Assembly (NCBI GenBank): GCA_015233395.1
Contig: JADFXV010000004.1
Location: forward strand, 1-35,000
Direction of reading: 5' to 3'
Length of the DNA: 35,000 nucleotides
From: Desulfovibrionaceae bacterium
GTDB lineage: Bacteria > Desulfobacterota > Desulfovibrionia > Desulfovibrionales > Desulfovibrionaceae
Positions 1 through 35,000 of the stretch are shown here, piece by piece. Position 1 is the first letter of the stretch, and each line of letters begins with the position of its first letter. Made by a program: the position numbers and the translations under genes. The notes beneath the pieces were generated by a model. It worked only from the letters and a program-made list of their open reading frames with translations, did no database searches and was not told where the DNA came from.

Positions 1-923
1 GCGGGCCCGGCAAAGCCCCTGGCCGCGCCCGAAGGCGCGGCCAGCGCCGCGCCCTGGCCGAACCGCCGCGCCGTATAGGCATTGGCGTAGGCCACGCCGC
101 GCCGGTGGACCGGATCGTGCGCCCAGAATTCCCTGGCGGCCGCGCCGCGGCCAAAATATCCGCCCCTGACGAACGGAACGGCCAGTCCGTAATTGACGCC
201 GACGGCGAAGGCGGGCCAGTCGAAGAATGACCAGCCGACGATTGCCGGGCCGACATAAAAACCGGCGCTGAATCCCAGGCCGAAGGATGCGCCGATCCCG
301 GGGAACCAGACATAGGGCGGATAGGCCGGATACCACCACGGTCCGTAGACGACCAGCGGATTGTAATACGGCACGTAGACCACGCCGGGTTGGGCCGGTT
401 CGATGACGACGGCCGTATCGCGGACCTCGACCCGCTCTTTGGCGGAGTCCGCCAGGGTTCCTTGTTGCCGGGCCTTGCGCCGCAGTTCCTGGATGACGTC
501 CATGACGTCGCGTTGTTGCGCCAGAAACGCGTTGCCGAGCCTGGTCGTGCGCGCGAGGTTGGCGTCCATTTCCGCCAGCACCGGGGGATAATGGCAAAGC
601 GACTTGACGCTTGGGTCCCAGTCCTGGCTTTGCAGCGCCGCGTCCAGGGCGTCTGGCTTGAGGCGAGGATGCTTGCGCAGCCAGCGGTCGGCCTCGACGA
701 TTTCAAGCGGATAGGTCGAGGCCATGAGCACTTGCGACAGCAACGGATCCGGGTACAGGGCGATGGGAGCGAGCAATTGAGTCAACTCTTCCCGCGACGC
801 CATCCTCTGCGCGCCTTGCTCCGCCGGGGGCGGCTCGCCCGGCGTCTGGGCGGATGTCCGGAGCGCGGGCAGCAGGGCCGCCAGCGCGATGAAGACAGGC
901 AACACGATCCGAAGTTTTCTCAT
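1..923 (-). CDS. DUF3300-family exported protein (partial, C-terminus off the left edge)
   Basis: The reading frame stays open from an ATG at 923-921 to the window edge, giving 307 residues without a stop. A strong ribosome site (AGGGGA, about 6 nt upstream) fixes the start. Residues 1-26 form a signal peptide (MRKLRIVLPVFIALAALLPA, then a small-residue cleavage region). The following section contains LLAPIALYPDPLLSQVLMAS and PLEIVEADRWL, which are typical of the DUF3300 family, and a later aromatic/Gly/Pro-rich part (VVYVPYYNPLVVYGPWWYP) typical of its middle. The C-terminal portion visible here is Gly/Ala-rich. Function is not established; DUF3300 proteins are predicted envelope proteins. 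The family call rests on recognition of these motifs, not on a search. Confidence 0.8.
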   Translation of the reverse strand, partial: MRKLRIVLPVFIALAALLPALRTSAQTPGEPPPAEQGAQRMASREELTQLLAPIALYPDPLLSQVLMASTYPLEIVEADRWLRKHPRLKPDALDAALQSQDWDPSVKSLCHYPPVLAEMDANLARTTRLGNAFLAQQRDVMDVIQELRRKARQQGTLADSAKERVEVRDTAVVIEPAQPGVVYVPYYNPLVVYGPWWYPAYPPYVWFPGIGASFGLGFSAGFYVGPAIVGWSFFDWPAFAVGVNYGLAVPFVRGGYFGRGAAAREFWAHDPVHRRGVAYANAYTARRFGQGAALAAPSGAARGFAGP

Positions 924-1063
924 GACGATCTCCCCTGGATCAAGCCCGCGCCCCGCGAGGGACGCCCGGCTCGCCGCCTTTGCCGGCGGTTGAACGGAAA
1001 AATCCGATCGTGCGCAGCATAACCCGATTTTTCCGCGCGATGTCAATGGAAAATATTCCGCCC

Positions 1064-1240
1064 CGGCAGGGAGCGCTGCCCCCTACACCTCCGGCAGGGG
1101 GCGCTGCCCCCTGCACCCCCGCCGGGGGGGATGATCCCCCCCGGACCCCCTCGGCAATGGGCTCAGCCGAGCCCCTTGCCATGGGGGTCTGGGGGCGATT
1201 ATCGCCCCCAGCGGGGGTCTGGGGCGGAGCCCCAGACGGC
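1064..1240. repeat. Modular GC-rich hairpin repeat, copy 1
   Basis: This 320-base gap between the DUF3300 gene and cbiO holds a chain of stem-loops: AGGGGGC-GCT-GCCCCCT, GGGGGG-ATGA-TCCCCCC, a long imperfect hairpin at 1141-1192 (outer arm CCGGACCCCC, inner arm GGCAATGGG, top CTC-AGCC-GAG), GGGGGCG-ATTAT-CGCCCCC and GGGGC-GGA-GCCCC. The same modules recur in the same order near 4830 and, with altered sequence, near 5725 and 16990. No gene is visible inside it. Confidence 0.85.
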
Positions 1241-1246
1241 CCGGGG

Positions 1247-1903
1247 CTAGGTGGGCAGCGCGGTCAGGCGGCCGTCGTCGAGCAGGTAGAGTTTGTTGCA
1301 GGTGCGGGCCAGGAAGTCGCGGTCGTGGGAGACCACGGCGAAGGTCGGGACGTTGCCAAGCAGCATGGCCTCGAAGCGGTCGGCGTGGTCGTCGTCCAGG
1401 CCGGTGCTTGGTTCGTCGAGCAGGACCGCGCGCGGCTCCATGGCCAGCACTCCGGCCAGGGCGGTCAGTCTTTTTTCTCCTCCGGAGAGCTGGTGGACGA
1501 GCCGGCGCTCGAAGCCGCCAAGGCCCAGGGCCTCCAGGGCGCCGGTCACCTTTTGTTTGACCAGCTCCCGGTCCAGTCCCAGGTTGAGGGGACCGAAGGC
1601 CACGTCTTCGAACACGGTCGGGCAGAATAGCTGGTCGTCGGAATCCTGGAACACGAAGCCGATTTGGCGTCTGGCCGCTAGGAAATCCTTTTCGCTGACG
1701 AGCGGCTTGTCGAAGCAGCTCAGTTCGCCGCGCGTTGGCCGAAGCAGTCCCATGGCCAGCCGGAACAGGGTCGATTTTCCCGCGCCGTTGCGGCCGACGA
1801 TGCCGGCCCGATCGCCCTGGCTCAGGCGAAAATCCAGGCCGCGCAGGATCTGCGGGCCGCCGGGGTAGGCGAAGTCGACGCCCGAGAGGCTTACGATATC
1901 CAT
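1247..1903 (-). CDS. cbiO: Cobalt/nickel ECF transporter ATP-binding protein CbiO
   Basis: This is the ATPase of an energy-coupling-factor importer for Co2+/Ni2+, acting on the cytoplasmic face of the inner membrane. The 218 residues carry Walker A (GRNGAGKST, residues 38-46), the Q-loop (FVFQDSDDQLF, typical of the CbiO branch), the LSGGEKR signature, Walker B with catalytic Glu (AVLLDEPSTGLD) and the H-loop (VVSHD). It is compact compared with the roughly 270 residues common in CbiO; the extra C-terminal region is absent. Its ATG lies inside the end of cbiQ (13-nt overlap), so the two are translationally coupled. Metal specificity cannot be read from this subunit. Confidence 0.9.
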   Translation of the reverse strand: MDIVSLSGVDFAYPGGPQILRGLDFRLSQGDRAGIVGRNGAGKSTLFRLAMGLLRPTRGELSCFDKPLVSEKDFLAARRQIGFVFQDSDDQLFCPTVFEDVAFGPLNLGLDRELVKQKVTGALEALGLGGFERRLVHQLSGGEKRLTALAGVLAMEPRAVLLDEPSTGLDDDHADRFEAMLLGNVPTFAVVSHDRDFLARTCNKLYLLDDGRLTALPT

Positions 1904-2784
1904 TGCGGCCGCCTGGCGTCGAGGATCAGGACGGCGGCCAGGGCGAAAAGCACGGCCAGGCCGAAGGCGGTGTCGCGCCGGCGCCAGTGGAAATGGTCGA
2001 GCAGCCAGAACGTGCCGGTGAAGCCCCGGCAGAGCATGGCCGCGTAGACCCTCTCCGCCCGGTCCCAGGCCCGGACCAGGATCATGCCCACGAGATAGCC
2101 CAGGCTTTTGTATGTGTGCCTGTCAAAGCGCGGGGTGAAGCAGCGCGCGCGCATGGCCGCGCGCAACCGGGTGTATTCGCCGTGGATGACGTGGACGTAG
2201 CGGTGGAACAGGAAAAACACGGCCACCAGCTTGGCGGGCAGGCGCAGGTGGGCCATGGCGTGGAGCACGCGGTCGAGCCGGGTCGAGCCTAGGCAGCCGA
2301 GCAGGCAGGTGAAGACGGCGTTGATCTTGAGCGTCACCAGGACGGCCACGGCCAGGGCCTCGGGGTGGTGGGCGAAGTGCGGCCCGCCGGGCCCGAACTC
2401 GACGCGCCACAGCAGAAACACCCACATGAAGGCGGTAAAGACGTTGACCGCGACGGCGCGCCCGAGCGCGGTCCGTAAGGTCACGCCCGAGAGCGCGACG
2501 AGGCTCAGGCCGAGCGCGCACATCAAGGCGGCCCCGGTCGCGGTGCGGCAGGCGGCCGTGGCCAGGCTCATGGCGAGCGCGGCCAAAAGCTTCACGCGCG
2601 GATCGAGTTGGCTCAGCGGCCCCCGGCCGAGCGCCGGGTCGAGCGGGGACGCCTTGGCCGCGCCCCCGGCGGCCCTCAGCGCTGCCGGGGCGTGCCGATG
2701 GCCGTGGCCATGGGCGTGTCCGGGGCTATGCCGGCGCTCGGGCTCGGGCGTGGTCAGGGCGGGGCTTTGCTCAAAACGGCGCAT
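1891..2784 (-). CDS. cbiQ: Cobalt/nickel ECF transporter transmembrane protein CbiQ with His-rich N-terminus
   Basis: This is the transmembrane coupling (T) subunit of a Co/Ni ECF importer. I start it at 2784 (297 residues) because AAGGAG sits 5 nt upstream; the frame stays open further upstream but without family similarity. Residues 19-31 hold six histidines in alternation (H19, 23, 25, 27, 29, 31), a likely metal-binding tail. Hydrophobic segments follow from about residue 60, and the family's coupling-helix region is visible around RAWDRAERVYAAMLCRGF (canonical A-x-x-x-R-G type motif). It overlaps cbiO downstream. The substrate-binding subunits CbiM/CbiN are not in this window, so the S component must be encoded elsewhere. 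Confidence 0.85.
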   Translation of the reverse strand: MRRFEQSPALTTPEPERRHSPGHAHGHGHRHAPAALRAAGGAAKASPLDPALGRGPLSQLDPRVKLLAALAMSLATAACRTATGAALMCALGLSLVALSGVTLRTALGRAVAVNVFTAFMWVFLLWRVEFGPGGPHFAHHPEALAVAVLVTLKINAVFTCLLGCLGSTRLDRVLHAMAHLRLPAKLVAVFFLFHRYVHVIHGEYTRLRAAMRARCFTPRFDRHTYKSLGYLVGMILVRAWDRAERVYAAMLCRGFTGTFWLLDHFHWRRRDTAFGLAVLFALAAVLILDARRPQWIS

Positions 2785-2874
2785 GCATGCTCCTTGGCTT
2801 TTCATGTTACGGTAATACGACATCCGTGTCCATCGTGGCGGGCGCCGCCTGCCGGTGTAGATTTTATGCCCTGC

Positions 2875-2901
2875 GTAATAATAATTTAGACTTAGTAGTA
2901 C
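2875..2901. promoter_or_regulatory. A/T-rich imperfect palindrome upstream of cbiQ (candidate operator)
   Basis: A 27-bp element has half-sites GTAnTAnTAA and TTAnTAnTAC around a short centre, about 90 bases upstream of the cbiQ start and in sharp base-composition contrast to its surroundings. Dyad symmetry at this spot suggests a metal-responsive repressor site. It does not match the GTGTTAC-type NikR half-site reported for delta-proteobacteria well enough to name the regulator. Confidence 0.45.
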
Positions 2902-2930
2902 GAAGCCGGGCGCGGCGGCCGGTTTGCACT

Positions 2931-2962
2931 CCAGTTGACGCATCGGCTTATGCGTCAACTGG
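2931..2962. promoter_or_regulatory. Perfect 13-bp inverted repeat upstream of cbiQ
   Basis: CCAGTTGACGCAT is followed by a 6-base loop and its exact reverse complement. No T-tract follows in either orientation, so it is not an intrinsic terminator. It may be an operator or a structured leader of the cbiQO transcript. Confidence 0.55.
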
Positions 2963-3694
2963 TAAGGCCTTGGGGAATTGCGCCGGGCCTGAAATACCGG
3001 TGGGTTGATTCGATTCTCCGGGAGGCGCCCAATCATGCCGGACGGCTGGAGGCGTCCGCGCAGGCGGGCGCCAATCCGTCAATTGAATCCGGTTTTTCGA
3101 GGCGCCGGGGCGCGGGGAAATGTGACACATTATTCGCCGGATCGGCAAAGAAATCGGCGGGCTCTTGTTGGGAAAATGTAACCGTATAGAAACAAGACAA
3201 AAAAAATCCTTTTTTGCGTCCCGAAAAAAAGGCCGCAAAAACACCTGACTTCACGCGTTGCAAGAAATTGAGGCTAGCGACGCGCGCCAGAGCTGCACTT
3301 CGGAAAGGGCATACCCTTTCCGCTCGGCAAACGGGAAAACGAATCAGGATTTTTTCCTATCTCGGATCGGCCTGCGTCAACGATCCAAGTCCCTCCGGTC
3401 CGCGATCGCTAGTGGGCGGGGAAGCCGAAAAAACTTCGCGGACGTAGCTTCCCCATACACTGTTTCGCAGCCCCGCGTCCACGCTTTTCCATATTTTTTT
3501 ATCAGCGGAAACGTTTTCAACGACAACGCCCCCGGCGCGGGTCCGGGGAAAGCCCCGGTGAATGGGGGTTATCCCCTCGGCAGGGTCCCAAGGGACAACG
3601 CCCCTTGGCCGCCGCAGGCCTTCTTCCCGCTGCGGTATCCCGGGCCTCGCCCGGCTCTTTTCATTGCCGGGCAACCCGGTTATGACCCCGGCCC

Positions 3695-4825
3695 ATGCGG
3701 CAGCCACCGGGAACCTTCACCATCAGCCACGCCAGCGGGGCCGCCCGGCGCGGGGTGCTGCACACGGCTCACGGGGCGCTCGACACGCCGGCGTTCATGC
3801 CGGTCGGCACCCAGGCCACGGTCAAAAGCCTTGGCCCGGACGACATCGCGGCCACCGGCGCGCAAATCATTTTGGGCAACACCTATCACTTGCGCCTGCG
3901 CCCGGGCGACGAACTGATCGCGCGGCGCGGCGGCCTGCACACATTCATGGCCTGGGACCGGCCGATTTTGACCGACTCAGGCGGATTTCAGGTGTTCAGC
4001 CTGTCGGGACTGCGCAAGCTGACCCCGGACGGGGTGGAATTCGCCTCGCATATCGACGGCTCGCGCCATTTCTTCAGCCCCGAAAGCGTGATCGCCATCC
4101 AGCGCAATCTGGGCAGCGACGTCATGATGGTCCTGGACGAATGCCCGCCCTACGGCGCGGACGCCGCCTATACCGAAAAATCCCTGGAACTGACCACCGC
4201 CTGGGCCAAACGCTCGCGACTGGCCTACCCGAAAGACGCGGGAGACCAACTCGTGTTCGGCATCGTGCAGGGCGGATTTTTTCCCGAACTGCGCGCGAGG
4301 AGCGCGCACGAGATCTGCTCGATCGACTTCGACGGGATCGCCGTGGGAGGACTGAGCGTCGGGGAATCGACGGAAAAAATGTACGACATCCTAACCGGCG
4401 TGGCGCCGCTTTTGCCGCAAGGCAAGCCGCACTACCTCATGGGCGTGGGCAAACCCCAGGATATCGTGACCGCGATCGGCCTGGGCGTGGACATGTTCGA
4501 CTGCGTCCTGCCCACGCGCAACGCGCGCAACGGGACGCTGTTCACCTGGAACGGACAGTGCAACATCAAAAAATCCGAAAATAAAGAAGACGACGCGCCC
4601 ATCGACCCGAACTGCCCATGCTACGCCTGCACAACCTTCTCCCGGGCCTACCTGCGACACCTCTACATGGCCAAAGAACTGCTCGCCTATCGCCTCAACA
4701 CCCTGCATAACCTGACCTTCTATCAACAACTCATGAGCCGGGCGCGCACGGCCATCGAACAAAACCGCTACGCCGCCTTCGCCGCCGCCGTTTTGCCCGC
4801 CCTGAGACGGGAAGAAGGGGAGTAA
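3695..4825 (+). CDS. tgt: Queuine/preQ1 tRNA-ribosyltransferase
   Basis: Exchanges G34 in GUN-anticodon tRNAs for the queuosine precursor preQ1, in the cytoplasm. The 376 residues match the family length. Visible landmarks: [14 protein letters not shown] and [17 protein letters not shown] near the N-terminus, [12 protein letters not shown] with the general acid/base Asp94, GGLSVGES for substrate binding, [13 protein letters not shown] with the nucleophile Asp269, and the zinc site Cys307, Cys309, Cys312 and His338. The ATG at 3695 is used because the conserved part begins soon after it; there is no good Shine-Dalgarno in front, so the start is a little uncertain. No queuosine neighbours are seen; the gene stands alone between repeats. 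Confidence 0.95.
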
Positions 4826-4828
4826 GAG

Positions 4829-5015
4829 AGCAGGGGGCTCCGCCCCCTGCACCCCCGCCCTCCGGGGGCCAAGGGGCTCCGCCCCTTGGATCCCCGCCGG
4901 GGGGGATGATCCCCCCCGGACCCCCTCGTCCAGGGGCGCGGCTGGGCCACTTGCCATGGGGGTCTGGGGGCGATTATCGCCCCCAGCGGGGTTCGGGGCG
5001 GAGCCCCGAGGAAAA
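4829..5015. repeat. Modular GC-rich hairpin repeat, copy 2
   Basis: Between the convergent ends of tgt and pyrR. Modules in order: AGGGGGC-TCC-GCCCCCT, CCAAGGGGC-TCC-GCCCCTTGG, GGGGGG-ATGA-TCCCCCC, a degraded long hairpin, GGGGGCG-ATTAT-CGCCCCC and CGGGGC-GGA-GCCCCG. Large parts are base-for-base identical to copy 1. The position between converging genes fits a bidirectional termination or mRNA-end role. Confidence 0.85.
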
Positions 5016-5034
5016 TGGGGGGCAGGAAGGGTTG

Positions 5035-5601
5035 TCAGATCAGGGGGAGTTGCAGGGACTGGTCGTCGGCGCCGGTGAGCAGGACTTTGTCTTGGCCGTC
5101 GCGTTCGGCGACGAACACGTCCACGCGTCCGGCTTTCGGCACGCTCACCCGTTTGCCGACGTAATCGGCCTGGATCGGCAGTTCCCGGCCGCCCCGGTCG
5201 ATCAGGGCCAGAAATTCCACCTTGCGCGGCCGGCCGTAGTCCAGGATCGCCTCCAGGGCGGCGCGCACCGTGCGGCCGGTGAACAGGACGTCGTCCACCA
5301 GGATGATATTCAGGTCGCGGATGTCGAAGGGGATGTCGGTTTGTTCCAGGCTCGGCTGGACCGAGAGTTTGGTCCAGTCGTCCCGGTAGAGGTTGATGTC
5401 GAGTTTGCCGAGCGGCACCGTGCGGCCCAGGCGTTCGCTGAAGACGAGCGTGAGGCGTTGGGCCAGTTCCGCGCCCCGGCGCTGCACCCCGATCAGCGCC
5501 AGCGGGCTGTCCGGACCGTGCCGCTCAAGCACCTCGAAGGCCAGCCGCTCAAGCGTGCGCCCCATCTGCTCGGGGGTCATGATGATTTTATGGCTTTCCA
5601 T
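5035..5601 (-). CDS. pyrR: PyrR: pyrimidine regulator / uracil phosphoribosyltransferase
   Basis: Type I phosphoribosyltransferase fold. The PRPP loop NIILVDDVLFTGRTVRAAL (residues 98-116) is the PyrR signature, and LIGVQRRGAELAQRL (37-51) and LDINLYRDD (68-76) also match. Length (188) is normal. In Bacillus PyrR senses UMP and controls pyr-operon attenuation and also makes UMP from uracil; in Gram-negatives the RNA-binding role is often unproven, so enzyme activity is the safer call. The chosen ATG at 5601 has only a weak AAGGGA about 12 nt upstream; Met8 is an alternative. No pyr genes or attenuator are adjacent. Confidence 0.9.
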   Translation of the reverse strand: MESHKIIMTPEQMGRTLERLAFEVLERHGPDSPLALIGVQRRGAELAQRLTLVFSERLGRTVPLGKLDINLYRDDWTKLSVQPSLEQTDIPFDIRDLNIILVDDVLFTGRTVRAALEAILDYGRPRKVEFLALIDRGGRELPIQADYVGKRVSVPKAGRVDVFVAERDGQDKVLLTGADDQSLQLPLI

Positions 5602-5724
5602 TGAAAACAGTCATCCCTTTATATCGTAAAAAAGACCATCCTACAAATTCGCTCCGCGCCCGGCAAGCAAAAATTCGCCCACCCGCCGGCTTCCCAATCC
5701 CCGCCGCCAATGCTATCTGGCGCG

Positions 5725-5960
5725 CGGGGGGCGCTGCCCCCCGCACCCCGCGCGCCGTGCCCTCCGGGGGCCAAGGGGCTTTGCCCCTTGGATCCCCGCC
5801 GGGGGCGATGATCGCCCCCGGACCCCCACGTCAGGGGCACGGTCGTGTCCCCTGACGAGGGGGTCCGGGGGGCATCATGCCCCCCGGCGGAGGAGTCCAG
5901 AGGAGGCGGAGCCTCCTTTGGCGGGGTCCAGGGGCGCTGCCCCTGGCGAGGAAAGGGAGC
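5725..5960. repeat. Modular GC-rich hairpin repeat, copy 3 (longest, variant type)
   Basis: Fills most of the gap between the divergent pyrR and the exported-protein gene. Modules: GGGGGC-GCT-GCCCCC, CCAAGGGGC-TTT-GCCCCTTGG, GGGGGCG-ATGAT-CGCCCCC, a long near-perfect hairpin at 5818-5868 (CCGGACCCCC and CGTCAGGGG with their complements, loop region CACGGTCGTG), GGGGGGC-ATCAT-GCCCCCC, AGGAGGC-GGA-GCCTCCT, and CCAGGGGC-GCT-GCCCCTGG. Stem sequences differ from copies 1 and 2 while pairing is kept. Confidence 0.85.
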
Positions 5961-5969
5961 GAGCCGTTT

Positions 5970-6881
5970 ATGGCGCGATTGGGGCGGTTTGTCGCGGCCG
6001 TAGGGGCCGTGTTGCTGGTTTTGTGGTGCGCCGTTTCGGCTTTGGCCGGGGCGGGGGAGACGCTTGTGGTTCGGGAGCGTCTGGGGCGCGTGGACGTCGC
6101 GAATTTGCTTTTCAACGCCCAGTTCGGCCGGCCCATGCGGACGGTTCCCATTGCCGCCGCCGGGGCGCTTGACCCGGGTTTTCGCGAGCAGCTCGCCTTT
6201 TATCTGTATTTCCTGCAGGGCCGGGAAGTGGATTTGTATCTCCGGGACGGGGCGATCGTGGGGGCGGGTCTGCCTGGCGGGCGACCGTTTCTGGGAATCG
6301 CGGACGGCGCGCCGGTGGCCGCAGCCGCGCCGCAAACTCCGGAGGAGATCGCGGGCGAGCTTACGGCCCGGGGCGAGCGCGCCTGGCGGGAGCGTCCGGA
6401 GGCGGCCGCTTTTTTTGAGGCCAGGGGGCTCTTGGCCGGTGATATCGGCAAGAGGCCGGAAGAGATCGAGGCCGGGCGCGGCGTTTCGTTGGCCGCCGGC
6501 GGCGCGGCGGTTTATCGCGAGAAGCCCGCTTCGCTTGAGGGAACCTTGATTTCCGCGGACCTTGACTCCTTAGGCCGGGTGCAGGCCGTGGCCGGCTATC
6601 TCGCGTCCGTTCCCGGGCGCGACATGACCGGCTATCCGGCGGCGCGGGCGATCGCCGTTCTGATCGGCCCGGCCGACGCCGTCTCCGTTCTCTGCGGCGG
6701 CGAGCTCGTCATGCGGTATTTCGTCGCCTCCGGGGGACGCTATCTCGAATATTCCCTGGATTTGCGCCCGTCATGCGGCCGGCCGGAGACGGGCAAGGAT
6801 TATTTCGGCTTTGAGATCGTGGGGCGGATCGTGGACGTGGGCGAGGCGATCGGGAACGCCGAGGCGGCCGCGCGCCGCTAG
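5970..6881 (+). CDS. Hypothetical exported protein
   Basis: I do not recognise the family. 303 residues begin at the ATG at 5970, preceded by AAAGGGAG about 11 nt upstream; the frame upstream runs through the hairpin repeat and is not coding. Residues 1-27 form a clear signal peptide (hydrophobic VAAVGAVLLVLWCAVSALAGA). The mature part has a charged, Ala/Arg/Glu-rich middle (LTARGERAWRERPEAAAFFE) and a more hydrophobic C-terminal half with two cysteines (LCGGE, PSCGRP) that could form a disulfide in the periplasm. No lipobox and no later membrane segment are evident. It is transcribed alone; the metallophosphoesterase follows after 124 bases. Confidence 0.7.
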   Translation: MARLGRFVAAVGAVLLVLWCAVSALAGAGETLVVRERLGRVDVANLLFNAQFGRPMRTVPIAAAGALDPGFREQLAFYLYFLQGREVDLYLRDGAIVGAGLPGGRPFLGIADGAPVAAAAPQTPEEIAGELTARGERAWRERPEAAAFFEARGLLAGDIGKRPEEIEAGRGVSLAAGGAAVYREKPASLEGTLISADLDSLGRVQAVAGYLASVPGRDMTGYPAARAIAVLIGPADAVSVLCGGELVMRYFVASGGRYLEYSLDLRPSCGRPETGKDYFGFEIVGRIVDVGEAIGNAEAAARR

Positions 6882-7005
6882 CTCAAGACCTGCGGCGGCG
6901 CTGCGGCCGCACGCGACGGGTCCGGGGCTGCGCCCTTGACAAAAAGAACATACCGGTCGAGAAAAAAACGTCTGATAGCCGGGTCGTGCCCGAAAGGAAA
7001 CAGTT

Positions 7006-8325
7006 ATGAGCGCGACAGACGCCTCCAGTACTTTTCTTCTCTTTGGCGACGTGCATTTCGATCCCTTCGCCGACCCTTCTCTTGTCAAGTCTCTGGCCGC
7101 CTCGCCCGAGTCCGCCTGGAAGGGGCTTTTCGCCTCGTCGAAAATGACCGCCTATCCGGCCTACGGCAGCGACAGCAACTACGCTCTGTTCGAATCGGCC
7201 CTGAACAGCATGGCCGCGACGGCGGGCAACGTTGCGACCATCATCTATCCCGGCGATCTCTTGTGCCATAATTTCGACCAGACCTACGCCGCCCTGACCG
7301 GCGATGCGAGCCAGGCCGGGGTGAATTCCTTCATCCAAAAAACCGTGCAATTCTTCGCCCAGGAAGTGGAGGCCCGATTTCCGAACGCCACGGTGATCAT
7401 GGCCGACGGCAACAGCGACACCGCCCTGGTCGCTTTCGGTTCGCGGCCCGGCGACCCGTATTTGTCGTTTACGGCGCCGATCATATCCCAGGCCTTTTTC
7501 AAAAACTCCGCGGACCAGGCGGCCTTTACCTCGGGCTGGTCCGCGGCCGGGTATTACTCCGTGGAGCCCGCCGGCCCCACGGGGCTTAAGTACATCGTGC
7601 TCAATGACAATCTCTGGGCTCCGTTGCCGTACGGCGATCCCGTCGCCGGACAGGCGGAAATGTCCTGGTTCTCGTCGCAGCTGGCCGACGCGGCCATACA
7701 TGACCAACAGGTGTGCGTGGTCGCCCACATTCCGGTCGGAGCCGATCCCCAGACCGTGGCCAGCAACTACGCGCAGACCGGGGTGGCCGCCTACTCGGGA
7801 TACCTGGCCGATGCCTTCAACAGCGCCTTCACGTCGCTGGAATTGCAATACAGCTCGACCATCGCGGCCAACTTCGTCGGGCACATGCACAACGACGACT
7901 TCAGGCTCATAAGCTCCGGCGACTATCCCGGCGCGGCCGAACTCATGCGCATCACCCCCTCGATTTCACCGGTCTTCGGCAACAATCCCGGGTATCAGAT
8001 CTACAGCTACAATCCCCAGAATGATTCCCTGCTCGATGAGACGACCTACACCCTGAACCTCCAATCGAACGCGCCGGCCTGGGGCAAGGAATACGACTAC
8101 GCCCAGACCTACGGGCAAAGCCTGGCTGCGCCCCAGGACTGGGCCGCCACGTACGCCGGCATTCTGAACAACCCGGTCTCCCTGGCCGCCTACGCCAATA
8201 ATAAATTCCAAGGCGCCCCGCAAAGCGCCATCACGGCCGCAACCGCCCCGTTCTACCAGGCCGCGATCGGCTATGCCACGCCCGCCGCCTACAACGCCGC
8301 CGTCGCCGGATTGCTGGCGGGGTAG
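7006..8325 (+). CDS. Calcineurin-like metallophosphoesterase (acid-sphingomyelinase-like)
   Basis: 439 residues with the metallophosphoesterase ligand series: GDVHFDP (Asp15, His17), PGDLL (Asp84), GNSD (Asn136), AHIP (His241) and GHMH (His293, His295). The layout and the aromatic, Ser/Tyr-rich C-terminus resemble the acid sphingomyelinase-like branch, so a phosphodiester or phosphomonoester outside the cytoplasm is a likely substrate. Two oddities: the usual GNH has Ser137 in place of the catalytic His, and there is no signal peptide (an in-frame stop lies closely upstream, and AAAGGA precedes the ATG by about 9 nt). It may leave the cell by a leaderless route or act inside. A perfect TTGACA is present at 6936-6941 but no good -10 follows. 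Confidence 0.8.
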   Translation: MSATDASSTFLLFGDVHFDPFADPSLVKSLAASPESAWKGLFASSKMTAYPAYGSDSNYALFESALNSMAATAGNVATIIYPGDLLCHNFDQTYAALTGDASQAGVNSFIQKTVQFFAQEVEARFPNATVIMADGNSDTALVAFGSRPGDPYLSFTAPIISQAFFKNSADQAAFTSGWSAAGYYSVEPAGPTGLKYIVLNDNLWAPLPYGDPVAGQAEMSWFSSQLADAAIHDQQVCVVAHIPVGADPQTVASNYAQTGVAAYSGYLADAFNSAFTSLELQYSSTIAANFVGHMHNDDFRLISSGDYPGAAELMRITPSISPVFGNNPGYQIYSYNPQNDSLLDETTYTLNLQSNAPAWGKEYDYAQTYGQSLAAPQDWAATYAGILNNPVSLAAYANNKFQGAPQSAITAATAPFYQAAIGYATPAAYNAAVAGLLAG

Positions 8326-8552
8326 GGGCGATAGTCCGGCGCGGTTGCGCCCGGCCCCAATGCGGCCGATGCGGCCTGACGCGCCGAGCCTGACGCGAGG
8401 ACCAACCTTTCCCCGAGACGCGCGATGCCCTGCGGCCCGGAGAACGACGCCGGAGAATCCCGCCTATGTCTGTCATGAGAACCATGGGAATCGGGCAAGC
8501 CGTTTTCGGCGTTTGGCGCAACGATCGAATTGCAAGGAGAAAGGAGGCGTGC

Positions 8553-10526
8553 ATGCCGGTTTGTGAGGCGAGTTCGGAGAGAAACGTTTTGCTTTGCGCC
8601 ATCGCCCTGGTGTTTTTTTTGTCGTGCGCGCCCGCTTGGGCGCAGCAGGCGATATCGACGCCGATCCTGTCGTCCGCCCCGAATTTCAGAGATGTCGCGG
8701 GCATCTCGGCGAGCAACGGAGGAACCGGCTTCGTCAATCCGACCGCCAATAACGGCTGGATGCGCACCGGCGTGTTTTATCGTTCCAGCGCCCTGACGCT
8801 CTCCGGCGCGGATTTGGCGACCGTCTCCAGGTTCGGCATCGGCCGGGATATCGATTTGAGAACCCCGGCGGAGATCGCCGCGGCGCCCGATGTGGTTCCG
8901 CCTGGAACGACGTACACCAACGTCAACATCTTCGGCGTGCAGAGTCCGCCGCCGAGCCCCCCGGGCGTTCCCTCCCAGGACGCCGTGCTCAACACGGGCC
9001 AGAGCGGCTACCGGATGTTTGTCACCGATCCGGCCATGCGGGCGGGATTTGGCGCGGTCCTGACCACCCTGGCCCACGACCCCGGCCCCGATCTGTTCCA
9101 CTGCTCGGACGGCAAGGACCGCACGGGATGGACGGCGGCCCTGCTGGAGACCATCGCCGGCGTATCGCCCGCGACCCTCATGAAGGACTATCTGGCCTCC
9201 AACAGCTATCGGGCCGGGGACATCAATGCCCAGGCCGCGGCCATTTTGGCGGTGGCGCCGGGACTGGCGGGCAGGAATTTCAACGCGATGTTCGGGGTCG
9301 ATCCCAGCTATCTCCAGGCCGCGCTCGACCAGGCAGCCGCTTCCTACGGGTCGATGCAGGCCTATCTGACCCAGGGGCTGGGGCTTAGCCAGGCGGACAT
9401 CTACGTCCTGCGCGCCAAGATGGTCGACTACCCGGTCTTGCCCGGCCAATCCGCGTTGACCGGCAACGCCGCTTCCGGCGCGGCGTTTCTGAACGCCCTG
9501 CAGAACTCGCCGTTATCGGGCCATTACACCGCGTACAATTACTATCTGCAGTCGGCCGTGGACCAGGGCTCGCTCGGGGGCGTCCAGACGCAGGCCGGCG
9601 GCCAGGTGCACGCCGACGCCGCCGCGTATCTTTTGCGCCAACCGCAGTGGATCGACGAGGCGCTCGCGCCCTACGCCACCGCCCAGGGTCTTGGCGCCGG
9701 CCAGAGCCGCGTCTGGCTGGCGGGTCTGGGAGGCGAATTCTGGACCCAGGGTCGCGCGGGCTTTGCCGGCAGCTCGGAGTACAGCGCCGGCTCGGTCATG
9801 GGGGCGACGTACCGGCCAAGCGACCAGGCCAGCGCCGACATCGGCGTGGGCTACGATTGGGGTTCGGTCGCCAGCGCCGGCGCTTGCGCCACTCTCAACA
9901 CGGTTCTGGCCACGCTCGGCGTCCGGTACGGGTTTACAAGCCTGGAAGCCGGCCCGTACCTGCTTGCGCGCGCGACCGCCGGCTGGGTCGATTATCAAAG
10001 CCGGCGCGAACTGGGCGCGGGCCTGGGAACCGCGACCGGCAACTCCAACGGCGCGGTTTACAGCGGCCTGGCCGGTATCGGCGACGTGTTTCGCCTGGCT
10101 CGCGTGACCATCGCGCCGCAAATCGGCGTGCGCGTCGCCGGCGAAAACCTCGGCGGCTTCAACGAAAGCGGCAGCGACCTGGCCTTGAACGTCCACGGTT
10201 TGAGCAACACATCCGCCAGTCTCCTGGCCGGCCTGGAGATCGGTTTTGGCGGCAGGCAGCTCGGCGACTGGACCGTCGAACCCGCCGTCACGCTCGGGTA
10301 CGAGCGAGTCCTGGGCAATTCCCAGGTCCAAAGCACCGGGACGCTGTACGGTTTTTCCGTGGCCCAAAACTCGGCCTACGACAGCCGCGACCTATGGAAG
10401 GCCGGTCTGGGCGTTACGCTGACGCGCGGCGCTTGCAGCATCAAGGCCAGGGGCAACGCCGCGCTCGGCGACGAGGCGAAAAGCGGCGGCTTCGGCGGAC
10501 AGCTGTCGATCGGCTACAGTTTCTAA
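8553..10526 (+). CDS. Autotransporter with tyrosine-phosphatase passenger
   Basis: A two-part surface protein. The ATG at 8553 follows AAGGAGG and opens a signal peptide (residues 1-30, ending APAWA). Residues 40-320 form a Y_phosphatase3/PtpB-like domain: NFRDVAG (44-50), GVFYRSSAL (73-81), DLRTPAE (101-107) and the P-loop HCSDGKDRTG with Cys184 and Arg190. Residues from about 385 to 657 look like a type V autotransporter beta-barrel: alternating amphipathic strands, Gly/aromatic-rich, ending in Phe (SIGYSF). The passenger would be carried to the cell surface. Substrate is unknown; such phosphatases can act on phosphotyrosine, phosphoserine or phosphoinositides. It follows the metallophosphoesterase gene in the same direction after 227 bases. 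Confidence 0.88.
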   Translation: MPVCEASSERNVLLCAIALVFFLSCAPAWAQQAISTPILSSAPNFRDVAGISASNGGTGFVNPTANNGWMRTGVFYRSSALTLSGADLATVSRFGIGRDIDLRTPAEIAAAPDVVPPGTTYTNVNIFGVQSPPPSPPGVPSQDAVLNTGQSGYRMFVTDPAMRAGFGAVLTTLAHDPGPDLFHCSDGKDRTGWTAALLETIAGVSPATLMKDYLASNSYRAGDINAQAAAILAVAPGLAGRNFNAMFGVDPSYLQAALDQAAASYGSMQAYLTQGLGLSQADIYVLRAKMVDYPVLPGQSALTGNAASGAAFLNALQNSPLSGHYTAYNYYLQSAVDQGSLGGVQTQAGGQVHADAAAYLLRQPQWIDEALAPYATAQGLGAGQSRVWLAGLGGEFWTQGRAGFAGSSEYSAGSVMGATYRPSDQASADIGVGYDWGSVASAGACATLNTVLATLGVRYGFTSLEAGPYLLARATAGWVDYQSRRELGAGLGTATGNSNGAVYSGLAGIGDVFRLARVTIAPQIGVRVAGENLGGFNESGSDLALNVHGLSNTSASLLAGLEIGFGGRQLGDWTVEPAVTLGYERVLGNSQVQSTGTLYGFSVAQNSAYDSRDLWKAGLGVTLTRGACSIKARGNAALGDEAKSGGFGGQLSIGYSF

Positions 10527-10637
10527 AAAATTGGCCCCGCGCCCCCGCAGCATCGTAAGATCGACACGGGGAAACAGGGGTCATGATGGCCTCAAAAACA
10601 TCATCTCGCGCAAACCGCGTTTGCGGCGAGCGATCTT

Positions 10638-10677
10638 TCCAGAAATAGGCGGTTGGAAACAACCGCCTATTTCTGGA
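10638..10677. terminator. Perfect hairpin between converging autotransporter genes
   Basis: CCAGAAATAGGCGGTTG, loop GAAA, then the exact complement, extended by one A-T pair to 18 bp. It lies between the stop codons of two converging genes, where a bidirectional terminator is expected. A clear T-tract is missing on the plus side, so termination strength is uncertain; it could also protect 3' ends. Confidence 0.65.
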
Positions 10678-10685
10678 GCATCACA

Positions 10686-12623
10686 CTAGAAACTGACGCT
10701 CACGCCCAATTCGCCGCCGTAACTGACCGTCTGCGGATTGAAGGCGGTGGCCGAGAGCGCGCCGCGCAGCATCCACTGCTCGTTGATCTTGTAGGAGGCG
10801 CCCAGCGAGGCCGTGGCCCAGTCGGTGGCCACGGGAGCGGCGTCCATGGCGTAGGGCGCGGCCACGGCGGTGGTGATGGCGGCTTTGATCCGGCGGTCGG
10901 TATTGGCCAACTCGTGGTTCCAGGCTGCTTCCGCGAACGGCTGCCACTTGCCCAGATCCGCGAGCACGCGCCAGCCGAGCTGGCTGACGGTCGAGTAACG
11001 GGTCTGTTCGCCGAAGCTCAGGGCGGTGACGCCGCTGGCGCCGGTTTCGGTGAAGCCCTTGATGCGCACCTGTTGCAGCACCATGCCCGCCACCGGGCCG
11101 GTGGTGACCGGGCCGAAATGGATGTCGCCGCCCAGGCGCAAGGCCAGGGCCAGGGATTGTCCGGTGGTGTCGGCCGTGTTCTGGTCGGTGTACAGGCCCA
11201 GCTGCGCCGGACGGGTGATGGTGTCCTGGTTCCAGCCGTAGCTGGCCACGACGTTGGCCCAGACAGGCCCGGTTTTATAGGCGGTGTAGAGGCTGACCGC
11301 TTCGTCGGTCTCGTTGTAATGGCCGCCGTTCATGGAGAAGTTCTGGGTTTGGGTTGCGGCCGTGAAGGCCGCGCCCAGGATCAGCCCGCAGCCGAACTGG
11401 TAGTCTACGCCCACCGAACCGGCGATGGGATTGCCGTTTTCGTCGGGGAAGGCCGGGGCGTTGAAAATCTTGAGCGCGCCGCCGCCGCCGCTGGCCCAGA
11501 CGTTGATCCCGTTCGGCCCGCGATGCTTCCAGGACATGTCGATCTGGCCCTGGATGGTGGCGGCTCTGGCCAGGCCGCCCTGGACCGGGGCTTCGGTCAA
11601 AAGCGACATCTGCACCGGCGCGTTGAGCAGGTTGGAGTCGTAATCGGCTTCGATCTGCTGACCCGCGGTGGTGAAGTGCACGCCGTTGGCGCCGATGAAC
11701 AGGGTGGACTGCATCTGCGCGGGAGTGACGTCGGCCCCGCTGACAAGCAGGGCGGATTGCGACGAGGACAGGGCGTTGGCCGAGAGCACCGAGGCGGGGG
11801 TAAAGCCGAACAGCGTGGGATTTTTCACCACGAGCTTCATCAAGCTGTCGATGTCGGCCGGGACGAAGCGCACGCCGGCCTGGGTCAGAAGGGCCCATTT
11901 TTCGTTGTTGTAGGCGCAAGAGCGCGCATACACGGCGGCGAGGCTGTCCGGGATCGACCCGCCCAGACCGGCGAACACGGCGTAGTTGTAGGAATTGGGC
12001 ACGAGGATGGTGCGCGCGCCGGCGGCTTGCAGGGCGGCCACGTTCCCCACCAGGCCGACGTTGACGTCGTGCAGGAAGGTGGGGTTGGCCGCCAGCCAGC
12101 CGGGGCGTGCGGATTCGACGACGCGCACGAAATTGAGATCGTTGTCGCCGGTCTTGACCATATAGATCCCTTTGGGATTGGCCACACCGCCGGTCGAGAC
12201 GAGGTAATTCTGGATCTGCTGGTCGGTGGCGATGTTCGTGGGATAGGCGACGCCGGAAAGATAGGGGTCGCCGGCCGAGGCGCGAAGCGGCGCGGTGAAG
12301 GCGCCGCCGTTGGCGTAGTTGGAGCCGCCGCCGCCGATGGGGCCGCCGCCCAGGCCGTACTTGCCCGCGAAAATGATGGAATTGACCACGCCGGGCCCGA
12401 CGAACGCGCCGCTGGCGCCCTGGGCCACGGCGGCGGCCACGGCCTGGTCGTTCGCCGCGCTGCCGGTGGTGTTGTAGCGGAAATAGCCGCTGTCCTGGGT
12501 GCTGTCGCCGAAACCGACGTACTGGTTGAACCGCGCTGGCGCCGCCTCGGCCCCGGAGGACCCGCTCAGGGTGGCGAAGGCGAGCGTCGCGGCGATCAAA
12601 ACAAATCGTCTCAGTGTGGTCAT
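10686..12623 (-). CDS. GDSL-esterase autotransporter (EstA-like)
   Basis: Surface-anchored lipase/esterase of the GDSL type. The ATG at 12623 with GGAG 8 nt upstream gives 645 residues; the frame is open further upstream without similarity. Signal peptide 1-28 ends AEAAP. Passenger: block I VGFGDSTQDSG (nucleophile Ser41), block II SNYANGGAF (101-109), block III GDND (159-162), block V NGVHFTTAG (313-321). The usual D-x-x-H is N-x-x-H here (Asn313, His316), so the triad acid is altered. Residues from about 380 to 645 form an autotransporter barrel with terminal Phe. In Pseudomonas, EstA-type proteins hydrolyse fatty-acid esters at the cell surface and affect motility and rhamnolipids. It converges with the phosphatase autotransporter. 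Confidence 0.9.
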   Translation of the reverse strand: MTTLRRFVLIAATLAFATLSGSSGAEAAPARFNQYVGFGDSTQDSGYFRYNTTGSAANDQAVAAAVAQGASGAFVGPGVVNSIIFAGKYGLGGGPIGGGGSNYANGGAFTAPLRASAGDPYLSGVAYPTNIATDQQIQNYLVSTGGVANPKGIYMVKTGDNDLNFVRVVESARPGWLAANPTFLHDVNVGLVGNVAALQAAGARTILVPNSYNYAVFAGLGGSIPDSLAAVYARSCAYNNEKWALLTQAGVRFVPADIDSLMKLVVKNPTLFGFTPASVLSANALSSSQSALLVSGADVTPAQMQSTLFIGANGVHFTTAGQQIEADYDSNLLNAPVQMSLLTEAPVQGGLARAATIQGQIDMSWKHRGPNGINVWASGGGGALKIFNAPAFPDENGNPIAGSVGVDYQFGCGLILGAAFTAATQTQNFSMNGGHYNETDEAVSLYTAYKTGPVWANVVASYGWNQDTITRPAQLGLYTDQNTADTTGQSLALALRLGGDIHFGPVTTGPVAGMVLQQVRIKGFTETGASGVTALSFGEQTRYSTVSQLGWRVLADLGKWQPFAEAAWNHELANTDRRIKAAITTAVAAPYAMDAAPVATDWATASLGASYKINEQWMLRGALSATAFNPQTVSYGGELGVSVSF

Positions 12624-13123
12624 TGTCGCGCTCCGGGGTAAAAAAAGTTCGGCAGCCATGGAGTCTTGCTCGATACGATGGACAAAGATCCGTGCGCAGC
12701 CCTTGCGGGCCGTGCATTCCGACGGACAAAATGAAGCGTGAACGGCGGATGAACGACGCATTACAAAGAAACGGGAGCGCGAAAGCGAAGACATTTTCTG
12801 CTCCCATTTATGATGTGAACGCCTGTCGAACGCGCCACGGACGGATTGCCTTCGGGAGCACATGCCGGAAACTTGCCGCTGGCTGATACGCCGAAACGAT
12901 TGCGGCGGTCAAGACGATCGCGCCGGCGAGCCGCGAGGAGACCGGAACCGGGCGCATGCTCCGCATGTCCGCCCCCGTTCGCCGTTGACACCGCGCCGCG
13001 TCCGGTTCAAATTCCCCGTATGAGCGAGAGCGGAAATCGCTTCATTTTCATGCTCCCGGAGGGACTTGCCAAAAAAGTGGGTTTTGCAACGCCTCCGGTG
13101 GCGGCAACGAAAGGGGCCGGGCG
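12624..13123. other. Divergent intergenic region, no gene seen
   Basis: 500 bases between the GDSL autotransporter (-) and the DMT-like gene (+). It must hold promoters for both. I see a moderate sigma-70 candidate for the plus direction (listed separately), an A/T-richer segment around 12760-12830, and a loose GGGAGC...GCTCCC repeat at about 12774-12806. No tRNA, riboswitch or small ORF with a convincing ribosome site was recognised. Confidence 0.5.
12985..13013 (+). promoter_or_regulatory. Candidate sigma-70 promoter before the DMT-like gene
   Basis: TTGACA, 17-base spacer, CAAATT. The -35 is perfect, the -10 weak. It lies about 110 bases before the ATG at 13124. Confidence 0.35.
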
Positions 13124-13567
13124 ATGGAAAAGTTTCACTCGATGCTGCTGGCCATCCTGGCCGGAATCCTGATGCCGCTGCAAGCCGGCGTCAACAACCG
13201 GCTCGGCGAGGCGGTGGGCGGCGCGCTGCCCTCGGCCTTCATCTCGTTTCTGGTGGGGACGCTCGCCCTGGGAGTGTGCCTCGCCGTCTTGCGCATCCCC
13301 CTGCCGTTCGGCCAGGCGCTGGCCGGCGCCCCCTGGTGGTGCTTTTTCGGCGGCGTCCTCGGGGCCTTCTTCGTGGCCGCCACGATCGTGCTGGTCACGC
13401 GCCTGGGCGCCGCCGCCATGCTCGGCTTCATCCTGGCCGGACAACTGGCGGCCTCGCTCGCGCTCGACCATTTCGGACTGCTCGGCTTCCCGCATATCCC
13501 CTTTGACCTCAAGCGCCTGGCCGGGGTGGGCCTGCTGGCCGCCGGGGTGTACCTGGTGAAGGGCTGA
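13124..13567 (+). CDS. Small DMT-superfamily membrane protein (YdcZ/DUF606)
   Basis: 147 residues with about five hydrophobic segments. The N-terminal ILAGILMPLQAGVNNRLG and the later GGVLGAFFVAATIVLVTRLGAA and GFILAGQLAASLALDHFG are typical of the YdcZ (DUF606) family, small relatives of EamA-type drug/metabolite transporters. Substrate is unknown for most members. An AAAGGGG lies 11 nt before the ATG. It is a single-gene unit followed by a strong terminator hairpin. Confidence 0.88.
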   Translation: MEKFHSMLLAILAGILMPLQAGVNNRLGEAVGGALPSAFISFLVGTLALGVCLAVLRIPLPFGQALAGAPWWCFFGGVLGAFFVAATIVLVTRLGAAAMLGFILAGQLAASLALDHFGLLGFPHIPFDLKRLAGVGLLAAGVYLVKG

Positions 13568-13631
13568 GGGGATGCGCGAATCGTTCCGATACGGCGTCCG
13601 CTCCCTTGGAAAATTGCAGCCAGTCCGGCCC

Positions 13632-13690
13632 CGTTTGAAGTTTTTTGAGGGGGGCGCGGGGGGAACTTTTTTTCAAAAAAGTTCCCCCCG
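13632..13690. terminator. Bidirectional terminator, A/T-hairpin repeat family
   Basis: GTTTGAAGTTTTTTGA is followed by a G-rich bridge and a hairpin CGGGGGGAACTTTTTT with its complement (13657-13690). T-runs exist on both strands. It separates the converging DMT-like gene and RND pump gene. A related element in the other orientation lies at 31606-31680. Confidence 0.8.
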
Positions 13691-13696
13691 ATTCTC

Positions 13697-16600
13697 TTAC
13701 TCTGCCTCCGTCTCCGCCCCGTGTTTGGCGCCGAGCCAGGTCTGCAACTGGTCCATGTAGGTGTAGAACACCGGGGTCAGGTAGAGCGTGACCACCTGGG
13801 AGATGACCAGGCCGCCGGCCACGACCAGGCCCATGGGCTGGCGCGCTTCGCCGCCGGCGCCGTAGGCCACGGCGATGGGCATGATGCCGGCGATGGCCGC
13901 CACGGTAGTCATCATGATCGGGCGAAAGCGCGTCACGCAGCCGTCGAAGACCGCCTCGGCCGGGGTTTTGCCCGATTTTTCCGCCTCGATGGCGAAGTCG
14001 ATGACCATGATGGCGTTTTTCTTGACGATGCCGATGAGCATGATGATGCCCACGAAGCCGTAGATATCGAGTTGCTTGCCGAAGACGATCAGCGCGATCA
14101 GTCCGCCCACGGCCGCCGACGGCAGGCCCGACAGGATGGTCAGGGGGTGGATGAAGCTCTCGTACAGGATGCCGAGGATGATGTAGATCACCATGACCGC
14201 GAGAAAGAGCAGAAAGGGCACGCTGTTCATGGATTCTTCAAAGGCCGTGGCCTGGCCCTCGAATTTGTAGCTGACGTTGTCGGGCAGTTCCTTGGCGGCC
14301 AGCGTGTAGACGGCGTCGACCGCCTCGCGCAGGGAATAGCCTTCGCGGGTGTTGAACGAGATGGTGACGCTGGTGAGCTGGCCGGAGTGGTTGACGGTGA
14401 TCGGGGCCAGGCCGGTGGAGAGCGTGGCCACGCTGGACACCGGCACGAGCACGTTCTTGAGCTTGTCCTCGTTTTTTTCCGCGTCCATGCGCACGAACAG
14501 TTTGTCCAGCAGCTTCGGGTCGGTCTGGAAGCGCGGTTCGACTTCCACGACCACCTTGTAGGTGTCGGTGGCGTCGTAGATGTTCGTGGTCTGCCTGGCG
14601 GCGTAGGCCGTTTGCAGCGCGGTTTCGATGGCCGTGGCGGAGATCCCCAGGGAACCGGCCTTGGCCCGGTCGATCTTGACGTTGATGCGCGGGCCGTCGA
14701 GTTGCATGTCGGAGTTGACGTCGCGCAGCTCCTTGAGTCCGCGCATGGCCGCTTCGAGTTTGAGCGCCGACGGGTAAAGAGAGCCGATCTCCGGGGAGAG
14801 CAGGGTGAACTGGTACATGGCCCGGGTCAGGCGTCCGCCGATCTGGATGGCCGGAGGGTTGAACATGAAGGCGCGCAGTTCGGGCAGGGTCGAGACTTTG
14901 GCCCGAATTCTGGCCATGATCTCGTCGGCCGTGGACTTGCGCTCTTTGGCCGGCTTGGCGAAGGTGAAGAAACCGGCGTTGTTGGTGGCCGAATTCGGGC
15001 CGCCCACGCCGACGATGGCCACCACGTCGTTGACGTCCGGATCGGTTTTGACGATCCGGTTCACCTCGAGCATGCGGCGTTTCATGGTGTCGAAGGAGGC
15101 GCTCTGCTCGGCCACGGTGAAGCCGTAAATGAAGCCGGTGTCGGTGGAGGGGACAAAGCCCGTGGGGATGATCTTGAAGAGCCAGAAGGTGGCCGCCAGG
15201 GTGAGCGCGGCCATGAGCATGGTCGCGGGGCGGTGGCGCAGGGCGTAGTGCAGGCTGCGCTCGTAAGCCTTTTCCAGGGCGGAAAAAAGCCGCCCCGAGA
15301 CTTCGCCGCCTTGGCCGTGGCCCTTGAGGAACCGCGAGCAGAGCATGGGCGTGAGCGTGAGCGTGACGAAGCCGGAAACCATGATCGCCGCGGTGATGGT
15401 CACGGCCAGTTCGTTTAAGATGCGGCCGAGGATTCCGGCCATGAACATGATCGGCACGAAGACCACGGCCAGCGAGAGCGTCATGGAGATGATGGTGAAG
15501 CCGATCTGGCGCGCGCCTTCGAGCGAGGCCTGCATGGGTTTTTTGCCCATTTCCATGTGGCGCACGATGTTTTCCAGCATGACGATGGCGTCGTCGACCA
15601 CGAATCCCACGGCCAGGGTCAGGGCCATGAGCGAGAGGTTGTCCAGCGAAAAGCCGAGCAGTTTCATGGCCGCGAGCGTGCCGATCAGCGCCGCCGGCAA
15701 GGCCAGGCTCGCGATGATCGTGGCGCGCAGGTTGCCGAGAAAGGCGTAGACCACAAGGACCACCAGGAGCACGGCCAGGCCCAAGGTCATTTTCACGTCG
15801 GAGATGGACTCGCGGATGGATTCGCTGCGGTCGTAGGCGATGCGCATCTCGATGGCCGGGGGCAGGGTGGCCTTGATCGAGGGCAGAAGTTTCTTGATCG
15901 CGTCCACGACCTCGATGGTGTTGGTGCCGGGCTGGCGGCGGATGGCCAGGGTGATGTTCTGGCTCTGGTTGAAGAAGGATGCGTATTTGTTGTTGAGGGT
16001 CGAGTCGACGACGCGGCCGATGTCGTGGACGAAGATGGCTTTGCCGTCGCGGAAGGCCACCACCTGGTTGCTGAAGTCCGCAGCGCGCATGAGCTGGCCG
16101 TCGGCCTTGATGGTGTACAATTTGTCCGGGCCGTCGAGCGTGCCGGTCGGCAGCATCACGTTTTCGGCGGTCAGGGAGTTGGCCACCTCGTCGATGCCCA
16201 GGTTCACGGCGGCCAGCTTGTCCGGATCGAGCTGGATGCGCGGGGCGTAAGTCTGGTCGCCGAAGATGGCCACCTGGGAAACGCCCGAAACCATGGAAAT
16301 GCGCTGGGCCATGTAGGTCTTGGCGTAGCTGGTCACCTGGTAGAGCGGCATCGACGGCGAGGTGAGGCGGATATAGAGCACGGGCACGTCGGCCGGATTG
16401 ACCTTGAGAAAGGTCGGGGGGCTGGGCAGGCCGGTGGGCAGGTATCCGCTGGCCGCGGCGATGGAGGTCTGGACGTCGGTGCCGGCGGCGTCGATGTTGC
16501 GCGACAGAGCGAACTGCAGGACGATCTGGGTCTGGCCGAGCGAATTGACCGAACTCATGGAGGCCAGGCCCGAGATGGAGGAAAACTGGCGCTCCAAGGG

Positions 16601-16789
16601 ACCGGCCACGCTCGAAGCCATGGTCTCGGGATCGGCGCCGGGAAGCGCGGCCGAAACCGTGATGGTCGGAAAATCGATGTTGGGCATCTCGCTGACCGGC
16701 AGCGAATAATAGGCGGTGATGCCGAAAAAGATCAGACCCACCATAAGCAGGGTGGTGGTCACGGGCCGCCGGATGAAGAGATCGGTCAT
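13697..16789 (-). CDS. RND multidrug efflux permease (AcrB/MdtB-like inner-membrane pump)
   Basis: Proton-driven export pump of the hydrophobe/amphiphile RND family; 1030 residues, normal length. Landmarks: FIRRPVTTTLLMVGLIFFG at the N-terminus (TM1), the porter domain, VGFVVDDAIVMLENIVRH in TM4 with the proton-relay Asp pair, GFVPSTDTGF at the start of the second half, FLLFLAVMVIYIILGILYES, and the TM10 Lys in GIVKKNAIMVIDFAIEAE. The sequence resembles the MdtB/MdtC branch more than AcrB. Upstream on the same strand is its lipoprotein adaptor; no TolC-like channel is encoded nearby. The ATG at 16789 has a weak ribosome site and a long hairpin starts 17 bases upstream. Substrates cannot be inferred. 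Confidence 0.93.
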   Translation of the reverse strand: MTDLFIRRPVTTTLLMVGLIFFGITAYYSLPVSEMPNIDFPTITVSAALPGADPETMASSVAGPLERQFSSISGLASMSSVNSLGQTQIVLQFALSRNIDAAGTDVQTSIAAASGYLPTGLPSPPTFLKVNPADVPVLYIRLTSPSMPLYQVTSYAKTYMAQRISMVSGVSQVAIFGDQTYAPRIQLDPDKLAAVNLGIDEVANSLTAENVMLPTGTLDGPDKLYTIKADGQLMRAADFSNQVVAFRDGKAIFVHDIGRVVDSTLNNKYASFFNQSQNITLAIRRQPGTNTIEVVDAIKKLLPSIKATLPPAIEMRIAYDRSESIRESISDVKMTLGLAVLLVVLVVYAFLGNLRATIIASLALPAALIGTLAAMKLLGFSLDNLSLMALTLAVGFVVDDAIVMLENIVRHMEMGKKPMQASLEGARQIGFTIISMTLSLAVVFVPIMFMAGILGRILNELAVTITAAIMVSGFVTLTLTPMLCSRFLKGHGQGGEVSGRLFSALEKAYERSLHYALRHRPATMLMAALTLAATFWLFKIIPTGFVPSTDTGFIYGFTVAEQSASFDTMKRRMLEVNRIVKTDPDVNDVVAIVGVGGPNSATNNAGFFTFAKPAKERKSTADEIMARIRAKVSTLPELRAFMFNPPAIQIGGRLTRAMYQFTLLSPEIGSLYPSALKLEAAMRGLKELRDVNSDMQLDGPRINVKIDRAKAGSLGISATAIETALQTAYAARQTTNIYDATDTYKVVVEVEPRFQTDPKLLDKLFVRMDAEKNEDKLKNVLVPVSSVATLSTGLAPITVNHSGQLTSVTISFNTREGYSLREAVDAVYTLAAKELPDNVSYKFEGQATAFEESMNSVPFLLFLAVMVIYIILGILYESFIHPLTILSGLPSAAVGGLIALIVFGKQLDIYGFVGIIMLIGIVKKNAIMVIDFAIEAEKSGKTPAEAVFDGCVTRFRPIMMTTVAAIAGIMPIAVAYGAGGEARQPMGLVVAGGLVISQVVTLYLTPVFYTYMDQLQTWLGAKHGAETEAE

Positions 16790-16806
16790 GATGTGGTCCA
16801 GGGAAA

Positions 16807-16848
16807 CCGGGGGAGGAACCCTTTTTAAAAAAAGGGTTCCTCCCCCGG
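16807..16848. terminator. 20-bp-stem hairpin between RND adaptor and pump genes
   Basis: CCGGGGGAGGAACCCTTTTT with its exact complement separated by two A. It is terminator-like but sits inside the presumed operon, 17 bases before the pump ATG, so it may act as an attenuator or RNA-stability element. It belongs to the same A/T-in-stem family as those at 13632 and 31606. Confidence 0.65.
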
Positions 16849-16990
16849 ACCCCCGCCTCCGAAATTTTTTTTCATTACAATTTTTTCAGCTCGTTTTCCC
16901 CGGGCGGCGAAGCGAAGAAGGGCGATTCGTGAATCGCCCCTACTCAAGCGAGGCTGTCCGGCATCGGCCGCTCGTCCCCATAAAGGCCAT

Positions 16991-17053
16991 CCCCCGTCGC
17001 GGGGGTCCGGGGGGCATCATGCCCCCCGGCGGGGCCCAGGGGCGGCGCCCCTG
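16991..17053. repeat. Modular GC-rich hairpin repeat, copy 4 (short)
   Basis: Holds CCCCC-GTCGC-GGGGG (a shortened form of the long hairpin), GGGGGGC-ATCAT-GCCCCCC and CCAGGGGC-GGC-GCCCCTGG, in the same order as the tail of copy 3. It starts right after the stop codon of the RND adaptor gene. The rest of the 268-base gap (16790-17057) holds the 42-base hairpin above and a T-rich stretch, no gene. Confidence 0.8.
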
Positions 17054-17057
17054 GTCT

Positions 17058-18200
17058 TTATTTGTCCACGATTTTCACGGTCGCGCCCGGCAGCAGTTTG
17101 AGCTGGCCCGTGACGGCGACCATTTCGCCGGCTTTGAGTCCCGAGGCGATGGTCACTTCGTCGCCGATTTCGCGTCCGATTTGGACCGGTCGCAGTTCGA
17201 CGGTGTTGTCGGGTTTGATGACGAAGGCCAGTTGTCCTTCCTGCCGGGAGGCGATGGCTTGGCTTGGGACCATGACGGTGTCCGGTTCGGCGGTCAGGGT
17301 GACGCGGGCGTCGACGAACTGTCCGGGCCAGAGCATGAGGTCGTCGTTGGCGAATTCGGCTTGCAGCAGGATCATGCCGGTTTTGGTGTCCACGGTGTTG
17401 TTGACCACGGTCAGCGCGCCGGTCTCGGCGAATTTTTCGCCTGCGGTTTTGGAGCTGCTCGAGGGTTTGACCGTGACCGGCAGGCTTAGGCCCTTGCCGA
17501 AGTACCGGCGCACCTGGGGCAGGTCTTTTTCCGGGATGGCGAACTGGACCAGGATCGGCTGGACCTGGTTGATGGTGGTCAAGACGTCCTGGTTGGCGGC
17601 CACCAGGTTGCCTGCCTTGACGTTTTGGTAGCCGGTCGCGCCGGTGACCGGGGAATCGATGAAGCAGTAGCTCAGGTTGATTTTGGCGTCGCGCAGGCTG
17701 GCTTCGTCGGCCGCGACTTGCTGCGAGGCCTGTTCAAAGGCGGTGCGTCGTTGTTCCATGTCGTCGACGCTGACCGCCTTGCGGCTGAGCAGCTCGTCGT
17801 AGCGTTTGAAGTCGCGGCCGGCCTGTTCGGCGGTGGCCCGGTCCTTTTTCAGGGTGGCGTCGGCGCTTTTGACCCGGGATTCGAACGGGGCGGGGTCGAT
17901 GGTGAAGAGCCGGTCGCCTTCCTTGACCAGCGCGCCTTCGGCGAAGTGGATGGATTTGAGATAGCCGGTGATCTGGGCGCGCACGGAGACCGTGCGCATG
18001 GAGACCACGTGTCCGATGCCGGTGACGTACAGCGGCGCGTCCTTGGCCTGGGCGGCGACGGCCTTGATTTCGACCGGGGGCGGCGGCGGCGGTTTTTGGT
18101 CTTCCTTGGAGCAGCCGGAAAAAAGAACCGCCAGGACGGCGACCGGGATCAGGGCCCGGGCGCCTCGGAGGCGCATAGAGAATGGATTGCTGGACTTCAT
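17058..18200 (-). CDS. RND efflux periplasmic adaptor, lipoprotein (membrane-fusion protein)
   Basis: Links the inner-membrane pump to an outer-membrane channel. The ATG at 18200 with AGGTGA 4 nt upstream gives 380 residues. The signal sequence ends VLFSGC, a lipobox-like site, so Cys is probably lipidated. A hexaproline linker follows. Family landmarks are GIGHVVSMRTVSVRAQITGYLKS in shortened form: VRAQITGYL (lipoyl half), FAEGALVKEGDRLFTIDPAPFE, a helical hairpin (KSADATLKKDRATAEQAGRDF), FIDSPVTGATGY, then the beta-barrel with PGQFVDARVTL and VPSQAI. It is transcribed toward the pump gene with a 268-base gap holding repeats. A good promoter lies just upstream. Confidence 0.92.
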   Translation of the reverse strand: MKSSNPFSMRLRGARALIPVAVLAVLFSGCSKEDQKPPPPPPVEIKAVAAQAKDAPLYVTGIGHVVSMRTVSVRAQITGYLKSIHFAEGALVKEGDRLFTIDPAPFESRVKSADATLKKDRATAEQAGRDFKRYDELLSRKAVSVDDMEQRRTAFEQASQQVAADEASLRDAKINLSYCFIDSPVTGATGYQNVKAGNLVAANQDVLTTINQVQPILVQFAIPEKDLPQVRRYFGKGLSLPVTVKPSSSSKTAGEKFAETGALTVVNNTVDTKTGMILLQAEFANDDLMLWPGQFVDARVTLTAEPDTVMVPSQAIASRQEGQLAFVIKPDNTVELRPVQIGREIGDEVTIASGLKAGEMVAVTGQLKLLPGATVKIVDK

Positions 18201-18257
18201 GGGTTCACCTGGTTTCACGATTCCGGACGGCGCGGGTTCGCGGGGGGTTGACGCGGG

Positions 18258-18286
18258 AAAATAGCCGCCGGGACGACGGATTGCAA
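18258..18286 (-). promoter_or_regulatory. Sigma-70 promoter for the RND efflux genes
   Basis: On the minus strand TTGCAA, 17-base spacer, TATTTT, ending 57 bases before the adaptor ATG. Spacing is ideal. It makes the pump genes independent of the repeat-protein gene upstream. Confidence 0.65.
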
Positions 18287-18330
18287 GCGAATTCGCCGCG
18301 CGTCCGGCCTGCGCGAAAGGGTGGGGAAGA

Positions 18331-19635
18331 TTATTTCTTGTCCAGGAACTTGAGCTCTTCATCGATGTTGAAGTCGTCGACTTGGCCTGGCGGGTCGCCC
18401 GAACCGGCTGGCGCGGCCGGTTTGGACGCGCCGCCGTTTTCGGCCTGGGCGAGCAGGGCGTCGATGTCGTCTTGCGAACCGGCTTTGGCGTCCGGTTTTT
18501 CGTCGAACAGGGCGGCGATGTCTTCGTCGCTCATGGCGGCGTTCGGGGCGGCTGGTTTTGGCGCGCCACCGCCATCGGCCTGGGCGAGCAGGGCGTCGAT
18601 GTCGTCTTGCGAACCGGCTTTGGCGTCCGGTTTTTCGTCCGGTTTTTCGTCGAACAGGGCGGCGATGTCTTCGTCGCTCATGGCGGCGTTCGGGGCGGCT
18701 GGTTTGGACACGCCGCCGCCATCGGCCTGGGCGAGCAGGGCGTCGATGTCGTCTTGCGAACCGGCTTTGGCGGCCGGTTTGGCGGCCGGCGCGGCGCTTG
18801 GCTTTTCGTCGAGCAGGGCGGCGATATCGTCTTCGCTCATGGCGGCGGGCTCGGTCTCGGCCTTGAGAGAGCCGGTCGAGCCGGGCGGCTCGTCCTCGAT
18901 CATGGAGGCGTCCAGGTCGAGGATGTCGTCGGCGGGCGAAGAGAGATCGTCCCGGGCGGGCGGCGTTTCGGGCTTGGGAGCGCGCGCCGGGGCGGGCGGC
19001 GAGACAGGAGCGGCCGATGCGGCCGGTTCGGCCGGTTCGACCATTTCGGCCGGTTCGCTCCGCAAGTCAGGCTCGGCGGCCTTTTTCCGGGACGTGCGCA
19101 CGGGCGCGGCCTTTTGCTTTTGCGCCGGGGCCTGGGGCCAGGGTTCGTCGAGCGGAGCGCGCCTGACGGCGTCGATCCGGGCGCGTTCGCCGGACAGGCG
19201 GGCGGCCATGACGCCGAATTCGCTAAACAGACGGTCGCGCAGGTCGCGGACCTGGGCTATTTTGCGCCGCACCTGCGCCAGTTCCGCGAGCAGTTTGTTT
19301 TCGGCGTCGACGAACCCGAGATATTCCTCGTCCTGTGAGGCGACCCGCTCGCCCATGCCGATCAGGCCGATCAGATCGTCGCAATAGCCGATCTCCTCGT
19401 TCTCGACGAGGATGTCGCGGTAGGCCTTTTTGGCTTCATGGGAAGCGTCTCGGTCTTCCTGGACGAGCCGGTTGTGGTACTGGGAAATTTCTTTTTTGCG
19501 GCGCTTGTGGAGTTCTTTTTGCGAGGCCGTGGGTTCTTTTTTCAGGATGAAGCGACGGATTTTGACGATATCGTCGCGCATCCTGGAGTCGTCCGGGTCG
19601 CTTGCGGTCTGGTCGGTGGGGTGACGATCGCTCAT
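18331..19635 (-). CDS. Coiled-coil protein with six tandem FliM-N-like motifs
   Basis: 434 residues, no signal peptide or membrane segment. Residues 20-160 are highly charged and helical, probably coiled coil (KELHKRRKKEISQYHN; LLAELAQVRRKIAQVRDLRD). Residues 165-260 are a Pro/Ala/Glu-rich linker. Residues 266-396 hold six short acidic peptides alternating in two types: MSEDDIAALL (266), SQDDIDALL (293), MSDEDIAALF (319), SQDDIDALL (342), MSDEDIAALF (368), SQDDIDALL (387), spaced by Ala/Pro/Gly-rich linkers. The peptide matches the N-terminal CheY-P-binding segment of FliM (LSQAEIDALL in E. coli). The C-terminus ends with another acidic IDEELKFL. The family as a whole is not recognised. A CTTATATAAG palindrome at 19642-19651 lies just upstream of the start. 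Confidence 0.8.
   Translation of the reverse strand: MSDRHPTDQTASDPDDSRMRDDIVKIRRFILKKEPTASQKELHKRRKKEISQYHNRLVQEDRDASHEAKKAYRDILVENEEIGYCDDLIGLIGMGERVASQDEEYLGFVDAENKLLAELAQVRRKIAQVRDLRDRLFSEFGVMAARLSGERARIDAVRRAPLDEPWPQAPAQKQKAAPVRTSRKKAAEPDLRSEPAEMVEPAEPAASAAPVSPPAPARAPKPETPPARDDLSSPADDILDLDASMIEDEPPGSTGSLKAETEPAAMSEDDIAALLDEKPSAAPAAKPAAKAGSQDDIDALLAQADGGGVSKPAAPNAAMSDEDIAALFDEKPDEKPDAKAGSQDDIDALLAQADGGGAPKPAAPNAAMSDEDIAALFDEKPDAKAGSQDDIDALLAQAENGGASKPAAPAGSGDPPGQVDDFNIDEELKFLDKK
18436..18855 (-). repeat. Tandem coding repeats (FliM-N-like peptides)
   Basis: Three units of about 45-53 codons, each with one MSxxDIAAL(L/F)DEKP and one GSQDDIDALLAQA block. Units 2 and 3 are nearly identical at DNA level, differing mainly by a 4-codon duplication (DEKP) at 18640-18651, a sign of recent expansion by slippage or recombination. 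Confidence 0.9.
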
Positions 19636-19812
19636 TTTGGCCTTATATAAGCCCGGTTGAGTCCGGTTTGCGGTCAGTGCGGCCTTGGCGGTGCATTATC
19701 GTTTTTCGCCGGATCAATCAAGGAGCCAAGCGAAAGATCGCCCGGCGCCTCTCGACTGCCGGAGCCGCTTTTGCTAGGGGTGCGGCACGCGATACGAGGG
19801 AGTGAAAGCGCC

Positions 19813-20691
19813 ATGGACCAATCGTCTCCGGAAACGGTCGATTTTTACAAGATGCAGGGTTGCGGCAACGATTTCGTTCTTATCGACAACCGGGGCCTGG
19901 GACTTGACCCCGCCGCCATGCCCGAATGGGCGAAAAAGCTCTGCCGCCGCGCCTTCGGCGTCGGCGCCGACGGGCTGATTCTGCTGGACGCGGCCCAGGG
20001 CCGCGCGGACGTCGATTATATCTGGCATTTTTTCAACGCCGACGGTTCGCGCGCGGCGATGTGCGGCAACGGCGCGCGCTGCGCCGCCAAGCTCGCGGTG
20101 GCGCTCGGCCTGGCCGGACCGCGCCACCGTTTCGGTACGGACGCCGGGCCGATCGAGGCCGAGGTGTTCCCGGACACGGGCCTGGCGCGGGTCGAACTGA
20201 CCAGGCCCGGGCCGCTTGAAGAGAATGTCGTCCTCGACCTGCCGGGCGGTTCCCGGTCCGCCTCGTTCGTGAACACGGGCGTGCCGCACGCCGTGATTTT
20301 CGTGGACGACGCAAGCGCCGTGAACGTCAGGGAACTGGGAGCGGCCGTGCGCTTTCACGCGCGTTTCGCCCCGGCCGGGACCAACGCCAATTTCGTCCAG
20401 GCCGCCGGGCCCGGCCGGCTGATCCTGCGCACCTACGAACGCGGCGTCGAGGACGAGACCCACGCCTGCGGCACGGGCGCTTGCGCCGCGGCCCTGGCCG
20501 CCAGGGCGCGCGGTCTGGGCGGGGACGACTACGCGGTGCGCACCAGCGGCGGGGAAACGCTCCGCGTGAGTCTGCAAGGCGACCGGGTTTTTCTGACCGG
20601 CGCGGCGGATACGGTCTTTACCGGCGCGTTCAGCCCGGGGGCCTTGGGTCTGTCCGGACTTCGCGCCGGCCTCGCGCGGGAGGGCGCATGA
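19813..20691 (+). CDS. dapF: Diaminopimelate epimerase
   Basis: Converts LL- to meso-diaminopimelate for lysine and peptidoglycan synthesis, PLP-independent, cytoplasmic. The ATG at 19813 with GGGAG upstream gives 292 residues. Landmarks: FYKMQGCGNDFVLIDN (11-26), the first catalytic Cys in MCGNGARC (Cys84), the second in HACGTGAC (Cys219), and GVPHAVIFVDD. The frame extends upstream but without similarity. The stop codon overlaps the start of the next gene (ATGA), indicating coupling. Confidence 0.95.
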   Translation: MDQSSPETVDFYKMQGCGNDFVLIDNRGLGLDPAAMPEWAKKLCRRAFGVGADGLILLDAAQGRADVDYIWHFFNADGSRAAMCGNGARCAAKLAVALGLAGPRHRFGTDAGPIEAEVFPDTGLARVELTRPGPLEENVVLDLPGGSRSASFVNTGVPHAVIFVDDASAVNVRELGAAVRFHARFAPAGTNANFVQAAGPGRLILRTYERGVEDETHACGTGACAAALAARARGLGGDDYAVRTSGGETLRVSLQGDRVFLTGAADTVFTGAFSPGALGLSGLRAGLAREGA

Positions 20692-21287
20692 TCGAATACA
20701 CCGGCGTCAACCATCTGGCCCTGGCCACCGGCGACATGGACGCCACCGTGCGCTTCTGGCGCGACCTGCTCGGCATGCGGCTGGTCGCGGGCCACGGCCG
20801 GCCGGGCTACCGGCAATACTTCTTCGATATTTCGGCTCGCGACATGCTGGCCTTTTTCGAATGGCCGGACGTCGAGAAGCTGCCGGAAAAAGACCACGGC
20901 GTACCGGTCGCCGGCCCCTTCGCCTTCGACCACGTGGCCATCGGCGTGAGCGAGCGCGACGATCTGTGGCGGCTTAAGGACCTGCTCGAAGCCGCCGGTT
21001 TTTGGGCCTCCGAGGTCGTGGACCACGGCTTTATCCTGTCGATTTATTCGTTTGACCCCAACAACATTCCCATCGAATTTTCCTGGCAGGTTCCGGGCGT
21101 GGACGTGCGAGCGCGCCCGGCCATGGTGGACCGGCGGCCGAGCGTCGTGGCCCTGGAGGGCGCGGACCCCGTGCCCGGAGTCTGGCCGGAACCGGCCATT
21201 CCCACGCCCGCGGCCGCGCGCAAGGTGTATCCGGGCGAGGGCCGCGGCTTTATCCTGCAGGCCCGGGAAGACGAGGAAGAGGCGTAG
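20688..21287 (+). CDS. VOC-superfamily (glyoxalase/dioxygenase-fold) protein
   Basis: 199 residues starting at the ATG that overlaps the dapF stop by 4 bases. Two beta-alpha-beta-beta-beta halves with metal-ligand positions occupied: His9 (NHLAL), Glu58 (AFFEWP), His82 (FDHVAIG) and Glu130 (IPIEFSW). This H/E/H/E set fits a divalent-metal lyase, isomerase or glyoxalase rather than an extradiol dioxygenase. The last 60 residues are a low-similarity, Pro/Arg-rich tail beyond the usual fold. Substrate is unknown; tight coupling to dapF hints at a linked role but is not proof. Confidence 0.82.
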   Translation: MIEYTGVNHLALATGDMDATVRFWRDLLGMRLVAGHGRPGYRQYFFDISARDMLAFFEWPDVEKLPEKDHGVPVAGPFAFDHVAIGVSERDDLWRLKDLLEAAGFWASEVVDHGFILSIYSFDPNNIPIEFSWQVPGVDVRARPAMVDRRPSVVALEGADPVPGVWPEPAIPTPAAARKVYPGEGRGFILQAREDEEEA

Positions 21288-21328
21288 CCGAAGGGACAGC
21301 CCGGCCGCGATTTTCGCCCCTGCACGCC

Positions 21329-22078
21329 ATGGCCGTTTCGCACGCACTCAGTTTCGCCCAGCGCCGGGTTGTCTCCCTGGCCGGCAAGCTCATGTTCGAC
21401 ACCAGGATGCTCGCCCCCGGCGCGCGCCTGGGCGTGGCCGTGTCCGGGGGCGTGGACAGCCTGGCGCTCTTGGCCGTGCTGGCGCACAAGCGCCGGATCG
21501 TGCCGTTCCCGATCGAAATCATGCTGCTGCACGCCAATCCGGGGTTTGACCCGGTGAACCATATTCCGCTGATCGGCCTGGCCCGGGAGATGGGCGTGGC
21601 CGCCCACATCGCGGTCACGGATTTCGGGCCGCGCGCCCATTCCCCGGAAAACAAAAAACGCTCGGCCTGTTTCTGGTGCGCCTGGAACCGGCGCAAGCTC
21701 TTGTTCGACCTGTGTTCGCGCTACCGGCTCAGCCACCTGGCCATGGGGCACAACGCCGACGACCTGGTGAGCACCTTCGCCCTCAATCTCGTGCAGGGCG
21801 GCCGGGTGGACGCCTTGAGCGCCCGGGAGTCCTTTTTCGACGGCCGGCTCACACTGGTCAGGCCGCTGCTCTTCGTGGAGAAGAAGGTCATCCGCAAGGC
21901 CGCCAAGGATTGGAACCTGCCGGTCTTCGACAATCCCTGCCCCTCGGCGGGTTCGTCGCGGCGCGCGGAGCTGGCCGAGCGGATGCGGTTGCTTTCCGGC
22001 GGCGACAAGCGGCTTTCCGCCAATATCCTAAGCGCCCTGCGGCGCTTCCAGCTTGACAGGGACATGGGGAAACCGTAG
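21329..22078 (+). CDS. TtcA-like tRNA thiolation protein (PP-loop ATPase)
   Basis: 249 residues. The PP-loop SGGVDS (39-44) binds ATP. Cys114 and Cys117 (CFWC) and Cys204 (NPCPSAG) match the three Fe-S-ligating cysteines of TtcA, which makes 2-thiocytidine at tRNA position 32. GHNADDLVSTFALNLVQGG (140-158) and VRPLLFVEKKVI (177-188) also fit. It is shorter than E. coli TtcA, and the first cysteines lie in a different context (RSACFWCAWNRR rather than a PCxxC run), so it may be a diverged TtcA/TtuA-type enzyme with another tRNA target. No clear Shine-Dalgarno precedes the ATG. Confidence 0.75.
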   Translation: MAVSHALSFAQRRVVSLAGKLMFDTRMLAPGARLGVAVSGGVDSLALLAVLAHKRRIVPFPIEIMLLHANPGFDPVNHIPLIGLAREMGVAAHIAVTDFGPRAHSPENKKRSACFWCAWNRRKLLFDLCSRYRLSHLAMGHNADDLVSTFALNLVQGGRVDALSARESFFDGRLTLVRPLLFVEKKVIRKAAKDWNLPVFDNPCPSAGSSRRAELAERMRLLSGGDKRLSANILSALRRFQLDRDMGKP

Positions 22079-22128
22079 GCCGGTTACGGCGAAATCCATG
22101 CGGGCGGACCCTCGCGGAGACCATTGTA

Positions 22129-23022
22129 GTGCGTCATTACCAGATCGTCATTTTCATGGACAATCGCGGCGTTTGCCGCAAAATCACGGTCAAGGCCTGG
22201 GTCGTGGCCTCGCTTTTGGCGGCGCTTGCCGTGCTGACCGCCGCCGACGTCTATCTGGCAGGCTACTACCTGCGTTACGCGCGCCTGCGCGAGCAGTACG
22301 ATAACGCCGAGAAGGATTTGGCGGCCCGCAAGGCGCAACTCGGGGAACTGGCCGCCAAGGCCGCCGAGGTCGCCTCGGGGCTTTCCCGGGTGACGGCTTT
22401 CGACGCGAAACTGCGGGCCATGATCGGCATCGACCACGATCCGGACGCGGCCAAACGGCCAAGCGAGGCGGCCGACAAGGCCAAAGACGATCCTTTTCCC
22501 AGCTTGAGTCAGGAGATCAGCGCCCGGCGGCTGGCCGGATTTTTGCAGCGCCTGCGGACCCAGGCCAGCCAAGCCGAAGTGTCGCGTCAGGAACTGATGA
22601 CTGCGGTCCAAGCCGGCGGGGACATGCTTTCGGCCGCTCCCACGGTCTGGCCGGTCGAGGGCGTGATTTTCGCCGAGTTCGGCCCCAGGGCGTCGCCGGT
22701 CACCGGCAAGCCGGAGTTTCTGCGCGCCGTGGAGATTTCCGCTCCGGCCGGCACGCCGGTCCACGCTCCGGCCAAGGGCAAGGTCGTGTCCGCCGCCAGC
22801 GAGCCAGGCGTGGGACAGACCCTGGCCGTCGCCCATGGCGGCTCGTTCACCACGGTTTACGCCAACCTGCAAAACCTGGCGGTCAAGGAGGGGCAGAGCG
22901 TGGAAAAAGGACAGATTCTGGCTCAAATCGGCCCCGGGGGCAAACTCACCGGGCCGATTCTGCGCTACGAGGTCCGGTTCAACGGCGTGCCCGTCAATCC
23001 CAAGCGCTACGTCATCGAATAG
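22129..23022 (+). CDS. Membrane-anchored degenerate LytM/M23 domain protein
   Basis: 297 residues from a GTG start with GGAGA 9 nt upstream. One transmembrane segment at about 23-46, a coiled-coil region (50-85), a linker, then a LytM-fold domain from about 172 to the end (GTPVHAPAKGKVV, VEKGQILAQIG, RYEVRFNGVPVNPKRY). All zinc and catalytic positions of active M23 peptidases appear replaced: HxGxD is L188-R-A-V-E192, the Y-A-H is YAN (Asn246), and the H-x-H is L278-R-Y280. So it is probably not a hydrolase; catalytically dead LytM proteins such as EnvC and NlpD activate amidases. Only 11 bases separate it from fliR, suggesting a role in flagellar passage through peptidoglycan. Confidence 0.85.
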   Translation: MRHYQIVIFMDNRGVCRKITVKAWVVASLLAALAVLTAADVYLAGYYLRYARLREQYDNAEKDLAARKAQLGELAAKAAEVASGLSRVTAFDAKLRAMIGIDHDPDAAKRPSEAADKAKDDPFPSLSQEISARRLAGFLQRLRTQASQAEVSRQELMTAVQAGGDMLSAAPTVWPVEGVIFAEFGPRASPVTGKPEFLRAVEISAPAGTPVHAPAKGKVVSAASEPGVGQTLAVAHGGSFTTVYANLQNLAVKEGQSVEKGQILAQIGPGGKLTGPILRYEVRFNGVPVNPKRYVIE

Positions 23023-23033
23023 CCGGCCCCGGG

Positions 23034-23813
23034 ATGGACATTTTCTCTTTCAATCCGGAGACCATTTTAAGCTTCATCCTCACCTTGATGCGCGTGAGCA
23101 TCATCGTCTTCGCCCTGCCTTTTTTCGGCGCCGGGGTCATCCCGAGCACGGTCAAAGCCAGCCTGTGCATCGTCTTGGCCTTGTCGCTGTGGCCCAAACT
23201 GTCCTTTCCCGGCGCGCTGCTGCCGGGCGGACTCTTCCAATTGTCGCTTATGATGGCCGGGGAATTCATTCTGGCGATCGTCTTTAACGTCATCATCAAT
23301 TTTCTGTTCGCCGCCGTCCAGACCGGCGGTTATCTGATCGGCTTCAGCATGGGCTTTTCCATGGTCAACGCCATCGACCCCTTGACCGGCGCCCAGGACG
23401 TGGTCACCGCCTATTTCCTCTCCCAGGTGGCCACGATCACGTTTTTGAGCTTAAACGGGCATTACTTCCTGCTTGGCGCCCTGGCCGACAGCTTCGCCCT
23501 GGTCCCGCCGGGGGGCTTGATCCTGAACCCCTCTCTCGGCGCGGACATGCTCAAGTTTTCCGGCCAGATTTTTCTTTTGGCGCTCAAGATCGCCGCGCCG
23601 ATCCTGTTCCCGATGCTGCTCGTGGATCTGGCCCTGGCCCTGGCCGGGCGGGAAGCGCCTCAAATGAACATCTTCACCTTCGGTTTTCCGCTGAAGATCC
23701 TGATCGGCTTTTTGTTCCTGACCATGATCTTCACCATGATGAGCCGGTATGTGGGCGATTATATCCTGGAACTCGCCCCCATGTACCGTTCGATCATGAA
23801 AGCCCCGGGCTGA
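23034..23813 (+). CDS. fliR: Flagellar type III export membrane protein FliR
   Basis: Core component of the flagellar export gate in the basal body, with FliP and FliQ. 259 residues, normal length, with six or more hydrophobic segments. Family sequence includes LTLMRVSIIVFALPFFG near the N-terminus, GFSMGFSMVNAIDP in the middle (a highly conserved FliR feature) and MNIFTFGFPLKILIGF in the C-terminal third. It precedes flhB, its usual partner. FliP and FliQ are not in this window. Confidence 0.95.
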   Translation: MDIFSFNPETILSFILTLMRVSIIVFALPFFGAGVIPSTVKASLCIVLALSLWPKLSFPGALLPGGLFQLSLMMAGEFILAIVFNVIINFLFAAVQTGGYLIGFSMGFSMVNAIDPLTGAQDVVTAYFLSQVATITFLSLNGHYFLLGALADSFALVPPGGLILNPSLGADMLKFSGQIFLLALKIAAPILFPMLLVDLALALAGREAPQMNIFTFGFPLKILIGFLFLTMIFTMMSRYVGDYILELAPMYRSIMKAPG

Positions 23814-23835
23814 TCCGCCAGACCTCCCCCTCCGT

Positions 23836-23852
23836 TTGGAACGCTTTTTGTA
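23836..23852 (+). promoter_or_regulatory. Candidate sigma-54 promoter before flhB
   Basis: TTGGAACGCTTTTTGTA matches the -24/-12 consensus (TTGGCACGnnnnTTGCA) at 11 of 13 fixed positions, with correct GG-N10-G spacing; the -12 C is T here. It lies 76 bases before flhB, after the fliR stop. RpoN control of export genes is common in polar flagellates. Confidence 0.5.
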
Positions 23853-23928
23853 GAGACCGGTCCGAAGCCTCTCAGTTCAGGCCGGCCGGGACAAACCGGA
23901 CCGCGCGAAAGACCCCCGGGAGTTTTGC

Positions 23929-25005
23929 ATGGCCGAGCGCGATCCGGAAAAAACAGAAAAAGCGACCCCAAAACGCACCAACAAGGCCAGAGAACAGGGC
24001 AGCGTCCCCAAAAGCGCCCAACTGTCCAAGACGGTCGTGCTCATCGCCGGATACATCGCCTTGCGGATGACCTTCGGCACGATCAACGCCGAGATGAGCG
24101 AACTCTGGCGCTGGTCGTTCGGTCCGGGCATCGCCACCGACATCACGCCGGAACGCGTCATGGCCATCATGTTTATGATGTCCAAGCATCTGGCGGCCAT
24201 GCTGCTGCCCCTGCTGCTCTTCGTGGCCGCGGTGGCCTATGTCACCTTGAGGCTTCAGGTCGGCTCGTTGTGGCAGCCCAAGATCTTCAAGCCGGATTGG
24301 AGCAAGGTGCTCAAGTTCAATTTCGGAGCGGTGATCGGGGCGTTCAAGCTCGACCCGCGCAAGCTCTTCGGCCTTGGCCGCCAATTGGGCCAGGCCACGA
24401 TCATCGGCTTTGCGCCGTATCTGGTGCTGAAGAAGGAATTCCCCAATTTTCCGGCGCTATTTTATTACGACGCGCCCGGCCTGGCGACCTATTTTCTCGG
24501 CATGGCCCAGACCATGATGCTGTATTCCTTCGTTCCCATGGTTCTCATCGCCGCCGCCGACACCTGGTGGTCGTTCCACGACTACAACGAAAATCTCAAG
24601 ATGAGCAAATTCGAGGTCAAAGACGAACACAAACAGGCCGAGGGCGATCCCCAGGTCAAGATAAAGCAGCGTCAGAACATGATGAAGTTCATGCAGCTGC
24701 GCATGATCAAGCAGGTGCCCAAGGCGGACGTGATCATCACCAACCCCACCCACTTCGCCGTCGCCCTGCGCTACCACGTCATCGAGGCTGCGGCCCCGGT
24801 GGTCCTGGCCAAGGGCGCCGACCACATGGCCGAACGGATCAAGGAAATCGCCCGCGAGCACAACATTCCCATCCGGGAAAACAAGCCTTTGGCACGGGCT
24901 TTGTACAAAGACGTCGAGGTTGGCGAAATGATCCCCGAAGAGCTTTACCAGGCAGTGGCCACGCTCTTGGCGCAACTGCCCAAATTCAAGCGCCAGCAGG
25001 GGTAG
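23929..25005 (+). CDS. flhB: Flagellar type III export switch protein FlhB
   Basis: Export-gate protein that switches substrate from rod/hook to filament type. 358 residues. The N-terminal EKTEKATPKRTNKAREQGSV motif, four membrane segments, and the autocleavage site NPTH (residues 272-275, within IITNPTHFAVALRY) are all present, followed by the conserved C-terminal domain ending in ENKPLARALYKDVEVGE. It lies 115 bases after fliR, with a candidate sigma-54 promoter in between, and 47 bases before flhA. Confidence 0.96.
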   Translation: MAERDPEKTEKATPKRTNKAREQGSVPKSAQLSKTVVLIAGYIALRMTFGTINAEMSELWRWSFGPGIATDITPERVMAIMFMMSKHLAAMLLPLLLFVAAVAYVTLRLQVGSLWQPKIFKPDWSKVLKFNFGAVIGAFKLDPRKLFGLGRQLGQATIIGFAPYLVLKKEFPNFPALFYYDAPGLATYFLGMAQTMMLYSFVPMVLIAAADTWWSFHDYNENLKMSKFEVKDEHKQAEGDPQVKIKQRQNMMKFMQLRMIKQVPKADVIITNPTHFAVALRYHVIEAAAPVVLAKGADHMAERIKEIAREHNIPIRENKPLARALYKDVEVGEMIPEELYQAVATLLAQLPKFKRQQG

Positions 25006-25052
25006 GCGGCGGATGCGCGGCGGCGAACGAACCAGCACAAGGTGTCAAAATT

Positions 25053-27152
25053 ATGGCTAAAGCGATAGGCAAGGCAGTCGACTTCCACTACGAGCGCTTC
25101 AAGAAGCAGGGCGACATCATCCTCGCCGCCGGCGTGGTCATGGTGCTCTTCCTGATGATGGTGCCCATTCCGACCATCGTCATCGACCTGATGCTCACCA
25201 TGTCGATCTCGATTTCTCTCGTCGTGCTGGTGACCACGATGTTCATCACCTCGCCCATGGAATTTTCGGTCTACCCGTCGCTTCTGCTGGTCACCACCCT
25301 GCTTCGCCTGGGCCTGTCCGTGGCCTCCACGCGGCTGATCCTGCTCCACGGCGACGAGGGCACGGCCTGCGCGGGCAAGGTCATCCAGGCCTTCGGCCAG
25401 TTCGTCATCGGCGGCAACTACATCGTCGGCGCGGTCATTTTCATGCTGCTGTTCACCTTGAACAAGAAGGTCATCGTCTCGGGCACCACGCGCATCGCCG
25501 AAGTGGCCGCCCGCTTCACCTTGGACGCCATGCCCGGCAAGCAGATGGCCATCGAGGCGGATCTCAACGCCGGGCTCATCGACGAGCCCGAGGCCACCAA
25601 GCGCCGCGAGCGCATCCGCAAGGAAGCCGACTTCTACGGCGCCATGGACGGCGCGGGCAAGTTCGTTTCCGGAGACGTCACGGCCACGGCCATGGTCCTG
25701 GCCATCAACATCATCGGCGGTTTTCTGATCGGCATCCTCCAGAAGCACATGGACTGGATGCAGGCCGCCCAAACCTTCGCCGTGCTCTCCATCGGCGACG
25801 GTCTGGTGGCCACCATCCCCTCGATCATCATCTCCACCTCGGCCGGCATCATCGTCTCGCGCGCCGCTTCCGAGGCCAAGATGGGCGAGGAGATCCTGGC
25901 CCAGCTCACCCATTATCCCAAATCGCTTCGCCTGGTTTCCGGGATCCTGTTCCTGTTCGCCATCGTCCCGGGCATGCCGACCATGGCCTTTTTGATCTTG
26001 TCCGTGGCCGTCTTCATCCTGTCTAGGTTCTCCAAGGACGAGGAGGAGGAAGAGTTGAAGGCCGAGAAGAAGAAGCTCGAACCGCCCAAGCTCGACACCC
26101 CCGAGGAGGTCGCCACCCTTCTGCCGCTGGACTCCCTCGAACTCGAGGTGGGCTACGGGCTTATCCCGCTGGTCGACGAGGATCAAAACGGCAATCTGTT
26201 GGCCCGCATCCGATCCATCCGCCGCCAGTTCGCCCTCGACATGGGCGTGGTCGTGCCCTCGCTGCACCTGCGCGACAACTTGCAGCTCAAACCCGGCCAG
26301 TACGTGGTCCTGATCAAGGGCAACGAGGTGGCCCAGGCCGAGATTTTGATCGACCATTACCTGGCCATGGACCCGGGCGACGCCAAGCTGCGCATCCAGG
26401 GCATCCCCACCAAGGAGCCGGCCTTCAACCTGCCGGCCCTGTGGATCCCCGAAGCGCAGAAGGAAGAGGCCATGCTCCAGGGCTACACCGTGGTCGATCC
26501 CTCGACCGTCATCGCCACGCATTTGACCGAGGTCTTCAAGCGCAATCTGCACGAATTCCTGGGCCGCCAGGAAACCCAGGCGCTGCTCGACAACCTGGCC
26601 AAGCGCGCCCCCAAGGTCGTGGAAGAACTCGTGCCCGGCGCCCTGCATCTGGGCGCGGTGCAAAAGGTTTTGCAGAATATGGTCAAGGAGGGGGTCGGCA
26701 TCCGCGACCTGCTGACCATCGTGGAAACCCTGGCCGACTACGGGCAGAACGTCAAAGAACCCGACCAGCTCACCGAATTCGTGCGCGTCAGGCTCGGCCG
26801 GGCGATCGTCAAGCCGTATCTGACCTCCGAGGGCGTCTTGCCGATTCTCAACCTCTCCCCCTCGGTCGAGGGCATTCTGCAGGAAGGCCTGCGCCAGTCC
26901 GGCCAGGCCGCCTATCTGGCCCTGGAGCCCGGCATGGCCCAGCGCATCCTCAGTTCCATCAACCAGGCCCTGGATAAGGCGGTGGCCTCCGAGGGCCAGC
27001 CGGTTCTTTTGACCTCGCCCTCGGTCAGGCCGCATTTGGCCCAGCTTTTGCTAAGGTTTCTGCCGACACTGCCGGTCATCTCCCAGGCCGAGATTCCGGC
27101 GGATATCAAAATCACGTCACTGGCAACCATAGGACTGGGCAATGCGGGTTAA
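25053..27152 (+). CDS. flhA: Flagellar type III export protein FlhA
   Basis: Proton-driven export engine that also docks substrate-chaperone complexes. I start at the ATG at 25053 (AAGGTG upstream), giving 699 residues; the frame stays open far into flhB but that part is antisense-like shadow sequence. N-terminal half: about eight membrane segments and the FHIPEP-family loop (FVSGDVTATAMVLAINIIGGFLIG in the conserved region, here residues ~205-230). C-terminal half: the soluble nonameric ring domain (DMGVVVPSLHLRDN; the region ending LPVISQAEIP). The last 11 bases overlap flhF. Confidence 0.96.
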   Translation: MAKAIGKAVDFHYERFKKQGDIILAAGVVMVLFLMMVPIPTIVIDLMLTMSISISLVVLVTTMFITSPMEFSVYPSLLLVTTLLRLGLSVASTRLILLHGDEGTACAGKVIQAFGQFVIGGNYIVGAVIFMLLFTLNKKVIVSGTTRIAEVAARFTLDAMPGKQMAIEADLNAGLIDEPEATKRRERIRKEADFYGAMDGAGKFVSGDVTATAMVLAINIIGGFLIGILQKHMDWMQAAQTFAVLSIGDGLVATIPSIIISTSAGIIVSRAASEAKMGEEILAQLTHYPKSLRLVSGILFLFAIVPGMPTMAFLILSVAVFILSRFSKDEEEEELKAEKKKLEPPKLDTPEEVATLLPLDSLELEVGYGLIPLVDEDQNGNLLARIRSIRRQFALDMGVVVPSLHLRDNLQLKPGQYVVLIKGNEVAQAEILIDHYLAMDPGDAKLRIQGIPTKEPAFNLPALWIPEAQKEEAMLQGYTVVDPSTVIATHLTEVFKRNLHEFLGRQETQALLDNLAKRAPKVVEELVPGALHLGAVQKVLQNMVKEGVGIRDLLTIVETLADYGQNVKEPDQLTEFVRVRLGRAIVKPYLTSEGVLPILNLSPSVEGILQEGLRQSGQAAYLALEPGMAQRILSSINQALDKAVASEGQPVLLTSPSVRPHLAQLLLRFLPTLPVISQAEIPADIKITSLATIGLGNAG

Positions 27153-28245
27153 AACCTTCCGTGGAACCGACATGCAGGCGGCCTTGGCCCAGGTCAAGGC
27201 GGATCTGGGCGTGGATGCGGTCATCCTCTCGACGCAGACCGTCCGCGAAGACGGCAAGGCGATGTGCGAGGTCATGGCCGCCAGGGACGAACAAGCCGGC
27301 GCGGATCCCGGTTGCGCTCCCGGGGCGGCGGGCTACGAGAACGGTTCCTGGCAGCGGGAATGGTTCGACATCAAGGAACACCTGCTCACGCTCATCAAGC
27401 CCCAGATCGATTATACCCGGGTTAGCCCGCGCCAGCGCCTGGCGCTTGAGTATCTCGACCGGGAAGGCGTCGAGGAAGACATCACCCTGAGTCTTTTCCG
27501 CGACCTGGCCGCCGACCGCAACCGCATGATACTGGAGCTTTTGTCCAAGCGGGTCCTGGTCAAGCCGCTGGACGCCGTCCATTATCCGGAAAAATTCCAG
27601 GCCCTGGCCGGACCGGCGGGCGCGGGCAAGACCACGGCCGCCATTAAAATGGCTCTGGCCTACAAGAAAGAAAATCAGAAAGGGCGCATCTGCCTGGCCA
27701 CGGCCGAGGGCAAGAGCGGCAAAGGCGCCATGATGCTGCGCCATTTCGCCGAACTCTCCGGGTTTTCCTTCCTCGATCTGGGCGAAATAAGTAGGGCGGC
27801 GGTCGCGGATCGTCTCTGCCAGGATTTTGACAAGGTATTTCTTCTCTTGCCGCCCGCGCCCAAAGACGCGACCCTGGCGGAACACGTTTTGAGCCTGGGG
27901 CTTGGCGGCCTGGAAAACCTGGCCGTGCACGTGGTGCTCAACCCCCACTATTCGCGCGAACAGCTGCGCCATTTCGCTTCGCGCTATTTGGGAGCGCGCG
28001 CGGCCAGCCTCGTCTGGACGAAATGCGACGAAGCCTGTAACTTCGGGACCATCATCAACGCCGCCGTGAAGAGCGGCCTGCCCGTCTCGGCCCTGGGCTA
28101 CGGCGACGGGCTCAAGAACAGTTTCGCCAAGGCCAGCCCGGAACTCCTGTGGCGGCTCGTCTTCAAACATCAAACGCCCGAAGCGCTGGCCGCGCCCCCC
28201 GCGGGCGCGGCCAAGCGGCCGGCCGGAGAACACGATGGCATCTGA
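27142..28245 (+). CDS. flhF: Flagellar SRP-type GTPase FlhF with atypical G motifs
   Basis: FlhF places the flagellum, usually at the cell pole. 367 residues: an N-terminal B domain beginning MRVKTFRGTDMQAALAQVK, an N domain (residues 75-145), and an NG domain with G1 GPAGAGKTT (157-165) and G4 TKCDE (283-287). The G2 region reads ATAEGKSGKGAMMLRHFAEL where SRP GTPases have DTYRIGA-type sequence, and the G3 site DTAGR is replaced by LLPPAPK (235-241). GTP hydrolysis or switching may be impaired or altered. The start overlaps flhA and the end overlaps flhG, each by 11 bases, so the three are translationally coupled. Confidence 0.92.
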   Translation: MRVKTFRGTDMQAALAQVKADLGVDAVILSTQTVREDGKAMCEVMAARDEQAGADPGCAPGAAGYENGSWQREWFDIKEHLLTLIKPQIDYTRVSPRQRLALEYLDREGVEEDITLSLFRDLAADRNRMILELLSKRVLVKPLDAVHYPEKFQALAGPAGAGKTTAAIKMALAYKKENQKGRICLATAEGKSGKGAMMLRHFAELSGFSFLDLGEISRAAVADRLCQDFDKVFLLLPPAPKDATLAEHVLSLGLGGLENLAVHVVLNPHYSREQLRHFASRYLGARAASLVWTKCDEACNFGTIINAAVKSGLPVSALGYGDGLKNSFAKASPELLWRLVFKHQTPEALAAPPAGAAKRPAGEHDGI

Positions 28246-29062
28246 TCTACCCCTGGTTTTATCGGTCACCTCCGGCAAGGGCGGGGTGGGCAAGACCAAT
28301 ATCTCCGTGAATCTGGCCCACACCCTGGCGGCCATGGGCCGGCGGGTGGTCCTGCTCGACGCCGACCTGGGCCTGGCCAACGTGGACGTGGTCCTGGGGA
28401 TGGCGCCCAAATACAACCTGTTCCACCTCTTTCACGAAAACGCGACGCTCAAGACCATCCTGCACAAGACGCAGTACGGCTTCTCCATCCTGCCCGCCTC
28501 CTCCGGGATGAGCGAGATGCTGTCGCTGTCCACCGGCCAAAAGCTCGAACTGCTCGAAGCCATGGATTATCTCGAAGGCCGGGTGGACTACCTGCTCGTG
28601 GACACCGGCGCGGGCATCAGCGACAACGTCATGTATTTCAACTTGGCCGCCCAGGAACGGCTCCTGGTCCTGACCACCGAACCGACTTCTCTCACCGACG
28701 CGTACGCCCTGGTCAAGGTCATGAATCTCAAGCATAGGGTGAACAATTTCCGGGTGCTGGTGAACATGGCCCCGAGCGAACGCGCCGCCAAAAGCGTGTT
28801 CGAAAAGCTCTATCTCGCCTGCGATCACTTTCTGAGCGGCATTTCCCTTGATTTTATCGGCTTTCTGCCGCAAGACCCTGTTGTGAGGGAGGCGGTGATC
28901 CGGCAGACGCCGTATTGCGCCTATGCGCCCGGGGCGCCCGTGAGTAAAAAAATGCGCGAGATCGCAGCCAAGGTGGAAGCCTGGGATGTCGACCCAAAGC
29001 TCGATGGAAACATCAAATTCTTCTGGAAAAAACTCCTCTTCCAAGAGCAGTCCGTGGCTTAG
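28235..29062 (+). CDS. flhG: Flagellar number regulator FlhG (FleN/YlxH, MinD-like ATPase)
   Basis: MinD-type ATPase that limits flagellar number, typically by stimulating FlhF and acting on the flagellar master regulator. 275 residues. Deviant Walker A KGGVGKT (15-21), LLDADLGLANVDVVLG, and Walker B-like VDYLLVDTGAGIS are clear, with PTSLTDAYALVKVM typical of this branch. The end of the gene (from 28986) is overprinted by the start of fliA. A C-terminal amphipathic membrane-binding helix is plausible (FWKKLLFQEQ). Confidence 0.94.
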   Translation: MASDLPLVLSVTSGKGGVGKTNISVNLAHTLAAMGRRVVLLDADLGLANVDVVLGMAPKYNLFHLFHENATLKTILHKTQYGFSILPASSGMSEMLSLSTGQKLELLEAMDYLEGRVDYLLVDTGAGISDNVMYFNLAAQERLLVLTTEPTSLTDAYALVKVMNLKHRVNNFRVLVNMAPSERAAKSVFEKLYLACDHFLSGISLDFIGFLPQDPVVREAVIRQTPYCAYAPGAPVSKKMREIAAKVEAWDVDPKLDGNIKFFWKKLLFQEQSVA

Positions 29063-29792
29063 GCTGGAGTCCGGCGAGACGGCTTGGGAGGATTTTTCCT
29101 CGGGCGAAAAACAGGAACTCGTCAAGCATTTCGCGCCCAAGATCAAGCTGCTCGCGCACCGGCTCAAGGCCAAACTGCCGCAACACGTCGAACTGGGCGA
29201 GCTCATCAGTTCGGGGTCGCTGGGTCTTATGGAAGCCCTGGGCCGTTTCAAGCCGGAACTCTCCATCAAATTCGACACCTTCGCCGAGTCCCGCATCAAG
29301 GGGGCCATGCTCGACAACCTGCGCCGCATGGACTGGTTTTCCCGGGGGCTCAGGCACCGCATGCGCGAACTCGAAGAGGCCATCCGCAAGGTCGAACACG
29401 AAACCGGCAGCCCGGCCACGGTCGAAAAAGTGGCCAAAAGCGCCGGACTCTCGGTCAAGGAGGCCAGCGAAGGCCTGGAAATGCTCCAAAACCAGATGTG
29501 CCTGTCGCTGGACGCCATCGTCGAGAACTTCTCCTCCTTCAAAAAACACCAGATCGACAACGAGCCCTACCAGTCCACCGCGCAAAAAGAGATCATCGAC
29601 AAGCTCGCCGGCCTGATCGACGAACTCACCGAACGCGAGCAATTGGTGCTCTCCCTGTACTACGCCGACGAATTCAACATGCGCGAAGTGGCCGAGATCA
29701 TGAGCATCACCGAGGGCCGGGTCTCCCAGCTGCATTCCCAGGCCCTGGGCAAATTGCGGCAGAAGTTCCAGGAGCGTTACCAATTCGAGTAG
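28986..29792 (+). CDS. fliA: Flagellar sigma factor FliA (sigma-28)
   Basis: Directs RNA polymerase to late flagellar and chemotaxis genes. 268 residues. Region 2 (LGELISSGSLGLMEALGRF, FDTFAESRIKGAMLDNLRRMDW), region 3 and region 4 (LTEREQLVLSLYYADEFNMREVAEIMSITEGRVSQLHS split over helix-turn-helix) are all present. The ATG at 28986 has AAGGTGG 9 nt upstream; the next ATG at 29004 is weaker. Either choice overlaps flhG by 59-77 bases, and the first 25 residues are Ser-rich and unlike other FliA proteins, consistent with overprinting. No anti-sigma FlgM is visible here. Confidence 0.95.
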   Translation: MSTQSSMETSNSSGKNSSSKSSPWLRLESGETAWEDFSSGEKQELVKHFAPKIKLLAHRLKAKLPQHVELGELISSGSLGLMEALGRFKPELSIKFDTFAESRIKGAMLDNLRRMDWFSRGLRHRMRELEEAIRKVEHETGSPATVEKVAKSAGLSVKEASEGLEMLQNQMCLSLDAIVENFSSFKKHQIDNEPYQSTAQKEIIDKLAGLIDELTEREQLVLSLYYADEFNMREVAEIMSITEGRVSQLHSQALGKLRQKFQERYQFE

Positions 29793-29810
29793 GCCGTCGC
29801 CTTGCGAGGC

Positions 29811-29839
29811 TTGAAAACGAATTGATTTTCCCGTATGAT
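29811..29839 (+). promoter_or_regulatory. Sigma-70 promoter for cheY
   Basis: TTGAAA, 17-base spacer, TATGAT, in the 116-base gap after fliA. The predicted transcript starts near 29846, about 60 bases before the cheY ATG. It would give cheY expression independent of the export operon. Confidence 0.7.
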
Positions 29840-29908
29840 CGGTCATCGAGGCGGCTGGCCCTTGCTTGAAGGCCTTGCCGGAATTCCCAGGAGACATTCG
29901 GAGGAACA

Positions 29909-30292
29909 ATGCCCGCGAACAAAGACATGCGTATCCTCGTGGTGGACGATTTCTCCACCATGCGCCGGATCATCAAAAACATCCTGCGGCAGCTGGGGTT
30001 CTCCAACATCGTCGAGGCCGACGACGGCTCCACCGCCTGGGAGATGTTGAACAAAGAACACATCGATTTCGTGATCTCCGACTGGAATATGCCCCAGATG
30101 CCGGGCATCGACCTGTTGCGCAAGGTGCGCGGCAGCGAGGAACTGGGCGCCCTGCCGTTTCTGATGGTCACCGCCGAGGCCCAGCAGGAAAACATCATCG
30201 AGGCCGTCCAGGCCAAGGTGTCCAACTACATCGTCAAGCCGTTCACGGCCGAGACCCTTGGGCAGAAAATCGACAAGATCTTCGAAAAGTAG
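29909..30292 (+). CDS. cheY: Chemotaxis response regulator CheY
   Basis: Single receiver domain of 127 residues; when phosphorylated by CheA it binds FliM and changes motor rotation. The acidic pair Asp13/Asp14, phospho-acceptor Asp58 (VISDWNMP), Thr88 (MVTAE) and Lys110 (VKPF) are in place, and VDDFSTMRRIIKNILRQLGF matches enterobacterial CheY closely. A GGAGG precedes the ATG by 5 nt. It has its own promoter. No cheA, cheB or cheR is nearby; the placement within the flagellar cluster supports a motor-binding CheY. Confidence 0.95.
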   Translation: MPANKDMRILVVDDFSTMRRIIKNILRQLGFSNIVEADDGSTAWEMLNKEHIDFVISDWNMPQMPGIDLLRKVRGSEELGALPFLMVTAEAQQENIIEAVQAKVSNYIVKPFTAETLGQKIDKIFEK

Positions 30293-30317
30293 TCCGCCGC
30301 CGGCCGTTTCCCCTCCC

Positions 30318-30344
30318 GGAAGCGGCCGCTTCCCCGGTTCTTTT
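30318..30344 (+). terminator. Weak terminator candidate after cheY
   Basis: Perfect palindrome GGAAGCGGCCGCTTCC followed by CCGGTTCTTTT. The T-tract is short and interrupted, so termination may be partial. Confidence 0.35.
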
Positions 30345-30363
30345 GGCGGCGCCGCCGCCGCCC

Positions 30364-30390
30364 TAATTCCTTGCGCATTCAAGCCGATAT
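30364..30390 (+). promoter_or_regulatory. Candidate sigma-28 (FliA) promoter for the fliL-like gene
   Basis: TAATTCCT, 11 bases, GCCGATAT. The -10 matches the FliA consensus GCCGATAA at 7 of 8 positions with exact spacing; the -35 matches only TAA and the final T. Start point near 30397, at the foot of a hairpin at 30396-30426 (GGAGC plus six A, complemented with a GT bulge). FliA is encoded 0.6 kb upstream. Confidence 0.5.
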
Positions 30391-30454
30391 GAACGGGAGC
30401 AAAAAAGAGCGTATTTTTTGTGCTCCGCCGAAGATTTGCGACGACGGCGCGCTG

Positions 30455-30484
30455 TTTGCATAGCCTGTATCGGGTCAATATGAT
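30455..30484 (+). promoter_or_regulatory. Candidate sigma-70 promoter for the fliL-like gene
   Basis: TTTGCA, 18-base spacer, TATGAT, ending 50 bases before the GTG start. It is an alternative to, or additional to, the sigma-28 site. Confidence 0.4.
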
Positions 30485-30534
30485 GGGATAAGTCCGCCGC
30501 CCGGGCCGAAAAGGCCTCGCGGCGAGGAACAAAC

Positions 30535-31251
30535 GTGCAGAAAAAACCGGACGACGACCTTCAGGATTTCCTCGACGCGCCGGGCGAAGGCGGAGTCAAG
30601 GCCAAGCTCGACGACAGCGAGCTGACCGAGGAATTGCCCAAAGGCCTGCAAAAGGTCGACCTGGATCTCGACGACGCCCCCTTCCTCATGGACGACGAGG
30701 AAGAACCGGCGCCGGCCGAAGCCAAACCGGCCCCTATCGTCACCGAGGAAGAAGCGGTCAAGGCGCCCTGGTGGAAGCAGAAAATGATCCTCGCCGCCGC
30801 CGGAGTGCTGTTGCTCGCGGTTTCCGGGGCGGCCTGGTTCCTGCTGAAAAAACCGCCTCCCCCGCCCGCGCCCGCGCCCCAGGAAGTCGCGGCCTATGCG
30901 CCCGAACCGCAGGAACCGCCGCCGCCTCCGCCGCCCGAGGAATTGATCGTGGACTTCGCCCCCTTTGTCCTGGAACAGCAAGATCCGAACGGACGGCCGG
31001 GCCTGCTCGCGGTCAAGTTCTCCTTCGTGACCACCGATCCCATGGCCGCGCTTATGATCGGCAATAACGAGAAACTGCGCTTGGTCGCCCGGGACGCCAT
31101 CTATTATTATTTGAGCAACAAAAGCATCGTCTTTTTGACCGATCGCAAGAACGCCGATGTTCTCAAAAAGGAAGTCCTGGACGTGCTCAACGGCCAGATG
31201 AGCGGCCACGATTTCGACCGGGTCCTGATTGAGAGTTACGTGGGGATGTGA
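30535..31251 (+). CDS. fliL: FliL-like flagellar basal-body protein
   Basis: FliL surrounds the stator and supports torque. 238 residues from a GTG with GAGGA 7 nt upstream. An acidic N-terminal cytoplasmic region of about 80 residues (unusually long for FliL) precedes a single membrane segment (84-105), a Pro-rich linker (107-133), and a FliL-type periplasmic domain from about 137 (VDFAPFVLEQ, LLAVKFSFVTTDP, RLVARDAIYYYLSNKS, VLDVLNGQM, VLIESYVGM). The N-terminal acidic LDDSEL and DDLQDFLD stretches are not known from typical FliL. The next gene starts 3 bases after the stop. Confidence 0.85.
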   Translation: MQKKPDDDLQDFLDAPGEGGVKAKLDDSELTEELPKGLQKVDLDLDDAPFLMDDEEEPAPAEAKPAPIVTEEEAVKAPWWKQKMILAAAGVLLLAVSGAAWFLLKKPPPPPAPAPQEVAAYAPEPQEPPPPPPPEELIVDFAPFVLEQQDPNGRPGLLAVKFSFVTTDPMAALMIGNNEKLRLVARDAIYYYLSNKSIVFLTDRKNADVLKKEVLDVLNGQMSGHDFDRVLIESYVGM

Positions 31252-31254
31252 CCG

Positions 31255-31584
31255 ATGGCGACGATCGACCTTGCCACCGTGCTTTCGCAAACGCCGTTTG
31301 TGCAAAACGTGGCCGGGGCGCAGCAATCCATCCCGGCCGCTCAGCAGGTCTTGACCGAACAGGCCTTCCAACACAACATGGAGCTCCAAAAGAGCCAGGT
31401 CCAAAAAGTCGAAAAATCCGAAGAGGTCGAAGAAACCTCCAAAGACAAGGAAAAGGAAAAAGGCCGCCACTATTCCGCCGCAGGCAAAAGAGGCGCCGAA
31501 CACGAGACCTCCCAGTCGGCCGTGGAAACCACCGCCTCCAACGCCTCCCCCTGGTCCGGCAATATCATCGACGTCAAAATTTGA
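31255..31584 (+). CDS. Small hypothetical protein coupled to fliL
   Basis: 109 residues, no membrane segment or signal peptide. The N-terminal third (DLATVLSQTPFVQNVAGAQQ) is mildly hydrophobic and Gln-rich, the middle is strongly charged (KVEKSEEVEETSKDKEKEK, likely coiled coil or disordered), and the end is Ser/Ala-rich ending SGNIIDVKI. I do not recognise a named family. The 3-base gap after fliL and GGGGATG in front of the ATG support a real, co-expressed gene. Flagellar function is inferred only from position. Confidence 0.7.
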   Translation: MATIDLATVLSQTPFVQNVAGAQQSIPAAQQVLTEQAFQHNMELQKSQVQKVEKSEEVEETSKDKEKEKGRHYSAAGKRGAEHETSQSAVETTASNASPWSGNIIDVKI

Positions 31585-31605
31585 ACCGGGGGAGAAGACC
31601 GGGGG

Positions 31606-31680
31606 GAAATTTTTTTGGAAAAAAGTTTCACCCTAAAGGGCGCCTTGCCCCCCGGACCCCTCTTCAAAAAACTTCAAACG
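31606..31680. repeat. A/T-hairpin repeat, inverse orientation
   Basis: Read on the minus strand it starts GTTTGAAGTTTTTTGA, continues through a GGGG bridge with GGGGGGC...GCCC pairs and ends with AAACTTTTTTCC/AAAAAAATTTCCCCCC, the same composition as the element at 13632-13690. Confidence 0.65.
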
Positions 31681-31726
31681 GGCCGGGAGCGGCTTTTTCC
31701 CAGGGAAAAGCCGCTCCCGGCCCGTT
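31677..31726. terminator. Bidirectional terminator between flagellar cluster and MCP gene
   Basis: A 21-bp perfect stem (arms start AACGGGCCGGGAGCGGC and end in four T) with an 8-base loop. The minus-strand side is followed by TTTGAAGTTTTTT, the plus side by TTCGCGTTATT. It closes both the fliL unit and the converging chemoreceptor gene. The remaining bases to 31810 hold G/C- and T-rich sequence, no gene. Confidence 0.85.
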
Positions 31727-31810
31727 CGCGTTATTGAAAGGGGCCGGGGGGAAGACGATTACAGGGGAAAGTTTTTTGGGAAAGGGGTTTTCTCCCCGAT
31801 TCCCCTCCCT

Positions 31811-33565
31811 CTACTTGAACGATTCCCGGTACAGCAGGTTCAGGGCGTTGAACATGTTGCGCCGTATGATTTCGAAGTCGACCATGAGGCGTTTCATTTC
31901 GTCGGTTTTGTTCTCCTGGCCGAGGACCACGATCCGGCGGGCGAGGGTATGCACCTGCTCGTGGTGTTTGCCCACTTCCTTGAAGGACTCCAGGTGTCCG
32001 AGTTCTTTGGATCCGGCCGAATCGTACCATTTGCCGAAGTCGCACTGGTGATGGTCGGCCACTTGTTCCGGCTTGAGCGTGGAGTAGCCGTGGATCAGGC
32101 TCTGGAGCCTGGCCACCCAGGCCAGGTGCAGGGTTTTGATCTTGCCCACGTCCATGGCGGTCTTGCCCAGGTCGAAGACTTTGAGTCCGTCTTCGAGCTC
32201 GCGGGCCAATTCGGCCACTTCGTGCGCGCTGGCCTGCACCTGGAGGGATACCGAGGCGATTTCGCTTAGGTTGCTGTCCACGCCGGACACGTCCGAGGCG
32301 ATCCGGGCAAAGGCGTGCGAGCCGTCGTCGACCGCATTGCTGACCAGCTTCAAGGTGTTGGCCACGCCGCCGATGTTTCCCGAGATCTCATGGTTGGCCA
32401 GGGTTTGCTCGTGCACGGCCTTGGCCAGGCCGCTGACCTCTTCCTTGACCTGGCCGATGGCCGCGGCCACGCTTTTGATGTCGGCCACGGCTTGGCGGGC
32501 GGCTTTTTCGATTTCTTCCACGGCGGCGATCTGTTCCCCCGCCAGGGTGGTCGATTTGGCGATCGACTGCACGGCGAGTTCCGTGGCCTGGACGTTGCGG
32601 CGCGCCATGCTCTGGATCGAAGAGATGGCCTCGCCCACGTCCTTGGTCGCGGTCATCGTCTTTTCGGCCAGCTTGCGCACCTCGTCGGCCACGACCGCGA
32701 AGCCGCGTCCGGCGTCGCCGGCGCGGGCCGCCTCGATCGCCGCGTTGAGCGCCAGCAGGTTGGTCTGGTCGGCGATGTCGCCGATCACGTCCATGATTTT
32801 GCCGATTTCTTCCGCCTTGCGGCCGAGTTGGTCCATATCGTTTTTGAGTTGGGTCGAACGCTCCTCGACCTCGCCCATGGCGTGGCTGATGTCCGCGATC
32901 CCCTTGGCGCCGGCCTGGGCCGTGCGGCCGAGGCGTTCGATGAGTTCATTGGCCCGCAGGGCCAGACCCGAAGCCTCCTCGGAGCTGTGGGCCGCCCGGT
33001 CGATGCCGCGGCCGATTTCGTCTTCGGCGGCCGAGAGTTCCTCCACCGCCGAGGCCATGGAATTGACGGACTGGGCGGAAGCGTCCACCGCCTGGTTGAC
33101 TTCCTCCATCTTGCCGTTGAGATCGCTGGAGGACTCGGCCACTTGCCGGGCCATGGTCTTGGAGGCGGTCGAACCGTCCGAAAGCTTCGTGGACTGGGTG
33201 GTCATGTCCTTTGAGAACCAGGCCAGGGTGCCCGCGGTATTGGACAGGTTTTGAAAGGATGTGATCAGGCCGCTCGCCAAGGCGCCCATGTCCGAGACCA
33301 TGGGGGCGCATGGGGCGGCCGGAGAGGCGGCGCTGGTCGCGACCCGGCGCAGATCGCCCTTGGCCAGGTCGCGCGCCGCCTGGATGGCCGGCGTAAATCG
33401 CGACCCGGCCGCGGCCGCGCCAAGGCCAAGCCCGGCCAGGCCCGCCAGCCCCAAAACCGTTCCGGCGATCCAGGCCGAACTCATTACGGCCGTCACCGCC
33501 AGGCCGACGATGGATAAGCCGGCCACAATCCAGGAGGCGATCACCCGGCTGTTATGGATACGCAT
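31811..33565 (-). CDS. Methyl-accepting chemotaxis protein with CZB zinc-binding domain
   Basis: 584 residues. Two adjacent membrane segments (about 8-28 and 31-52) leave no periplasmic sensor domain and I see no clear HAMP. A long cytoplasmic signalling helix pair follows, with the canonical tip [20 protein letters not shown] and [20 protein letters not shown], which binds CheA/CheW. The C-terminus (from about 475) is a chemoreceptor zinc-binding domain: [19 protein letters not shown] and [11 protein letters not shown] supply the His/His/Cys/His ligands. Such domains sense zinc or hypochlorous acid in other bacteria. There is no adapter pentapeptide for CheR/CheB at the end. It converges with the flagellar cluster. 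Confidence 0.93.
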
Positions 33566-33715
33566 TATAACCCCCGCTTTTCAGGTTGACGCCGTCTGGG
33601 CCGCCGGTCGGCGATGCCGCATTTTAGCCTGTTCTAGACAATTTATGTGTGATTTTTGTTACGCCAGCAAAGTTTGTCCGGGAATACAAAAAATTGGCCG
33701 ATCCGAAACAGGCGG

Positions 33716-34573
33716 CTAAAAAGGATTGATCGTGCGTTCGCGCGAATAGTTCATGTAGCCGACGTTGGCGCCCAGGCGCAGCCCGACGCCGAAGCGGATC
33801 GGCGCCAGCACGATATTGCCCGAACGCTGGTAGTTCATGCCGAAGCCGCCGATGAAGTACGCGCTGCCGTCCACGCCCGGAAAGCGCTGGAAGATTTTGT
33901 CCGCGTCTTCCATGCTGTAGACAAGGACGAACACCTTGGCGGCGTCGGCGCCGATGTCGAAGCCGATGGTCGGACTTTGCCAGTAGACTTCGCGGCTCTG
34001 GCCGTTCTTGAGCTTGAGTTTGCCTTCGCCGTAACGCAAACCGACCACCAGGGCGCCCGCGCCCTCGCCGCCCTTGATAAAACCCGTGGGCCGGCCCAGA
34101 TCCTTGAAGGCTTTGGCGATCAGCGAGGCCACTCCCTGGCTGCCGCCCTCGAAAAAGCCCATGACTTCCCGGTCGATTTCGTTTTTGCCGTAGGTCTTTT
34201 CCTTATCGGCCATGTCGAACACGTCTTCGCTAGGCGAACCCGGGCCGGAATCGGCCGTGGCCGGTTCGGCTCTTTGCGGCGCGGGCTCGGATTTTTTCGC
34301 CGGCGGGGATTGTTTGCCAACTTTGTCGCCGGCCGGCGCCTCCCAGTCCGAAGATGAGGATTTGGCCGGGGCGGCGGAGGGTCTGGCCTCGACGCCGGAG
34401 GGTTTGGCGTTGTCGACGGCGGCCGGCTGGGGCGCGGTCTTGGCCGGAGGCGAGACGTCATCGGTGAGGTTGCGTTCCTGAATCTGTCCGGCGGCGGACG
34501 CCCCCTGAGCCAAGGCGAAAACGAGAGAGAGGACGGCCAAGGGGATCAAGCTGAGCAGGCGCGATATGGTCAT
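33716..34573 (-). CDS. EipA/DUF1134-family envelope protein
   Basis: 285 residues from the ATG at 34573, chosen because GGAGG is 6 nt upstream; an ATG at 34579 abuts the ribosome site. A signal peptide (SLIPLAVLSLVFALAQGASA, ending ASA-AG) precedes a Pro/Ala/Ser-rich disordered linker (about 35-118). The DUF1134 domain follows: GFFEGGSQGVASLIAKAF, DLGRPTGFIKG, ALVVGLRYGEG, VYWQSPTIGFDIG and QRFPGVDGSAYFIGG, then NYQRSGNIVLAPIRFGVG and LRLGANVGYMNYS. In Brucella EipA affects envelope integrity and is found mostly in alpha-proteobacteria; the linker is longer than I would expect. The gene is monocistronic. Confidence 0.9.
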   Translation of the reverse strand: MTISRLLSLIPLAVLSLVFALAQGASAAGQIQERNLTDDVSPPAKTAPQPAAVDNAKPSGVEARPSAAPAKSSSSDWEAPAGDKVGKQSPPAKKSEPAPQRAEPATADSGPGSPSEDVFDMADKEKTYGKNEIDREVMGFFEGGSQGVASLIAKAFKDLGRPTGFIKGGEGAGALVVGLRYGEGKLKLKNGQSREVYWQSPTIGFDIGADAAKVFVLVYSMEDADKIFQRFPGVDGSAYFIGGFGMNYQRSGNIVLAPIRFGVGLRLGANVGYMNYSRERTINPF

Positions 34574-34659
34574 TGGCATCCTCCGCGAAATGTCGCTGCC
34601 GCCAGGCGGCGTTACTTTGCCAATATGCCACGGCTAGCGGCAAAAAGAAAGGCCCGGCG

Positions 34660-35000
34660 TCAGCGGTTTTCGGCGAGGCGTTCCTTGATATACGGAAGCA
34701 TGGCCCTGGCGATGATGTCGCGGGCGTAATCCGTGTTGTGCACCCCGTCCGGGGTATAGCTTGCGGCCGTGCGGCCGCACAGGGCGTCTTGCATGTCGAC
34801 GAAATACGGCCGGTCCTTGAGGGCCAGCTTCAAAGCCGTATACACCACCCGGAAATTGTGCCGCGTGGTCGGAAAGCGCTTTTCGTCGAACATCGCCTTC
34901 TTTTCCAGCGCGGCGACCACCGGGTCCAAATGCGGACACTGCTCGGTCCAGTTGAGCGGCTGCAGGAATAAAATGAACTTCGAGCCGAAACTGCTCACCA
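34660..35000 (-). CDS. SGNH/GDSL-type hydrolase, C-terminal part (continues past the right edge)
   Basis: The frame is open to the window edge, so the true start lies beyond. The visible 113 residues show the final part of an SGNH hydrolase: FILFLQPLNWTEQC, a helical region (VVYTALKLALKDRPYFVDM) and the catalytic DGVHNTDYARDIIARAM with Asp and His of D-x-x-H. This C-terminal part is similar in layout to alginate/acyl-transfer proteins (DltD-type) as well as esterases, so substrate cannot be given. The 80 bases to the next gene show no feature. Confidence 0.7.
   Translation of the reverse strand, partial: VSSFGSKFILFLQPLNWTEQCPHLDPVVAALEKKAMFDEKRFPTTRHNFRVVYTALKLALKDRPYFVDMQDALCGRTAASYTPDGVHNTDYARDIIARAMLPYIKERLAENR

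Follow-up and report, generated by a model that had tools for sequence, protein, structure and literature searches.

What might a protein do with a tandem array of peptides that resemble the N-terminus of the flagellar switch protein FliM? The question is raised by an open reading frame of 434 residues (18331..19635, minus strand, stop included in the coordinates) in the 35,000-nucleotide stretch of DNA from a Desulfovibrionaceae bacterium that we analysed, referred to here as the window. Docking of the N-terminal peptide of FliM (FliM-N) and of the C-terminal peptide of CheZ (CheZ-C) to CheY is established already, and an earlier note on this DNA had placed six such peptides of one soluble protein at 18436-18855 and proposed it as a possible multivalent partner of CheY. 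The peptides do lie within that span, at 18442-18840. Judging from the sequence, we give not quite an even chance to the view that the protein is a soluble, multivalent scaffold or sink that would bind phosphorylated CheY (CheY-P).

An orphan coding frame near a flagellar cluster

The frame is coding by codon usage, at 0.59 bits per codon overall and with all seven segments positive, under a model trained on the adjoining genes with dapF left out; the three plus-strand frames that overlap it scored -0.48, -0.04 and -1.85 bits per codon. It is divergent from dapF, whose ATG we read at 19813, and a pair of RND efflux pump genes, identified by domain search, lies downstream on the same strand. 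A flagellar cluster starts about 3.4 kb away on the opposite strand, with fliR, flhB, flhA, flhF, an flhG-like gene, fliA, cheY and fliL, the flhB and flhF assignments being matches under the NCBIfam cut-offs. The distance of 10 kb to cheY given previously agrees with its position at 29909-30292. A promoter and terminator scan around the frame returned no sigma-70-like site and 7 terminator-like sites, with 3.6 expected. Elsewhere in the window, a single frame at 8466-10526 (plus strand) combines a tyrosine-phosphatase family (PF13350, 5.2e-53) with an autotransporter beta-domain (PF03797, 1.6e-24), and its product is possibly a surface-exposed phosphatase. Another frame, at 33716-34579 (minus strand), strongly matches the envelope integrity protein EipA (PF06577, 4.1e-66), known mainly from alphaproteobacteria.

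The 434-residue protein matched no Pfam or NCBIfam family at 0.01, and at that threshold neither the FliM domain (PF02154) nor the SpoA/FliMN_C domain of FliN and FliY (PF01052) was found in it with Pfam. Matches to PHROG were weak (best 0.021), and a PDB sequence search gave two flavodoxins only, at E 0.40 and 0.44. Searched whole against 59 relatives, the protein was detected at E <= 0.001 in one, its own genome; its N-terminal 143 residues were likewise detected at E <= 0.001 in their own genome alone among 288 of the family, the other 287 having no homologue at this threshold. When the N-terminal 150 residues were the query, 24 of 199 family genomes gave a match at E <= 0.1 (its own included; best other 0.004), and among the matches listed, those whose frames could be read looked by eye like matches of coiled coil or of composition. 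In the order, 10 of 297 genomes matched the whole protein at E <= 0.01, its own included. Six of the ten other loci from that search were read (L113, L114, L116 and L117 were left out): L109, which we take to be CheA-like, matched by composition; L111 and L115 turned out to be unrelated proteins; L110 together with L118 forms one frame of the hub type described below, and L112 is of the same type. Stretches containing the peptide word, 47 from species-genome contigs and 20 from viral contigs, yielded no confirmed homologue. None of these searches, with the whole protein or its N-terminal part, thus gave a convincing relative. By a motif test, the flanks of dapF in 29 relatives (L080-L108, 3.4 to 4.0 kb) contained no array frame of at least 90 residues, and the single motifs flagged in 4 of the 29 were not arrays.

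Searches of the open-access literature listed no free-standing soluble protein in which FliM-N peptides are repeated. An orphan accessory chemotaxis factor would have precedents, since ChePep and CheO of the Campylobacterota, to which we liken the protein by description only, are accessory chemotaxis proteins restricted to their lineage that were discovered experimentally rather than through a domain. For CheO, the pull-downs described in the available text of its paper did not confirm CheY binding.

Three repeated units in a predicted disordered tail

AlphaFold2, run on the single sequence, predicted helices at residues 14-32, 37-99 and 103-159 (19159..19596, minus strand), which would form a helical hairpin or coiled coil; ten-residue blocks from 11 to 160 had pLDDT values of 54-92. 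The mean pLDDT of the model was 56, so its assignment of helix and disorder is indicative only. An acidic P/A-rich linker (residues 187-265; 18841..19077, minus strand) is predicted to be disordered from composition and from the model. Within it, residues 236-249, DDILDLDASMIEDE (18889..18930, minus strand), resemble DLIDLDSLMAES of a hub-type protein encoded in the same genome (L131), a likeness seen by eye and unscored.

The tail then contains three units, starting at residues 266, 319 and 368, each consisting of an A peptide followed by a B peptide. The A peptides, MS[ED][DE]DIAAL[LF]DE, start with the units and read MSEDDIAALLDE in A1 (18805..18840) and MSDEDIAALFDE in both A2 (18646..18681) and A3 (18499..18534). 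The B peptide reads SQDDIDALLAQA in all three copies, which start at residues 293, 342 and 387 (B1, 18724..18759; B2, 18577..18612; B3, 18442..18477; all six on the minus strand). Each of the six coincides with a short predicted helix in an otherwise disordered tail (268-276, 321-328 and 370-378 for A; 294-305, 343-354 and 388-399 for B), with pLDDT values of 46-71 in the peptide blocks. A seventh predicted helix, NIDEELKF, lies at the C-terminus (residues 424-431; 18343..18366, minus strand).

A fold search with the model gave no match at E <= 0.001, and structure comparison gave generic helical hairpins only (best Z 9.0, 128 residues, 3.5 A); the absence of CheZ from that listing carries no evidential weight. 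In this low-confidence single-sequence model, the predicted order of parts would match that of E. coli CheZ, for which the available part of one paper gives an N-terminal helix, a hairpin at 35-168, a linker and a C-terminal helix (PMC7750401). The protein could on this ground be a CheZ-like regulator that acts on CheY-P, built of hairpin, linker and docking helix with the docking peptides amplified. We consider this highly improbable: there is no PF04344 match at 0.01, the genome encodes a separate CheZ, the similarity to that CheZ is confined to the peptide, and on reading the FQDLTGQ stretch of CheZ is absent.

At the DNA level, B1, B2 and B3 are identical, with no differences across 14 codons in any of the three pairs. 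A2 equals A3, and A1 differs from both by three silent and three amino-acid changes in 14 codons. Two 147-nucleotide copies, 18484-18630 (B2 to A3) and 18631-18777 (B1 to A2), have 95% identity, against 68% for a third at 18349-18495, which bears out the earlier impression that the units were recently amplified. Since its copies are nearly identical, the array is young, and the likeness between its units is for this reason no evidence for selection. The 95% identity is also consistent with a fast-evolving low-complexity tail that was expanded by unequal crossing over and has no specific receiver partner, as are the A/P/D/E-rich composition of the region and the orphan state of the gene. We nevertheless regard such a tail as an unlikely explanation, given the codon signal in all seven segments and the behaviour of shuffled sequences. 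When residues 187-434 were shuffled, the pattern [SN]Qxx[IV]DxLL appeared at least once in 4 of 200,000 shuffles, and [DE][DE][ILV]xAL[LFM] appeared at least once in 38 of 20,000 and six times in none of 20,000, both patterns having been chosen post hoc. The seed motif of B is thus not expected from the composition of the tail, with a pattern picked after the sequence was read.

Resemblance to the docking peptides of FliM and CheZ

Which of the known docking contacts could the peptides make? In the available part of a structural account (PMC3774744), FliM touches CheY through D3, S4, L6, Q8, I11, D12, L14 and residue 16, and CheY touches FliM through A90, K91, K92, I95, A99, Y106, V108, K119 and K122. 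Of these, Q8, I11, D12 and L14 of FliM contact V108, I95/A99/Y106 and K119 of CheY, and a contact of L15 is tabulated for the Vibrio model (PMC3774744). The B peptide keeps Q8, I11, D12, L14 and L15, and the core is thus present in three of the six peptides. B lacks the L6 anchor and the D3/S4 contacts, and GSQDDIDALL has G at position 6. Because the A peptides have neither Q8 nor D12, the six FliM-N-like peptides proposed before come down to three canonical sites.

The genome's own FliM does not lack an SQxDIDALL-like N-terminus, an absence that the earlier note had named as fatal to the CheY interpretation. The single FliM match of the genome, on a contig other than that of the window, begins with MSKILNQDEVDILL and has the core NQDEVDILL. 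Among the matches listed, all 29 FliM-type N-termini read in the family have KIL or KVL. The CheZ of the same genome, which is over the PF04344 cut-off, ends in NQAGVDDLLAQLGM / GANQAGVDDLLAQLGM, with the core NQAGVDDLL, and also has no L6; E. coli CheZ (1kmi) reads VASQDQVDDLLDSLG, with the core SQDQVDDLL. B thus shares with FliM-N the Q-x-x-[IV]-D-x-L-L core and a disordered tether, and the local CheY pocket is largely conserved, but FliM-N has the L6 anchor and occurs once in the genome's FliM, a C-ring protein, whereas a FliM domain is absent from the window protein. With CheZ-C it shares an [SN]-Q-x-x-V-D-D-L-L type of core, a linker behind a predicted helical hairpin and the absence of L6, but CheZ-C is a single copy at the extreme C-terminus of a protein with a phosphatase domain, which the window protein does not have. 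By its sequence, B appears intermediate between FliM-N and CheZ-C, sharing the absence of L6 with the CheZ of its own genome, and the window protein, FliM and CheZ are three candidate CheY-docking proteins found in this genome. The proposal of CheY docking therefore holds for B to the extent that core contacts are kept and FliM and CheZ carry peptides of the same kind, and it is weakened by the missing L6 and by the non-canonical A peptides. Beside fliM we also observed a frame (L001:616-1161, minus strand) with two tandem LA[AE]EWA[AK]AL[EA]T motifs in the N-terminal tail of its product, which by position we take to be FliN-like.

The putative partner is the CheY encoded in the window (29909..30292, plus strand; PF00072), a close relative of Vibrio CheY3 (4hns, 6.8e-51). 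Ten pocket positions were compared, the tabulated position V106 not being among them. The local CheY agrees at seven (A, I, I, Y, V, K, K) and has Q, Q and V in place of K94, R95 and A102. Both Q lie where D3/S4 of FliM would be met, the part that is absent from B.

A profile built from 8 FliM N-termini was scanned over 474,647 positions, in loci partly chosen by motif. B scored 22.8, the highest of the non-FliM peptides, with E. coli FliM at 21.0, E. coli CheZ at 19.2 and the genome's own CheZ at 12.4; A1, at 12.2, was about equal to the last of these, and the other A peptides scored 2.6. A peptide from a lyase reached 20.4, and hub peptides in register ranged from about 6 to 22.7. On the FliM profile alone, B cannot be told from the lyase peptide or from the highest-scoring hub peptides. 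Q8 distinguishes it from most of the hub peptides, and its location in a tail predicted to be disordered distinguishes it from the lyase peptide.

Occurrence of the motif in other proteins

Across the genome of the window, the looser pattern Q[DE][DE][IMV][DE]x[LF][LF] has 5 sites, namely the three B peptides, FliM and one unrelated site in a frame that is glycosyltransferase-like by eye, and the reversed pattern used as control has none. The tighter pattern occurs in 156 of 199 family genomes, and the 30 loci read among the matches listed comprise 29 FliM-type N-termini (by motif) and one lyase. A search for QDDMDALL in family genomes led to a lyase in 10 of the 16 regions fetched. We take this lyase to be EutB-like, and the peptide is presumably there for reasons other than CheY docking. 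The remaining six regions hold an array protein (L063), a 185-residue frame (L074), a 52-residue frame (L076), unrelated proteins (L077 and L078) and, in L075, no frame of at least 50 residues with a motif of this type.

In the species-genome collection, one scan with a DNA pattern for SQD[DE]IDALLAQA matched one contig only, which belongs to a Phycisphaerae assembly; the pattern was exact, leaving out near variants, and the genome of the window may be excluded from that collection. The matching frame (L127:1009-1743, plus strand) encodes a FliN-type switch protein (PF01052, 9.3e-25), which begins MSEADKPLSQEDIDAALAGLG and runs on to FSQDDIDALLAQAGDL. In its N-terminal tail an A/P linker carries two FliM-N-like peptides, LSQEDIDAALAG and SQDDIDALLAQA, of which the latter is identical to B over 12 residues. 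Unlike the window protein, this switch protein has a C-ring domain and only two peptides. In B. subtilis, FliY has an N-terminal CheY-binding motif, according to the available part of one paper (PMC8809382). The single independent 12-mer found is in a flagellar switch protein beside a second such peptide, and this is the strongest single support for an interaction of the window protein with CheY.

Acidic-helix arrays in related genomes

If arrays of similar peptides exist in proteins of other kinds, does the B peptide point to CheY at all? In this bacterial family the searches brought up a separate protein family, referred to here as hub-type. Where the start is included, it is DIIELTD-like; the middle is acidic and looks disordered in several members, and a coiled coil is followed by a C-terminal helix of the AAARIIREEI type. 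The layout may resemble that of the alphaproteobacterial PopZ. Its members include a protein of the genome analysed here (L131, contig C126, 1498-2745, minus strand), L063 of genome G060 (6432-8228, minus strand), and L110 (2-1804, plus strand) and L112 (1-2448, minus strand) from G321/G295; among the candidates L119-L124, five were read and L123 was left out. In the hub members scanned, neither Pfam nor NCBIfam gave a match at the family cut-off. Counted with one regular expression, D-D-[IL]-D-x-LL/M peptides number 6 in L063, 9 in L110 (frame cut at its start), 10 in L112 (frame cut at its end), 3 in L120, 1 in L122, 3 in L131, 2 in L121 and none in L119 and L124, a range of 0-10 over nine frames. 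The AAARIIREEI-like helix is present in eight of the nine, L112 being cut before that position. A profile of this helix found only the C126 protein in the genome of the window.

The window protein shares with some hub members a disordered-looking P/A-rich stretch that contains several amphipathic acidic peptides, and tandem D-D-[IL]-D-x-LL peptides of variable copy number on P/A/K linkers are found in both. L112 in particular alternates ADDLEALMSQMDQKP and ATEDLDALLGEMQ on P/A/K linkers, the same two-peptide layout as in the window protein. Given this common style of array, both kinds of protein may also have the same partner, which may not be CheY. The window protein would then be an array of short amphipathic acidic helices that interact among themselves or with some other partner, as a polar organiser or condensate scaffold, and the Q of B would be coincidental. 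This agrees with the variable counts and with L063, which has QDDIDALL twice and yet no flagellar match among ten neighbouring frames: seven matched Pfam families and three matched nothing, the surroundings consisting of cobalamin, methyltransferase and other metabolic genes. By contrast, the array peptides listed have no Q at position 8 except in L063, B outscores the hub peptides in the FliM profile, if barely (22.8 against 22.7 at best), and on reading the window protein has neither the C-terminal helix nor the DIIELTD signature; in the hub family, the coiled coil is C-terminal and ends in the conserved helix. We rejected the window protein as a member of the family, both end signatures being absent and BLASTP against L131 giving nothing convincing (E 0.15). 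That it works in the manner of a hub array all the same is a serious alternative, though a less probable one than CheY-P docking. The expectation that interest would drop if such peptides were common in unrelated proteins came true in part, as hub arrays carry similar peptides, mostly without Q.

A putative CheY-P trap and its significance

Returning to the CheY-P scaffold, we tentatively propose, with less assurance than for binding as such, a free-standing cytoplasmic CheY-P trap that is neither switch nor phosphatase. It may have arisen when a docking peptide of FliM or CheZ was captured and amplified in tandem, and it may set the free CheY-P pool or concentrate CheY-P locally, to a degree that evolution could tune through copy number. 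The N-terminal helical hairpin would hold the long disordered tail, whose B peptides would be disordered when free and helical once bound. The three B helices could each take one CheY-P on its alpha4-beta5-alpha5 face, as FliM-N and CheZ-C do, and the A peptides may bind more weakly or serve another partner. With several CheY-P held per protein, the tail would be a local store or sink for CheY-P, which it would buffer or concentrate, and the scaffold would compete for the signal with FliM, and for access with the tail of CheZ. What we observed concerns sequence; that CheY-P is bound, that binding depends on phosphorylation, that it is multivalent in the cell and that the motor is affected are all inferred. 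We count against a role with CheY that the gene is an orphan, on the strand opposite the flagellar cluster and upstream of the RND pair, and that the A peptides are non-canonical.

If the B peptides bind CheY-P, chemotaxis would have, in addition to switch and phosphatase, a third type of ligand for CheY-P, a passive multivalent reservoir, and this would alter the way in which the signal is passed to the motor. It would also be a clean example of a bacterial linear motif amplified in tandem. If the protein is instead a hub array, this bacterial family would have a system of acidic-helix arrays with strongly variable copy number.
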